Assembly: GCA_019115765.1 (NCBI GenBank)
Contig: DXCZ01000002.1
Coordinates: 20,375-84,374 of the forward strand
Reading direction: 5' to 3'
Origin: Candidatus Mediterraneibacter stercoripullorum
GTDB taxonomy: Bacteria; Bacillota; Clostridia; Lachnospirales; Lachnospiraceae
DNA length: 64,000 nt
The number at the start of each line of letters is the position of its first letter. Within the stretch, counting starts at the first letter, position 1. Under the pieces are notes generated by a model, which ran no database searches, was not told where the DNA came from, and saw only the letters and a program-made list of their open reading frames with translations. The position numbers and the translations under genes are program-made. Positions 1 through 64,000 of the stretch are shown here, piece by piece.

Positions 1-3
1 TTT

Positions 4-1653
4 TCAGAATTTTCCCAAAATTTCCTCTTCCCTCTTATGACAAGTCAATATTATAACCTGTCTTTGCTGCCTGCTCAACCATTTTAGCACACAATTCAGT
101 CTTTTCTCATCATAAAATGCAAATGTTTCATCCAGGATCAGCGGCATCTCTTCCTCTTGAAGGATCTCTGCGGCGGCCATCCTCACGGCAAAATATACCT
201 GCTCCAGTGTGCCCCTGCTCAGCCGCTCAGCCGGAATCCTGCGGACGCCGTCCCAGACTGATATCTGGTTTCCTTCGCTTACATCCATACTCCTGTATCT
301 TCCGTCTGTCAGCTCCGCGAATATATCCGAAGCCCTCTGATTCAGGAGACCTGCTGTCTGTCCGCCCATCTCCCGGGCGGCAGCTTTCATCTGCTCCTCT
401 GCCAGTTCGAGAACCCGCTTTCTTTCTTCCAGCGCTTTCTCCTCTTCTCCTGGCCCCATCTCATCATACTGTTCTTTCAGATTACTGCAGCGGATCTCCT
501 TTTCCTTCCACTCTGCACGGATCCGGTCCATCTCCCAGCGGATACGTGCCTTCTCCTCACGACTCCGTTCTGACCTTTCCTCACCCTGTTCATCATCTTT
601 TTTCTCATCCGGTTTCACGCCGGCTCTCTTTCCGGCATAGCTGCCGCGCATTTTCCTGCTGTCTTCCTTCCTTTCTTTTATATAGGAAGATATTCCTGCG
701 CCAAGAAGGAGCAGACCGATCACAAATATGATCCCGGCGATCACCACGAACGGCAGTCCCGGTCCGGTCAGATTCATTCCTCCCATAAATGCGCCCCACG
801 CCGCGCCGATGATCCCGATCAGGACGCCTGCCGCCCCGGCGGACAGCAGACTGCGGGCATTTCCTTCAGGCGCATCTTCTGTTTCCGGCTCTTCCTCGTC
901 TACAGAAAACTGCCCGGCTTTTTCCCGTTTTTTCTCTTCCTCTTTATATTGTTTCCATTCCCTGGAATTCCGATCGTACTCTTTGCGGAGCCTGTCCATA
1001 TCGTCCTCCAGGTATCTGCATTCCTGCAGGAGTCTTCCCCGCTGCTTCTCCCGTTCCGATACGGCTTCCCTGAGCTGCCGTTCAACATTCTTCCGCTTCT
1101 CATGAATATCTGACAGTGCTCCGTTAAGATCGATCTCTCCTCCGGTCTCGTAATAATTGGCTGCATAGTTTTTCAGGCTTTCAGCCAGTCCCTGCCCGGG
1201 CTTTGCCATCAGCTGCCCCACAGAAACCGTACTGTCGAAAAGTGCAGGAGTCATCCCGCCCAGCAGCATATCCAGATCTCCGTGCTCTACAGACAGCTCC
1301 TCCCCGTCATCCTCACAGACCAGAGAAGCAGACTTTCCGCCCCGGTCAAATCTTCTCTCCAGCCGGAAGCTCCTGCCCCCACAGACAAATCTCATAACGC
1401 CGGCATAGCTGCCCGGATTATCCCACGGTTCATACCGGGTAAAGTCATCCTTTGCCGCTGCCTTTCCTCTGCCCCGCTCCAGGCCGAAGAGCATGGCGCG
1501 GATAAATGCATGGATCGTGGACTTTCCAAATTCATTTTCCCCATATATAACCTGCACGCCGTCGTACAGACGGAAATGTTCTTCTGTAAATTTTCCAAAA
1601 TTCTTTATGTACAGTTCTGTTATGACCATCATTTTACCCCCTGCGGTTTGCAA
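4..1653 (-). CDS. AAA-family ATPase, SbcC/YhaN-like DNA repair ATPase
   Basis: N-terminal IKNFGKF..YGENEFGKST Walker A, coiled coil, two central TM segments, C-terminal LSRGTLEQVYFAVRMA signature and LILDETFA; overlaps an SbcD-like gene. Confidence 0.85.
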   Translation of the reverse strand: MQTAGGKMMVITELYIKNFGKFTEEHFRLYDGVQVIYGENEFGKSTIHAFIRAMLFGLERGRGKAAAKDDFTRYEPWDNPGSYAGVMRFVCGGRSFRLERRFDRGGKSASLVCEDDGEELSVEHGDLDMLLGGMTPALFDSTVSVGQLMAKPGQGLAESLKNYAANYYETGGEIDLNGALSDIHEKRKNVERQLREAVSEREKQRGRLLQECRYLEDDMDRLRKEYDRNSREWKQYKEEEKKREKAGQFSVDEEEPETEDAPEGNARSLLSAGAAGVLIGIIGAAWGAFMGGMNLTGPGLPFVVIAGIIFVIGLLLLGAGISSYIKERKEDSRKMRGSYAGKRAGVKPDEKKDDEQGEERSERSREEKARIRWEMDRIRAEWKEKEIRCSNLKEQYDEMGPGEEEKALEERKRVLELAEEQMKAAAREMGGQTAGLLNQRASDIFAELTDGRYRSMDVSEGNQISVWDGVRRIPAERLSRGTLEQVYFAVRMAAAEILQEEEMPLILDETFAFYDEKRLNCVLKWLSRQQRQVIILTCHKREEEILGKF

Positions 1654-2692
1654 GCAGAGTCTCTACTCCTTCGCACAAAGCCTGATATTCTGCACTCCCC
1701 GGCTGACAGTTCTCAAACCGCCGGATGTACGCCCCGATCAGATTGCCCCGGTTCTCCCTGCTGATCTTCTCCAGATCCAGTGCCGGAATTGTCTGATCCG
1801 ATACTTCCACAACATTTCCGCTGTCGCAGACATCCCGTGTATCTATAGAGAAATCTTCACTTCTGTGTCCTTTTAATATTATTTTGTAAATATTTTCGTT
1901 CCCCTCTTCTCCCAGCTGCTCTCTGATCTTCCGCCGCAGGCTGCCAAGAGTATCCTCTTCCTCCACCGGTACTTCCAGATGGATATACCGGCGTTTCGCA
2001 CAGGGTACCCACTGCACCCGTGTCTCCTCTCCTGTAATCTCACCACGCACATACCCGTGTGGTCCCACATCATTGACATCCACCGGTTCCAGCGCTCCTG
2101 CATAGACGATCCGGTTCTTCCGGACTGCCTGAGGCTTATGGATATGTCCCAAAGCCACATAGTCAAATCCTGCCTTCTCCAGCGCCGCCGTACTGAAAGG
2201 GATATGCTTCTCGTCCCCTCCGTGGGCCAGAAGTATCTCATGCCGCCGTATGCCCTGCGCCTGAAAGCGGTCATACAGCGGCTCCCTGATCTCTCTTCTG
2301 TGGTAGCTGAGCCCGTATACCGCAGTGTCCAGCTCCGGGAAATCCACATACTCCGGAACCTCCCCGAAGATAGGGTATACATTTTCACCCCACTCAAACG
2401 TCCGGTAGTAGGAATCTCTCCGGATATAATCATGGTTGCCCGCAATGAGCACAACCTGTGTATGAGTCAGAGTCGAAAACAGATAGTCAAGCTCCTTCAG
2501 CTCCCGCATAAGCGGCTGACGGTGGAACAGGTCTCCGGCGATCAGCAGCAGATCTGTCTGCTCCTTTTCACAGATGTTGATCACATGCTCCAGCGTATCC
2601 CACAGTTCTCTGGGTCTCTGTCTGCTGTATGCCTCCCCCGCATCCGGCTCTGCGCCAAGATGGACATCGGCAATATGGATAAATCTCATAAG
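1634..2692 (-). CDS. Metallophosphoesterase, SbcD/YhaO-like exonuclease
   Basis: MRFIHIADVHLGAEPD, AGDLFH, GNHDY, ALGHIHKP motifs; ORF extends to 2767 but the likely start is MRFIHIAD (near 2692). Confidence 0.85.
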   Translation of the reverse strand, partial: LMRFIHIADVHLGAEPDAGEAYSRQRPRELWDTLEHVINICEKEQTDLLLIAGDLFHRQPLMRELKELDYLFSTLTHTQVVLIAGNHDYIRRDSYYRTFEWGENVYPIFGEVPEYVDFPELDTAVYGLSYHRREIREPLYDRFQAQGIRRHEILLAHGGDEKHIPFSTAALEKAGFDYVALGHIHKPQAVRKNRIVYAGALEPVDVNDVGPHGYVRGEITGEETRVQWVPCAKRRYIHLEVPVEEEDTLGSLRRKIREQLGEEGNENIYKIILKGHRSEDFSIDTRDVCDSGNVVEVSDQTIPALDLEKISRENRGNLIGAYIRRFENCQPGSAEYQALCEGVETLLANRRG

Positions 2693-2864
2693 TTCCTCCT
2701 GTTGTTTATAATAACGATTCTGCTGATCGCTGCACCGCTGTTTCTTTCCGCTGCAGGAGTCCGCCATCCGGGAAAGTAAAAGAGGCTGCCGCGGCGGATT
2801 GCTTTCCGCCGGGCAGCACCTCTTTGTTCCTGCGTAACACAGGGCAAACCGCCGCGGTTAAAAA

Positions 2865-4256
2865 TTACAGTTCGCAGTTGTTCACTGTTCTCGGGAACGG
2901 GATCACGTCACGGATGTTGGACATGCCGGTCAGATACATGACGCAGCGCTCGAATCCGAGACCAAATCCCGCATGTCTGGTGGATCCGTATTTTCTCAGA
3001 TCCAGATAAAACTGATAGTCTTCTTCCTTCAGTCCCAGTTCCTTCATGCGGTTCAGCAGCTTGTCATAATCGTCCTCTCTCTGACTTCCTCCAATAATCT
3101 CGCCGATTCCCGGAACGAGGCAGTCTACTGCGGCAACGGTCTTGCCGTCATCATTCTGTTTCATATAGAATGCCTTGATTTCCTTCGGGTAGTCAGTCAC
3201 GAACACCGGTCTCTTGTATACCTGCTCGGTCAGATACCTCTCGTGCTCTGTCTGAAGATCACATCCCCAGGACACTTTATATTCAAATTTGTCGTTGTTC
3301 TTCGCAAGGATATCGATGGCGTCTGTGTATGTCACGCGGGCGAAATCCGAGTTCACTACATTGTGAAGGCGGTCAAGCAGCCCTTTGTCCACAAAGGAGT
3401 TAAAGAAATTCATCTCTTCCGGCGCATTCTCCAGAACATAGTTGATAATGTATTTCAGCATATCCTCCGCCAGCTCCATATCATCATCCAGATCAGCAAA
3501 CGCGATCTCCGGCTCGATCATCCAGAACTCTGCAGCGTGTCTCGTTGTGTTGGAGTTTTCCGCGCGGAAAGTAGGCCCGAATGTATAAATGCTGCGGAAT
3601 GCCTGGGCATAAGTCTCTCCGTTAAGCTGCCCGCTGACAGTCAGGCTTGTTTCCTTTCCAAAGAAATCCTTCGTATAGTCGACAGTTCCGTCCTCATTCT
3701 TCGGAACATTATCCATATCCAGTGTTGTCACACGGAACATCTCTCCCGCTCCTTCGCAGTCGCTCCCTGTGATCAGCGGAGTATGCACATAGACAAATCC
3801 TCTCTCCTGGAAAAACTTATGGATCGCGTAAGCCGCCAGTGAGCGGACACGGAACACTGCCTGGAACGTATTCGTTCTGGGACGCAGATGAGAAATTGTT
3901 CTTAGATATTCAAAACTGTGGCGTTTCTTCTGCAGGGGATAATCCGGAGCGGAAGCTCCTTCCACCTGTACTTCATCCGCCTGGATCTCAAATGGCTGCT
4001 TTGCCTGAGGCGTCGCCACAAGTGTCCCGGTCACGATGACAGCCGCGCCTACGTTCAGCTTCGAAATCTCTGCGAAGTTCTCCATCTTATCATGATAAAC
4101 AACCTGCAGAGTCTGAAAATACGAGCCATCATTGATCACCATGAAGCCAAATGTCTTCGAATCACGGATACTGCGGACCCATCCCCCAACGGTCACCTTC
4201 TGATCCAGATATGCCTCCCTGTTTTTAAATAATTCACGAATCGTTGTAAGTTCCAT
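2865..4256 (-). CDS. asnS: Asparagine--tRNA ligase
   Basis: 463 aa; OB-fold N-terminus [25 protein letters not shown] and class II motif [28 protein letters not shown]. Confidence 0.95.
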
Positions 4257-4584
4257 ACCAAAAAAACTCCTTCAATGATGTATTCCAGCTTTTCTGCTGT
4301 CAATATTGACATTATAGCACCCTGCGGGCAAACCGTAAACAAATTTCAGTTTCCTATTGTAAAATCCGACAGGGATGATAATATATGATGTTGCCAGGGT
4401 CAAAAGGTCGTGCGTTTTATGTGGACATGAAAAGGCATGATCCGGGGACCTGGAAAAACATAAGAAAGCAGCGCAACAGGGCGGATTTCAAATGTTTTTT
4501 TGGATTGCGGGAGCATGCAATGCAATACACTGCAACAGTATACACTCATCCGCAACAGCATTACATCGAAAGGAAATGAGAGTT

Positions 4585-5928
4585 ATGACCGACTCAGCTA
4601 AAATAGGAAATCAGATCACTGAGGGTGTGATCTGGAAACAGCTGCTGATCTTCTTTTTCCCCATTCTTCTCGGGACATTTTTCCAGCAGTTATATAATAC
4701 CATTGATACAGTGATCGTAGGCCAGTTCGTAGGCACAGAGGCACTGGCAAGCGTAGGCGGCTCCTCCGCACAGATCGTGTCACTGGTGGTAGGCTTTTTC
4801 ACCGGTCTCTCCTCCGGCGCCTCTATCACCATCGCACAGTTCACCGGAGCAAGAGATGCCCGTTCTGCCAATAAGGCACTGCACAATGCATATGCCATTG
4901 CCGGAACAGGGGGCATCATACTGACCATTGCCGGCATTCTGCTTACTCCGGCCATGCTCCGTCTGATGAACACTCCGCCGGAGACTATGGAAGATTCCTC
5001 CGTGTACCTCCGCATCTATTTTGCCGGTATCATATTTGTACTGATCTACAATATGGGAGCCAGCATCCTGCGTGCCACAGGTGACTCCAGACGTCCGCTC
5101 TACTATCTGATCGTCTGCTGTCTGATCAACATCGTGCTGGACATAACCTTTGTAGTAGTATTCCAGCTGGGTGTCATGGGCGTAGCAATAGCCACACTCA
5201 TTGCGCAGGCAGTCAGTGCCGTTCTGGTCACTTACCGACTGATCCGGGCGGACGGGCTGCTGAAACTGTACATGCGCCAGATCCGGTTCCATGGAAAGAT
5301 GCTGGCAAGCCAGCTGAAGATGGGCCTTCCTACAGGATTTGAATCCATCCTTTTTTCCATCACCAACATCGCCATCCTGGCCGCCATCAACTCCTTCGGT
5401 ACAGATACCGTTGCCGCATGGTCTGCCTTCGGCAAACTGGACGCTCTCTTCTGGATGATCAGCACCGCCTTCGGCATCTCCATCACAACCTTCGTCGGGC
5501 AGAACTACGGTGCCGGGAAAATGGACCGCGTGAAGAAGAGCACTCTTGTATGTCTGCTCATCGATCTGGCAGTCTCAGCCGTACTTGTCATCGTCCTGGT
5601 GCTGGGGCGCAGCCTTTTCTTCCGTCTCTTTACCACAGACCCGGCGGTAATTGAGATTGGCTCTGAAATGATGCGGCTGATCATGCCCTGGTACATTGTC
5701 TATGTCTTCATCGAGATCCTGGCAGGCTCTCTGAGGGGCGTGGGTGATGTCATCGTACCAGTGGTGATCACTCTGTTCGGAGTATGCGTCTTCCGTATCA
5801 TCTGGCTGATCGGAGTCATGCAGATCTCGCCTACGATCCCGGCCATCATCTACAGCTATCCGGTGACCTGGATCCTGACAGCAGCAACATTTATCATATA
5901 TTACATAAGGAAATACAGAAAGTTATAA
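4585..5928 (+). CDS. MATE family efflux transporter (full length)
   Basis: ITEGVIWKQLLIFFFPILLGTFFQQLYNTIDTVIVGQFVG..; start chosen at MTDSAKIG with AAAGGA upstream. Confidence 0.9.
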   Translation: MTDSAKIGNQITEGVIWKQLLIFFFPILLGTFFQQLYNTIDTVIVGQFVGTEALASVGGSSAQIVSLVVGFFTGLSSGASITIAQFTGARDARSANKALHNAYAIAGTGGIILTIAGILLTPAMLRLMNTPPETMEDSSVYLRIYFAGIIFVLIYNMGASILRATGDSRRPLYYLIVCCLINIVLDITFVVVFQLGVMGVAIATLIAQAVSAVLVTYRLIRADGLLKLYMRQIRFHGKMLASQLKMGLPTGFESILFSITNIAILAAINSFGTDTVAAWSAFGKLDALFWMISTAFGISITTFVGQNYGAGKMDRVKKSTLVCLLIDLAVSAVLVIVLVLGRSLFFRLFTTDPAVIEIGSEMMRLIMPWYIVYVFIEILAGSLRGVGDVIVPVVITLFGVCVFRIIWLIGVMQISPTIPAIIYSYPVTWILTAATFIIYYIRKYRKL

Positions 5929-5991
5929 TCCCCCCTCCCACTGACCGGTCTGACGATCTGCAGTGGGAATGTTAAATTTTCTTAATCCCTA

Positions 5992-6279
5992 TTGACGTAC
6001 ACTTTCCCGCCATGTAAGATAGGGGCAACTTACTCAACACATTCAGCGCAGTCTCAGGGACAGCCCTATCAGCCGGCTCAGCAGAATCAGAATTATACAG
6101 CTCCCCAGGCAGGCTCTTCTGTCTGCCCCAGCTGCGGAGCTTCAGTTCCCGCCGGTTCCAAATTCTGCCTATCCTGCGGAGCTAAAATGGCAGCCGCCGC
6201 TTTCTGTCCCAACTGCGGAAAACCGGTTCCGGCCGGAGCCAGATTCTGTCCGGAATGCGGTTCTCCCACCGGACAGTGA
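5992..6279 (+). pseudogene. Double zinc-ribbon protein; probably the C-terminal remnant of a larger (SPFH/virion-core-like) protein
   Basis: CPSCGASVPAGSKFCLSCGAK and CPNCGKPVPAGARFCPECGSP; preceded by Q/P-rich linker, no credible start codon; a TTGACG-17-TAAGAT promoter-like sequence sits inside the ORF start. Confidence 0.5.
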
Positions 6280-6962
6280 TCCTCTTACGCCGAGCAGGCG
6301 ATTATAAGATTGAAAAACGACTGGGCGGAGGCCGCTATGGAGTCTGCTATCTGTCCCGTGATCTTTCCGGGAAACAGGTCGTCCTGAAGCGCTTCCGCCC
6401 GAAAACCTTCCGGGAAAACGCAGATGACAACTACCACGAAGCTGTGATCCTCTCCGGACTCAGCCATCCCGCTGTCCCGGAACTCCTGGGCGTACTCAAC
6501 ATACGTCAGGGATACTTTTTCGTTCTGGAATACAAACCAGGAGACACACTAAAGGATCTGCTGTTCCGGAAAAAGACGGAGTTTTCCGATGATCAGATCC
6601 TGCGGATCGGCAGCCAGCTCCTTGATATCCTCACATATATTCACAGCCGCAGTGTAGTCCACGGGGATCTCAGCATTTCCAACGTAACGGATGACGGGGA
6701 ACATGTCTCACTGCTGGACTTCGGTCTTGCCCGTTATATGGACGGTATCTCCATCACTCCCGATCACGATCATGCCTGCTTTGGCAATCTGCTCCTCTAT
6801 CTGCTGTACTCCCGATACCACGGCAAAAAGTTTGGCGCATGGTACCAGGAACTGGATCTTCCTGCGGCTCAGGAACTCTTTCTGAAGCACCTGCTGGGTC
6901 TGGGGCAGAAGTATACCAGCACCACAGAAGTTCGTAAAGCATTTCTCGAGGTATTTTCCTGA
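6276..6962 (+). CDS. Small Ser/Thr protein kinase-like protein
   Basis: YKIEKRLGGGRYGVCYLSRD glycine loop, VVLKRF Lys, VVHGDLSISNV catalytic loop, LLDFGLAR DFG; GTG start overlaps the stop of the zinc-ribbon ORF. Confidence 0.8.
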   Translation: MILLRRAGDYKIEKRLGGGRYGVCYLSRDLSGKQVVLKRFRPKTFRENADDNYHEAVILSGLSHPAVPELLGVLNIRQGYFFVLEYKPGDTLKDLLFRKKTEFSDDQILRIGSQLLDILTYIHSRSVVHGDLSISNVTDDGEHVSLLDFGLARYMDGISITPDHDHACFGNLLLYLLYSRYHGKKFGAWYQELDLPAAQELFLKHLLGLGQKYTSTTEVRKAFLEVFS

Positions 6963-7154
6963 TCCTTGTTCCTGTGTGCGGGTCTTGTTACTTTTCGCGC
7001 AGCAACCAGATATCCGGACAATTTCCAGATTGTCTGTCATAGTTTGCTTGAACCCTTCCTCCCCATTTGCTATAGTTTATTCAGGCCTGCAAGTATTTGA
7101 CAGAAGCCGTAAAAATGCCTGTCGCATACAGTACGTGAAGGGATATGATGTGAA

Positions 7155-7841
7155 GTGAAGGATCTGACAAAGGGAAATGTATATAGAAATCTGACCGGGT
7201 TGGCCATCCCGATCCTGGCAGGAAATCTGCTGCAGCTAACTTACAATGCGGTGGATTCTATTGTTGTGGGCAGATATGCCGGGGAAACGGCTCTTGCCGC
7301 CGTCAATGCTGTAAACCGGGTTGATGATTTTGCATGCATTCCTGAGCAGAGCATCAGCCATGCCATCATGAATTATACAAGTCAGTGCGACGGTGCCCGG
7401 AACAGAGATAAGATGCGGGAAGGATTCAGAAAAGGCATGATCCTGGAACTTGGCTACGGCATATTCATCTGTCTTGTGATCCTTTTCTTCCGGTATCCTG
7501 TCATCCGTCTGTTCGGGAGCGGTACTATGTCTGAGATCGGCGCAGACTACCTGAAAGTAATGGCGGTATTCTATCTCATGCCCGCTGTCACGAATGGCAT
7601 CCAGGGATTTTTCCGCGGCATCCAGAAAATGCAGACCACTTTCATCGCCACCTGCATCCAGATCACTCTCCGGGTCATCTTCGTGTATCTCCTCGTTCCG
7701 CACATGGGCATGAATGGAGCCGCTTATTCATGCGCTGTAGGATGGGCAGTTATGATCGTGTATCAGATCGTACAGCTGAAAAGTGCAAAAAATACATTTG
7801 ACGGATATGAAATATTCTGGTATAATGCAGAAGATGTTTGA
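7155..7841 (+). pseudogene. MATE family transporter with large in-frame internal deletion
   Basis: 228 aa only; N-terminal MATE start (LTKGNVYRNLTGLAIPILAGNLLQLTYNAVDSIVVGRYAGETALAAV) fused directly to second-half MATE sequence (NAVNRVDDFACIPEQSISHAIMNYTSQ..). Confidence 0.75.
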
Positions 7842-7897
7842 ATAAACTATTTATACATCGCACCTGAATGATCAAAAAATGATCTCCAAGTGTTGAT

Positions 7898-7969
7898 GGC
7901 GCAGTAGCCAAGTGGTAAGGCGTGGGTCTGCAACACCCTGATTCACCGGTTCAAATCCGGTCTGCGCCT
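7898..7969 (+). tRNA. tRNA-Cys (GCA)
   Basis: Acceptor GGCGCAG/CTGCGCC with U73, D arm AGCCAAGTGGTAAGGC, anticodon loop CTGCAAC, T arm ACCGGTTCAAATCCGGT. Confidence 0.9.
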
Positions 7970-7972
7970 CTC

Positions 7973-8010
7973 AAAGAGCCCGAAAAATCAACGTTTTTCG
8001 GGCTCTTTTT
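7973..8010 (+). terminator. Rho-independent terminator after tRNA-Cys
   Basis: AAAGAGCCCGAAAAATCAACGTTTTTCGGGCTCTTTTT. Confidence 0.85.
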
Positions 8011-8036
8011 ATTTTTCAATATATCTGATACAGGCC

Positions 8037-8279
8037 ATGCCTGTTCTGCTCTTTTCATTTATCCCGCTCATGGCAGGATCAGTCATGGCGAATGTGGCAG
8101 GATGGCCGCAAATGGTCATTGACCTGATCAATCCCTTTATGTATCTGAGCAGTTTATCATCTATCATTCAGACGCCTTCTTATGTAGTCGTCAGGGTGAT
8201 CAGTATGCTGCTGTTCTTATCCGGCGCACTTATTTTTTCGTACTGCAGCAGAAAAAAGATGGAGAAAAATTACCTATGA
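8037..8279 (+). pseudogene. C-terminal fragment of an ABC-2-type permease
   Basis: 80 aa, two TM segments plus basic tail, immediately followed by permease and ATPase genes; N-terminal domain absent. Confidence 0.45.
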
Positions 8280-8923
8280 GCAAAAGAATGCTACTGACGA
8301 TTTCCGGCCTGCTTACTTTGACCGTCATTGCTTATCTCGGATATGAAACCTGCATATATCATACAACTGACAGCACACTGGAAGATTTCCTGGAAGTATA
8401 TCTGAATAATCCGCAAAAATATATTTTTAATGGAATGATATATGGAATTCCCGCAATATATTCCAATGTTTTATTATTTCGACGAACAGAAATATTGATC
8501 CGGGTGAATAGCACATTGCTGCAGCGGATAACCTTAAAGAGTGTGAAAACTTCAGTTTTGCTCGGGATATATATCTTTCTTATATATATATTAACTGCAT
8601 TTTTCAGCGGAATGGATATCAGATTTTACCCCGAAATGGCGCTTATCATTTGCAGATTGTTCATTTTCTATTTGCAGTGTCATGCGCTTTTTTATCTCAT
8701 ATACGCGGTCTGCGGTAATCCTGTATGGTCTGTTTCTCTTGTTGCAGTGATAAATATGACTGCTCTGGTGGTAATGCAGGAGATCAGTTTTCTTAATAAT
8801 CTGTCAAGTTCTGTGTCACTTCGGATATTTACTGTATATGAATGTATCAGTTTTATTCTGGTATATACAGGAGCTGCCGTGGTGATCAAGAATAAGCCGT
8901 TGTCTCTCAGAGACAGAGCATGA
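8276..8923 (+). CDS. Multi-TM membrane protein, probable ABC transporter permease
   Basis: 215 aa with about 6 hydrophobic segments; overlaps the upstream fragment and precedes an ABC ATPase. Confidence 0.6.
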   Translation: MSKRMLLTISGLLTLTVIAYLGYETCIYHTTDSTLEDFLEVYLNNPQKYIFNGMIYGIPAIYSNVLLFRRTEILIRVNSTLLQRITLKSVKTSVLLGIYIFLIYILTAFFSGMDIRFYPEMALIICRLFIFYLQCHALFYLIYAVCGNPVWSVSLVAVINMTALVVMQEISFLNNLSSSVSLRIFTVYECISFILVYTGAAVVIKNKPLSLRDRA

Positions 8924-8991
8924 TCAACTATTGAAAAACATTCTGTTTAATATAATTGACGTCCAATATCTATATAACACAGGAGGGCAGC

Positions 8992-9594
8992 ATGATAGAA
9001 ATAATAAACGCAACAAAGATATTAAAAGGAAAAACTGTACTGGATCAGATCAACTTACAGCTTCAGGAAGGCGATTTCATCCTCCTGAAAGGGCCGAATG
9101 GCTGCGGAAAAACGATGCTGCTGCGGATGATCTGCGGCCTGATCACGCCCGGCAGCGGTGAAATAAAATCAGACAAGGCTTACACATGCGGCGTCATTAT
9201 TGAAAATCCTTCCTTCTTTGAAGGGGAAACTGCAAAATACAATCTGAAATACCTTGCGTCACTTAATCACAGGATCACTGATCTGGAAATTGACAGATAC
9301 TTACAGATGTTTGATCTGTTCGAAGAGCGCAACAAAAAAGTCAGGACTTTCTCCCTTGGGATGAAACAGCGGCTCGCATTGATCCAGGCTATGATGGAAG
9401 ACCCGGATATACTGCTGCTGGATGAGCCTTTCAATGCCATTGATGATGAAAATCTGGAAAACGTATATCATATCCTCAACGAGTTTCACAAAAGAAATAA
9501 AATGATCGTAGTGGCTTCTCATGGAGATCATTCCGATAAATATGAGTTTAACCGAGTGATCCAGATGAACCGGGGGAAGATAAAAACTGACTAA
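8992..9594 (+). CDS. ABC transporter ATP-binding protein
   Basis: LLKGPNGCGKTMLLRMICG, FSLGMKQRLALIQAMMEDPDILLLDEPFNAID; likely start MIEIINATKIL after GGAGG. Confidence 0.9.
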   Translation: MIEIINATKILKGKTVLDQINLQLQEGDFILLKGPNGCGKTMLLRMICGLITPGSGEIKSDKAYTCGVIIENPSFFEGETAKYNLKYLASLNHRITDLEIDRYLQMFDLFEERNKKVRTFSLGMKQRLALIQAMMEDPDILLLDEPFNAIDDENLENVYHILNEFHKRNKMIVVASHGDHSDKYEFNRVIQMNRGKIKTD

Positions 9595-9640
9595 AATCAA
9601 ACGCAAATTTAAACCGAAACAGCACAAAAATATAAAGCAA

Positions 9641-9690
9641 AAATCGGAGAAACCCACACCGGTCCGGTGGATTTCTTCCGATTTTTTTCA
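9641..9690. terminator. Bidirectional terminator-like hairpin
   Basis: AAATCGGAGAAACCCACACCGGTCCGGTGGATTTCTTCCGATTTTTTT. Confidence 0.75.
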
Positions 9691-9709
9691 TATTTGATAA
9701 AACGCTATT

Positions 9710-9964
9710 CTATAAATCCTGTGCTTTATTTTTCTCCTGCTCTTCATAATAACAGTCTGCAATATATCCGGCGGATTCCGCCCATAAAGCATTTTCTGTA
9801 TTCTGCAGTGCTTTATAAGTCTGTGAATGGTAAAAAGCACCCACTGCATCCGGAAAAGAAAGATGACTCTTTTCTTTTATAATATCAATCACATCCCGAA
9901 TCTGAATACACAGATTCATAGTGATATCTTTCCCATTGAAAAAATATTTCCCCTCCATGCTCAT
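9710..9964 (-). CDS. DUF3791-like small protein
   Basis: 84 aa; LSFPDAVGAFYHSQTYKAL..; start overlaps the stop of the upstream DUF3990-type gene. Confidence 0.5.
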   Translation of the reverse strand: MSMEGKYFFNGKDITMNLCIQIRDVIDIIKEKSHLSFPDAVGAFYHSQTYKALQNTENALWAESAGYIADCYYEEQEKNKAQDL

Positions 9965-10353
9965 ACCTCCTTACGAGACTCAAAAGTCAGGTGCTCCAAA
10001 GCAAGTGACGTATGAAAAGAAACTTGATTATTAACCTTATTAAACCGAAGTCTTTCGACTGCTTCCTCTGCGCTAAAAATTCCCGATAAATATAATTGAA
10101 CAGTCTCCATAGTATTATCATCCGCAACAGGTCCGATTACCACATCATAGTTATGCTGAATACCGCCCTTAGTCCGATTTTCCTTGATAAACTCGAGCCA
10201 TTCCTTATCTAATGCCGGAAAAACTTGATGTTTATAAAAAAGACTAAATGCTTTTTCTTCAGTAATATTGTGCTTTTTAGCATAATATTCCAACGCCTGA
10301 ATTGACAGCATTTCTACGTCTGACTGAATACTCATAATAATCATTTCCTCCAT
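9961..10353 (-). CDS. DUF3791 N-terminus fused to C-terminal part of DUF3990
   Basis: N-term MSIQSDVEMLSIQALEYYAKKHNITEEKAFSLFYKHQVF resembles DUF3791; C-term YDVVIGPVADDNTMETVQLYLSGIFSAEEAVERLRFNKVNNQVSFHT resembles the DUF3990 C-terminus; DUF3990 N-terminal half absent. Confidence 0.55.
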   Translation of the reverse strand: MEEMIIMSIQSDVEMLSIQALEYYAKKHNITEEKAFSLFYKHQVFPALDKEWLEFIKENRTKGGIQHNYDVVIGPVADDNTMETVQLYLSGIFSAEEAVERLRFNKVNNQVSFHTSLALEHLTFESRKEV

Positions 10354-10472
10354 TTGCCCTTATTATACTAGAAAAAAAGGGGCTTTCAATAATTATGTCT
10401 GTTTACAGATAATTCCTGATATTGTGCCAAGCCTTCCAGGCACTCTTCCGACTTCCAACACCAGCTGACCCA

Positions 10473-10631
10473 TTTCAGTCTCCAGGCAGGGGCGCAGTAC
10501 TACTGCGAAGGCCCGTAGTGGAACGCCGGTCCTTGGGCTGCGTCCTTTGCAGCCCTAGTACCGCTGCGTTCCACTCCCGAGCGAAAGCGGGGCCGCCGAA
10601 GCAGCACTGCGCCCCCGCCGGATGCCTGAAA
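10473..10631. repeat. Large imperfect palindromic element
   Basis: Outer arms TTTCAGtctCCAGGCAGGGGCGCAGTACTACTGC / GCAGCACTGCGCCCCCGCCGGATGCCTGAAA; exact inner arms GTGGAACGC/GCGTTCCAC and GGGCTGC/GCAGCCC. Confidence 0.7.
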
Positions 10632-10637
10632 TACATC

Positions 10638-13268
10638 TTAGTTCATCTTCAGCTCATCAATGATATTCTGCTTCTGTATGATCCCCATCGTATAGATCAT
10701 AGTCAGTCCCACTACAACAAACACGCACACCACAGCGATCCCGATATATTCCCACGGCACGATATAGTTCGTATCCACTCCTCCGGCCAGCACCCTGTAG
10801 ATCATGAAGCTCACCAGAAGGGACAGGATCACCCCGTACAGGATGGAACGCAGCCCGTATATCAGGCATTCGTAGCACATCATCCTCCGGAATCCGCCTT
10901 TCTGCATTCCGACAGAGCGGAGCATGGCGAACTCTTTTCTCCTGAGCATCAGATTTGTAGAAATGGTGTTAAACACATTTGCCACTGCGATCAGGGAGAT
11001 CAGGATGATAAATCCGTAAGACAGTACACCGATTGCAGTCATGATCTGACGGTCCTGTTCGTAATCCTGTGCATTATCATACACAATTCCAGCGATGCCG
11101 GCCTGCTCCACATCCTGAGACAATTCACGGTATACCGAGGCATGATCCGTACACTGAATTCCGATATACCAGTTTCTCCCCAGCAGATCTTTCTGGCTGC
11201 CAAGATACTTTTCATAACCACTCTCACTGGTCAGCATCAGGACCGAGTATCCGGAATTACCATCCACTCCCGCAGGCAGACTGTCATAACTGCCCAGCAG
11301 CTGCGCTCTTCCCAGTGGATATACCGTCTCTCCGTCCTCGCTGTACTCAGTATACTGCATCTCTGCCTCTCCTTTCTGTGCAGGATCTGCAAATACAGAC
11401 ACCCGCTCATACCGCTGGGTATCTGCATTGTAAACCCTCAGCGACGATGGATACAAGAGCGGGAGGCCATCTGTATTTCCGGCATTTTCTGCTCCCTCCA
11501 GAGTCTCGAACAGTTCATCAGGCAGAATCATCAGCCATGCCCCCACTATATCGCTTCCACGTTCCTCATTTCCATTCCATCCATATCCATGCTGCATAAA
11601 TCTTTCATCTACTATTCCTTCGTCAACCGCTATCTCCACCCCATTAAAAGACACGCTGTACTCCTGTGCCAGAGTCACATCCTCATACTGCTCCGCCAGC
11701 CTCCTCACCTGTCCTCTGACATTCCCGGCGTCCGTCTCTCCGGCGCCTTCCAGCTCTCCGTCAGACATCTGCCAGATTACCTGTACATCAGGCATCTCCA
11801 GTACGAAGCTCCCTGTGTCCACCAGATATTTTCCAAAGGATGAGACAGACACAAACAGGACGATGCTCATAGTCAGGGAAGCCACCGTACTTCTGTATTT
11901 CTTCCGATCTCTCCTGTAGTTTTTCTGAGCCAGCATACCCTCCAGACCAAAGATTCTGTAGAACAGCTTTGATGTCTTCACTTCTTTTCCTTTTATCCGG
12001 ATATCCTGGGCCGAACGTATCGCCTCGATAGGAGAGATCTTCCGCACTCTCCGGCAAGGGATCCACGCCGAGATCATCACTGTGGCAAATGCTACTGCAA
12101 CCGCCGCAAGTACGGAAATCCAGGAAATCCGAAGGGGGATATCCATCTCCGTCCCTCCAAACATCCAGTTTGCCAGTCCAGCCCCGATGAAATGAAGAGT
12201 AATCCCGATCCCGACAATCCCTGCAATGCATCCGACCGGGATTCCGACGCAGCTGACGATCAACGCCTCGCACCGCAGAGAACAGCTCAGCTGCCGCTTC
12301 GTAGCTCCCACGGAGGCCAGAAGTCCGAACTGCACTGTCCGTTCTCTCAGAGAAATAGCAAATGCATTGTAGATCAGCGAAATAGATCCTGCCATGATAA
12401 TACTGATCACTATAGCGCACAGCCCTGTCAGGATTCCCGGCAGATTATCATTGTCCGCCACCCCGTACCAGCGGAGCAGAGCTTTATTGGTAGACGTATA
12501 ATCACATACAATGGTTCCAATGTAATCATAGATGTCAGCCGGATCCTGTGTCCGGATATACACATCATGATATTCGGACAGGCTGCCCGAAGCAGACGGC
12601 CCGGCGATCAGTTCATAATTTGTAGTTCCATAGTGCATATTAGGAGTCATACTGTAGATACCCACTACAGTAAAAGACATATGCCTTGTATTTTCCAGAT
12701 GTTCCGGCTCTACGCCCTGCTCCCGGGCATATGTCTCTCCCATATATCCTTCATATGCAGTCAGCCGCTGGCCTTCCCATATCCGGTCTCCTACTTCCAG
12801 CTCCAGCACATCTCCCACCTGGGTAATCTGTCCTTCCTTCTCGTTGGCCTGTATATAAGGCGATATGATCACCTCGTGCTCATTCTCCGGGAGTCTCCCC
12901 TCCAGCAGCTGGATCGGAAACACATCAAACAGCTCTTCGGAAAAGCTCTGGACATACAGATATGGAATCTCTTCACTTGTCAGATTCTCATACTCTGCAT
13001 AGCCCAGGATATCCGACGCCGCTGCCATTTCCACCTGACTGTCGCTTCTGATCTCTTCCAGCTGCTCATCGCTGACATACTCCGCCGCTCCGTACCAGTT
13101 CCCATCGCGGGTCATGCTGTAATCTCTCAGGAAGTTCAACACACTCTGGCCAAATGTAGTAACCGCCGTGATCATGGCCGTAGACAGGATCACCCCGATG
13201 ATAGTCACTGCCGTGCGCATCCGGCTCTGCCTCATGGTGCGCATCGTAATCTTTGAAAATATGCTCAT
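10638..13268 (-). CDS. FtsX-like ABC transporter permease
   Basis: 876 aa, FtsX-type repeats (VQFGLLASVGATKRQL; RRKEFAMLRSVGMQKGGF), large extracellular domain; operon with ATPase. Confidence 0.9.
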   Translation of the reverse strand: MSIFSKITMRTMRQSRMRTAVTIIGVILSTAMITAVTTFGQSVLNFLRDYSMTRDGNWYGAAEYVSDEQLEEIRSDSQVEMAAASDILGYAEYENLTSEEIPYLYVQSFSEELFDVFPIQLLEGRLPENEHEVIISPYIQANEKEGQITQVGDVLELEVGDRIWEGQRLTAYEGYMGETYAREQGVEPEHLENTRHMSFTVVGIYSMTPNMHYGTTNYELIAGPSASGSLSEYHDVYIRTQDPADIYDYIGTIVCDYTSTNKALLRWYGVADNDNLPGILTGLCAIVISIIMAGSISLIYNAFAISLRERTVQFGLLASVGATKRQLSCSLRCEALIVSCVGIPVGCIAGIVGIGITLHFIGAGLANWMFGGTEMDIPLRISWISVLAAVAVAFATVMISAWIPCRRVRKISPIEAIRSAQDIRIKGKEVKTSKLFYRIFGLEGMLAQKNYRRDRKKYRSTVASLTMSIVLFVSVSSFGKYLVDTGSFVLEMPDVQVIWQMSDGELEGAGETDAGNVRGQVRRLAEQYEDVTLAQEYSVSFNGVEIAVDEGIVDERFMQHGYGWNGNEERGSDIVGAWLMILPDELFETLEGAENAGNTDGLPLLYPSSLRVYNADTQRYERVSVFADPAQKGEAEMQYTEYSEDGETVYPLGRAQLLGSYDSLPAGVDGNSGYSVLMLTSESGYEKYLGSQKDLLGRNWYIGIQCTDHASVYRELSQDVEQAGIAGIVYDNAQDYEQDRQIMTAIGVLSYGFIILISLIAVANVFNTISTNLMLRRKEFAMLRSVGMQKGGFRRMMCYECLIYGLRSILYGVILSLLVSFMIYRVLAGGVDTNYIVPWEYIGIAVVCVFVVVGLTMIYTMGIIQKQNIIDELKMN

Positions 13269-13948
13269 CGCCGGATCACCTCGTCTTTCACGATCCGTCC
13301 GTCTTCCAGGGACAGGATCCGGTCCGCCTGCAGGGCGATATTCTCGTCATGGGTGATGACCAGCATGGTCTGATTATATTTTTCATTGGAATAACGGAGC
13401 AGCTGCATGATCTCCTGACTGTTCTTCGAATCCAGATTTCCCGTCGGTTCGTCTGCCAGCACGATGGCCGGGGCGTTCATGAGCGCCCTGCCGATGGAAA
13501 CTCTCTGCTGCTGTCCGCCGGAGAGCTGGTTGGGCAGATGTCTCTCTCTCCGCTTCAGCTTCAGCACGGAGAGCAACTCCTCCAGCCGCTCCTCATTTAC
13601 ATCTCTGCCATCCATCAGAACAGGCAGTGTAATATTCTCCCGAACATTGAGCACCGGGATCAGGTTGTAGAACTGATAGATCAGTCCCACCTGCCTGCGC
13701 CGGAACACCGCCAGGGCGTCCTCATTCTGGGCATACACATCTGTTCCGTTTACATACACCTTTCCCGATGTAGGTCTGTCCACTCCTCCGATCAGATGGA
13801 GCAGGGTAGACTTGCCGGATCCGGATGATCCGATGATCGCGGTAAATTCACCCTTTCTCACCGAGAATGATACATGGTCCAGCGCATGGACCTCATTTGC
13901 TCCCTTTCCATAAACCTTTGTAAGATCTTCAACTCTTAATATTTCCAT
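13265..13948 (-). CDS. ABC transporter ATP-binding protein (MacB/LolD type)
   Basis: VRKGEFTAIIGSSGSGKSTLLHLIGG, LSGGQQQRVSIGRALMNAPAIVLADEPTGNLDS. Confidence 0.95.
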   Translation of the reverse strand: MEILRVEDLTKVYGKGANEVHALDHVSFSVRKGEFTAIIGSSGSGKSTLLHLIGGVDRPTSGKVYVNGTDVYAQNEDALAVFRRRQVGLIYQFYNLIPVLNVRENITLPVLMDGRDVNEERLEELLSVLKLKRRERHLPNQLSGGQQQRVSIGRALMNAPAIVLADEPTGNLDSKNSQEIMQLLRYSNEKYNQTMLVITHDENIALQADRILSLEDGRIVKDEVIRR

Positions 13949-14056
13949 AAATACCTCCTGACGGGCGGTACCGTCCGCCCCCTCTGCTGTTACAGTCTTA
14001 TCTTACCAAAGGTCCATGACACCCCGGTGACTCTAAAATGACAGTTCTGTCACTTT

Positions 14057-14983
14057 TCATATCGTCTGCTTATAAAACCGGATCCGGAACCTGCTGCCGC
14101 CTTGCCGCCGGTTTTCCGCCCGTATCACTCCGTTCTGGCGGCTCATGATGGACTGGGCGAGAGCCAGGCCGATGCCGAAACTGCTGCTCCCTGCGTTCTT
14201 TCCTTTATAGAACCGCTCAAAGAGATGGGGCAGATCCTCCGGAGCGATTCCAGGGCCGCTGTCACAGACTGAGATCTCTGTATAGAGAGGATTATCCTCG
14301 CAGGAGATCTCCAGCGCTTCCCCATCAGGCGTATATTCCAGACTGTTCTTCACCACATTGCGGACTGCCTCCAGAGTCCATGCCTCATCCGCGGTAAATG
14401 TCATCCCTTCCGCTCCTTCGATCCGGCACCGCTGATCCCGCAGATCCATCTGGATCTCAAAGGGCTCCATCACCTTCTTCAGGAATCCTTCCATAGATAT
14501 GTCTGTGGGCTCCAGGCGGATCGCTCCGGCGTCCAGCTTGGACATTTTCAGAAGGGCAGTGATCAGCCACTCGATCCGCTCCAGCATCCGGTTCATTTCT
14601 CTCAGGATCCGCTTTCGCTGCTCCGGGTCGTCTCCTTCCCGCATCATCCTGGCTGTCATCAGGTTCAGTGTTGTCAGCGGCGTCCGGATCTGATGGGAGA
14701 TATCTGCCAGAGAGTCCGCCAGAGCCTCCTTATCCCCGGCAAGAGTCTCCGACTGCTCACGAAGGCGCACGGTCATCTTGTAGATCTCGTCCCGGAGAAT
14801 AGATATCTCCCCTTCCTCATAACTGCCCAGCACCAGCTCCCCGCTGCCGTGCAGGATCCGGTCAATCTCGCCGCTGAGCCGCCGGAGGGATTTTTTATAT
14901 TTTTTCAGCTTATACACATAGAGCCCGCCGAAGAGCAGTGCTGCTGCAGCGGCGGGCAGTAAACAGATCAATTCATTCACCAA
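14057..14983 (-). CDS. Sensor histidine kinase
   Basis: DISHQIRTPLTTLNLM, NSLEYTPDG, DSGPGIAPEDLPHLFERFYKG, FGIGLALAQSI. Confidence 0.92.
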   Translation of the reverse strand: MVNELICLLPAAAAALLFGGLYVYKLKKYKKSLRRLSGEIDRILHGSGELVLGSYEEGEISILRDEIYKMTVRLREQSETLAGDKEALADSLADISHQIRTPLTTLNLMTARMMREGDDPEQRKRILREMNRMLERIEWLITALLKMSKLDAGAIRLEPTDISMEGFLKKVMEPFEIQMDLRDQRCRIEGAEGMTFTADEAWTLEAVRNVVKNSLEYTPDGEALEISCEDNPLYTEISVCDSGPGIAPEDLPHLFERFYKGKNAGSSSFGIGLALAQSIMSRQNGVIRAENRRQGGSRFRIRFYKQTI

Positions 14984-15653
14984 GCCTGTAGCCCATCCCT
15001 CTCACCGTGAGTATGATCTCCGGATTCTGAGGGTCTTTCTCTATTTTTTCTCTTAGGCGCTTAATATACACAGTCAGAGTGTTATCATTGACAAAATCTC
15101 CCGCCGCGTCCCATATCTCATCCAGGAGCATTGACCGGGTCAGGATCATGCCTCTGTGGTTTATAAACGCCAGAAGAAGACGGTACTCCAGAGCGGAAAG
15201 GAAGATTTCCTTCCCCTCTCTCGACACCGTCCCCTTCTCCGTATCAATCCGGATATCCCTGACGCTGACCACGGACTGGGTCCGCCCGGCCCGTCTGAGT
15301 ACCGAGCGCATCCGGGATACCAGTTCCCGGGGCCGGAAGGGCTTGCTGATATAATCGTCCGCTCCCATATCCAGCCCGGTAACTACACTGAACTCATCAT
15401 CCAGGGCGGTCAGGAATATAACCGGCATATCATACTTTGCCTTCACCGCCGTACACACGCTGTAGCCGTTCCCCTGCTTCAGCGTCACATCCAGCAGTAT
15501 CATGTCGAACCGTTCCCGGTCCAGCAGCTCCATAGTCTCCTTCTGCGTCGGTACTGAGGTGACGGAGTATTCCTCCGTCCGCAGGAATTCCGTAAGGTTT
15601 TCCACAATTTCCGGGTCATCCTCCACAAGGAGGACCTTAGCTGTATCATTCAT
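14973..15653 (-). CDS. OmpR-family response regulator
   Basis: KVLLVEDDPEIVENL, DMILLDVTL, KPFRPRELVSRM, winged helix; start at MNDTAKV (15653). Confidence 0.92.
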   Translation of the reverse strand: MNDTAKVLLVEDDPEIVENLTEFLRTEEYSVTSVPTQKETMELLDRERFDMILLDVTLKQGNGYSVCTAVKAKYDMPVIFLTALDDEFSVVTGLDMGADDYISKPFRPRELVSRMRSVLRRAGRTQSVVSVRDIRIDTEKGTVSREGKEIFLSALEYRLLLAFINHRGMILTRSMLLDEIWDAAGDFVNDNTLTVYIKRLREKIEKDPQNPEIILTVRGMGYRLGE

Positions 15654-15672
15654 GGTCTGTATTTCTCCCTTA

Positions 15673-16404
15673 TCAGTCTCTTTCCTCGCTCCACTCCAGG
15701 ATCGTTCCGGAATTTGCATCGATCTCGAACTCATATTCCCTGCTGTTATAATGAATCTCACCTTCATATTTATATCTCCCGTCGTCCCGGTCCAGCTCGA
15801 TCTTTATATCCTGCTCTGTCGCTCCGGAAACTCTGTCGAGGGCAATGCCGATTGCTTCATCTATGCTGACAGCCACATCGGAATTGCCCGAGCTGTTATT
15901 ACTGGTCTGACTATTCCCCTGACTGCCGCCGGAGGAAGCTGTATTGCCGGAATTTCCGGAGTTTCCGGAGTTCTGTGTCTGGCTGTTATCCTGTGTCTGC
16001 CCGTCTGATGTCGAGGAGGAACTATTACCGTTTTCCGGACTGCTGCTATTATTCTGCGAACCATCGTCCGGGACAAGGGCACTTCCCAGTCCGGAGCTGT
16101 CACCTTCCGCCGTATCATCCGAAGCCGTATCCACATCCGAACTGAGGATTCGTCCATCTGATGCCTGAATCTCATAGTCATACTCCCTGCTTCCTGCATT
16201 GAACTGGATATCATAAGTTTTTCTTCCGTCATCCTGGTCCTCAGCCACACTCAGCCGTGTCGTATCCTCTTCATTCACCCCTGCATCATTTAACGCGGTT
16301 TCCAGCGCTGCATCTCTGCCGATATCTGCACTGCTCCCGCAGCCGGTAACCGCACCCAGAGCGAAAATTACAACTGCTGCAGCAAATAATGTCTTCTTTC
16401 TCAT
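15673..16404 (-). CDS. Lipoprotein with two PepSY domains
   Basis: Lipobox LGAVTGCGSS; two PepSY-like repeats separated by an S/N/G/Q-rich linker. Confidence 0.85.
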   Translation of the reverse strand: MRKKTLFAAAVVIFALGAVTGCGSSADIGRDAALETALNDAGVNEEDTTRLSVAEDQDDGRKTYDIQFNAGSREYDYEIQASDGRILSSDVDTASDDTAEGDSSGLGSALVPDDGSQNNSSSPENGNSSSSTSDGQTQDNSQTQNSGNSGNSGNTASSGGSQGNSQTSNNSSGNSDVAVSIDEAIGIALDRVSGATEQDIKIELDRDDGRYKYEGEIHYNSREYEFEIDANSGTILEWSEERD

Positions 16405-16548
16405 TTGAATATCTCCCTTCCTGTATATATATCATCAACTTTTTTTCTGTTGATATCACTATACAGCAGAAAGATTAAAAAAACATTAGAAATTTACATT
16501 TCTCCGCATGAATTCCGTCAAGTTCTTCGGCAGTCTATATTCTAAGTC

Positions 16549-18357
16549 TTATGCCTGCAGAGATCTCATCCGGTAAAATACACCTTTTCGAGCCATCAGT
16601 TCATCCCATGTTCCATATTCCAGCAGTCCGCCCTCTCCGATCACCGCAATCTTGTCTGCGTCCCGGATCGTGGACAGCCGATGTGCTACGATCAAGGTTG
16701 TCCGGCCTTTGATCAGCCTGCGGACCGAATCCTGTATCTTCTTCTCCGAGACACTATCCAGAGCAGATGTAGCCTCATCCAGGATCAGGACCTTGGGATC
16801 CCTCGCAAATGCTCTTGCAATAGATATCCGCTGTTTCTGACCGCCGGACAGATTTTCCCCATGTTCGGTCAATACAGTGTCAATTCCCTGTGGCAGCTTT
16901 TCCACCATATCCTCCAGATTGGCTGCCCGTATCACCTTCTTCAGCTTCTCTTCCGGGAAATCCTCCAGACCGTATGTAATATTCTCACGGACTGTTCCTG
17001 TAAAAAGCACGGACTGCTGCGGCACTACAGCAATGTGCCTGCGATAACTCTGCAGGTTAATCTCTTCAATGTCGCATCCATCGATCAGGACCTGGCCGGA
17101 ATCAGGTTTCAGAAAACCAATGGCAAGATTGATGATCGTTGTCTTACCAGATCCGGAAGCTCCGACAAAGGCAACTGTCTCACCTTCATGTATCGTCAGG
17201 TTCAGATCGTTCAGTACGCACCGCTCATTCTTCGGATAGGAAAAGCTCAGATGCCTGAAGCTGATCTCTCCCCGGACATTATCTATTTTTTTCTTGTTCT
17301 CCGTATACTCCACATCATTGGCACAAATAATATCTCCTACTGAATCAATGGACTCCAGTCCCTTTGAAATAATAGGGAGAAGCGCGATAAGATTGGATAT
17401 CTGCGCTACGATAGAGGTAAAGTATGACTGGTATAAAGTGATATCACCGATCCCGATCACTTTTCGATAAGCCATCCATGTGGTAAACGCCAGACAAAGC
17501 ACCTGAAACACCTGAAATGCCACCCAGCTGATAGAGGAAAAATATGTCTGCACCATATCCAGCTTCAATCCCTTACGGGCAATCTGGTCCAGCTGGTTTC
17601 CCATCTTTCTTGTCTCCTGCTTTTCCAGAGCATGCGCTCTTGCCACAGGCACCATCTCTACCATCTCCATAACCTTGGCAGAGGTTTCTTCCATTTCCCG
17701 CCGGAAGCTGCGGTTGTAGTCCTTGATTTTGCCTTTGAAGACTACTACCAGAAATATCGCAACAGGCATGGTCAAAATATAAAAGAGAAAGATTACATGG
17801 CTTCGCGTCAGAACTACCCCAAAGGAGACAACAATATTTAGCATCGTTGTCAGCACTGTCAGAAAAATCTGTGAGGACAGTGTCTGGATCTGCTCCACAT
17901 CACGCATAATCTTTGACTGTAATCTGCCTGACTGCGTCTCTTTATGAAAGGAGATGGAGAGCATCTGAAGCTTTACTACCAAAGCCTCTCGCAGGCGCCG
18001 CTCTACATCACGCACGCTTTTCGCATACAGCCATGTATGAATATAATTGGTAGGTATATTCTGTAACAGGAACAGAATCATCAGAGCCGTATTGACCGCG
18101 ATCGTCCTTGCCAGATGCGGATCATTCCCGGTCACGGCGTTGATCAGATTTGCAGTCACTACCGGAATCACCCAGGTCGGTGAATGCTTGATCACAAAAA
18201 AGAATACCGAACCTGCCAGAGCCGGATAATGCCCCCGGTAAAGCAGCAGCAGTGTCTTCAGATTATGATCATGGCTGCCGTTAAAAATCCTTGTAATCTC
18301 TTTCTCACGGTCCAGGCTTTCTTCATAGTTAAATGGATCACCATATTTTCTTTTCAT
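16549..18357 (-). CDS. ABC transporter, fused permease/ATPase
   Basis: 602 aa; six-TM domain, VGASGSGKTTIINLAIG, LSGGQKQRISIARAFARDPKVLILDEATSALD. Confidence 0.95.
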   Translation of the reverse strand: MKRKYGDPFNYEESLDREKEITRIFNGSHDHNLKTLLLLYRGHYPALAGSVFFFVIKHSPTWVIPVVTANLINAVTGNDPHLARTIAVNTALMILFLLQNIPTNYIHTWLYAKSVRDVERRLREALVVKLQMLSISFHKETQSGRLQSKIMRDVEQIQTLSSQIFLTVLTTMLNIVVSFGVVLTRSHVIFLFYILTMPVAIFLVVVFKGKIKDYNRSFRREMEETSAKVMEMVEMVPVARAHALEKQETRKMGNQLDQIARKGLKLDMVQTYFSSISWVAFQVFQVLCLAFTTWMAYRKVIGIGDITLYQSYFTSIVAQISNLIALLPIISKGLESIDSVGDIICANDVEYTENKKKIDNVRGEISFRHLSFSYPKNERCVLNDLNLTIHEGETVAFVGASGSGKTTIINLAIGFLKPDSGQVLIDGCDIEEINLQSYRRHIAVVPQQSVLFTGTVRENITYGLEDFPEEKLKKVIRAANLEDMVEKLPQGIDTVLTEHGENLSGGQKQRISIARAFARDPKVLILDEATSALDSVSEKKIQDSVRRLIKGRTTLIVAHRLSTIRDADKIAVIGEGGLLEYGTWDELMARKGVFYRMRSLQA

Positions 18358-19267
18358 AATAATGACGGATCACCTCCTGAGCCGGTTTGTTCATGAACCA
18401 GTATCCGCTGTCTCTGACCGCTTTCCTCTCAGGTATGACATTTGCCGGCCAGTCCCAGAGACCGAACCCCTGGATCCAGCTCCGTTTCTCACACGCAGAG
18501 AACATCTCCTCATACCATTTCTCTTGTTCTTCCAGATCCAGCTCGCCTCGCAGAGACCAGTCATTGGGTACGCCGGCCGATCCTTTTCTGGCCATACACC
18601 CCGTCTCCGCAAACAAAAACGGCTTGTCAAATTTTTTCACCACCGCTTCAATCCTGTCCAGTTCCTTCTCCCAGCCTCCTGCCGGATAATAACCGCTGGA
18701 TGTGATCATATCCAGACAGTCCCACCATTTCACATTATGCTCCTGATATTTATCCGTATTATAGGTAACTGGTCCGCCATAAACTTTCCGTATGGCTGCT
18801 ATGACCTGTCTCCACTCCTTCTCCCGGTGTTCCGACATGACCATCTCGCATCCGGCAATGAAGAGATCACACCCTTCCTCCTGCGCGATCCGCGCATAAT
18901 GACTCTGAAAATCCGTATAAGACTCAAACCAGTTTCCCCACTTTGGCTCACAGACCACATCCTGCTCAAAAAAACTGACATAGGCTCTCCAGACGCCGTT
19001 TCTGCAATTGACCGTAGGTTTGATTCCCACTGTCATATTTTTAGTCTTAGCATAGCGGATCATGCCAATAAGTTCTTCGTCGGAGCAGGTACCCTCCGAA
19101 GTATAACAAATCTCTTCCGAATGAGCGGTATCCTGCAGTCCGTTTGGGGAAAATATGACAAAATCAGCCTTTGTCTTCTCAGTCATATAGTCCAGACTTT
19201 CCCTTGCCTCTGCACTGTTCAGCACTCCCCTTCGGCAAAACGGGGCAAAATTTACTCCTCTGTACAT
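18338..19267 (-). CDS. Glycoside hydrolase-like TIM-barrel protein (GH113-like)
   Basis: YRGVNFAPFC.., KNMTVGIKPTVN, ESYTDFQSHYARIAQEEGCDLFIAGCEM, FLFAETGCMARKGS, GLWDWP; start MYRGVNFAP. Confidence 0.6.
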   Translation of the reverse strand: MYRGVNFAPFCRRGVLNSAEARESLDYMTEKTKADFVIFSPNGLQDTAHSEEICYTSEGTCSDEELIGMIRYAKTKNMTVGIKPTVNCRNGVWRAYVSFFEQDVVCEPKWGNWFESYTDFQSHYARIAQEEGCDLFIAGCEMVMSEHREKEWRQVIAAIRKVYGGPVTYNTDKYQEHNVKWWDCLDMITSSGYYPAGGWEKELDRIEAVVKKFDKPFLFAETGCMARKGSAGVPNDWSLRGELDLEEQEKWYEEMFSACEKRSWIQGFGLWDWPANVIPERKAVRDSGYWFMNKPAQEVIRHYYEKKIW

Positions 19268-19489
19268 AAGATTCTCCTCCGTAAATGATGTTTTCACAGA
19301 AATTCATGCAATAGCAGTCCTCACTGAAATAGCTCGCTAAGTATAGCACAGAGGATACAGACGTGATATAATAAACAGACAAAAAAATTGTATAAATCTA
19401 TTTCCATGGCGGTGCGATTCTCCACACCGCAGAAAAGTGACATGTTTTGGCGCACTATTATCTACACAATTTGGGAGTACTGGACCGAT

Positions 19490-20362
19490 ATGAAACCTTA
19501 TTTTGAATATTCAGACACTTTAAATTCCCCTTACGAAGCCTTCATGTTTGAGGCGGAAGCAAGCGGAATCTTCCCCATAAAGCCCCACTGGCATTATTTT
19601 ATGGAGATTATCTACGTGACCGAGGGACAGGCATACGCAGAGGCAGGAAAGGAACACTGTGTACTGGAACCGGGAGACCTGATGGTATTCTACTCTCAGG
19701 TTCCTCACAGCATTTGTCTCTCGGGACGCTTCCCGCTTCACTACTATGTCTTAAAATTCGATCCCATGCATCTGAACATCCCCTCCAGCAGTCTGCCCGG
19801 GATGTCAGAAATACTTAGGATGGTAGAATCAACCCCTGGCATGAAGTGTTTCTTCAGAAAAAAGGAGCTGGAACACATTCCCATGAGAGAACTGTTTGAC
19901 CGATTGGTAGATGTGGTAACTCACAAACAATTCGGATACGACATACAGGCTCATTCTCTGTACTGTATGATCCTGACTGAACTGTTGTCCCTATGGTACA
20001 AAAAAGGATTCCGAATACGTGAGAAATGCACCGAGAACTCTGACCAGCGCGCGCTTGTATCTGCCGCAGAATATATCAACTGCCATTATCCGGAAGAGCT
20101 TCGTGTAGAGCAGATCGCCGCCCGGGCAGGTATGAGCTATTCCAGCTTTGCGGCAAAATTCCGCAGATATTACGGGATGTCCTGTGGTACATATATCCGA
20201 AAAGTCCGGGTAAGCCACGCAGAGGAACTCCTTCTCCAGACCGACTATGATCTATCCTATATCAGTCAAGAGACCGGATTCTGCGACTGCAGCCACCTGA
20301 TCCGGGCCTTCCGCGAAGAGAAAGGGACAACACCCAGGCAGTTCCGGAAAAGTTCTTCATAA
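19490..20362 (+). CDS. AraC family transcriptional regulator with cupin domain
   Basis: Cupin HWHYFMEIIYVTEGQA; C-terminal double HTH ISQETGFCDCSHLIRAFREEKGTTPRQFRK; likely start MKPYFEY. Confidence 0.9.
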   Translation: MKPYFEYSDTLNSPYEAFMFEAEASGIFPIKPHWHYFMEIIYVTEGQAYAEAGKEHCVLEPGDLMVFYSQVPHSICLSGRFPLHYYVLKFDPMHLNIPSSSLPGMSEILRMVESTPGMKCFFRKKELEHIPMRELFDRLVDVVTHKQFGYDIQAHSLYCMILTELLSLWYKKGFRIREKCTENSDQRALVSAAEYINCHYPEELRVEQIAARAGMSYSSFAAKFRRYYGMSCGTYIRKVRVSHAEELLLQTDYDLSYISQETGFCDCSHLIRAFREEKGTTPRQFRKSSS

Positions 20363-20430
20363 CGCCTGAGATACCGGATCAGCTGTTCCCGGCTCTCCGG
20401 CTCATCTTCCACGATCGCTATCCTGATCAT
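20362..20430 (-). pseudogene. N-terminal stub of a LytTR-type response regulator
   Basis: MIRIAIVEDEPESREQLIRYLRRYEE receiver start, then runs antisense into the 3' end of the AraC gene. Confidence 0.6.
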
Positions 20431-21814
20431 CTCTGTTTCCTCCTTCACCAAGCGGCAGTCCAAAGGAAAACACACTTCCCTCTCCCTGCCGGCTCTCCGC
20501 CTTCACCCATCCTCCATGGATCTCCGCGATCCACTTTACCATGGATAGGCCCAGACCAGAATGGCTCCCTCCTGTTCTGGCAGTATCCGCCCGGTAGAAT
20601 CTCTCCCAGATCCGGGTCAGATCCTCCGGTGAGATCCCGATGCCGTCATCTCTCACGGTTCCGGTCACTTCGCTGCCGGACTGCTCCAGAGTCACCCATA
20701 CATGGCCATTTTCTTTCCCATAGGCGACTGCATTGGAGATCAGGTTCACCAGCATGCGGATATAAAGCGTCTCATCCACTTCCGCCTTAATATCCGGCCG
20801 GATCTGACATATGATACGTATCCCTGTCCCCGCCTCATCCGCCAGGATCTGCTGTTCCTCTGCAGTCATCTCCGTCAGTTCGCTGATATCCACCTGTTCT
20901 TTTCGGATTGGCTGTCGTCCCTGGTCAGCCCTGGAGAGGAACAGCAGCTGAGAGATCATATCCGACATATCACCGGCCTTCCTCTGGATCAGAAGGATCT
21001 GCCCCCTCTGCTCCTCTGTCAGTGTCTGATCCTCCAGACACGCGCCGCACTGAGCAAGTATCACGCTGACTGGTGTGCGCAGTTCATGAGAGACATCAGA
21101 AGTGAACTGCTTTTCCCTGTCAAATACCGTCTCAAGCTCTGAGAGCATATCGTCAAATGTCCCTGCCAGATTATAAATCTCATCTCTGTCCTTCTCACTG
21201 CTTCTCTTCAGCCCGATCCTCCTTGAAAGATCTGCGTCCGCCCTGATCTTCTGCACAGTTTCCGTGATCCGTCTGACCGGGAGAAGGGTCCTGCGTGTAA
21301 ACCGGTATCCGATAAAAGCTGTGGCAAGTACCATCATTGGCAAGAGAATCAGCGCGAAACGCAGTGTAACGGTAAAACTCGCTTCTGCGTCCGTTACTGA
21401 AGTAATCCCCCTTATATAGACCGTATATCCCTGCTCCACACGGAATGACAGATCGTATACATACCATTCCCTGTTTCCTTCCCGGATTCTCCTCGCCTCA
21501 CCATCTGAAATCTCCGGCTGATGATCAAATCCGTAAGGCACTTTACCGTAGAGGAAGTACATGTCTTCATCATAAAGAGACAGGTAAACATCCCTGGTCA
21601 CTGAATAGAAATCCGATTCAACTTCCAGTTCCCCGTTTTCCATCCGGATATTATCTACACTTTGCTGCACTCTATTCTCCAGCGTGTTCTGGACAGACGA
21701 AAGTACTTCCCTGCTGCTCAGTGAGAACAGTACTGCTATGGCCGCGCAGGTAAGCAGGATCATGAAAAATGTATACATCAATGTCAGTTTGATCTTAAGC
21801 GACAATCTCTTCAT
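20402..21814 (-). CDS. Sensor histidine kinase
   Basis: HAMP, FTSDVSHELRTPVSVILAQ, DDGIGISPEDLTRIWERFYRAD, GLGLSMVKWIAEIHGG. Confidence 0.93.
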   Translation of the reverse strand: MKRLSLKIKLTLMYTFFMILLTCAAIAVLFSLSSREVLSSVQNTLENRVQQSVDNIRMENGELEVESDFYSVTRDVYLSLYDEDMYFLYGKVPYGFDHQPEISDGEARRIREGNREWYVYDLSFRVEQGYTVYIRGITSVTDAEASFTVTLRFALILLPMMVLATAFIGYRFTRRTLLPVRRITETVQKIRADADLSRRIGLKRSSEKDRDEIYNLAGTFDDMLSELETVFDREKQFTSDVSHELRTPVSVILAQCGACLEDQTLTEEQRGQILLIQRKAGDMSDMISQLLFLSRADQGRQPIRKEQVDISELTEMTAEEQQILADEAGTGIRIICQIRPDIKAEVDETLYIRMLVNLISNAVAYGKENGHVWVTLEQSGSEVTGTVRDDGIGISPEDLTRIWERFYRADTARTGGSHSGLGLSMVKWIAEIHGGWVKAESRQGEGSVFSFGLPLGEGGNRDDQDSDRGR

Positions 21815-21818
21815 ATAT

Positions 21819-22496
21819 CTAACCTTTGTCCTCCCGCAGCACATACCCGGCTCCCCGGACTGTATGAATCAGCTTTGTATCATGACCTTCATCGATCTTC
21901 TTCCTGAGATAACGAATGTAGACGTCGATCACATTTGAACCGCCTGCGTAATCAAAGTTCCAGAGATGCTCTTCCAGCCGGTCTCTGGACAAGACGATTC
22001 CCTCATTCTGCACCATATACCTGAGCAGTGCGAACTCCTTCCCGGATAATTTGATGTCTTTTCCTCCCCTTCGGACCAGATGGGTGTCCAGATGCACTTC
22101 CAGATCCCCCACCTGATAACAGCTCTTCGGAGTCTCCGCCGGCTTCCGGAGCAGCACACGAATCCTGGCCAGCAGCTCTTCGAAAGCAAAAGGCTTCACC
22201 AGGTAGTCATTAGCCCCCGCATCCAGCCCGCCGACCCGGTCACTGACACTGTCTTTCGCTGTAAGCAGGAGCACAGGAGTACTGTCTCCCTTTCTGCGCA
22301 TCTTTTTCAGCACTGTGAGTCCGTCCATCACCGGCATCATAATGTCGAGTACCACTGCGTCATACTCTGCACTTTCCAGATATTCAAGCGCTTCCTGTCC
22401 GTTAAAGCAGGCATCAACACTGTAATGTTCCCCCTCCAGCCTCGAAGTCAGGATCCTGTTCAGGTCCTTCTCATCTTCCGCGATCAATATTCTCAT
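21819..22496 (-). CDS. OmpR-family response regulator
   Basis: MRILIAEDEKDLNRIL, VVLDIMMPVMDGL, KPFAFEELLARI, winged helix. Confidence 0.95.
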   Translation of the reverse strand: MRILIAEDEKDLNRILTSRLEGEHYSVDACFNGQEALEYLESAEYDAVVLDIMMPVMDGLTVLKKMRRKGDSTPVLLLTAKDSVSDRVGGLDAGANDYLVKPFAFEELLARIRVLLRKPAETPKSCYQVGDLEVHLDTHLVRRGGKDIKLSGKEFALLRYMVQNEGIVLSRDRLEEHLWNFDYAGGSNVIDVYIRYLRKKIDEGHDTKLIHTVRGAGYVLREDKG

Positions 22497-22543
22497 AATG
22501 TACATCAGCTCCTTTTGATATAGGATCAGGGATTTTCAGCTAT

Positions 22544-22638
22544 GCGGTTGCTGTCCCTTCGTTCCCAGATGTCCGCCATAAAGGGGCCGTGCTGCCCCTT
22601 TATGGCTGGTTACCGGGACGCGTTTGAACAGTAGCCGC
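22544..22638. repeat. Palindromic hairpin element
   Basis: Outer arms GCGGTTGCTG/CAGTAGCCGC; inner exact arms CCATAAAGGGG/CCCCTTTATGG; partial similarity to 63324-63360. Confidence 0.6.
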
Positions 22639-22748
22639 ACAGTTTGAAAATAACTCCGGCGTCATATATTTTCAAGTATAAAATACCCCGTCCTTAATGT
22701 AAAGTATGTCACAGAAACATTAAGACTTCATTAAAAGTGCGGTATGGC

Positions 22749-22812
22749 TGTTTGGGCAATAGCATTTCCGATTTGGACAGTGCTGGAAGCGGGAAATGTT
22801 ATTATCTAAACA
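22749..22812. mobile_element. MITE-like element, short copy
   Basis: TIR-like ends TGTTTGGGCAATAGCATTTCC / GGGAAATGTTATTATCTAAACA; 31 nt shared (inverted) with 63356-63386. Confidence 0.6.
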
Positions 22813-23039
22813 GCCCCCTCTTTTTGCACAAGATTTCTCCCATTTTTTTGTAAACATTTTTACCTTGACAGTCCTCCAACAAACCGATACTATAGAAATA
22901 CCGCGTTTTTCCGCCTTTAAAATATGAGACAGTCCCATATGGTCTTATACACGGTGCCAGATTTCGACAGATTCCGGTGCTCTTCTGGTATGAAAAACAC
23001 GGACAGCATAGATACTATTCACAAGAGAGGAGAGTTCTA

Positions 23040-24446
23040 ATGAACAACAATCAGAACGAAAAGAAGATCCTCTGGTACAATCTTGCTTTCATGGCATTTT
23101 CCACCGTGTGGGGATTCGGAAACGTGATCAACGGCTTTTCTGAATACGGCGGTCTGAAAGCGATCGTATCCTGGATCATCCTGTTCGCACTTTACTTTGT
23201 ACCTTATGCGCTCATGGTCGGTGAGCTGGGAAGCGCCTTTAAGAATGAGGGTGGCGGCGTCAGCTCCTGGATTCACCGTACCATCGGTCCCGGAATGGCA
23301 TACATGGCCGGATGGACTTACTGGGTCGTACACATGCCCTATATTTCCCAGAAGCCGAATGCTTCTGTCATCGCTGCCAGCTGGGCCATCTTCCGTGACG
23401 CCCGGGCAAGCCAGATGAACGTACGGATCATGGCTGTGATCTGCCTTGTCCTGTTCCTGTTTGCTGTATGGATCGCGTCCAGAGGACTGGGCGTACTGAA
23501 GACACTTTCTGCTCTGGCAGGATCCACCATGTTCGTTATGTCCCTGCTGTTCATCGTTATGATGATCGCAGCACCTGCAATCACAGGAGCAAATGTACTG
23601 GACATCGAGTGGTCTGTAGACACCTTTATGCCAACCTTTGACGGCAAGTTCTTCCTGAATCTGTCCATCCTTGTATTTGCGGTAGGCGGATGTGAGAAGA
23701 TCTCACCTTATGTAAATAAGATGAAGAATCCTTCCAAAGACTTTGCAAAAGGTATGATTGCTCTGGCAACCATGGTTGCTGTCTGCGCAGTACTTGGAAC
23801 CATCGCACTGGGAATGATGTTTGATTCCAACAACATCCCGGAAGACCTGATGACCAACGGCGCTTACTATGCATTCCAGATGCTTGGCGAGTACTATCAT
23901 GTAGGAGACCTGTTCGTAGTTATCTACGCAGTTGTCAACCTGATCGGTCAGTTCTCCGTCATGGTACTTTCCATCGACGCACCGCTGCGTATGCTTCTTG
24001 ACAGTGCAGATGAGAAATACATTCCGAAGTCACTGTTCAAGCAGAACAAATACGGCACATATACAAACGGACACAAACTTGTTCTTGTCATCGTATCCAT
24101 CCTGATCATCGTTCCGGTACTTGGTATCGAAAATGTGGATACACTTGTAAAATGGCTTGTAAAAGTAAATTCCGTATGCATGCCGCTTCGTTACCTCTGG
24201 GTATTTGTGGCATACATTGCTCTCAAGAAAGCCGGAGAGAAATTCTCAGCGGAATATCGTTTTGTCAAAGGCCGTACCCTTGGTATGATCCTTGGCGGAT
24301 GGTGCTTCTTCGTAACAGCATTCGCATGTATCCTGGGTATCTGGTCTGAGGATCCGTTCCAGCTGGTACTCAACATCGTGACACCGTTCGTCCTGATCGG
24401 ACTCGGATTCATCATGCCGGTCATCGCAAGACGAAGCAAAGCATAA
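23040..24446 (+). CDS. APC-superfamily amino acid permease (GadC/YjeM-like)
   Basis: 12-TM protein, FMAFSTVWGFGNVINGFSEYGG, NEGGGVSSWIHRTIGPGMAYMAGWTYW. Confidence 0.9.
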   Translation: MNNNQNEKKILWYNLAFMAFSTVWGFGNVINGFSEYGGLKAIVSWIILFALYFVPYALMVGELGSAFKNEGGGVSSWIHRTIGPGMAYMAGWTYWVVHMPYISQKPNASVIAASWAIFRDARASQMNVRIMAVICLVLFLFAVWIASRGLGVLKTLSALAGSTMFVMSLLFIVMMIAAPAITGANVLDIEWSVDTFMPTFDGKFFLNLSILVFAVGGCEKISPYVNKMKNPSKDFAKGMIALATMVAVCAVLGTIALGMMFDSNNIPEDLMTNGAYYAFQMLGEYYHVGDLFVVIYAVVNLIGQFSVMVLSIDAPLRMLLDSADEKYIPKSLFKQNKYGTYTNGHKLVLVIVSILIIVPVLGIENVDTLVKWLVKVNSVCMPLRYLWVFVAYIALKKAGEKFSAEYRFVKGRTLGMILGGWCFFVTAFACILGIWSEDPFQLVLNIVTPFVLIGLGFIMPVIARRSKA

Positions 24447-24465
24447 TATCGCACAATACAATCAC

Positions 24466-24502
24466 AAAAGGGGCAGGAACTCCGCATGGAGCCTGCCCCT
24501 TT
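24466..24502 (+). terminator. Intrinsic terminator-like hairpin
   Basis: AAAAGGGGCAGGaactccgcatggagCCTGCCCCTTT. Confidence 0.7.
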
Positions 24503-24521
24503 CCAGAAAGGAGACAACCAA

Positions 24522-25796
24522 ATGTATTCAAATATATCCGAGGAACTTCTTCAGTTTATTCACAAGAGCCCTGACTGCTTCCATGCTGTCCATACAATGG
24601 AAGAAATGCTTGAAGAAGAAGGGTATGTGGAGCTGAAAGAAAATCTGAAGTGGGAGATCCAGAGAGGCGGAAAATACTTCGTAAACCGCAACGGCTCCTC
24701 TCTGATCGCCTTTACAATCCCTGAGGGAGAGATGAAAGGTATGCGTATCATCGCCAGCCACAGCGACTCTCCCACTTTCAAGATCAAAGAAAATCCCGAG
24801 ATGGAGTCCGAAGGACACTATATCAAGCTGAATGTAGAACGCTATGGCGGCATGCTCTGCGCTCCATGGTTTGACCGTCCGCTTTCCATCTCAGGCCGGG
24901 TCATCGTCAAAGACAGCAGCACAGGCACTTTTGTCTCAAAGCTCGTTAATATTGACCGTGATCTGGTCATGATCCCGAACCTTGCCATCCATATGAACCG
25001 TGAGGTCAACGACGGCTACAAATACAATGCTCAGAAAGACATGCTCCCGATCTACGGAGACATTACCTCAAAGGGCACCTTCATGAAGACAGTGGCAGAA
25101 GCCGCAGGCGTAGAAGAAAGCGACATCCTTGGGCATGACCTGTTCCTGTACAACCGTCAGGAGGGAACGGTCTGGGGCGCTTCCGGAGAATTCCTCTCCA
25201 GCAGCCGCCTGGATGATCTGCAGTGTGCATTCTCCTCACTGAAGGCACTCCTCGCCGGAGAGAAGAAGGAATATATGGCCGTCCACTGTGTGCTGGACAA
25301 CGAAGAAGTAGGAAGCGGCACAAAACAGGGCGCTGCCTCCACATTCCTTTATGACACACTGACAAGAGTTCACGAAAGCCTTGGCATGACCAGGGAGGAG
25401 TATCTGATCCACCTTGCCGACAGCTTCATGATCTCTGCAGACAACGCCCATGCCGTGCACCCCAACTACGCAGATAAGGCAGATCCCGTAAACCGCCCCT
25501 TCCTGAACGGCGGTATCGTGATCAAGTTCAACGCCAACCAGAAATACTGCACCGACGGCGTGTCCGCCGCCATGTTCCGGGATGTATGCCGTCAGGCAGA
25601 CGTGCCTGTCCAGACCTTCACAAACCGGTCCGATATGCTGGGAGGCTCTACCCTTGGAAATATCTCCAACACTCAGGTAGCCCTGAACACGGTAGATATC
25701 GGCCTGCCCCAGCTGGCCATGCACTCCCCCTACGAGACCGTAGGAGTAAAAGACACGGAATACCTCATCCGCGCAGGAATAAAATTCTTCTCGTAA
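24522..25796 (+). CDS. M18 family aminopeptidase
   Basis: IIASHSDSPTFKIK, DNEEVGSGTKQGA, MISADNAHAVHPNY, GGSTLGNI motifs. Confidence 0.95.
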   Translation: MYSNISEELLQFIHKSPDCFHAVHTMEEMLEEEGYVELKENLKWEIQRGGKYFVNRNGSSLIAFTIPEGEMKGMRIIASHSDSPTFKIKENPEMESEGHYIKLNVERYGGMLCAPWFDRPLSISGRVIVKDSSTGTFVSKLVNIDRDLVMIPNLAIHMNREVNDGYKYNAQKDMLPIYGDITSKGTFMKTVAEAAGVEESDILGHDLFLYNRQEGTVWGASGEFLSSSRLDDLQCAFSSLKALLAGEKKEYMAVHCVLDNEEVGSGTKQGAASTFLYDTLTRVHESLGMTREEYLIHLADSFMISADNAHAVHPNYADKADPVNRPFLNGGIVIKFNANQKYCTDGVSAAMFRDVCRQADVPVQTFTNRSDMLGGSTLGNISNTQVALNTVDIGLPQLAMHSPYETVGVKDTEYLIRAGIKFFS

Positions 25797-25825
25797 AATG
25801 AGAATGAAAAATTCATTTTTTGAAC

Positions 25826-25867
25826 AAAAAACTTCCGGCAGGAATCTGATACCGCCGGAAGTTTTTT
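25826..25867. terminator. Bidirectional terminator
   Basis: AAAAAACTTCCGGCaggaatctgataccGCCGGAAGTTTTTT. Confidence 0.85.
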
Positions 25868-25976
25868 CTGTCAGAGACACTCTTTCGGATGCCTTACGGG
25901 AAACCGCATCTTCCGATATGGATAAAGTAAGTCCCCGGACAGGACCTTTATCTATACACGCAAGATGAATTTCCCA

Positions 25977-27269
25977 TCATCCTACTTTCAGTTTGAATTT
26001 CTGTATTTCTTTCTCGCTGGATACCTTTTCAATGACGCCGCCAAGGCTTCTCAGCTTTTCTTCAAACCGTTCATATCCTCTCTGGATATAAACGATATCA
26101 TCTACGATCGTAATCCCGTCTGCAGCCAGTCCGGCAATGCAGAGCGCTGCGCCCGCGCGGAGATCAGGAGCGCTGACACGGGCTCCCGAGAAACGCTCAA
26201 CGCCTTCGATCGTAGCGGAGTTTCCTTCCACTTTGATGATCGCACCCATACGTGCAAGTTCGTCAAGATATTTGAAACGATTTTCAAAAATACTCTCTGT
26301 AATCGTGCTGGTTCCTTTGGCAAGTGCAAGAGCCACGCCGATCTGCGGCTGCATATCTGTAGGATATCCCGGATACGGCAGCGTCTTAACCTGCGTACTT
26401 CTCAGCCGTCCCTTTGCCACCACGCGGACAGCATCGTCAAACTCTTCTACTTCGCATCCCATGTCAATGAGCTTTGAAATGGTTGCGTCCAGATGCTTCG
26501 GTATCACGTTCATGACCGTCACATCTCCCTTGGTAGCAGCAGCAGCAAACATAAATGTACCGGCCTCGATCTGATCAGGAATAATAGAGTATTCTGACTT
26601 GTGAAGTGATTTCACTCCGCGGATCCTGATCACATCCGTACCTGCTCCTCTGATATTGGCTCCCATACTGTTCAGGAAATTGGCCACATCTACAACATGA
26701 GGCTCCTTTGCAACATTTTCCATAATGGTAAGGCCGTCAGCCATAGCTGCAGCCATCATGACATTGATCGTTGCCCCTACACTGACAACATCAAAATAAA
26801 GATGTGTGCCGCGGAGATGCTCCGCCTCTGCCACGATCTTGCCGTGCTCAATATCAACATCCGCACCAAGTGCACGGAATCCCTTCAGATGCTGATCAAT
26901 CGGTCTGCTTCCGATATTGCATCCTCCCGGCAGCGCCACCTCTGCGCGTCTGTATTTTCCAAGCAGAGCTCCCAGCAGATAGTAGGATGCTCTGATCTTC
27001 TTGATATAATCATACTCTATATTGAAATCAAGAATCGTTCCGCCATTGATCTTCACCGTATGCCGGTCGATCCGCTGAACCATCGCACCGATACCGCTGA
27101 TCGCCTCCAGCATTACATTCACATCATTTACATCCGGCAGATTCTCAATATGAACTGTCTCATTTGTCATGATCGCAGCTGCAAGAATCGCAAGAGCCGC
27201 ATTCTTTGCGCCGCCGATCTCTACTTCCCCTACAAGCGGATTACCGCCTTTAATTATATATTGCTCCAT
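25977..27269 (-). CDS. murA: UDP-N-acetylglucosamine 1-carboxyvinyltransferase
   Basis: MEQYIIKGGNPLVGEVEIGGAKNAALAILAA, LPGGCNIGSRPIDQHLKGF, DLRAGAALCIAGLAADG. Confidence 0.93.
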   Translation of the reverse strand: MEQYIIKGGNPLVGEVEIGGAKNAALAILAAAIMTNETVHIENLPDVNDVNVMLEAISGIGAMVQRIDRHTVKINGGTILDFNIEYDYIKKIRASYYLLGALLGKYRRAEVALPGGCNIGSRPIDQHLKGFRALGADVDIEHGKIVAEAEHLRGTHLYFDVVSVGATINVMMAAAMADGLTIMENVAKEPHVVDVANFLNSMGANIRGAGTDVIRIRGVKSLHKSEYSIIPDQIEAGTFMFAAAATKGDVTVMNVIPKHLDATISKLIDMGCEVEEFDDAVRVVAKGRLRSTQVKTLPYPGYPTDMQPQIGVALALAKGTSTITESIFENRFKYLDELARMGAIIKVEGNSATIEGVERFSGARVSAPDLRAGAALCIAGLAADGITIVDDIVYIQRGYERFEEKLRSLGGVIEKVSSEKEIQKFKLKVG

Positions 27270-27349
27270 TTTGCACCTCAACCATAAGATTCTTATCCCC
27301 GTAAAATCACCATATCTTCATGTATAATAGTCTGATTTGCGCCAGATTG

Positions 27350-27865
27350 TCAAGTATTTCTTTTCAGCCTATCCACTGCCGCCACTACATTTTCAATTGT
27401 TTCTTCGATCCGGCAGCCGTCCTCACATACAGTAATATCAGCATATTTCTCAAAATACGGGACTCGTTCATTATAGAGATCTCTGAGCGTCTGTCCCTCC
27501 CGGAGGACCACGCCTCTTTTCTTCGGATTCCGTATCCGCCTTTTTATTGTCTGATAAGAAGCCTTTAAATATACAACGGTACCGATTTCTTTATAATGTT
27601 TCATAGCATCTTCACAGTAAATGACACTCCCGCCGGGTGAAATAACCGTATTCGTCACATTTACCTCTGCGTTGACCTGGTTTTCAATCTTCAGGAATCC
27701 GTCTTCACCCACCTCGGAAATGATCTCACGCAGCAGCCTCTTCTCCTGTTCCTGGATCAGAAGATCCGTATCTATAAAACGCATTCCCAGCTTTTTTGCC
27801 ACTACAACACCTACAGTACTCTTGCCCACCGCCGGCATTCCGATAAAAATCAAGTTGTCTTTCAT
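27350..27865 (-). CDS. aroK: Shikimate kinase
   Basis: NLIFIGMPAVGKSTVGVVVAKKLGMRFIDTDLLI, ISPGGSVIY. Confidence 0.88.
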   Translation of the reverse strand: MKDNLIFIGMPAVGKSTVGVVVAKKLGMRFIDTDLLIQEQEKRLLREIISEVGEDGFLKIENQVNAEVNVTNTVISPGGSVIYCEDAMKHYKEIGTVVYLKASYQTIKRRIRNPKKRGVVLREGQTLRDLYNERVPYFEKYADITVCEDGCRIEETIENVVAAVDRLKRNT

Positions 27866-27922
27866 ATGTACTTTCCTTTTCTAAGTTTGAGCTTCGGTGT
27901 CAGTATATCATATTTCTGCTGA

Positions 27923-28345
27923 TTAGTAAATTCTCCTGCACCTTCTCCTTCTGTCACACCTGCGTCTGTACAGTTCCTGATACAACATAACTTCGATGAG
28001 ATCGCTGAGCATCTGCCGTTCATTTCCGCTTTTCTGCTCATCCGGATCATAACCACAGGCACTGCAGGACCGGGGAAAAACAATTTTTTCATTTTCCTCA
28101 ACACGCTGACCGACTCTCCTGCACATCATTCTGAGCTGAAGGCGGTCCGGATATTCATCGTAGACCATACTGTTGTCATATTCCATGCGGTCGCATTCTT
28201 CCTCTATATAAGGGAGGATCTTCCTTGGGATGTCAGGATACATACTCTTCATATATTCAAGATCCATCCGGTCCCTTCTTCCTTCGTCAAATGCTGCCGG
28301 CATCGGATACGCCATATAATAGGGCAGTTTCTGATTCATATACAT
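27923..28345 (-). CDS. Hypothetical protein
   Basis: 140 aa, YMKSMYPDIPRKILPYIEEECDRMEYDNSMVYDEYPDR..; extended open frame. Confidence 0.6.
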   Translation of the reverse strand: MYMNQKLPYYMAYPMPAAFDEGRRDRMDLEYMKSMYPDIPRKILPYIEEECDRMEYDNSMVYDEYPDRLQLRMMCRRVGQRVEENEKIVFPRSCSACGYDPDEQKSGNERQMLSDLIEVMLYQELYRRRCDRRRRCRRIY

Positions 28346-28364
28346 TCACTCCCGGATCACATTA

Positions 28365-28600
28365 TACTGTCAGTATATGCGCCGTCCGTTCAAACGTGAA
28401 GACGCGCTCCGGCGCCCGCCTCCGCTCCGGACTGTCCTCCTCCACAGGAAGATGGACAGGACGATTGCTATATAATCGGTCACAGACTGACCGAAGATCA
28501 CGCCCTGCATGCCAAACAGCGTCTGCAGGAGATGCAGAAGCGGGATCAGCAGAAGTCCCTGTCGCAGAACAGAGAGAACTCCATTTCTGTTTCATATCAC
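28365..28600 (-). pseudogene. C-terminal remnant of a MATE transporter
   Basis: Reverse frame reads GVLSVLRQGLLLIPLLHLLQTLFGMQGVIFGQSVTDYIAIVLSIFLWRRTVRSGG.., typical MATE C-terminus, just downstream of marR. Confidence 0.7.
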
Positions 28601-28659
28601 TTCGTATCAACTGAAGCTCACGACATATCTCCCTAAGCCGCCGGGAACTGCTCAGGATA

Positions 28660-29097
28660 TCAGTCCAGATTTTTCAGCATCTTCGATGCTATCCTCATGA
28701 ACTCCTTCTGCTCCTCTTCGGTAATACCTTCAAGGAGCTGACGTTCTGTCTTCATGATCTCATCCCGTATGACCGATTCAACTTCCTCCGCTCTGGACGT
28801 AAAGACAATTTTCTTATACCGTCCATCCTTCTCATCCGGAACACGGCTGATCAGCCCCTCATCTTCCAGGCTCTTCAATGCTTCTGTCGCTGTGGACGGA
28901 CGGAGGCCAAACTCCTTCTCCACATCCTTCTGATATACATTTCTCTTCTCACCTTCGGCAAGGATAAAGCTGAGGATATTTCCTTTGGCGCCGCTGATGC
29001 CGATGGATTCCTGTGCAGCTTTGGAGCGGCGCCGGAGACGGTTGGATATTTTATTGATCAGTTTACCTGTTTCCATATTTACTTGCCCGCCTTTCAT
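28660..29097 (-). CDS. MarR family transcriptional regulator
   Basis: EFGLRPSTATEALKSLEDEGLISRVPDEKDGRYKKIVFTSRA wing. Confidence 0.9.
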   Translation of the reverse strand: MKGGQVNMETGKLINKISNRLRRRSKAAQESIGISGAKGNILSFILAEGEKRNVYQKDVEKEFGLRPSTATEALKSLEDEGLISRVPDEKDGRYKKIVFTSRAEEVESVIRDEIMKTERQLLEGITEEEQKEFMRIASKMLKNLD

Positions 29098-29246
29098 ATA
29101 TCTTCATAAATCATATTTATTATTTCGGTTCCTAAGTATTTTAGGTTTATTTCCGGGAAATGTCAAGTCAGAACAAAAGCAAAAAAAACGGAAACCCTGT
29201 CTCACTAAGAAACATGGGTTCCCGCTTCTTTCTCTTTTCTGATTTT

Positions 29247-29834
29247 CTATTGATCGCTCTCACGCATGACACGCTGAACCTCAAGTCTGGTCCCGCCTAC
29301 GCCAATAACATCGTCTTTCTGAATGACAATAGGCTTCTCAATCCTTGTTCCGTTCAGGTAAGTTCCATTCCTGGAATTCTCATCCCGGAGGTAAAGCTTA
29401 TCACCTCTGCTTACGATTGCACAGTGCATCTTGGATATCCTGCCGTCATCTCTGATCATCAGATACTGCTCATATCTGCTGCCGTCTTTTCCACGGCCGA
29501 TCCCTACATTCTTATAAAATATAAATGTATACTTCTCCCAGCTGTCGATATTCTCCAGGATAATCTTCCACTGCCGTCTCTTCTTCCGTCTTCTCACTCC
29601 GGCCTCTTCCTGCTGTGCCGCATCTTCTCTCCTGCTTCTCCGCACCTGCTGCACGTCAGGTTCATCGCCATCGCCATATTCGTCATCTGTCTCTCTTCGT
29701 CTGCGTCTTCTTCCTTCCGGGGGCATGTCCTCCGGTTCCGTGTTGTTTATATCTATATATGTCTTTGCCAGAAGCGCAATGCTGCCGCCAATCAGCAGAA
29801 TCATGACAATCCAGTACCACATACCTGTAATCAC
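29247..29834 (-). CDS. FHA domain protein with N-terminal TM segment
   Basis: YLMIRDDGRISKMHCAIVSRGDKLYLRDENSRNGTYLNGTRI. Confidence 0.88.
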   Translation of the reverse strand: MITGMWYWIVMILLIGGSIALLAKTYIDINNTEPEDMPPEGRRRRRRETDDEYGDGDEPDVQQVRRSRREDAAQQEEAGVRRRKKRRQWKIILENIDSWEKYTFIFYKNVGIGRGKDGSRYEQYLMIRDDGRISKMHCAIVSRGDKLYLRDENSRNGTYLNGTRIEKPIVIQKDDVIGVGGTRLEVQRVMRESDQ

Positions 29835-30039
29835 TCCTTCGGATTTCTATGGTACTATAATTTTGTCCAGACGGCAAGCCTGAGTTGCATGATTTGGATG
29901 ATTTTGTCGAAAAAAATGGGGGCAATGTATTCTGTCAACCGGACATAGATGCAGTGCTGATCCGGCATGAAATCTTCCCCCGCTTCATAGCAAAAGGAAG
30001 CAGATTCCCCTTATTATTTCTGCCGGATGCTTCGTCTGC

Positions 30040-30693
30040 TCAGCAGATTGGCATCGTCTCATCCATCAGAGACCGCACCGCCGCGGTCTTTGATGCGTTC
30101 AAATGAGAAAGCAGACCAGCTTTTGCCCGTTCCTTTTCTCCTGATTTTACAGCCTCTATGATCTCTACATGTTCCCTGGCCGCCTCCTTGTGGCGCTCCC
30201 AGATATGCACTCCTGCCAGCAGCCGTATCCGCATACTCTGATCAAACACATGCGCAAGACTCATGTTCAGATATTTGTTCGTGCAGACACTCGTAAGCAT
30301 ACGGTGAAAAGCATCGTCCATCCTTCCGAACTCATCTGGATCTGCCGCCCCTTCCAGCATCTTGCGGAAGACTTCCTCCATGCGGGCAAGTTCCGCCCGG
30401 TCCAGATACTCCATGTAACGCTCCAATATGTAGGGCTCTATAAGGATCCGTGTGTCAAATGCCATATTCACCTCACTGAGAGAGAGGGCTGTGACCATGA
30501 TCCCTTTCTTCGGGATGATAGTCACCAGCCCCTCCTGCTCCAGCTTGTTCAGTGCCTCCCGGATTGGTGTCCGGCTGGCATCAATCTCCTTCATCAGCAG
30601 CGATTCACTGAGAAATGTATTGGGGCGGTATTCACAATAGATGATCTTCTGTTTAATTGTCTCGTATGCCAGTTCTTTTAGATTTTCACTCAT
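30040..30693 (-). CDS. GntR/FadR family transcriptional regulator
   Basis: DASRTPIREALNKLEQEGLVTIIPKKGIMV and FCD domain. Confidence 0.93.
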   Translation of the reverse strand: MSENLKELAYETIKQKIIYCEYRPNTFLSESLLMKEIDASRTPIREALNKLEQEGLVTIIPKKGIMVTALSLSEVNMAFDTRILIEPYILERYMEYLDRAELARMEEVFRKMLEGAADPDEFGRMDDAFHRMLTSVCTNKYLNMSLAHVFDQSMRIRLLAGVHIWERHKEAAREHVEIIEAVKSGEKERAKAGLLSHLNASKTAAVRSLMDETMPIC

Positions 30694-30839
30694 AGCTTCT
30701 CCCTCCGGAAGAATTTCTGTTCTCATTCTAGCACAGCGAAGCGCCTGATTCCAGCCGGGATATATCTTGTATACAAGTTATATCCTTTTACTTCTGATTT
30801 TCCCACAGCTATAATGAAATCACAAAGGAGGCGAAAGGT

Positions 30840-32015
30840 ATGAAGATCACTGATATCCGCACGATCCGATTAAGATATCCCTATGAGAAAATGATCGCCG
30901 ACGGCCTGAGCTGCTGCAGTGCCAGAGAAGCTTTACTCGTCATCATCGAGACAGATGCCGGGCTCTCCGGTCTGGGTGAATGTGCCGCTTTCGGTGCGAA
31001 TATGAATGCACTGTCAGCGATCATTGAGGAGCAGCTGAAGCCCCTGCTGACAGGAGAAGATCCCACTATGATCGAAAAGCTCTGGCTTAAAATGACCTGG
31101 AACAACTTCGCCAACGGACGCAGAGGAATTATAAAAGCAGCCATAAGCGGCATTGACATCGCTCTGTGGGATCTGCTTGGGAAATCAGCCGGACTCCCCG
31201 TCTCCCGGCTTCTGGGCGCGGTTACCGACAAAGTGGAGGGCTACGCAAGCGCAGGCTTCTATGCAGAAGAGAAAAGCCTGGACGACCTGAAGCGGGAGAT
31301 CGAAGGCTATCTGAACAAAGGCTATTCCGCTTTCAAGATGAAAGTGGGGCGGACCGACCGGAATTACAGGATGCCCCTTCGGTTCATGAAGCAGGGTAGC
31401 TGGCTCTATACAAGAGAAGCAGACGAAAAGCGGGTGGAAACCGTCCGTTCCATGCTGGACAAAGACCATATCCTCATGCTGGATATGAACGGCACATGGA
31501 ATCTGGAAGACGTGCTGGACGCAGAAGACTTTTTCACGGAAAATCATATTTATATGATCGAGGAGCCGATCCGGAGCGACGATATCGACGGTTACGCAAA
31601 GCTTGCTTCCGAGCTGAAGCATGTGCGGATCGCCGGAGTCGAATCTGAGCAGGGGCTTGACCGGTACCGGCAGTTCCTGGAGGCATCCGCCCTTGACGTT
31701 GTCCAGGTAAACCTGGGCTGGAGCGGCGGCTTCACCGAATGCCGGAAGATTGCAGCACTGTCCCAGGCGTATGACAGGCTCTTTACGCCCCATACATTTT
31801 TCTCTGCCGTGCTGACCGCTGCAAATGTACAATTCGCGGCTTCTCAGTATAACGTGCCTTTTATCGAATCAGAGGAAAACTTCAATCCCCTGCGGACAGA
31901 TCTTCTGAAGACGCCCATTGCCTGCGACGAGCACATGAACTATCTCGTCCCTCAGGAACCCGGGCTGGGAATCGAACTGAACTGGGATGTGGCAGAACGG
32001 TACGCAGTAAAGTAA
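30840..32015 (+). CDS. Mandelate racemase/muconate lactonizing enzyme family protein
   Basis: SGIDIALWDLLGKSAGLPVSRLLG, KMKVGR, MLDMNGTW, YMIEEPI motifs. Confidence 0.9.
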   Translation: MKITDIRTIRLRYPYEKMIADGLSCCSAREALLVIIETDAGLSGLGECAAFGANMNALSAIIEEQLKPLLTGEDPTMIEKLWLKMTWNNFANGRRGIIKAAISGIDIALWDLLGKSAGLPVSRLLGAVTDKVEGYASAGFYAEEKSLDDLKREIEGYLNKGYSAFKMKVGRTDRNYRMPLRFMKQGSWLYTREADEKRVETVRSMLDKDHILMLDMNGTWNLEDVLDAEDFFTENHIYMIEEPIRSDDIDGYAKLASELKHVRIAGVESEQGLDRYRQFLEASALDVVQVNLGWSGGFTECRKIAALSQAYDRLFTPHTFFSAVLTAANVQFAASQYNVPFIESEENFNPLRTDLLKTPIACDEHMNYLVPQEPGLGIELNWDVAERYAVK

Positions 32016-32104
32016 CAGAAGGTCATTCCGGACAGTACGGGAAACAGCGGCTGTCCATATCATCAACATATTGAATCATCAACATTTTTAAGGAGGAAGA
32101 GAAC

Positions 32105-32998
32105 ATGAAAGTAGGATTTATCGGACTTGGAATCATGGGGAAACCGATGAGCAGAAATGTAATGAGAGGCGGCCATGAGCTGGTCGTGTATAACAGAAGC
32201 CGGGCAAGTGTGGACGAGCTGACTGCAGAAGGCGCAAAGCCCGCATCCTCTCCGGCAGAAGTAGCCAGAGAATGCTCCGTCATCATCACCATGCTGCCCA
32301 ATTCCCCGCAGGTAAGAGAAGTCTGCCTGGGAGAGAATGGAATCGCGGAAGGAGCCAAAGAGGGAACCATCGTCATTGATATGAGTTCCATCGATCCGGT
32401 AGAGACAAAAGCTATCGGCGCTGAGCTGGCCAAAAAAGGCATCGAGCTTATGGACGCTCCGGTCAGCGGAGGCGAGCCAAAGGCCATCGACGGAACCATC
32501 TCTGTAATGGTAGGCGGAAAAAAGGAAAGCTTTGACAAATATTACGACCTGCTGATGACTATGGCGGCCTCTGCCGTATATGTAGGCGAACTTGGATCCG
32601 GAAATGTGGCAAAGCTTGCCAATCAGGTCATCGTGGCGCTGAACATTGCAGCGGTATCTGAAGCTCTCACACTGGCGGTCAAAAACGGAGCAGATCCGGA
32701 GCTTGTCTATCAGGCGATCCGGGGCGGACTGGCGGGCTCCACTGTCCTTGACGCCAAAGCTCCCATGATGATGAGCCACGATTTCAAGCCGGGCTTCCGC
32801 ATCGAGCTTCACATCAAGGATCTGAACAATGCACTGAATGCAGCCCATGCCACAAGCACCTCCCTGCCTCTCACATCACAGGTTATGGAGATCATGCAGG
32901 CACTGAAAGCGGACGGCTGCGAAAAAGACGACCACAGCGCCATCGTGAAATATTATGAGAAGATTTCTGACGTCTCAGTTGAAAAAGAAGAAAAATAG
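32105..32998 (+). CDS. 3-hydroxyisobutyrate/tartronate-semialdehyde reductase family NAD-dependent dehydrogenase
   Basis: KVGFIGLGIMGKPMSRNV, DAPVSGGEPKAIDGTISVMVGG, GSGNVAKLANQ. Confidence 0.92.
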   Translation: MKVGFIGLGIMGKPMSRNVMRGGHELVVYNRSRASVDELTAEGAKPASSPAEVARECSVIITMLPNSPQVREVCLGENGIAEGAKEGTIVIDMSSIDPVETKAIGAELAKKGIELMDAPVSGGEPKAIDGTISVMVGGKKESFDKYYDLLMTMAASAVYVGELGSGNVAKLANQVIVALNIAAVSEALTLAVKNGADPELVYQAIRGGLAGSTVLDAKAPMMMSHDFKPGFRIELHIKDLNNALNAAHATSTSLPLTSQVMEIMQALKADGCEKDDHSAIVKYYEKISDVSVEKEEK

Positions 32999-33015
32999 GA
33001 TACAAGAAAAAGGAG

Positions 33016-33552
33016 TTGAAGAAGATCATGGCATTTATCCCCAAGGGCATCATCCCTCCTATCATCACCCCTCTGACCGATGAGGGCGAAGTAAACTATC
33101 CGGTACTGCGCCAGATGGTAGATCATCTGATTGACAACATCATCGCCATCAAAGACAGTACCGGCGACATGACCAACACAGCCGAATATATCCGCCTGAC
33201 AAGAGACAACGACAGTTTCCATGTCCTGTGCGGAAGAGACACTCTGATCTACGCTGCGCTCTGCTACGGTGCTACCGGTTCCATTGCTTCCTGCGCCAAC
33301 GTAGCGCCCAGAGCTGCTGTAGATATCTACGAGAAATACATGGCAGGCGACCACCAGGGAGCACTGGACGCTCAGTTTCAGCTGGCACCTCTTCGGATCG
33401 CCTGCAATATGGGCACCTTCCCTGCCGTCATCAAGGAAGGGCTTGTTCAGCAGGGGATCCCGGTAGGAAAATGTCTGGCTCCCATCGCAGAACTGAAGCC
33501 GGAGGAGAAAGAAAAACTGCATCAGGTACTGGCAGATATGGGGCTGGTGTAG
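33016..33552 (+). pseudogene. DapA-family aldolase/synthase with ~120-residue in-frame internal deletion
   Basis: 178 aa; N-term GIIPPIITPLTDEGEVNYPVLRQMVDHLID joined directly to NIIAIKDSTGDMTN..; C-terminus complete. Confidence 0.8.
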
Positions 33553-33623
33553 CGGCCCTCCCCGGATGACCGGTGCGGACACCGCGCTAAAGTTACCGGA
33601 AAGAGCATAAAAATTTCTTATAA

Positions 33624-33661
33624 AGATGTCGGTCGCTGTGAAGATTCCACAACGGCCGACA
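33624..33661. terminator. Hairpin, probable terminator
   Basis: ATGTCGGTCGCTGTGaagattCCACAACGGCCGACAT. Confidence 0.5.
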
Positions 33662-33958
33662 TTAATTTTCATTTCCAAATGTTCAGAAATCCTGCCTCTT
33701 ATAATATCTTCTTGTTTATGTTAATGATAATGCTGCCGCTATAACTATAGCATGATTCTGATTACACAGCCGAAGATATTCATAAGCTTCCTCCAGCTGT
33801 TTGAAAACAGACCCGGAAAACTCTTTTTTATCTTGAAAATCTGTATTATCTTCATCTGAAAAAACCGCAATTTTCACTCTGTCAGACAGAATCACTGAAA
33901 GTTCCATAAGGAACATTCCAGGATTGTAAGCGGTCGCCATCGCAAAAATTTCTATGAC

Positions 33959-35005
33959 TTAGATTCTGACATAGCCGGTAGCAGGTCCCGAACCTACTTT
34001 GGCGATGTAACCACTCTTAACTAAATCCGTCAGAGTACGTTCCACCGTCGTTTTACTAATGTCAGGGCAGGCATCCATGATTTCCTTTTTCGTGATTTTT
34101 CCAACTTTCTGGTCGATCATGGCTCGGATTCGCTCCGGCTTAGAAAGCGTGCGGTTTTTCAAATGCTCCACACGGCTTTCAAATTCATTGTATGCTTTCA
34201 GCGTAATGCCAAGATAATATTTTACAAAAGGTTCGTAGCTGTTCTCATTTTCATGCCAACCTATTGAGCTTGCCCGCAACGCTTCATAATAGGTTTCTTT
34301 AGTTTTTTCAATCAGCATTTCCATACTGATGTACTTCCCGACAATATATCCGGCTTTATAGAACAGCAGAAGAGTCAGCAGGCGGCTCATGCGTCCATTC
34401 CCATCATTAAAGGGATGGATACAGAGAAAATCCAAAATAAACATGGGAATCAGAAGAAGTTTATCAATATGGTCTGCTTCCCAGGCTTCCCAAAATTCCC
34501 TGCAAAGTTCCTCCATCGCTTCTGCGGTCTGAAATGCCGGAACCGGAACAAATCGTGCCTTTTGATGCCCTTCTGCATCTGTTTCGGCAATGACATTATC
34601 CGCATTTTTATAACTCCCTCCAGCAGCTTTCTGAGAGTAAGAATACAAATCTCGATGCAGCTGTAAAATCAGATAGGGGCGGGGAATGATATATTCATAA
34701 CTTTCATAAATGGTAGCAAGCACTTCCCGATAGCCTGCAATTTCCTGTTCGGAACGGTTTCTAGGTTCTGCCTTCTGGCTCACCAGTTCCTCCAGCCGCT
34801 TATCCGTTGTATAAATACCTTCGATGCGGTTGGAAGCACCCGTACTTTGAATCAATGCAACTTCCAGAAGCCTTTTCAGTTCGTCAATATTGGCTTCCAG
34901 AAATAACTCCTGCTTTCCTTTGTGTTCATGAATACTGGAAACCATTCGAACGATCTCCGATGTCAGAAGTTTTTCCGGTTCCTTTTTATAATCAAATAAC
35001 CGCAT
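33959..35005 (-). CDS. Fic family protein with C-terminal winged-HTH
   Basis: HPFNDGNGRMSRLL Fic motif; upstream SNRIEG inhibitory-helix-like motif; C-term KITKKEIMDACPDISKTTVERTLTDLVKSGYIAKVG. Confidence 0.93.
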   Translation of the reverse strand: MRLFDYKKEPEKLLTSEIVRMVSSIHEHKGKQELFLEANIDELKRLLEVALIQSTGASNRIEGIYTTDKRLEELVSQKAEPRNRSEQEIAGYREVLATIYESYEYIIPRPYLILQLHRDLYSYSQKAAGGSYKNADNVIAETDAEGHQKARFVPVPAFQTAEAMEELCREFWEAWEADHIDKLLLIPMFILDFLCIHPFNDGNGRMSRLLTLLLFYKAGYIVGKYISMEMLIEKTKETYYEALRASSIGWHENENSYEPFVKYYLGITLKAYNEFESRVEHLKNRTLSKPERIRAMIDQKVGKITKKEIMDACPDISKTTVERTLTDLVKSGYIAKVGSGPATGYVRI

Positions 35006-35029
35006 GCTATCTACCTCATTTCCAATTTA

Positions 35030-35081
35030 TCTCCGTCATTTTACCCAAAAATGACGGAGATTTCAATATAATGACGAAGAT
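35030..35081. promoter_or_regulatory. Palindromic operator candidate upstream of fic
   Basis: TCTCCGTCATTTT-acccA-AAAATGACGGAGA plus a third half-site AATGACGAAGA. Confidence 0.6.
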
Positions 35082-35126
35082 AAACTCTCTCCGTAAGCAG
35101 CAGCAAACCATTCAGCCATGGAGCGG

Positions 35127-35864
35127 CTACTCTTCCAGAAACACAAATTCCCGGTCCGTTGACCGCTCCTCATCAAAATGATACCCAAGCCGGTCAAATC
35201 CTTTTATCTTCTCCGCATCTTCCACCTGATTCTCAGCAAGCCAGCGCACCATCTCGCCTCGTGCCATCTTCGCCAGGGTACCCTTCTGCTTTACTTTCCC
35301 GTCTGTCAGCTCTCCGAACACACAGGTCAGATATGTATCCTCCGGTGTAAGGTACCGCTCCACACACTTGGAATACTCCTTCGAAGCCAGATTCAGGATA
35401 AAGTGATCCCCGTCTGTCACTTCCCGATACAGCTTATCTCCCCAGAACCGGTACAGATCCCCGGCGGGCGAAGCCTTTGCCTGCATCTCCAGCCGGTAGG
35501 GCACGATCCCGTCGAAAGGCTTCACCACTCCGTAAAAACCTGACAGGATCCGCAGATGATTCTGGATATAATCGGTCTCACTGCCTCCGAAAACAGCAGG
35601 CGCCATATACTGGTACTGGATGCCCTCATAGGAGATCACAGCCGGCGTCAGATTCCTCCTTAGATCCATCTCCTGGAATCTGCGGTAATTCTGCTCCGCG
35701 ATCCTGTCATTGCATTTCCACAGTGCCTTCGCCTCCGGAAGCGACAGTCCCCGCATCCACTCCATCAGCTCCTCTGCTTCCTTCAGAAACACCGGCGTCG
35801 TCCGATGAGCCAGCGTGTCTGTATCCCGGTTCATTTTCTTTGCCGGTGATATGATAATTTTCAT
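35127..35864 (-). CDS. yaaA: YaaA family (UPF0246) peroxide stress protein
   Basis: MKIIISPAKKMN, LNGVVKPFDGI-like FYGVVKPFDGIVPYRLEM, KGFDRLGYHFDEERST. Confidence 0.9.
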   Translation of the reverse strand: MKIIISPAKKMNRDTDTLAHRTTPVFLKEAEELMEWMRGLSLPEAKALWKCNDRIAEQNYRRFQEMDLRRNLTPAVISYEGIQYQYMAPAVFGGSETDYIQNHLRILSGFYGVVKPFDGIVPYRLEMQAKASPAGDLYRFWGDKLYREVTDGDHFILNLASKEYSKCVERYLTPEDTYLTCVFGELTDGKVKQKGTLAKMARGEMVRWLAENQVEDAEKIKGFDRLGYHFDEERSTDREFVFLEE

Positions 35865-35955
35865 AAACTTCCTCCTTCTGAAAATCCGATCTCATTTATC
35901 CCACGGATTCCTTTCGTGTACTGTCTCAGTAAAGCGGGGGAATGCTTGTCTGCGT

Positions 35956-36783
35956 TCACTGTACTAATATCATCCAGATTCCCTGTGCGACACCGTCCGC
36001 GTCATTGGATGCCACGATCCGATCCGCCGCTTTCCGGCACGCTTCTGAAGCATTTGCCACAGCGAACCCGGCTCCCGCAAAGGCAAGCAGTCCTGCATCA
36101 TTGTCTCCGTCCCCGAAGGCCGCCAGTTCCTCCCGCTTCAGCCCAAGACGATCCAGGAGAAACTTTGCTCCTGAATCTTTTCCAGATTCCCGGTAGGAAA
36201 TCTCAAGCAGCTGGGGAACCGATGAAGTGATATACACATCCACCACGTAATTTTTCAGAGTTTTCCACAATCTTTCCTTAAGTTCTTCCCCTTTTACCAC
36301 AACATCGATACTTTCCAGCTCGCTGCTGTGATCCAGGATGAACTTCTTCATGTCTTTAACAGGCGTCCTGGTCCGCTGGATATAAGGGATTGCCCGGGGC
36401 GCTGCCCCGAAGCGGACCGGATCGCTCACATACCTTGCTTCTGCATATGGCTTTCCATTGATAAACGCCTCGAAAGAGACCTCCTCTTTTTCTGTGTATC
36501 GCAGAATTGCCCTCACAGAGTCCGCGGTCAGCTTATACTGCCTCAGACACTTTCCCGACCGGATATCATAAACCGCCGCACCGTTGGACATAATTGCATA
36601 TCGGATCCCCTCTATGGAAAGAATATCCTCCGGCAGGGAATCCAGGGAACGTCCGCTGGCCACAACAATATGGATCCCGGCATCGATCGCCGCCTCCAGA
36701 GCATCTCTGTTCGCCTGACTCAGATATCCATCGCTGTTCAGGGTTGTCCTGTCCAGATCAAGTGCAATACATTTTATCTTCAT
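35956..36783 (-). CDS. Cof-type HAD-IIB family hydrolase
   Basis: KCIALDLDRTTLNSDG, AAFGDGDNDAGLLAFAGAGFAVANASE. Confidence 0.92.
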   Translation of the reverse strand: MKIKCIALDLDRTTLNSDGYLSQANRDALEAAIDAGIHIVVASGRSLDSLPEDILSIEGIRYAIMSNGAAVYDIRSGKCLRQYKLTADSVRAILRYTEKEEVSFEAFINGKPYAEARYVSDPVRFGAAPRAIPYIQRTRTPVKDMKKFILDHSSELESIDVVVKGEELKERLWKTLKNYVVDVYITSSVPQLLEISYRESGKDSGAKFLLDRLGLKREELAAFGDGDNDAGLLAFAGAGFAVANASEACRKAADRIVASNDADGVAQGIWMILVQ

Positions 36784-36785
36784 TC

Positions 36786-37193
36786 TCATATCTTCTGCTG
36801 CCGGAATATCTCGCGGAATTCCAGCGCTTCCTCCATCGTATTCTGCCACCCGTCCTTCTTCAGATCGACCATCCAGCCTTTATCTGTCCGAAACACATGG
36901 ACACCTTCTCCTTCCAGGAGCAGGCGCTGCATATCCCCCGTCTCAAAGGCTGCCGCGCCGCTTAACATTCCTCTGGAGTTCACCACTCTGTGGGCCGGGA
37001 TATCGGGGCCAAGACGGTCTCTGTTCAGAGCATATCCAACCTGGCGCGCATTCTTCGGCTTCCCGCAGAGAAGGGCAATCTGGCCGTAAGAAGCCACTTT
37101 GCCATAAGGGATGGCGCGGCAGACAACTGCCGCCCGTTTATAGAAATCATAGTCCTGCAATATCGCATCTCCTATCCATTCAAGACTCGCCAC
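36786..37193 (-). CDS. MGMT/alkyltransferase-like (ATL) protein lacking the active-site Cys
   Basis: IPYGKVASYGQIALLCGKPKNARQVGYAL..IPAHRVVNSRG; Ala replaces Cys of PCHR. Confidence 0.85.
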   Translation of the reverse strand: MASLEWIGDAILQDYDFYKRAAVVCRAIPYGKVASYGQIALLCGKPKNARQVGYALNRDRLGPDIPAHRVVNSRGMLSGAAAFETGDMQRLLLEGEGVHVFRTDKGWMVDLKKDGWQNTMEEALEFREIFRQQKI

Positions 37194-37206
37194 TGATACT
37201 GATTTG

Positions 37207-37788
37207 TTACTCGCCGCCTGTAGAGGCGGGAGTCATCTCACATCTGATATACTCTTTTGTAATCTTCATGATCGTCTCCAGGTTCTTAAGATCTGTGATC
37301 ACATCACCGGTCTCCAGTGAATGATCTGCGCCCTCCGTAATGTAAAGGGGAAATCCTCCTGTTTCGCATCCTCTGTTCACTGCGTCCAGATCCGCCCAGG
37401 CATCATTCGTCCCCGTGAAAGCGATCCCCGGCTGGTTCATAAACTGAAAAGAAGCCTCTACCGGCGTATAATAAACATTTCTCGTATGCAAATGATATTT
37501 TGCTCCGTACGCAGACGCCACAGCAGTCCCTACGCTTTTCGATATAAACAAAATGTCCTCATACTGGGAAAAGTCCACCTCTTTCAGAAGTTCCTCTGCC
37601 TGTGAAAGCGCGCTGAAAAATGCCCGCTCCATCTTCTTCTTAGAGCCCTTCACCCCTTTGGGGAAACCTCCATACGGCGCTTCCACGATCTCATAACCTG
37701 CTTCCGCTGCAATCTTTTTACTGTAATACAGAAGCGGCTTGTCTGTATGGTATCCGATTCCCGGAAAAATCACTGCAATCTTCTTCAT
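37207..37788 (-). CDS. Alpha/beta-hydrolase-like protein
   Basis: KIAVIFPGIGYHTDKPLLYYSKKIA, ILFISKSVGTAVAS, ITEGADHSLE. Confidence 0.75.
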   Translation of the reverse strand: MKKIAVIFPGIGYHTDKPLLYYSKKIAAEAGYEIVEAPYGGFPKGVKGSKKKMERAFFSALSQAEELLKEVDFSQYEDILFISKSVGTAVASAYGAKYHLHTRNVYYTPVEASFQFMNQPGIAFTGTNDAWADLDAVNRGCETGGFPLYITEGADHSLETGDVITDLKNLETIMKITKEYIRCEMTPASTGGE

Positions 37789-38021
37789 AATTTATCTTCT
37801 CCTTTTACAATCATTCCGAGCAAAGCTCTCCTGTGAATCCCGGCGTAGGAACCAGGTCAGCTTCCGCTGAAATGACACATCTTCGAATTCCTCCGCACTC
37901 CGTTCTGCTTTTTATCTTAACACATTCTAAAATTTGTGAAAATATATTCCGTTGTTTCCATGTTATAATTGAAAAGGCAGTCCGGCTGAACTGCTTTTTG
38001 AAGTTAAAGGAGGAAAATATT

Positions 38022-38894
38022 ATGTCATCAGAAATACAAAATACAAAGAAAATCATCCTGAGCGCAGACAGTACCTGCGATCTTGACACAGACTTAAAAG
38101 AACGGTATCACGTGAATTACTTTCCCCTGCACATCATATTAAACGGCAAGGAATACCGTGATAACATCGACATCACCCCGGAACAGGTCTACCAGGAATA
38201 CTATGACCACAAGGTTCTTCCCAAGACCGCCGCTGTAAACGCTCAGGAGTATATCGATCACTTCCGCCCCTGGGTTGAGGACGGCTGTGAAGTCATACAC
38301 ATTAATCTCGGAAGCGCACTGTCGAGCTCTTACCAGAACTGCTGCATCGCAGCGGAAGAACTGGGACATGTTCACGTCATCGACAGCTGCAATCTCTCTA
38401 CCGGAACCGGCCTTCTGGTCGTTGCCGCCGGAAAGATGATCGAACAGGGCCTGGACGCTCCGTCTATCGCAGAGGCACTCCGTGCAAGGACAGCCAAATG
38501 CCACGCAAGCTTTGTTCTGGACACCCTTACCTTTCTTCACGCTGGCGGACGCTGCTCTTCCCTTGCAGCTCTCGGCGCCAATATGCTGAAGCTCAAGCCA
38601 TGTATCCAGGTGGACAACCATGACGGAAGCATGGGCGTCGGGAAGAAATACCGGGGTTCTCTGGACAAAGCACTGGAAAAGTATGTTCGGGATGAACTGG
38701 GAAAATATCCGGATATCAATACAGACCTGCTTTTTATCACACACTCCGGAATCCCGCAGGAATATATTGATCTTGTAAGAAAAACCATAGATGAGACCAT
38801 GCATTTTAAAGAGATCCATGTTACAAAAGCAAGCTGCACGATCTCCTGCCACTGCGGTCCGAATACGCTTGGAATACTATTTGAGACGAAATAA
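38022..38894 (+). CDS. DegV family protein
   Basis: IILSADSTCDLDTDLKERYHVNYFPLHIILNG, INLGSALSSSYQN, HVIDSCNLSTGTGLLV. Confidence 0.93.
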   Translation: MSSEIQNTKKIILSADSTCDLDTDLKERYHVNYFPLHIILNGKEYRDNIDITPEQVYQEYYDHKVLPKTAAVNAQEYIDHFRPWVEDGCEVIHINLGSALSSSYQNCCIAAEELGHVHVIDSCNLSTGTGLLVVAAGKMIEQGLDAPSIAEALRARTAKCHASFVLDTLTFLHAGGRCSSLAALGANMLKLKPCIQVDNHDGSMGVGKKYRGSLDKALEKYVRDELGKYPDINTDLLFITHSGIPQEYIDLVRKTIDETMHFKEIHVTKASCTISCHCGPNTLGILFETK

Positions 38895-38898
38895 AATA

Positions 38899-38938
38899 AG
38901 CAGGCTCCCGCATCGTCACCTGTATGCGGGAGCCTGCC
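38899..38938. terminator. Terminator-like hairpin
   Basis: GCAGGCTCCCGCATcgtcacctgtATGCGGGAGCCTGC. Confidence 0.7.
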
Positions 38939-38993
38939 CTGTAAACTGCAGCAGCTGAACAGCTTACTTCAGCATACCGCAGCGTATCATATT

Positions 38994-39888
38994 TTATAGC
39001 AGTTCATTCTCCAGATCCTGCAGCATCAGATCCAGCGCTGTCACGCCGCCCTCAGCTGTATACCACACTGCCGGGTGGGAAAGATACACAACATTGCCGT
39101 TCTTGTATGCATCTGTTCCCATGACCAGCTCGTTCTCCATGATCTCCTGAGCCAGCTGCGCGCCGTCTGTACCGATTGCCGCATCTCTGTCCATGACAAA
39201 GATATATTCCGGATTCTTCTCAACGACGAACTCAAAGGAAGCCTCGTTTCCGTGTGTAGCTGTATCGATATTGGAGTCTACGCCGATATTATCGAATCCG
39301 ATTTCTTTTCCGATGATCGAGCAGCGGCCGTCATTTCCAAGCACATTAAAGCTGCCGCTGGTACACATTCCGATGATCGCCGTCTTTCCTTCCGCGAACT
39401 GGGAAAGCGCCTCAATCCGGCTGTCAAAGTCCGCCATCAGTTCGTCCACCTTATCCTCAAGCCCGAAAATCGATGCAATGGTAGACGCATTTGTGCGCAC
39501 ACTTTCCGCAACTCCTGCTTCACTGTCTGTAGCAAGGTAAACAACCGGTGCGATCTCGTTGAGTGCATCATAAGAAGAAGAGAGACGTCCTCCGATAAAG
39601 ATGATATCCGGTTCACACTCCGAGATTGTCAAGAATATCCAGGCATGCCATGTCAAGGATTGCAACCCGCTCCGGATCATAGGGAACCTCTACTTCTGTC
39701 AGCTCTCCCTCCGCATTTCTGCTCTGGATGGTGATCGTCTCCGGTTTCTCATCTGAGCTGTCTTCTGCAGACCCGCTGTCTGCCGCCTGGCCGCTGTCCG
39801 ACGAAGGTCCGCCGGATGTGCTGCCGCACGCGGCAAGTGAAAATACCATAGCTGCAGATAACATCAGTGTTAAAATTCTTTTTTTCAT
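38994..39888 (-). pseudogene. Siderophore ABC transporter substrate-binding lipoprotein, disrupted by frameshifting internal deletion
   Basis: N-part MKKRILTLMLSAAMVFSLAACGST..VAILDMACLDILDNLGV*; C-part in another frame SECEPDIIFIGGRLSSSYDALNEIAPVVYLATDS..; segment between missing. Confidence 0.8.
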
Positions 39889-39957
39889 GTAATATAATCC
39901 TCCGATTTTCGTATAATTTCAGACTGCCTGGGGCAAACACTCCCCCCTGCCGTCCTT

Positions 39958-40710
39958 TTAGTAATAGATGGACAGCGGTTTTCCCTGGATCTCCTGGATC
40001 TCAAAGTCCACGCGATAGATCTCTGACAGGTTTTCCTTTGTCATGACCTCATTTACTGTACCAAACTTCGCGATCTTCCCATCCACGAATGCGCAGATAT
40101 AGTCGGAATAAAACGCCGCATAGTTGATCTCATGAAGCACCAGCACTACTGTCTTTCCAAGCTCATCGCAGAGCCGGCGCACGATCTTCATCATGTTGGT
40201 GGCATGATAGATATCCAGACTGTTTGTCGGCTCATCCAGAAGTACATATTCTGTATCCTGAGCAATCACCATGGCAATGTATGCCCTCTGCCTCTGGCCG
40301 CCGGACAGCTCGTCGATAAACCGGTCTTCGAACTCTTCCAGCTCCATATACCGGATTGCCTTATCGATCAGCACCTCATCCTCCTCTGTCAGGCGTCCGC
40401 CCGAGTAAGGGAACCTTCCAAACGCCACCAGTTCCCGCACTGTCAGCTTCATCTGAATATTGTTTGTCTGCGTCAGGATGGCCAGCCGTTTTGCCAGTTC
40501 CTTGCTCTTCCATTTGGAAATATCTTTTCCGTCAAAGCTGACCAGGCCCGTGTCCTGGGCGATCAGCCGGGAAATCATTCCCATGACAGTGGATTTTCCT
40601 GCTCCGTTGGGTCCGATCAGCGAAATGACCTTCCCCTTCGGTATTTCAAAGGAAACCGAATCTACAACTGCCTTTCCGTCATATTTCTTTGTCAGTTTTT
40701 CTACGAACAT
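39958..40710 (-). CDS. Siderophore/iron ABC transporter ATP-binding protein
   Basis: SLIGPNGAGKSTVMGMISR, LSGGQRQRAYIAMVIAQDTEYVLLDEPTNSLDIYH. Confidence 0.93.
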   Translation of the reverse strand: MFVEKLTKKYDGKAVVDSVSFEIPKGKVISLIGPNGAGKSTVMGMISRLIAQDTGLVSFDGKDISKWKSKELAKRLAILTQTNNIQMKLTVRELVAFGRFPYSGGRLTEEDEVLIDKAIRYMELEEFEDRFIDELSGGQRQRAYIAMVIAQDTEYVLLDEPTNSLDIYHATNMMKIVRRLCDELGKTVVLVLHEINYAAFYSDYICAFVDGKIAKFGTVNEVMTKENLSEIYRVDFEIQEIQGKPLSIYY

Positions 40711-40713
40711 GTT

Positions 40714-41775
40714 CTATACCCTCCTGTTTGTCAGCAGAAGGTACAGGAAATAGATCCCGCCTCCCACCGTGATAAATACGCTGACAGGTATCGTATAGGA
40801 AAATACATGCTCCACCAGGAGCTGGCCTCCCACCAGCACCACCATTCCAAACAGCGCCGATCCCAGGATCAGCTGCCCGTGCCGGTATGTTTTCAGGAGC
40901 TGCCGGGCAAGGTTTGCTATGATCAGCCCCAGAAATGAAATCGGGCCTACCATTGCCGTGGCTACGGCGATGCAGAGTGTCACTCCGAGCAGAAGCCTCC
41001 GGATACAGTTGTCATAGTCCACACCCAGATTGATGGCCTGATCCTTTCCAAGCGTGATCACATTCAGAATGGCCAGATCTTTCCTCAGTACGAAGATCAG
41101 CACCGCCAGCACGATCACCGAAAAAAGGATGATCTCTGAATTAATATTGCTGAAGCTTGCCACCAGCGTATTCAAAAGTGTGTCGTACTCGTTGGGGTCC
41201 ATAACTCTTGTCAGTGTAGTCTGGATGCTGGAAAAGAAGGACGTCAGCACCGTACCGATCAGAAGAACATAGAGTACGTTATGTTTTGTCTTTTTAAACA
41301 GATAGCTATAGATCACAGTCGCCGTAATTCCCATCAGGACAAGATCCATAGCAAAAGCCGCATTCGAGTTCACTGCAAATATGCTTCCTGTTCCGGCCAC
41401 AAATACCACCGCCGTATGGATCAGCGTATAAAGGGAATTCATCCCCAGCAGACAGGGCGTAACAATGGTATTGTTGATAATGGACTGGAAGACCAGGGAC
41501 GCACCGCCGATGGCAAATGCAGTGATCAGCATGACGATCAGCTTCGGCGTACGGATCTTCATGGCATAGGCAAACAGCTTTTCATTTTCAAACTTTACAT
41601 CTACAAACATGTATGCCGCTGCCACAATGACTACAATAAGAGCCATGATCCACAGCTTTCTTGTATTTGCCCGTGCGGCCGCAACCGTCCGGCCGGCTTT
41701 CGCCCTTCCCCCTGCCTTTGCTGCAGCATCTGCCACATTGCCGCTGTATACATTATCATAAGCATTTGCACTCAT
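40714..41775 (-). CDS. Siderophore ABC transporter permease (FecCD family)
   Basis: MLITAFAIGGASLVFQSIINNTIVTPCLLGMNSLYTLIHT; GPISFLGLIIANLARQLL. Confidence 0.93.
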   Translation of the reverse strand: MSANAYDNVYSGNVADAAAKAGGRAKAGRTVAAARANTRKLWIMALIVVIVAAAYMFVDVKFENEKLFAYAMKIRTPKLIVMLITAFAIGGASLVFQSIINNTIVTPCLLGMNSLYTLIHTAVVFVAGTGSIFAVNSNAAFAMDLVLMGITATVIYSYLFKKTKHNVLYVLLIGTVLTSFFSSIQTTLTRVMDPNEYDTLLNTLVASFSNINSEIILFSVIVLAVLIFVLRKDLAILNVITLGKDQAINLGVDYDNCIRRLLLGVTLCIAVATAMVGPISFLGLIIANLARQLLKTYRHGQLILGSALFGMVVLVGGQLLVEHVFSYTIPVSVFITVGGGIYFLYLLLTNRRV

Positions 41776-42836
41776 CTGCTGTCACCTCCACTCACATGGG
41801 ACACTGCCGCCGCGCAGCCCGATGTTCCAGCGCCGCCCAGACGGACTGCCTTTCTCCCGTGCTGCAGACGGTAAAGCAGCAGCGCGACAAAGATAATGCT
41901 TCCCAGTATGCCGATGATCAGCTCGATCGGAAGCTCGTAGGGCGCGATGACCACTCTCCCGATCATGTCGCACACAAGGACAAAGATGGCTCCAAAGAGG
42001 GCCGTATCCACCAGTGTCCCACGGATCTTATCTCCTTTGAACATAGCCACCACATTGGGCACGATCAGTCCGATATACGAGATCGTTCCGACCACCACGA
42101 CGATAGCCGCCGTGATCATGGCCGCAATGGTAAGTCCCATGACCAGCACCAGATTATAGTGGACGCCCAGATTTTTAGAAAAGTCTTTCCCCATGCCCAC
42201 AATATTAAAATGATTGGCAAAAATAAATGCCAGAATCACCAGCGGCACCACCATCCATACGATCTCATAACGCCCCTTGATCACAAGGGAGAAATGCCCC
42301 ACCAGCCAGGTAGAAAGCGCCTGCGTCATCTCGTATTTATAGGCCAGATAGTTGGTCACTCCGCCGATCACATTTCCAAACATGATCCCCACAAGAGGGA
42401 CCATCACAACATCTTTAAACTGAATCCTCTGGATAAACCACACAAAGATCCAGGTTCCCAGTATTGCCGTGATAAAGGCAAATATTGCTCTCCCCCACAG
42501 CGTAGAACCCGGCATGAACAGAAGTGCCAGCAGGATTCCGAATTGGGCAGAAGAGATCGTCGCCCCGGTTGTCGGGGAGACAAATTTATTCATACAGAGC
42601 TGCTGCATGATCAGCCCGGAAACACTCATGCCGACACCCGTACACAGGATGGCCAGCAGCCGGGGAAGCCGTGAAAGAATAAAGATCTCCCACTGCTCCG
42701 CATCTCCGCTCAGCAGAGATGAAAGGTCGATATCAATAACACCCACGAACAATGACAGTCTCGCCAGAACAATAAGGGTAACCGCCAGTATCAGGGTCAG
42801 TCTTCTTCCTTTAATGAATATATCCTCCCTTCGCAT
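41772..42836 (-). CDS. Siderophore ABC transporter permease (FecCD family)
   Basis: LSRLPRLLAILCTGVGMSVSGLIMQQLCMNKFVSPTTGATISSAQFG; GTISYIGLIVPNVVAMFKGD; likely start MRREDIF. Confidence 0.93.
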   Translation of the reverse strand: MRREDIFIKGRRLTLILAVTLIVLARLSLFVGVIDIDLSSLLSGDAEQWEIFILSRLPRLLAILCTGVGMSVSGLIMQQLCMNKFVSPTTGATISSAQFGILLALLFMPGSTLWGRAIFAFITAILGTWIFVWFIQRIQFKDVVMVPLVGIMFGNVIGGVTNYLAYKYEMTQALSTWLVGHFSLVIKGRYEIVWMVVPLVILAFIFANHFNIVGMGKDFSKNLGVHYNLVLVMGLTIAAMITAAIVVVVGTISYIGLIVPNVVAMFKGDKIRGTLVDTALFGAIFVLVCDMIGRVVIAPYELPIELIIGILGSIIFVALLLYRLQHGRKAVRLGGAGTSGCAAAVSHVSGGDSR

Positions 42837-42839
42837 CGA

Positions 42840-42941
42840 GTTAGATTTAACTAACCACCAAAATATAAAACAGCCAGGCATACAGCATATACGGAGTATG
42901 TCTGGCCTACCAACACGCGCGCCAGGTTAGCTATCACTAAC
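42840..42941 (-). promoter_or_regulatory. Two GTTAG-N6-CTAAC palindromes, probable metal-responsive operator
   Basis: GTTAGatttaaCTAAC (42840-42855) and GTTAGctatcaCTAAC (42926-42941) immediately upstream of the siderophore operon. Confidence 0.65.
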
Positions 42942-43217
42942 GTGCCGCCAGTATATCATATCCCTTCCTGGAAATGCTAGAGATTTTTCATTTCAAAGAT
43001 AGCGAAAAATTATCAGTTAACCGTTCTTCGGCCCGCTTCACACATTCCGCAGGCGATATAGGTTCTTACTGATCCACCGAAGACATATGCGTTCTGCGCT
43101 GAGACTGCTTATCTGGACGGGAGACGATGTTCCCGGCTTTCCTGTTTCATCAGGACATGCTATACTAAATCATAGAACCGAACATGAGATAAATTATATC
43201 AAGAAAGGATGTGGCTA

Positions 43218-44312
43218 ATGTTGAGTACAAAACCTGTTTTTCACGGAAGTGATATAGAGAAAATCTGCGAATACTACCATCTTCAGAAAGAGGAGATCGT
43301 CAACTTCGGAGCCAACGTAAATCCCCTGGGGCTTTCCGAGAAAGTCAAGTCTTCCCTTGCTTCTCATCTTGACCTGTTGTCTTCCTACCCGGACCGGGAG
43401 TATACCTCTCTTCGGGAAACCATATCCGGCTACTGCCATATTCCGGCGGATTTTATCCTGCCGGGAAACGGCTCCAGCGAACTGATCTCACTTCTCATTG
43501 AGACCCATGCGCCAAAGCATACTCTTATACTTGGCCCCACCTATTCCGAATACTCCCGGGAACTTTCCTTTTCAGGGAGCACACAGACGTACTATCACCT
43601 GCAGGAGCAGCAGGACTTCAGACTGGATACCGATGATCTGTGCCAGACTCTGAAAAAAGGGGATTACGACTTTCTCATCCTCTGCAATCCCAATAACCCT
43701 ACCTCCTCCGCCATCCTGCAGGAAGATATGCGTCATCTTCTTTCCTTCTGCCGGGAACAGAACATCTTTGTCATGATCGATGAGACCTATGTGGAATTCG
43801 CCCCGGATATCCGCGCTGTCACCGCAGTTCCGCTGACAGAAGAATTCACCAATCTGATGGTCCTGCGGGGTGTATCCAAATTCTTCGCCGCACCGGGGAT
43901 GCGGCTTGGATACGGAATTACCGGGAATCAAGAATTCCTCAAAAAAATGAAAGAGAAACAGATTCCCTGGTCGCTGAACAGTCTCGGCGCCTACGCCGGA
44001 GAGCTGATGTTCCAGGATACAGAATACATTGAGAAAACCCGCCGTCTGATCCTGTCTGAACGGGACCGGATGTACCACGCACTCGCAGAGCTGCCCGGCT
44101 GTAAAGTATACCAGCCATATGCCAACTTTCTGCTGCTGCGGATCACCAGAGAGGGGCTCGCTTCCTCCGATGTATTCGAGCGCTGCATCCGGTCAGGGCT
44201 TATGATCCGGGACTGCTCCTCTTTCCAGTGTCTGGACGGCGAATTCGTCCGGTTCTGCATCATGATGCCCGAAGATAATACCCGGCTGCTGCAGGTGTTG
44301 TGCGAGTTGTAA
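43218..44312 (+). CDS. Class I/II aminotransferase, HisC/CobD-like
   Basis: VNFGANVNPLGLSEKV, PGNGSSELI, LCNPNNPTS, MIDETYVEF, RGVSKFFAAPGMRLGYG. Confidence 0.85.
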   Translation: MLSTKPVFHGSDIEKICEYYHLQKEEIVNFGANVNPLGLSEKVKSSLASHLDLLSSYPDREYTSLRETISGYCHIPADFILPGNGSSELISLLIETHAPKHTLILGPTYSEYSRELSFSGSTQTYYHLQEQQDFRLDTDDLCQTLKKGDYDFLILCNPNNPTSSAILQEDMRHLLSFCREQNIFVMIDETYVEFAPDIRAVTAVPLTEEFTNLMVLRGVSKFFAAPGMRLGYGITGNQEFLKKMKEKQIPWSLNSLGAYAGELMFQDTEYIEKTRRLILSERDRMYHALAELPGCKVYQPYANFLLLRITREGLASSDVFERCIRSGLMIRDCSSFQCLDGEFVRFCIMMPEDNTRLLQVLCEL

Positions 44313-44321
44313 TAAGCTGTA

Positions 44322-45110
44322 TTAATACCCTTGCACCAGCTCCCGGAACTGGATTTCAAGTCCGCCAAGGACTCCCGAAGGCACCGTATCTTCATATGTG
44401 TACTGAGCGCTTTTTCGGGCATCTTCAAAGTTGAAGACCGATATGAGTCTCTGAACCGGATCTATGATCCAGTACTCTCTGACTACTGCCTTCTGGTACT
44501 GGATCAGCTTCCGCACATAATCGTGGGAGGAATTACTTTCAGAGACGATCTCGATCACCCAGTCCGGCGCGCCGCAGCACCCTTTCTCAGTCAGGATATC
44601 TCGTCTGCATATCACCGCTATATCCGGCTGTACGATCGTCGAGTCATCTCCAAAAAGCCGTACGTCAAAAGGAGCTGTATAAACCTGGCAGTTCCCTTCC
44701 TTTTTGCGTATATGGCTTGTAAGTGCATAGACCAACTCTGTCACCAGATATTGGTGAAGTCTGTTCGGTGCAGCAAGCATATAAAGCTTCCCATTCATCA
44801 GCTCTGCCCGTGTCCCCGCTGAAAGTCTTTCAATATCTTCCCCATCGTAGTTTCTTGCCGAATATGCATAGGGAGACGTCTCCTCACGCAGCATCACCGG
44901 CTCTTCTGACACAGGATCATAAGTAAAAGGGAGCTTCTCCTTTTTCTCCAGCACCTGTTCAATGGCAAGGAGGGTGGCATATCGGGGGTTCTTCGTTGCC
45001 CCGGAAAAGACCTTGTTGACTGTACTGACCGGTATCCCGGCCAGTTCCGCGATCTCGGCGTTAGTCACGCCTGCTTCTCTCTTCTTTTTCTTCAGATCAG
45101 AAATATCCAT
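44322..45110 (-). CDS. N-terminal HTH fused to Uma2-family endonuclease-like domain
   Basis: HTH VTNAEIAELAGIPVSTVNKVFSG; Uma2-like STIVQPDIAVICRRD..APDWVIEIVSESNSSHDYVRKLIQYQKAVVREYWIIDP. Confidence 0.85.
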   Translation of the reverse strand: MDISDLKKKKREAGVTNAEIAELAGIPVSTVNKVFSGATKNPRYATLLAIEQVLEKKEKLPFTYDPVSEEPVMLREETSPYAYSARNYDGEDIERLSAGTRAELMNGKLYMLAAPNRLHQYLVTELVYALTSHIRKKEGNCQVYTAPFDVRLFGDDSTIVQPDIAVICRRDILTEKGCCGAPDWVIEIVSESNSSHDYVRKLIQYQKAVVREYWIIDPVQRLISVFNFEDARKSAQYTYEDTVPSGVLGGLEIQFRELVQGY

Positions 45111-45330
45111 ATCCGCGCTCCTCTCTGCTATAACACTCTAACTTCTTCCTTTTATGGAAATATACCATTTATTTATCTGTGCGTCAATAAATATTATCCA
45201 TTTTTTGTCATTCTAATATCCATACGTTTCCATTTGTATCCATTTATGGATATTTAATATCGAAAGTATTTTATTCCGTACCGAAGCAACTGTTCTAGAC
45301 ACATCAATTCTGATCATACAGCACAAAACA

Positions 45331-45388
45331 GCCCCTGCGGTGCAGATGTTCCATCAGACATTTCAATGGGCATCTCTGCCGCAGGGGC
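45331..45388. terminator. Long hairpin downstream of metS
   Basis: GCCCCTGCGGTGCAGATG...CATCTCTGCCGCAGGGGC. Confidence 0.5.
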
Positions 45389-45458
45389 TTATACTTTTAA
45401 GTTATATCAGCTAAAGCTGACCCGAATCCCGCGCCAAGACTCGTAACCGAGTCTTGAA

Positions 45459-47366
45459 TTAACAGATCTCTGCTCCTGCCGGCATATCTTTCTCCGGCAC
45501 CATCAGGGACAGATTTCCATCCGCATCCTCGGCGCAAAGCAGCATTCCTTCGGAAAGTACGCCTGCCAGTTTGGCGGGCTTCAGGTTTACAAGAACCATT
45601 ACCTTTTTGCCTACCATTTCTTCCGGTGTATAGTGTGCTTTGATTCCAGATACGATCTGTTTTACCTGGCTGCCGATCTTCACCTGAGAACACAGAAGCT
45701 TTTTCGACTTCTTCACTTCCTCACAGGCAATGATCTCGCCTACCTGGAACTGCATCGTTCCGAACTGCTCGAAGGTAATCTCATCCTTCGGCTCGATATC
45801 AATGACTGCTTCTTCTTTTTCAGCGCTGTCTGCTGTCTCTTCTTTATGAGGATGGAGCTCCTCGACTTTCTTCATGACTTCGTCGATATCCAGTCTCTGG
45901 AACAGGATCTCTGGCTTATCTGTTACATGTCCGCCGCCAAGCTGCTCCAGAATCTTTTTGCTGGTGGAAGGCATATAGGGCTCAAGAAGCTCAGCGCCGG
46001 CAGAGATTCCCTGGATCAGGTTCCACAGAACAGTCTCCAGTCTGTCTTTCTTCGCCTCGTCCTTCGCCAGTACCCACGGCATTGTCTCATCAATATACTT
46101 ATTGCAGCGCTTGAACAGATTGAAGATCTCTGTGATCGCATCAGCGACTCTCAGGCCTTCCATCTTCTCATCTACAGCCTTCGGCGTATTCTCCATCACT
46201 GCTTTCAGGTCCGCGTCCACGTCTTCTGCCGCGCCCTTGTCTGTCACAGTTCCGCCGAAATACTTGTTCGTCATGGAAACCGTACGGTTCACAAGGTTGC
46301 CAAGTGTATTTGCCAGATCGGAGTTCAGACGCTCTACCATCAGCTCCCATGTGATCACGCCGTCATTTTCAAAAGGCATCTCATGCAGCACAAAGTAACG
46401 TACTGCATCCACGCCAAAGAAGTCTACCAGCTCGTCCGCATAGAGCACATTTCCCTTGGACTTGCTCATCTTGCCGTCTCCCTGCAGCAGCCACGGATGT
46501 CCAAATACCTGCTTCGGAAGGGGAAGACCCAGAGCCATCAGGAAAATCGGCCAGTAGATCGTATGGAAACGGATGATGTCCTTTCCGATCAGATGAAGAT
46601 CCGCCGGCCACAGTTTCTCAAACTGCTCCGTGCTGTTTCCATCCGCATCATAACCGATTCCCGTAATGTAGTTTGTCAGGGCGTCCAGCCATACATAAAC
46701 AACATGCTTATCGTCAAAATCAACCGGAATTCCCCATTTAAACGAGGTTCTGGAAACACACAGATCCTGTAGTCCCGGGAGAAGGAAGTTGTTCATCATC
46801 TCATTTTTCCTGGATACCGGCTGGATAAACTCCGGATGGGTGTTGATATGCTCGATCAGCCGGTCCGCATATTTGCTCATCTTAAAGAAATATGCCTCTT
46901 CCTTCGCCGGCTGTACCTCACGCCCGCAGTCCGGACATTTGCCGTCTACCAGCTGAGATTCCGTAAAAAATGACTCGCAGGGTGTGCAGTACATTCCTTC
47001 ATAATATCCCTTATAAATATCACCCTGATCGTACAGCTTTTTGAAGATCTTCTGTACCTGTTTCTCGTGATCCGCATCGGTTGTACGGATAAACTTGTCG
47101 TAAGATGTATCCATCAGATCCCAGATTCTCTTGATTTCAGCAGAAACATTGTCAACAAATTCCTTCGGTGTGATTCCTGCCTCTTCCGCTTTCAGCTCGA
47201 TCTTCTGTCCGTGCTCGTCCGTTCCTGTCTGGAAGAACACATCATATCCCTGACTTCTCTTGTAACGCGCGATCGCGTCCGCCAGCACGATCTCGTAGGT
47301 GTTTCCAATGTGCGGCTTGCCGGATGTGTAGGCGATGGCTGTTGTAATGTAATACTTTGGTTTCAT
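45459..47366 (-). CDS. metG: Methionine--tRNA ligase with C-terminal tRNA-binding domain
   Basis: YITTAIAYTSGKPHIGNTYE, KMSKSKGN, CysX2Cys zinc site, C-terminal FEQFGTMQFQVGEIIACEEVKKSKKLL EMAP domain. Confidence 0.95.
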   Translation of the reverse strand: MKPKYYITTAIAYTSGKPHIGNTYEIVLADAIARYKRSQGYDVFFQTGTDEHGQKIELKAEEAGITPKEFVDNVSAEIKRIWDLMDTSYDKFIRTTDADHEKQVQKIFKKLYDQGDIYKGYYEGMYCTPCESFFTESQLVDGKCPDCGREVQPAKEEAYFFKMSKYADRLIEHINTHPEFIQPVSRKNEMMNNFLLPGLQDLCVSRTSFKWGIPVDFDDKHVVYVWLDALTNYITGIGYDADGNSTEQFEKLWPADLHLIGKDIIRFHTIYWPIFLMALGLPLPKQVFGHPWLLQGDGKMSKSKGNVLYADELVDFFGVDAVRYFVLHEMPFENDGVITWELMVERLNSDLANTLGNLVNRTVSMTNKYFGGTVTDKGAAEDVDADLKAVMENTPKAVDEKMEGLRVADAITEIFNLFKRCNKYIDETMPWVLAKDEAKKDRLETVLWNLIQGISAGAELLEPYMPSTSKKILEQLGGGHVTDKPEILFQRLDIDEVMKKVEELHPHKEETADSAEKEEAVIDIEPKDEITFEQFGTMQFQVGEIIACEEVKKSKKLLCSQVKIGSQVKQIVSGIKAHYTPEEMVGKKVMVLVNLKPAKLAGVLSEGMLLCAEDADGNLSLMVPEKDMPAGAEIC

Positions 47367-47378
47367 CTTTACCTCCTT

Positions 47379-47415
47379 CGGGGACGTAGTAAACTTCGGT
47401 TTGACTACGTCCCCG
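47379..47415. repeat. REP-like hairpin copy 1
   Basis: CGGGGACGTAGTaaacttcggtttgACTACGTCCCCG. Confidence 0.75.
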
Positions 47416-47544
47416 ATTGAAGTTTACTGTGTCCCTTTTTTAATTTCACTGTGTCCCTTTTCGACCATTTTTCTATTTCGGATCCATACCTTATATAAGC
47501 TATCACTTCCGATAAATGCAGGAAAGCAACCCGTTTTTTATCTT

Positions 47545-47581
47545 CGGGGACGTAGTAAACTTCGGTTTGGCTACGTCCCCG
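47545..47581. repeat. REP-like hairpin copy 2
   Basis: CGGGGACGTAGTaaacttcggtttgGCTACGTCCCCG, one difference from copy 1. Confidence 0.75.
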
Positions 47582-47653
47582 AATAAGATTCAGGGTGTCC
47601 CAAATCGAGATTTACCCTGTCCCTTTTTGAACTTCATCCTGTCCCAAACCACG

Positions 47654-47960
47654 AAAAAATCCCGTCTTCTCACTTAAGAAGACGGGACAATATCCGTGTT
47701 ACCACTTCTCTTCATCCTTTCCTCGCGAAAAGGATCTCAGCAAGTGCCGTCGAGCACTCTTCCGCTGTAACGGGCGGACCCATCGCAGCCTTACTGCCCG
47801 CTGCAGTTCGGTGCGCTGCTCAGAAGCCATGTTCCCCTGTGTTCCATCTGTTCCTCTCAGCACGGGACTTTTATCTTAATACTTGCGTCCCACGGAACTT
47901 CTCTGTATGATTTCCGGCAGAGTACTCTCTTCGTCAATGCTTTTATCGGTATCGATATCT
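47654..47960 (-). ncRNA. T-box leader (probable tRNA-Met sensing) upstream of metG
   Basis: T-box core AAGTGGTAACACGG followed by terminator GTCCCGTCTTCTTAAGTGAGAAGACGGGATTTTTT; candidate specifier ATG at 47845-47847 in GAACAG-ATG-GAAC. Confidence 0.8.
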
Positions 47961-48025
47961 GGTCTCTAAAAAAGGTTAGCACAGGTGTGCGGGATTGTCA
48001 AGCTTACTGCCGTTTTTGTTCCCTG

Positions 48026-49222
48026 TCACAGCCGCATTCTGAAATCTTCGTACCCAAACCGTCTCACGATCCAGCACTCTCCGTTTTCGTCTTCCAGCAC
48101 GATATCCGGCAGCTGCATTCCGTTAAAGGTATTATTTTTTACCATTGTATAGATAGCCATGTCCTGAAATTCTAGTCTGTCCCCAATCCGCAGTGGTTTA
48201 GCGAAGGCAAAATCTCCAATCACATCGCCTGCCAGACAGGTAGGCCCTGCCAGTCGATATACATAAGGTTTCTCCGACCTTTCTGCTGCATCAGCCGGAT
48301 CTCCTGCTCCTTTCAGCGGCGGACGGTAGGGCATCTCCAGCACATCCGGCATATGACACGCTGCTGATGTATCCAGGATCGCAATCTTCATGCCATTCTC
48401 AACAAGCTCAAGCACTTCTGTAAGAAGGATTCCTGCATTCAGCGCCACTGCTTCTCCGGGTTCCAGATAAACTTCAACTCCATATTTTTCCTGTACTCTC
48501 CGAATACATTTTTTCAGCAGCTCCCGGTCATAATCCTTCCGGGTAATATGATGTCCGCCCCCGAAATTCAGCCATTTCATTCCTGACAGATATCTTCCGA
48601 ACTTCGCTTCTACCGCATCAAGCGTCTCTGCAAGAGCGTCGGCATTCTGCTCGCACAGCGTATGAAAATGCAGACCGTCCAGCTCAGCAATTTCTTCCGG
48701 GCTCATTTCTTCTGAAAACTTCTCCAGAGTAGTCCCCAGTCTGGAGAAAGGCGCACAGGGGTCATAGATCGCATGTCCCTCTTGGGTGGAGCATTCCGGA
48801 TTAATGCGCATCCCCATGCTTCGCCCTGCCCTTTTTACCGCTGTCCTGTACTTTCTGAACTGTGAAGGTGAATTAAAGACTATATGGTCGCAATATTTCA
48901 GGATTTCTTCCATTTCCTCTTCCCGGTACGCCGGGGAGAAGATATGATTCTCCCTGCCCATCTCCTCGTATCCAAGCCGCGCTTCGTACAGCCCGCTGGC
49001 CGTCGCACCGTTCAGATACTCTCCGATCAGAGGATACAGCGAGAACATGGAAAATGCTTTCTGCGCCAGAAGGATCCTGCATCCGGTCTCCTCACAGACC
49101 TCTTTTAAGATTTCCAGATTCTCCCGGATCCGTTCCTTCTGCACAACATAACAAGGCGTCCGGAGATTGTCTCTTCTCATCCTTTTCCTCCTCGTCTCCA
49201 TCCTATTCTGCGGTCTACTCAA
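48026..49222 (-). CDS. nspC: Carboxynorspermidine/carboxyspermidine decarboxylase
   Basis: RTPCYVVQKERIRENLEILKEV, LLAQKAFSMFSLYPLIGEYLNGATASGLYEARLGYEE, GGGHHITRKDYD. Confidence 0.88.
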   Translation of the reverse strand: MSRPQNRMETRRKRMRRDNLRTPCYVVQKERIRENLEILKEVCEETGCRILLAQKAFSMFSLYPLIGEYLNGATASGLYEARLGYEEMGRENHIFSPAYREEEMEEILKYCDHIVFNSPSQFRKYRTAVKRAGRSMGMRINPECSTQEGHAIYDPCAPFSRLGTTLEKFSEEMSPEEIAELDGLHFHTLCEQNADALAETLDAVEAKFGRYLSGMKWLNFGGGHHITRKDYDRELLKKCIRRVQEKYGVEVYLEPGEAVALNAGILLTEVLELVENGMKIAILDTSAACHMPDVLEMPYRPPLKGAGDPADAAERSEKPYVYRLAGPTCLAGDVIGDFAFAKPLRIGDRLEFQDMAIYTMVKNNTFNGMQLPDIVLEDENGECWIVRRFGYEDFRMRL

Positions 49223-50417
49223 CCAGCTCCGGGTCCTCGCATACTTTCCACGGCAGCCCCCACTTGTTCAGAGCGTCCATAAACGGATCAGGATCAAACT
49301 CTTCTACGTTGAACACACCTGGTTTCTGCCATGTACCGTTCATCACCAGCATCGCACCGATCATCGCAGGTACACCTGTGGTATACGCCACAGCCTGAGA
49401 ACCCACTTCTTTATAACACTCCTGATGATCGCAGACATTATAAATATAGAGTTTCTTCTCTTTTCCATCCTTCTTCCCGATGAAAATACATCCGATGTTA
49501 GTCTTTCCCTTTGTTCTCGGTCCCAGTGAGGCCGGATCCGGGAGCAGCGTCTTCAGGAACTGAAGAGGAATGATCTCCTGATCATTGTACCTAACAGGCT
49601 CAATCGATGTCATTCCCACATCCTCAAGGCATTTCAGATGCGTAAGATAGCTCTCGCTGAATGTCATAAAGAAACGGATTCTCTTGATCCCGGGAACATT
49701 CTTCGCCAGGGATTCAATTTCCTCGTGGTGAAGAAGATACATGTCCTTCTCCCCGATCTCCGGGAAATTATAAGTCCTCTTGATCTCCATGGGCTTTGTC
49801 TCTACCCAGCGTCCGTCTGCCCAGTAGGATCCGTTTGCAGAAACCTCACGGATGTTGATCTCCGGATTGAAATTCGTGGCAAATGGATATCCATTATCTC
49901 CTGCATTACAATCGAGGATATCAATATAGTTTATTTCGTCAAAATAATGTTTCAGGGCATATGCGGTAAATACCCCTGTAACTCCCGGGTCAAACCCACT
50001 TCCAAGCAACGCTGTAAGTCCTGCCTTCTTAAAGCGGTCATCGTATTCCCATTGCCACTTATACTCAAACTTCGCTGTATCCTCCGGCTCATAATTTGCA
50101 GTATCCACATAATGTACCCCTGCTGCCAGACAAGCTTCCATGATCAACAGATCCTGATATGGAAGCGCCAGATTCAGGACTACATCCGGTTTTTCCTTCC
50201 GGATCAGTTCCGTCAGGACTGCCGTATCGTCAGCATCCACCTGCGCTGCAATAATCTTCGTTTTCGTCGTATCCTGCAGTTTTTCTTTCAGCTCTTCGCA
50301 CTTGGAACCGGTCCTGCTGGCGATCACCACCTCTGAAAATGCATCACTGTTCTGACAGCATTTATGTACTGCCACACTACCTACTCCGCCACAGCCAATG
50401 ATCATTATCTTTCCCAT
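49215..50417 (-). CDS. Saccharopine dehydrogenase family, carboxy(nor)spermidine synthase-like
   Basis: KIMIIGCGGVGSVAVHKCCQN, GSGFDPGVTGVFTAYALKHYFDEINYIDILDCNAGDNGYPFATNF. Confidence 0.88.
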   Translation of the reverse strand: MGKIMIIGCGGVGSVAVHKCCQNSDAFSEVVIASRTGSKCEELKEKLQDTTKTKIIAAQVDADDTAVLTELIRKEKPDVVLNLALPYQDLLIMEACLAAGVHYVDTANYEPEDTAKFEYKWQWEYDDRFKKAGLTALLGSGFDPGVTGVFTAYALKHYFDEINYIDILDCNAGDNGYPFATNFNPEINIREVSANGSYWADGRWVETKPMEIKRTYNFPEIGEKDMYLLHHEEIESLAKNVPGIKRIRFFMTFSESYLTHLKCLEDVGMTSIEPVRYNDQEIIPLQFLKTLLPDPASLGPRTKGKTNIGCIFIGKKDGKEKKLYIYNVCDHQECYKEVGSQAVAYTTGVPAMIGAMLVMNGTWQKPGVFNVEEFDPDPFMDALNKWGLPWKVCEDPELVE

Positions 50418-50505
50418 TTTTCTTCTCCTTTTCGTAGTACTTATCTTCTTTTATCTATTATAGTAAATATTTTTCTGTATGGCACACCTTTTTAATATTA
50501 TATTT

Positions 50506-51363
50506 TCACCGGACAGACAGAGCGATCAGCATCTCCCGGATAATCTTACATGCTACCGCTGTCGATGCCCCTGTGGGGTCACAGGGTGGACATAGCTCAT
50601 TGACATCACATCCGATGAGATTGCCCCGCTGGCATACACGAATAACCGCATCCATCAACGTAAGAAAATCCACACCGCCGGGTTCAGGAGTACCGGTCCC
50701 CGGAAATACCGAAGGATCCAGAACATCCAGATCCACGGTGAAATACACCGGTGCATTCCCGATTTCCTCCAGCGTCTTCTCCAGGCCGTCCAGTCTGAAA
50801 GGATGCAGGTCTGTGTGTCCACTTCTCGCCCACTGGAATTCCTCACGTTCACCAGAACGGATCCCGAACTGGTGGATCCTGCCATCCCCCAGGATCTCCC
50901 AGCACCGCCGGATCACACAGGCATGTGAAAGCTCAACCCCCAGATAATCCTGCCTCAGATCTGTATGCGCATCAAAATGTATGATATGCATATCCGGATA
51001 TTTCTCTGCTGCTGCTCTTACGCTTCCCAGGGTCACCAGATGTTCCCCTCCGATCATAAACGGCAGCTTGCCGTCCTTCAGGATCTGGCCTGCGCATTCT
51101 TCAATCTGTCCCAATACAGCTTCCGAACTTCCGATGGCAAGTTCCAGATCCCCGCAGTCGTATACAACATCTTCCGGCAGCTCTCTATCCTGATACGGGC
51201 TGTATATCTCAAGACCATAGGAATCATTTCTTACCGACTGTCCGGCAAATCGGGTCCCCGGCCTGAAAGACGTAGTCGAGTCAAACGGCGCACCGAACAG
51301 AACAATTCCGGAGTCTTCATACTTTCCGTCACATCCAATAAAATTCACTATATTTTTATACAT
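50506..51363 (-). CDS. speB: Agmatinase-like ureohydrolase
   Basis: GGEHLVTLG, IIHFDAHTDLRQDYLG, TVDLDVLDPSVFPGTGTPEPGG. Confidence 0.88.
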   Translation of the reverse strand: MYKNIVNFIGCDGKYEDSGIVLFGAPFDSTTSFRPGTRFAGQSVRNDSYGLEIYSPYQDRELPEDVVYDCGDLELAIGSSEAVLGQIEECAGQILKDGKLPFMIGGEHLVTLGSVRAAAEKYPDMHIIHFDAHTDLRQDYLGVELSHACVIRRCWEILGDGRIHQFGIRSGEREEFQWARSGHTDLHPFRLDGLEKTLEEIGNAPVYFTVDLDVLDPSVFPGTGTPEPGGVDFLTLMDAVIRVCQRGNLIGCDVNELCPPCDPTGASTAVACKIIREMLIALSVR

Positions 51364-51416
51364 ACTATGCTCCTCTGTCTGATTCCCGCCTGTCCTTCCA
51401 GCAAAAAGGCACAGGA

Positions 51417-52277
51417 TCACTCAATATTCTCCACATCTCTCAGCAGCGCCTCTACATAAACCGGAAGCGCGAACACCCCCGCGTGCAGCCTTGGCTCGTA
51501 ATATTTCGTATGAATCCCCCTGAGCTTCCACGCTACCTTATCTAGATCGTTCAACGGATGATATTTCTTTGATGCAAATCCAAAGAGCCAGTGTCCCGAA
51601 GGATATGAAGGAATATGCGCCTGATAGACTCTGCATATCGGGAATGTCTCCAGGATGCGTTTATGCATCCGCTGACACTGAAACGCTTCTTCTGTATAGA
51701 ATGGGCTTTCATTCTGATTGATCATGATCCCGTCCTCATGAAGAGCATTATAACAATTGCCGTAGAACTCCTTGGTAAAGAGTCCCTCGCCGGCCCCGAA
51801 TGGATTCGGGGAATCGATAATGATCAGATCATATGCATCTCCTTTGGAACGGATAAATCGCAGACCATCCTCGTGATAAATATTCACCCTGCTGTCTGTC
51901 AGACTGTTCGCGATCTCCGGGATATATTTCCTGCACACCTCAACCAGCAGTGGATCCGGCTCCACCACATCTATCTGCTCAATCGTATCGTACTTGATCA
52001 GTTCACGTACAACGCCGCCGTCTCCTCCTCCCATCACAAGCACTTCCTTCACATCCGGATGGACTGCCATGGGCACATGAGTGATCATCTCATGGTAAAT
52101 AAATTCATCTCGTTCTGTCAGCATCAGATCTCCGTCAACCACAAGTATCTTTCCGAAATCCCGGGACTCCAGCACATCGATCCTCTGTACCTCGCTCTGA
52201 GAGCTGAACAGCTGTTCTTCGATACGGATGGACAGTTTCACACCATCTGTGTGGATATCCGAAAACCACATCTCCAT
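51417..52277 (-). CDS. speE: Spermidine synthase-like aminopropyltransferase
   Basis: SIRIEEQLFSSQSEVQRIDVLESRDFGKILVVDGDLMLTERDEFIYHEMITHVPMAVHPDVKEVLVMGGGDGGVVRELIKYD. Confidence 0.92.
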   Translation of the reverse strand: MEMWFSDIHTDGVKLSIRIEEQLFSSQSEVQRIDVLESRDFGKILVVDGDLMLTERDEFIYHEMITHVPMAVHPDVKEVLVMGGGDGGVVRELIKYDTIEQIDVVEPDPLLVEVCRKYIPEIANSLTDSRVNIYHEDGLRFIRSKGDAYDLIIIDSPNPFGAGEGLFTKEFYGNCYNALHEDGIMINQNESPFYTEEAFQCQRMHKRILETFPICRVYQAHIPSYPSGHWLFGFASKKYHPLNDLDKVAWKLRGIHTKYYEPRLHAGVFALPVYVEALLRDVENIE

Positions 52278-52370
52278 AATCTTTCACCTCACAATTCTTC
52301 TGCCGGTTCTTCCGGCATCCCTCTGCTCTATATGATTACTTCTTCTATAATCCTCACTGTACCGGTACAT

Positions 52371-53819
52371 TTATATCAGTACATTCAGCCGTTCGATCCT
52401 CTCATCCTCCGGACCGGTCATAGAGCAGCCTTTCTCCTTTGCATAGACAATATAATTGATGATCTCATCTGTAATTTCCTCGCCCGGAGCCAGAACCGGG
52501 ATTCCCGGCGGATAGCACATGACAAACTCACTGCACACCCTTCCAGCTGTCTCCTCAAGAGGCAGAGACTCCTTCTCCGCATAGAAGGAATCCTGCGGTG
52601 TCATTACTACCTTTGGAGAGATGTACTCCTGGGACAGCATACCTGTCTTATCCTTTTTATATCTCCGCTTCAGATCGGCAAGCGCTGTCACCAGACGCTC
52701 CACCTCGCGGATCCGGTCACCTATGGACAGATAGGCAAGGATATTTCCCAGATCTCCGAATTCGATCTGAATGTCATATTCATCCCGCAGAATATCGTAA
52801 ACCTCGATTCCGGCAAGGCCGATATCAAGGGTATGGATAGAGAGCTTGGTCGGGTCAAAGTCATAGATACTGTCGCCATTGACCATCTCACGTCCGAACG
52901 CATAATAATCCCCGATCTTGTTGATCTCCTCACGCGCATACTCCGCCAGCGCCGTCACCGCGCGGAAAGACTCCTCGCCTCGCAGAGCAAGATTTCTCCT
53001 GGATATATCCAGACTTGAGAGCAGCAGATATGACCCGCTTGTTGTCTGGGTCAGATTGATAATCTGCCGTATATGGCCGGGATTCACACCCTTTCCCGTG
53101 AGCAGGAAGGAACTCTGAGTCAGGCTTCCGCCGGACTTGTGCATACTCACCGATGCAATATCCGCTCCCGCTTCCATAGCAGACACAGGAAGATCTTTTC
53201 CGAAATAAAAATGTGTCCCATGGGCCTCGTCCGCCAGCACCAGCATACCCTTCTCATGTGCGGCCTTCACGATTGCTTTCAGATCAGAGCATATTCCATA
53301 ATATGTAGGATTATTGACCAGAACCGCCACAGCATCCGGATTCTGTTCGATGGCATGTATCACGTCGTCGCGTTTCATTCCCAGGGCAATTCCCAGCTTC
53401 TGATCCACATCCGGATTAACATAGATCGGCTTAGCCCCACAGAGCACCAGTGCATTGATCGCACTACGGTGAACATTTCTCGGCATTATGATCTTATCAC
53501 CCTTTTTGCAGCAGGACAGGATCATGGACTGAACTGCCGAAGTAGTCCCCCCTACCATTAGAAAGGCGTGGTCTGCTCCAAATGCATCCGCCGCCAGCTC
53601 TTCCGCTTCCTTGATCACGGACACCGGATGGCAGAGATTGTCAAGAGGCTTCATGGAATTCACGTCTATACTGACGCATCTTTCCCCAAGAAGCTGTACA
53701 AGCTCCGGATTCCCCCGTCCGTGCTTGTGCCCGGGCACATCAAAAGGTACGACCCGGTTCCTTCTGAATTTCTCCAGCGCCTCATAGATTGGCGCTCTCA
53801 TCTGTGATGATTTCTCCAT
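52371..53819 (-). CDS. speA: Orn/Lys/Arg decarboxylase (arginine decarboxylase-like)
   Basis: FDVPGHKHGRGNPEL, DHAFLMVGGTTSAVQSM, VLADEAHGTHFYFG, SVSMHKSGGSLTQSSFLL. Confidence 0.88.
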   Translation of the reverse strand: MEKSSQMRAPIYEALEKFRRNRVVPFDVPGHKHGRGNPELVQLLGERCVSIDVNSMKPLDNLCHPVSVIKEAEELAADAFGADHAFLMVGGTTSAVQSMILSCCKKGDKIIMPRNVHRSAINALVLCGAKPIYVNPDVDQKLGIALGMKRDDVIHAIEQNPDAVAVLVNNPTYYGICSDLKAIVKAAHEKGMLVLADEAHGTHFYFGKDLPVSAMEAGADIASVSMHKSGGSLTQSSFLLTGKGVNPGHIRQIINLTQTTSGSYLLLSSLDISRRNLALRGEESFRAVTALAEYAREEINKIGDYYAFGREMVNGDSIYDFDPTKLSIHTLDIGLAGIEVYDILRDEYDIQIEFGDLGNILAYLSIGDRIREVERLVTALADLKRRYKKDKTGMLSQEYISPKVVMTPQDSFYAEKESLPLEETAGRVCSEFVMCYPPGIPVLAPGEEITDEIINYIVYAKEKGCSMTGPEDERIERLNVLI

Positions 53820-53913
53820 ATGCTACCTCCGAATAAATTCCTGCCCGGATCTGTGTTTACTTCTCATAATGTGCAGAAAGCCTTCCAGATGAGTGCTTTC
53901 CCGCAAAATAAAA

Positions 53914-53947
53914 ACACAGGTCCGGGAGCATGGCGCCCAGCCTGTGT
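53914..53947 (-). terminator. Terminator-like hairpin in the 5' region of speA
   Basis: Minus strand ACACAGG...CCTGTGTTTTTATTTT. Confidence 0.55.
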
Positions 53948-54330
53948 CTGTGTCATAGGATATCTTAATATCATCGAAAAACATTCTTTCGGTATTTCTC
54001 AGATAAAACAGATATTTTGGTATAGAGTCTATATAGCAAATATTTTTACTTTTACTACTCTTATTGACCGTTTCACAAGTTGTGTATGCGTTCATGCACA
54101 CCGGTTATAAAGTAACCAACTTATAAAATTTGAGCTCCTAACTCAATCAATAATGCAGCTGACAGCCGCGTAAAATATTTGCATGGAGAACTTCCAAATA
54201 TCTGCTTTCCATACATTGGCTATCGTAACACATAATGTCTGGAAATTCAAGAAAATTATTCTGAACGCAGGGCAAATCCTCCTGCATTCCTCCCACCTGA
54301 TAAATTGCTCGTGCCTTCAGAGAGTCATCT

Positions 54331-54909
54331 TTACTGTCGGTCAGAACTTTCTGTTCCATACACTTCTACCCGAGTTTGCCACTTACATGTCGTCATTTCC
54401 GCATCATCCTGCATATTAATCCCCCAGGACTCATACGGCCATTTTCCGTGGGAGTCATTCGCAAGCACACCGTCAATCGCGTTTCGGGCAGCAAAAACTG
54501 CTTCTCCCCGTGTTTCAACATTTGCCGATGCGTGGGGCCAGCATCCTGTATCGCCATGCTGGTCCATCGGATTCACAGCCAGATTTCTATATCCGGCTAT
54601 CTTGTACTCATCCGACGGACGTATGGTGAGATAATGTCTCTCTCCTGTGAAAGACTTCGGATTATAACTATACTTTTTCTCCTCAAAAGGAACTTCGAAG
54701 ACAATCTCATTCCTGGTAAGATATACGAAAGACTCATCTATCGTGTCATCCACACGGATCATATAAAACGCATCCGTATTCCCCACGCTGAAGATGATCT
54801 TATCTCCTTCTTCGTACTCTCCCTTCCAGGCAAGAACCACCTGCCCTGCTGCACATCCTTCCGCCTTGATTGCTCCATCACGATCAACGATTTGAATCCT
54901 GTTCTCCAT
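54331..54909 (-). pseudogene. Carbohydrate-binding-like hypothetical protein, probably C-terminally truncated
   Basis: ENRIQIVDRDGAIKAEG..NVETRGEAVFAARNAIDGVLANDSHGKWPYESWGINMQDDAEMT then unrelated short tail. Confidence 0.45.
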
Positions 54910-55181
54910 CTTCTCTCCTCCAAAGAATCTTTTCTATAATTCTTCCGTAAATCAATTTCAGTCCGCACTTGAGTCCTGTCGCGAAATTACCGTGTCCGGT
55001 TACAACAATACCTGCCAGTCAATATCCTCCTACTTCAATAATCAAACTGGCAGTATCATAGAACAGGATCGTCATTCCCGTCAATCTGATCAAAGAAAGA
55101 GGATATTTTTTTCAATATTAATAATAGAATCTGCAATATTCAGACCGGTTGACCGCAGCAGCCCTCCGTCACACTCCGGAC

Positions 55182-56471
55182 CTACAATCCGCTGCTGAAC
55201 TCCTGTATCTTATTTATGACTCTGTCCTTTTCGCCTCCCTCCAGCGGAGTCGGCTGATAATCGTTGCGGCTGGATACAGACGAAAGAGAACATGGGATAA
55301 TATTTGTCACGTCATCAGCAACCAGCTCTCCGCTCTGTATTGTAAACGTCTGCTGGAAGATCATAGTATCTTTATCAGATGGATTGCTGTTGCCGCCAAA
55401 GCAGAAATTCCCCAGACTGTATACGATATTTTTACCGTTATATTTCTCTATACCCTGAAGCACATGAGGATGATGCCCCAGTACAAGATCTGCTCCATGA
55501 TCAACAGCCGAATGTGCAAGACTTTTCTGAATATCGTCCGGATAATTTTCCTTCTCTGTTCCCCAGTGGAAACTGACGATGATTATCTGAGCCCCCTGTT
55601 CTTCCAGGGCATCTATATTTTCAATCATCAGATCCTCACAGCCCATTCCTTCTGCAAGTTCATAGATTCCCGTCAGACCGACCTTAACTCCCTTGATGTC
55701 CATCAGAGCCGTCCTGTCGTAGCCGAAGGTAGTGATTCCCGCGTCTTCCATATACTGTATTGTATCTGTATAACTATCCGCTCCATAATCTCTACTGTGG
55801 TTATTCGCAAGATTTGCTGCTTCCACACTGCCCTCTGTCAGGACTGCCGTATAGCCCGGTTCGCCTTTAAATGCAAATGTCTTATCCTGCCGTTCAGAAG
55901 ATTCTGTCAATGTACCTTCCATATTCACAATTGTCAGATCATCTGCACCGAAAATTGATTTCACGCTCTGCAGGAAATAGGCGGCACCGTGCTCATTATA
56001 GTATGCGTTGAAACTCCTGCTCTGATCAAAGTTCACATCTGTCCCCAGCGTGCAGTCGCCCACCGCACTCACAGTAATCTGCACAGGCGCTGTATCCTGC
56101 TCCTGACCAGCCGCTCCACTCTGAGAGCTGTCATCTTTGCCCTGTCCGCTCTGATCCGGGCTCTGAACATCTGCCTGCTGAGGCTCCGTCCCATCAGTCT
56201 CCACTTCCTTCTGAGACACCTGTGCCTTCTCATCAGCATTGTTCCCGCTCTGTGCCGCCCGACCGCCGGAAAAACTCTCTGCCGCTGACAGCATTCCAAC
56301 GCCCGCCAGGCACCCCACGACCAGTACAGCCGAGAGGATCAGCGCCGCCTTCTCTCTCTTTCGCTGCTTTCTGATGCGCTCCCTTTTCTCGCGGATCCTT
56401 TCCTGGCGGCTGTTTTCCATCAGCCTCCCCCGTTCCTTTCGCACCTGTTTTTTCTCTGGTATATCCTCCAT
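55182..56471 (-). CDS. CapA family protein (poly-gamma-glutamate synthesis-type)
   Basis: VSAVGDCTLGTDVNFD, NMEGTLTES, ANNHSRDYGADSYTDT, VVSFHWGTEKENYPDD, LVLGHHPHVLQGIEKYNGKNIVYSLGNFCFGG. Confidence 0.92.
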   Translation of the reverse strand: MEDIPEKKQVRKERGRLMENSRQERIREKRERIRKQRKREKAALILSAVLVVGCLAGVGMLSAAESFSGGRAAQSGNNADEKAQVSQKEVETDGTEPQQADVQSPDQSGQGKDDSSQSGAAGQEQDTAPVQITVSAVGDCTLGTDVNFDQSRSFNAYYNEHGAAYFLQSVKSIFGADDLTIVNMEGTLTESSERQDKTFAFKGEPGYTAVLTEGSVEAANLANNHSRDYGADSYTDTIQYMEDAGITTFGYDRTALMDIKGVKVGLTGIYELAEGMGCEDLMIENIDALEEQGAQIIIVSFHWGTEKENYPDDIQKSLAHSAVDHGADLVLGHHPHVLQGIEKYNGKNIVYSLGNFCFGGNSNPSDKDTMIFQQTFTIQSGELVADDVTNIIPCSLSSVSSRNDYQPTPLEGGEKDRVINKIQEFSSGL

Positions 56472-56512
56472 CTTTCTCTCTCATTCCCTTTCTCTTCATC
56501 CTGGATTCATCA

Positions 56513-57406
56513 TCAGTTTTCACGTGTATCCAACGAACCATATGTTATTTCCAATTCTCTGTACTCCTTAGGCGACATTCCGTATTCTTTTTTAAATGCA
56601 CGGAAAAAGCTGGAATAGTCTGTAAAGCCAAACATTTCGTAAACTTCGCTGATCTTCTCTCCTGAAAGGATTGCCTCTCGGCAGGCGGCTATCCTCTTCT
56701 TAACAATATACTGATGCACGGACATTCCGATATTATCCTTAAATACATGCGCAATGTAAAACTTGCTGACATAAAATTCTCCCGCCAGTTTATCAAGAGA
56801 CAGGTCATCACTCAGATGTCCTTCTATGTAATCCGTCAGTTCCTGGTAAAGATTCTGGCTTTCTTTCCGTGTCTTCGGATGTCTCTGCTCATACACAATA
56901 CGGTTTATATGCAGGATAAGGTCACTGACACATATAGCGACTTCCGCTTCCTTGCCGAATCTGTTGCCATGTGTCTCTTCAATCAATCGGAACACCTTCG
57001 ACTGGATCGTATTAAATATAATACGATCCATATGAAAAATATAATCTCTGTTGATCTGGACATGCTGCATCACATATCCGTACGACTGCGATATCTGCAG
57101 CAGCTGATCGCAATATTCCCGGCTGATCCAGAATACAAACCGCCGGTATGGCGTCTCACGATCCTTTATGACTGCATGATGGGATATTCCGGGCGGAACA
57201 AGAACAACATCCCCGTATTTGAGGGGGTAAAGATGCCCATCTATTTCCATCAGCACATCGCCTTCCAAGAAAAAGTAGAACTCATAATAAGTATGTACAT
57301 GACTGTCTACTTTGGACAGATAATGATCCTTGTAATAGTATATTTCAAAATCTTTCGAAAGCATATACTGTCTTGTACTGAATTTTGTCTGAAGATTCCT
57401 TCTCAT
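56513..57406 (-). CDS. AraC family transcriptional regulator
   Basis: Cupin HVHTYYEFYFFLEGDVLMEIDG; HTH ISEVYEMFGFTDYSSFFRAFKKEYGMSPKEYRE. Confidence 0.93.
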   Translation of the reverse strand: MRRNLQTKFSTRQYMLSKDFEIYYYKDHYLSKVDSHVHTYYEFYFFLEGDVLMEIDGHLYPLKYGDVVLVPPGISHHAVIKDRETPYRRFVFWISREYCDQLLQISQSYGYVMQHVQINRDYIFHMDRIIFNTIQSKVFRLIEETHGNRFGKEAEVAICVSDLILHINRIVYEQRHPKTRKESQNLYQELTDYIEGHLSDDLSLDKLAGEFYVSKFYIAHVFKDNIGMSVHQYIVKKRIAACREAILSGEKISEVYEMFGFTDYSSFFRAFKKEYGMSPKEYRELEITYGSLDTREN

Positions 57407-57436
57407 TCCGCCTTTCTCCTTCAGTTTCCGCCCTCT

Positions 57437-60049
57437 CTATCTGACCCGTTCAAAGCATATATTTACCCGGAAAAGGTCCCCATCCAGGTACAGTTCGAAC
57501 TGTCCCCCCTGCATCTCAGTCAGGCTCTTTGCGATGGACAGCCCCAATCCGCTTCCTTCTGTACTTCTTGAAATATCTCCGCGTATAAAACGTTCTGTCA
57601 GCTCATCCGCAGAAATATTCAGCTGCTGTTCTGATACATTTTTCAGAGAGAAGTTGACATAATTTCCGCTTACTGTCAGGTCCGCATACACCCTTGTACC
57701 AGGCATCGCATATTTCGCCGCATTTCCAAAAATATTTTCAAGTACACGCCACATCCTGCGCCCGTCTACATGGACCACGGCAGGCTCCTCCGGAAGATTT
57801 ACCACCATCGTAAGATCACGCGCCTCAAACTTCTCAGCAAACTCTCCCTCAGTCTGCTGCACCAGTTCCGTAAGGTTCATGTCCATACATTCCAGCGTAA
57901 TATTTCCGCTGCTTACTTTGGAAGCTTCAACCACATCCTCTGTAAGGGTCTTCAGCCTCTGTGCCTTTGACTCCAGGATATCCAGATATCCCTGTATCTT
58001 CGGATCGTCGATTCCGGATCTCTTCAAAATATCTACATAATTGATGATAGAAGTCAGCGGCGTCTTAATATCATGAGAGACATTGGTAATAAGATCTGTT
58101 TTTAATCTCTCATTCTTCATACCCTCTTCAACCGCCCTGTTAAGCCCTTCGCCAATATCGTTCACTTTCTCGGCAAGGTTTCGGTTCGATCCGCGCAGTC
58201 CTTTCAGAGGAATCTGATAGGACATATTGCCAGAGGCAATCTCTTCGATCCCTTTCTTCAGCCGGTTTTTCGCTATAGCGCTGCTTATTACGACATAGAT
58301 CACGACAATGTCCATAACAAGCATCAGAAAAACGACAAACAAATTTGCAGAAATTACTGCCAGCCATTCTATGATCATGAAACACCCTGTCAACAATACT
58401 GCTTTCGATGTAACTGACCGCTCGCTGATAATTTCTCCGCAAAACATAATCACCATCCGCAGAACACTGTTCTGCCAGAGTGTTTTCGCCTTGATCCTTT
58501 TAACCAGGCTGAGATATCCGGCAAAAAAACATCCGAAGGCAAAAACCATCCATGCAAAAACCGCCAACAGCTCCAGCATGCTGAATGCTCTTGTAAAGGC
58601 AGTGATCATATAAGGCAAACGGGCATATTCGACTGTGCCGCCATAGTATGACATGCTTTCGGCATATACATCATTGCTCCAGCCATCAAAGTTAAACGTG
58701 CCCATAGATGTAAATCCAATCGTTCCGACACAGAAAATCACAATAATCACTGCTGCTGCGATCTCTGTTTTCCAGCGATCAAAAGAACCCAGATACAGTT
58801 CGCTGTCCCCAGCCTTCCTGCCAGCTGCCACCGTAAGGTACACAGTTGCGATCAGGAAAAGGATTCCGACAGCGCCCGCAAGGATCAGTGAATTTCTGAG
58901 AATTGGCACATTTTCTTTGTAAATTGCCTGTCCTTCATAGAACTGATCCTGGATAGGATAGCTGGTATCCACTGCAATTGCCAGAATTCTGTTAAACGTT
59001 CGCTCATTAACATAGGATCGGATCAGATCCCACTCGCTCGAAGCTGAGATATTCATATTAGTATCAAAGTCCTTCAGCTGCGGGTACACGATCATATATT
59101 TTACAGAATCATGCTGAGTCATTTCCTTGATATTCTGCCAGACGTCATCATATTTCTCATAGCTGCTCTTATTTGTAACAACCCGCTTTGTATCCTGATT
59201 TACATACAAGTAAGTCAGATTCGTGTTGCCCTCCTCCAGATAATCCCACCCATCCTGATAGGTATTCATATCGTTATACAGACCGCTCAACACAGATGCA
59301 ATATCGTCATATATAATAGACAGTTTTCCGTTCAGCTGCGGATTTTCATTTATTGCCTGAAGAAGATTCTCTGCGCCGTCCGGTGCATACTTCTCTCTCA
59401 GAGAAGAACCGAAATTCCAACAGTCTGTATACTCCACCTTTCCCTCTGTATCTGTTATCCAGAAATCATAAGAGCCGGATGAGGTCATATTTCCTTTTTC
59501 CAGTTCGTCCAAATAATCTGTCTGCCGCTGTTCAGAATCCTCGTCAAACTGCATGCTGAGTTCTCCATTTTCAAACAGGAGCAGAAAATCATTCAGATAA
59601 TAATAGTAATATGTGCCATCCGGCTTCTCACAGACTACAACCCCATTGTCATCATATATATCACCCTCATTTGTCTGGAAGTCCTCACTCCAGTTCTCAA
59701 GTTCCTCCAGCGTATATGCGACGCCAGACGTATTCGAACCGGTAATCGTCCCATTTCCGGAATATTCCATAATGTCCACAAGCTTATTCGGATTATAGGC
59801 GCCATCCGTCTCAAACAAATTTTCCAGACGGATCCGGTTCATGATCTCTGCCACCAGATTTTCGACAACACCGTTAAAATCCTGTGATTCTTCATACGTC
59901 TGCTTTGTCATCTTCCAGATTTCAGACGGATTTGCCGTACCGGCAAGCGACATTGAAGACGCAAGTCCTGTCACACACGCAGCACCGCTTAGAATAGCCA
60001 GAATAACCAGTATTACCTTGGCCACAGTTTTCCTGTACCACTGTTTCAT
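57437..60049 (-). CDS. Large sensor histidine kinase (870 aa)
   Basis: Long extracytoplasmic domain, multiple TM, DLITNVSHDIKTPLTSIINYVDILK, GSGLGLSIAKSLTEMQGG. Confidence 0.93.
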   Translation of the reverse strand: MKQWYRKTVAKVILVILAILSGAACVTGLASSMSLAGTANPSEIWKMTKQTYEESQDFNGVVENLVAEIMNRIRLENLFETDGAYNPNKLVDIMEYSGNGTITGSNTSGVAYTLEELENWSEDFQTNEGDIYDDNGVVVCEKPDGTYYYYYLNDFLLLFENGELSMQFDEDSEQRQTDYLDELEKGNMTSSGSYDFWITDTEGKVEYTDCWNFGSSLREKYAPDGAENLLQAINENPQLNGKLSIIYDDIASVLSGLYNDMNTYQDGWDYLEEGNTNLTYLYVNQDTKRVVTNKSSYEKYDDVWQNIKEMTQHDSVKYMIVYPQLKDFDTNMNISASSEWDLIRSYVNERTFNRILAIAVDTSYPIQDQFYEGQAIYKENVPILRNSLILAGAVGILFLIATVYLTVAAGRKAGDSELYLGSFDRWKTEIAAAVIIVIFCVGTIGFTSMGTFNFDGWSNDVYAESMSYYGGTVEYARLPYMITAFTRAFSMLELLAVFAWMVFAFGCFFAGYLSLVKRIKAKTLWQNSVLRMVIMFCGEIISERSVTSKAVLLTGCFMIIEWLAVISANLFVVFLMLVMDIVVIYVVISSAIAKNRLKKGIEEIASGNMSYQIPLKGLRGSNRNLAEKVNDIGEGLNRAVEEGMKNERLKTDLITNVSHDIKTPLTSIINYVDILKRSGIDDPKIQGYLDILESKAQRLKTLTEDVVEASKVSSGNITLECMDMNLTELVQQTEGEFAEKFEARDLTMVVNLPEEPAVVHVDGRRMWRVLENIFGNAAKYAMPGTRVYADLTVSGNYVNFSLKNVSEQQLNISADELTERFIRGDISRSTEGSGLGLSIAKSLTEMQGGQFELYLDGDLFRVNICFERVR

Positions 60050-60094
60050 AATAATCCCTTTCTCTTCCGATACTTTCGCCGCGGTCTCGAAGTG

Positions 60095-60790
60095 CTACAG
60101 TTTCTCAATCTTATATCCCACTCCCCAGACTACCTTCAGATACCGCGGATCTTTCGGATTGATCTCAATTTTTTCCCGGATATGACGGATATGTACAGCA
60201 ACCGTATTATCCGCTCCGATTGCCTCCTCATTCCAGATTGATTCATAAATCTGATTTATAGAAAATACTCTCCCCTGATTTTTCATGAGAAGAAGAAGGA
60301 TATTATATTCAATCGGAGTAAGCTTCACCGGCTCACCATCCACAGTCACTTCCTTCAAATCATCATTGATCTTCAGGCCTCCGACTTCATATACCTTATC
60401 CTGATGCCCACCGGCAGAACCGCCAAGCTGGTTGTATCTGCGCAGCTGGGACTTCACCCGCGCCACCAGTTCCAGAGGATTAAACGGCTTTGTCACATAA
60501 TCGTCCGCCCCCACATTCAGTCCCAGGATCTTGTCTGCATCCTCAGACTTTGCGGACAGGATAATAATCGGAATACTGTTATTCTCCCGGATCTTCAGCG
60601 TGGCACGTATCCCGTCCAGCCGGGGCATCATCACATCAAGAATCAGGAGATTGACATCCTCTTTTTCAATGATCTTCAGCGCCTCCATACCGTCATAGGC
60701 TTTCAGCACATTGTATCCTTCCTGGACCAGATATATCTCTATTGCTTCTACAATTTCCTTATCATCATCACATACTAATATATTGTACAT
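60095..60790 (-). CDS. OmpR-family response regulator
   Basis: NILVCDDDKEIVEAIEIYL, LLILDVMMPRLDGI, KPFNPLELVARV, winged helix. Confidence 0.95.
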   Translation of the reverse strand: MYNILVCDDDKEIVEAIEIYLVQEGYNVLKAYDGMEALKIIEKEDVNLLILDVMMPRLDGIRATLKIRENNSIPIIILSAKSEDADKILGLNVGADDYVTKPFNPLELVARVKSQLRRYNQLGGSAGGHQDKVYEVGGLKINDDLKEVTVDGEPVKLTPIEYNILLLLMKNQGRVFSINQIYESIWNEEAIGADNTVAVHIRHIREKIEINPKDPRYLKVVWGVGYKIEKL

Positions 60791-60932
60791 CTCTTATCAC
60801 CTCACTCTCAGTATACATGATATATATAAATTTTTAAAAGGAGAAAGAGAAAATCTTATGATTTTATTAATCTCAGCCGAAACCATACTGTACGCTGCGG
60901 CTTCCGGGACATATCTTTTCTCTTCAACAGTC

Positions 60933-61406
60933 TCAGGACGTCTTCCGTGTCCTCAGACATGCCCTTACTCCCGCAAGGAACAACAGCCCCGCCAGCGCCC
61001 CGGCGCTGTCCAGGAGGACATCCGAGATCTGGCCGCTGCGCCCGGCAACAAAGAGTTGATGGATCTCGTCCGTGGCGGCATACGCTGCCGTAACGGCCAG
61101 CGGGAACACGATCCCTGCCCCTAGCGTCGTCTCCTTCCTGATCAACACGCCGGCGGCCAGCAGTGCAAGTAACGCATATTCGGCAGCATGAGCAGTCTTC
61201 CTTACAGGATGGTCAATCCTTTGCGCGAATTCCAGCTGCTCCTGCTCACTCCATTGTTCAAACCCTGGCACGAACATCTCCCCTACCAGCATACCGGCAT
61301 GTGTACTGTCCTCAGCAGACAGTTCACCGGATCTGGAAGAAAACAGGAAGATCATAACCATCCAGAGCACCATAAGTACCAGAAATATTTTTCTATGTAG
61401 CTCCAT
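60933..61406 (-). CDS. VanZ-like family protein
   Basis: VLWMVMIFLFSSRSGELSAEDS, RKTAHAAEYALLALL, AATDEIHQLFVAGRSGQISDVLLDSAGALAG. Confidence 0.9.
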   Translation of the reverse strand: MELHRKIFLVLMVLWMVMIFLFSSRSGELSAEDSTHAGMLVGEMFVPGFEQWSEQEQLEFAQRIDHPVRKTAHAAEYALLALLAAGVLIRKETTLGAGIVFPLAVTAAYAATDEIHQLFVAGRSGQISDVLLDSAGALAGLLFLAGVRACLRTRKTS

Positions 61407-61630
61407 AACTATTCAGCCTTTCCATCCTTTCTGCAGATTCGGGTAATGCCGCGGCCATCCAGCCTGCACACTCCCGCAATTCGGCTCTACTATTCTATCA
61501 CGTCATTTATAAGGATGAAAGTTTTCTTCGAAAAGTATTCAAAGAAAAGAAGTACCGCACAAAGAGTCTCTCCTCTCCGCCGCGGCACTCCCAGACACCG
61601 TCTGCTTTTCTAAATATAATATGCATCGAC

Positions 61631-61948
61631 TTAAGCTCTGACATTATTCTCCATTCTGTCATAATACTGGAGCAGGCGGTTTCTCTCTTCCTTCGCGCCG
61701 CTTCTTCCCGTATCAAGCTTTCTGCTGCCGACAATCAGCTCGTCTATACCAACCTGAAAGAGCTGGCTTAACGCATATAGATTATCAACATTCGGAACAT
61801 TAACGCCATTCAGCCAGCGATACACCGTCTGTACACAATTCAGATCCAGATAGCGTCTGACATCCGCTGCTGTCATCTGATGAAGATCCATAAAAAACTG
61901 AATCCTTTCTCCTGTCCTTTTCATATCAATAGCAGGAAACGCTGCCAT
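61631..61948 (-). CDS. XRE-type helix-turn-helix protein
   Basis: RIQFFMDLHQMTAADVRRYLDLNCVQTVYRWLNGVNVPNVDNLYALSQLFQVGIDELI. Confidence 0.85.
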   Translation of the reverse strand: MAAFPAIDMKRTGERIQFFMDLHQMTAADVRRYLDLNCVQTVYRWLNGVNVPNVDNLYALSQLFQVGIDELIVGSRKLDTGRSGAKEERNRLLQYYDRMENNVRA

Positions 61949-62105
61949 AATACCACCTCCTTGGAACCGAATATTTTCACCTTTTAATTACCGTTATTAT
62001 ATCTTATATTACACACTTTGTCATTGAATTTGAAATTCAATTTTAATTATATTATCTGAATATTCTGTATTTTATTTGTTTTTTATTTTTTTATCAGATT
62101 TTATA

Positions 62106-62134
62106 TTGACATTTCATATTTTAAGAGTTATTAT
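62106..62134 (+). promoter_or_regulatory. Strong sigma-70/A-type promoter
   Basis: TTGACA - 17 nt - TATTAT. Confidence 0.75.
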
Positions 62135-62140
62135 ATATAC

Positions 62141-62362
62141 AACAAAAGAAAAGGAGGACGGACCACCAAAAACATAATTTAAAACCCGGAAATATTAAAG
62201 AAAAGAGGTATAGTCCAATGGGAAGGTAAATTATTAAATTCAAAAAACACTATTTGAAAAAATAGTTTCAGATAGATATCAAGTAAATAAGGAGGTCAGG
62301 CCAATGGATGTAATAAGCTGAAAATCCACTGTACGAAATGAAATCGATACAGTGGATTTTTT
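62141..62362 (+). ncRNA. Candidate small transcript with tiny ORFs
   Basis: Bounded by promoter 62106-62134 and terminator 62321-62362; RBS-start modules AGAGGTATAGTCCAATG (ORF MGR*) and GGAGGTCAGGCCAATG (ORF MDVIS*). Confidence 0.5.
62321..62362 (+). terminator. Intrinsic terminator
   Basis: AAAATCCACTGTACGAaatgaaaTCGATACAGTGGATTTTTT. Confidence 0.85.
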
Positions 62363-62395
62363 ATGTGCTGATATTTTCTCTGTCTTAATTTCCCC

Positions 62396-63237
62396 ATGAC
62401 TCTGGGACAGTTCACTATCTTTTTCAGCATCCTGCTGATCCTGATCCAGCTGATCATCCTGCGCAGGAATTTCAAAGCCGAACATCTGCTGCAGATTCCC
62501 ATCTCCATCCTGTTCGGATATTTTATCGATCTGACAATGGTCATGCTGGGATTCGTAAATCCTGAAGCCTATATTTTTAAGATCATCTATCTGCTCATCG
62601 GATGTGTGATCCTGGGATTCGGCGTCTATATCGAGGTGCTGGCAAATGTAGCCATGCTTCCGGGAGAGTCCTTTGTCCGGGCGGTATCTTCAACATGGCA
62701 CACTGAGTTCGGCTCTACTAAAGTAGCTTTCGACGTCTCTCTGACAGTCATCGCAGGACTGCTTTCCCTGATCTTTGCCCATCGGCTGGACGGAGTTCGG
62801 GAAGGTACTATCATAGCCGCTCTCCTCGTAGGAATTATCGCCAGACTTTTCGGACGTGCTCTGGCCTTTGCCGAGCCGCTCCTCTTTCCACAATCTGCTG
62901 CAAAAAAATTAGATGAAGGAACCGGTTCTGATGCGGTTGCTTCAGACAACTCCATTGTGATCGTGATCGGACGCCAGTACGGAAGCGGCCAAACTGCCTG
63001 AAGGTCTATCTTCACGCGCCGGAGGCTTACCGCATCAGACGGATCATGGAACGGGAAAATCTTTCCGAAACCGATGCTCTGCAGAAGATCCGCCGCATGG
63101 ACCGCCGTCGTTCCGACAACTATCACTATTATACTCGGCGGATCTGGGGACATTCCGAGAACTACGACCTGACACTGGATACCAGCATCGGTGAAGAGGC
63201 AGTACAGAAGATCATCAGGGATATGCTGGCTGTTTAG
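62396..63237 (+). pseudogene. YczE/YitT-like membrane domain (DUF6198-like) fused to cytidylate-kinase-like domain; truncated and internally deleted
   Basis: Membrane part lacks N-terminal ~45 aa; reads to GRQYGSGQTA* (P-loop start), then another frame continues LKVYLHAPEAYRIRRIMERENLSETDALQKIRRMDRRRSDNYHYYTRRIWG..DMLAV*. Confidence 0.7.
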
Positions 63238-63386
63238 TGCAATAGCAGTTATGACTGCACATCCGGGAATGGAGCGGATTTAATAAGTCATATTCTAAGA
63301 ACGGGAGACGGGTGTGCTCACTCGTTTCAGTACGTCCGCCATCAAGGCGCTGTGTTGTCCAAATCGGAAATGCTATTGCCCAAACA
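63231..63386. mobile_element. MITE-like element, 156 bp
   Basis: Ends TGTTTAGTGCAATAGCA / TGCTATTGCCCAAACA (near-perfect TIRs); 31 nt shared with 22749-22785. Confidence 0.6.
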
Positions 63387-63392
63387 TAAGTT

Positions 63393-63439
63393 GGCGCGGC
63401 TTGAAGGACTTACCATTTGTAAGACCATCAGGCCGCGCC
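63393..63439. repeat. Strong hairpin adjacent to the MITE-like element
   Basis: GGCGCGGC-TTGAaggaCTTACcatttGTAAGaccaTCA-GGCCGCGCC. Confidence 0.6.
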
Positions 63440-63517
63440 TTTGTTTTCCGGACTGTTTGTCCACTGACTTCCGTCTTGAACAGCCCAGAAAACAGAGCTG
63501 ATCTAGAAAACCTTTCT

Positions 63518-63875
63518 GGGGGATGGAGATGGCGTTGAGCTTTGCCGGATTGATCTTGCCTTCTTCATTCAGGATTGCTTCATCAATGCTTACATTAACG
63601 ATCTCTGCAACAATCCTGAGGGTGGCATTGTACTGGTTGATCTCCTCCACTCTGCACTCCAGAGTGATCGGCAGTTCCTGGATTACCGGAGCGTCCACGA
63701 ATTCACTTTTCACAGTATGGAATCCGGACTTTTCTATTTTATCCGGGACATCATGGCCGGATACGATCCCTACATAATCTGCCGCTACAAGATTTTTCTC
63801 ATCGGCAATACCGACAGTAAAGGCATTTCTCAGCTTGATATTATCAGACGTCTTATGTCTTACACCGATATTTAT
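63518..63875 (-). pseudogene. Flavin reductase family fragment truncated at both ends
   Basis: Minus frame reads HKTSDNIKLRNAFTVGIADEKNLVAADYVGIVSGHDVPDKIEKSGFHTVKSEFVDAPVIQELPITLECRVEEINQYNATLRIVAEIVNVSIDEAILNEEGKINPAKLNAIS; no start codon and no normal C-terminus. Confidence 0.65.
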
Positions 63876-64000
63876 AAAAAGTTAAGAAATCTTTAGAGAA
63901 AGCCGTAAGATATGTATGGTAATATGTGTTCATGAGATAATTTCGATTAGTGGAAAGGAGGGAAAAGGCAGATTGAAATTGTTTCGTAGCTAGAGTTAAA

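What the first reader, a model, noticed from the sequence alone, without database searches (positions are those of the whole stretch)
62106..62362. Candidate unannotated small transcript with 3- and 5-codon ORFs, divergent from an XRE regulator
Seen directly: TTGACA-17-TATTAT promoter, then about 180 nt of A-rich leader carrying GGAGGACGGACCACC, AGAGGTATAGTCCAATGG and GGAGGTCAGGCCAATGG (related RBS-like modules). The two with ATG encode only MGR* and MDVIS*, and the last stop runs straight into a strong intrinsic terminator. The unit is divergent from a small XRE protein (61631-61948). Inference: a regulatory sRNA, a ribosome-sequestering or leader-peptide RNA, or the RNA/peptide partner of the XRE protein. 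Alternative: 5' remnant of a gene lost by deletion.
Basis: partly seen in the sequence, partly recalled or inferred. Interest (0 to 1): 0.75.

Follow-up and report, generated by a model that had tools for sequence, protein, structure and literature searches.

The report
Gut-bacterial RNA of tandem minigenes
The short stretch is a real stand-alone RNA, conserved across gut Lachnospiraceae and found in at least three related Clostridia, built from repeated strong ribosome-landing sites that either lack a start codon or encode only two to six amino acids, so it appears made to engage ribosomes rather than to make protein.

Summary
Window 62106-62364 is a stand-alone RNA gene: promoter, about 223-nt transcript, terminator. 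It has three ribosome-binding modules: one without a start codon, one encoding MGR*, and one encoding MDVIS* flush with the terminator. It is found by sequence in 47 of 58 Mediterraneibacter species. A model of the module alone finds it in 55 of 58 (35/35 high-quality genomes), usually with a second paralogue, and in 153 of 299 Lachnospiraceae genera; three genomes of other Clostridia families also carry it. Rfam has no match. Stop codons, not protein length, are what is conserved. Inner AUG modules stop after 2-3 codons in 43/43 relatives and in 20/21 more distant modules. In 62/69 loci the last ORF ends within -4..+6 nt of the terminator stem, against 16 and 5 in the other two frames (p about 2e-26). 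The XRE link occurs in 2 of 45 loci, downstream genes have no fixed identity or orientation, CsrA and Hfq are absent from this genome, and no longer ORF exists in relatives. Best reading (inferred, 40%): a trans-acting RNA that captures or idles ribosomes. Rivals: ribosome-stabilised sRNA, RBS-mimic sponge, micropeptide.

The parts
62080..62105 (+). AT-rich UP-like tract (TTTTTTATCAGATTTTATA) upstream of -35
   Evidence: conserved in sequence across the genus alignment and recognisable in other genera; promoter role inferred
62106..62134 (+). sigma-A type promoter TTGACA-N17-TATTAT
   Evidence: the pattern TTGAC[AT]-16..18-TA[TA][TA]AT is present in 43 of 45 homologous loci
62141..62364 (+). 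inferred small RNA (about 223 nt)
   Evidence: promoter-to-terminator interval; start site inferred as about 7 nt after -10; fold z = -5.0
62151..62177 (+). module 1: strong SD, no start codon, in-frame TAA (AAGGAGGACGGA-CCA-CCA-AAA-ACA-TAA)
   Evidence: family-wide consensus AGGAGGTACGGACCACCRAAAACNTAA
62204..62229 (+). module 2: SD + 3-codon minigene ATG GGA AGG TAA (MGR*) at 62218-62229
   Evidence: stop after exactly 3 codons in 43/43 relatives, third codon variable
62249..62266 (+). small hairpin ACTATTT/AAATAGT followed by conserved ATAGATA
   Evidence: six of seven pairs never vary, one pair covaries C-G/U-A
62291..62321 (+). module 3 (last): SD + 5-codon minigene ATG GAT GTA ATA AGC TGA (MDVIS*) at 62304-62321
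   Evidence: 5-codon ORF kept in 43/43 relatives; family-wide 62/69 flush with terminator
62321..62364 (+). intrinsic terminator AAAATCCACTGTA...TACAGTGGATTTTTT
   Evidence: stem kept in all 33 sequences
61631..61948 (-). neighbouring XRE-type regulator; not part of the conserved unit
   Evidence: HTH_3/HTH_26; present at only 2 of 45 homologous loci

Best explanation
A stand-alone, trans-acting RNA whose working parts are repeated ribosome-capture modules. Each module has a Shine-Dalgarno sequence stronger than most genes have. It is followed by CCA and then either no start codon or a minigene of 2-3 codons ending mostly in UAA. The last module carries a 5-6 codon minigene whose initiating ribosome would abut the terminator hairpin. 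Shown by sequence evolution: conservation as an independent gene, translation of the last minigene, enforced early stops, and modular amplification (2-7 modules). Inferred: 30S/70S ribosomes bind these modules without producing protein, so the RNA titrates or idles ribosomes (possibly aided by peptidyl-tRNA drop-off), tuning global or competing translation much as 6S RNA does for RNA polymerase.
For: Inner AUG modules stop after 2-3 codons in 43/43 relatives and in 20/21 modules from other taxa, against 1/42 in the other frames (p 3e-14). Last ORF flush with the terminator in 62/69 loci against 16 and 5 in the other frames (p 2e-26), with ATG/TTG swaps and synonymous GAT/GAC, GAA/GAG and stop changes. 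Start-less modules mostly keep an in-frame TAA and have an SD match of 8-9 nt in about half of cases, with predicted anti-SD duplex median -14.6 against -11.95 kcal/mol for the best of up to six candidate starts of window genes. Module number varies (2 to 7) as in titrating RNAs. No conserved neighbour. Present in 35/35 high-quality genomes of the genus and 153/299 family genera.
Against: No transcript, ribosome-binding or phenotype data. The conserved core UACGGACCACC goes beyond what a plain SD needs, and its extra complementarity to the 16S tail is no better than spacer shuffles (mean rank 0.45), so something other than rRNA may read it. Whether expression is high enough to matter against thousands of ribosomes is unknown. 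In some genera a long body with other conserved hairpins lies between the modules.
Confidence: 0.4

Rival explanations
1. Ribosome-stabilised regulatory sRNA: the strong SD modules and minigenes load ribosomes in cis only to shield the RNA from RNases, while another part (hairpin 62249-62266, ATAGATA, the conserved terminator arm, or the body) acts by base pairing on unknown targets.
For: A two-codon minigene is reported to raise expression in cis, possibly by protecting mRNA from an endonuclease (PMC8708949). Near-invariant primary sequence in the hairpin, ATAGATA and terminator stem in the genus.
Against: Across genera the modules and last minigene are conserved while body and terminator sequences change, opposite to what a stabiliser of a conserved seed predicts. 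One stabiliser would suffice, yet up to seven modules occur.
Confidence: 0.25
2. RBS-mimic sponge: the modules imitate mRNA ribosome-binding sites to soak up a CU-rich sRNA or an RNA-binding protein that recognises GGUACGGACCACC.
For: Repeated, sequence-constrained module consensus beyond the SD; variable copy number.
Against: Hfq is absent from all 58 genomes of the genus and CsrA from 47 of 58 including this one. It does not explain the enforced 2-3-codon stops or the last translated ORF.
Confidence: 0.13
3. A micropeptide gene: the product is the 5-14 residue peptide of the last ORF (MDEIV, MDSIV, MIEESK, ...), with modules as leader.
For: Synonymous codon changes and an acidic residue at position 2 or 3 in most loci; 13-14-codon versions ending YSV with codon-multiple length changes in genus g208.
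Against: Peptides differ widely between genera (MDVIS, MTEPVK, MKLLNYH, MEAEHS) and end wherever the terminator begins. It does not explain the start-less modules.
Confidence: 0.1
4. Cis leader peptide/attenuator for the downstream gene, or partner of the adjacent XRE regulator.
For: The last ORF abuts a terminator, as in ribosome-controlled attenuators; in the window a codirectional gene follows at 62396.
Against: Downstream genes are unrelated between loci and 29 of 43 are convergent in the genus, 40 of 85 in the family. XRE present in 2 of 45.
Confidence: 0.04

Closest known systems
Phage lambda bar-type and synthetic 2-codon minigenes (own knowledge; minigene biology in PMC8708949)
   Same: strong SD, 2-3-codon ORF, mostly UAA stop (40/43 in the genus); the same features are reported to favour peptidyl-tRNA drop-off
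   Different: a chromosomal, stand-alone RNA with several minigenes plus start-less modules and a last minigene fused to the terminator; toxicity not tested; the known axe-txe and ler minigenes act in cis on a downstream gene
CsrB/RsmZ-type titrating RNAs
   Same: one stand-alone RNA with a variable number of repeated binding modules
   Different: CsrA absent from the carrier genome and most relatives; modules are RBS/minigenes, not GGA hairpin loops
6S RNA
   Same: proposed logic: an RNA mimic of the natural nucleic-acid substrate sequesters a core machine
   Different: no sequence or structure relation (no Rfam match); the machine would be the ribosome, not RNA polymerase
Stab-SD / RBS-dependent mRNA stabilisers of Gram-positive bacteria (own knowledge)
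   Same: strong SD without productive translation
   Different: known cases sit in 5' leaders of mRNAs; here the whole RNA consists of modules and ends in a terminator
Clostridiales-1 (RF01699) and Gut-1 (RF01706) RNAs
   Same: orphan intergenic RNAs of Clostridia
   Different: distinct sequences; Rfam does not match this RNA

Membership tests
Any Rfam 15 family | match above the family's gathering score | tested here: not met
   window and about 40 homologous loci give no hit on this RNA
Minigene (bar-type) | SD followed by a 2-3 codon ORF with in-frame stop | tested here: met
   43/43 in the genus, 20/21 modules elsewhere
Minigene (bar-type) | translated, causes peptidyl-tRNA drop-off or toxicity | not testable with these tools
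   needs expression and Pth-depletion assays
CsrB/RsmZ sponge | CsrA/RsmA encoded in the same genome | tested here: not met
   CsrA in 11 of 58 genus genomes, not in G000
Hfq-dependent sRNA or sponge | Hfq encoded | tested here: not met
   0 of 58 genomes
Cis leader-peptide attenuator | conserved codirectional downstream gene | tested here: not met
Type I toxin-antitoxin | small hydrophobic toxin ORF and antisense RNA | tested here: not met
   ORFs are 3 and 5 codons in all relatives; no longer ORF on the RNA's strand in the unit; antisense RNA not tested
Phage or plasmid element | occurrence in phage, plasmid or viral contigs | tested here: not met
   no match in plasmids, phages or IMG/VR
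30S/anti-SD decoy | anti-SD pairing stronger than ordinary genes without productive start | tested here: met
   the extension of pairing through CCACC was not supported
30S/anti-SD decoy | physical association with ribosomes | not testable with these tools
   needs Grad-seq, Ribo-seq or toeprinting

The most novel reading that the evidence does not exclude
A new class of bacterial regulatory RNA, a ribosome analogue of 6S RNA. It is an array of start-less ribosome-binding sites and 2-6-codon minigenes that captures or idles ribosomes in trans, conserved across Lachnospiraceae and present in at least some other Clostridia.
Probability: 0.35. Interest if true: 0.93.

Novelty: categorically new. 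Interest (0 to 1): 0.8.

Why it matters
A conserved RNA that is neither non-coding nor an mRNA in the usual sense, present in about half of the sampled genera of a dominant human gut family yet absent from Rfam, would add a new way to regulate translation, by titrating ribosomes with minigenes. It would also show natural selection acting on open reading frames of two to six codons, below any annotation threshold.

Tried and rejected
CsrA sponge: CsrA absent. Hfq sponge: Hfq absent. Extended pairing of the CCACC/CCA part to the 16S 3' tail: no better than shuffles. XRE partner, gene remnant and cis attenuator: see rivals. Phage or plasmid origin: no hits. Antiterminator pairing of AUGGAU with the AUCCA terminator arm: possible only as 5 bp, and the terminator arm changes sequence in other genera while the ORF stays. 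Known-RNA search in Rfam and in the open literature found nothing; supplements of the microbiome structured-RNA paper (PMC8040213) could not be read. The 3' hairpin is nearly invariant, so structure support by covariation is weak. Of the weak class-level hits, L270 and L273 lack the architecture and were not counted.

Full report
WHAT IS THERE. The window lies in a genome of a genus whose named members are mostly Mediterraneibacter (Lachnospiraceae; record titles of relatives). At 62106-62134 there is a near-consensus promoter. The inferred transcript 62141-62364 ends in a perfect 13-bp intrinsic terminator. It carries three modules: AAGGAGGACGGACCACCAAAAACATAA (no start codon), AGAGGTATAGTCCA-ATG-GGA-AGG-TAA (MGR*) and AAGGAGGTCAGGCCA-ATG-GAT-GTA-ATA-AGC-TGA (MDVIS*). 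The last stop codon shares its final A with the terminator stem.

IT IS CONSERVED AS AN RNA GENE. A DNA search finds it in 47 of 58 species of the genus. Alignment shows the promoter, a T-rich tract upstream of it, all three modules, a small hairpin and the terminator preserved, with unrelated sequence on both sides. A 3' covariance model found it in 17 further Lachnospiraceae genera. A module pattern found it in 110 of 299 genera, against 17 for the reversed control by my count. A sequence model of the module found it in 153 of 299 genera and 55 of 58 genus members, including 35 of 35 high-quality genomes. Most genus members have a second paralogue; here it is outside the window at G000:C105:13206-13251, last ORF MIEISE*. 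Outside the family, most class-level hits are weak, but three genomes of two other families (L271, L275, L276) show the same plan: GAGGTACAGTCCAATG or AAGGTACAGTCCAATG + MKS*/MRK*/MRI*, a body, and a last ORF running into a terminator. Rfam does not know it.

THE REGULARITY IS IN THE STOP CODONS. In the genus the MGR ORF stops after exactly three codons in 43 of 43 sequences. The third codon is variable (AGG, AAG, AGA, AGT, TAT, TAC, TGG) and the stop is TAA or TGA. In distant members with 2 to 7 modules, AUG modules read MG*, MA*, MGR*, MGH*, MGC*, MGK*, MGT*, MAR*, MKS* and so on. Of 21 such modules, 20 stop within three codons, against 1 of 42 in the other two frames (p 3e-14). Start-less modules (CCR or AAR where ATG would be) mostly keep TAA at the corresponding place; the base before it, which would be the wobble base of codon ACN, is the free one. 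The last ORF was tested on loci found by module 1, with the start chosen by SD spacing only. In 62 of 69 the stop lies within -4 to +6 nt of the terminator stem, against 16 and 5 in the shifted frames (p 2e-26). Starts are ATG 55 and TTG 14. MDEIV and MDSIV recur with synonymous GAT/GAC, GAA/GAG, AGC/AGT, GTT/GTA and all three stops. In genus g208 the last ORF is 13-14 codons, changing length by whole codons and ending YSV. I conclude that the last minigene is translated and that translation past two or three codons is selected against in inner modules.

NOT LINKED TO NEIGHBOURS. The XRE gene is at 2 of 45 homologous loci. Upstream, VanZ or a YfcE-like phosphoesterase is commoner (VanZ by Pfam in the window; the YfcE-like name is my reading of the sequence). 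Downstream genes differ and show no preferred orientation (45/40 family-wide; 14/29 in the genus). This excludes a partnership with XRE and general cis attenuation, and the gene-remnant alternative fails because relatives have the same tiny ORFs.

HOW IT MAY WORK. Shown: SD elements stronger than those of window genes even where no start exists, variable module number, enforced early stops, a translated last minigene whose start codon is mostly 15-20 nt from the terminator stem. Inferred: a ribosome starting there would reach the hairpin. From the literature: minigenes with strong SD and UAA favour peptidyl-tRNA drop-off and can act in cis, possibly by stabilising RNA (PMC8708949). The reading that covers most features is an RNA that engages ribosomes without output, that is, ribosome titration or idling. 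A ribosome-stabilised sRNA is the main rival. Against simple anti-SD capture, the conserved UACGGACCACC core is not explained by further 16S pairing, so an unknown reader of the module remains possible.

LIMITS. No expression data exist here. The genome is a draft (89% complete). E-values from the home-made models are rough. Loci within the family are related, so the counts are not fully independent, although the family sampling is one genome per genus. Novelty rests on Rfam and on the open-access papers I could search, not on all literature; subscription papers and supplements were not covered.

Noticed in passing
G000:C105:13206-13251 (-), locus L132: Second, paralogous RNA (type II) in the same genome: same promoter style, module GGAGGTACAGACCACCGGGAACATAA, last ORF MIEISE* flush with a terminator, and an internal hairpin CATAA-TGACGAGAAAG-TTATG.
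   Followed up: partly
L106, L118, L119, L120, L125, L102, L111, L150, L165 and others: Hairpin with an invariant 11-nt loop UGACGAGAAAG on different stems (GAUA/UAUC, CUG/CAG, CAUAA/UUAUG) inside these RNAs; in L148 and L187 the same loop caps a 12-bp stem that looks like the terminator. Looks like a protein or RNA recognition element.
   Followed up: partly
L267, L268, L269, L272, L274 (genus g208): Last ORF of 13-14 codons with a TTG start and length changes by whole codons, ending in YSV*; inner modules such as CCA-AAG-GGA-TAG.
   Followed up: no
L271, L275, L276 (other Clostridia families): Relatives with conserved ACACGACGGTG in the body, followed by an ATATAGAT-like stretch, and last ORFs MMLDTKSEQR*, MLDIKIEQK*, MNTDFKSNRK* whose stop lies inside the base of the terminator stem.
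   Followed up: partly
62396-63237 (+): Decayed membrane (DUF6198) plus cytidylate-kinase-like gene: split into 201-aa and 63-aa frames here, while relatives (e.g. L024, L030) have a single 435-450 aa ORF.
   Followed up: no
4389-4537 (+): Clostridiales-1 RNA (RF01699, 69 bits), an orphan RNA of unknown function.
   Followed up: no
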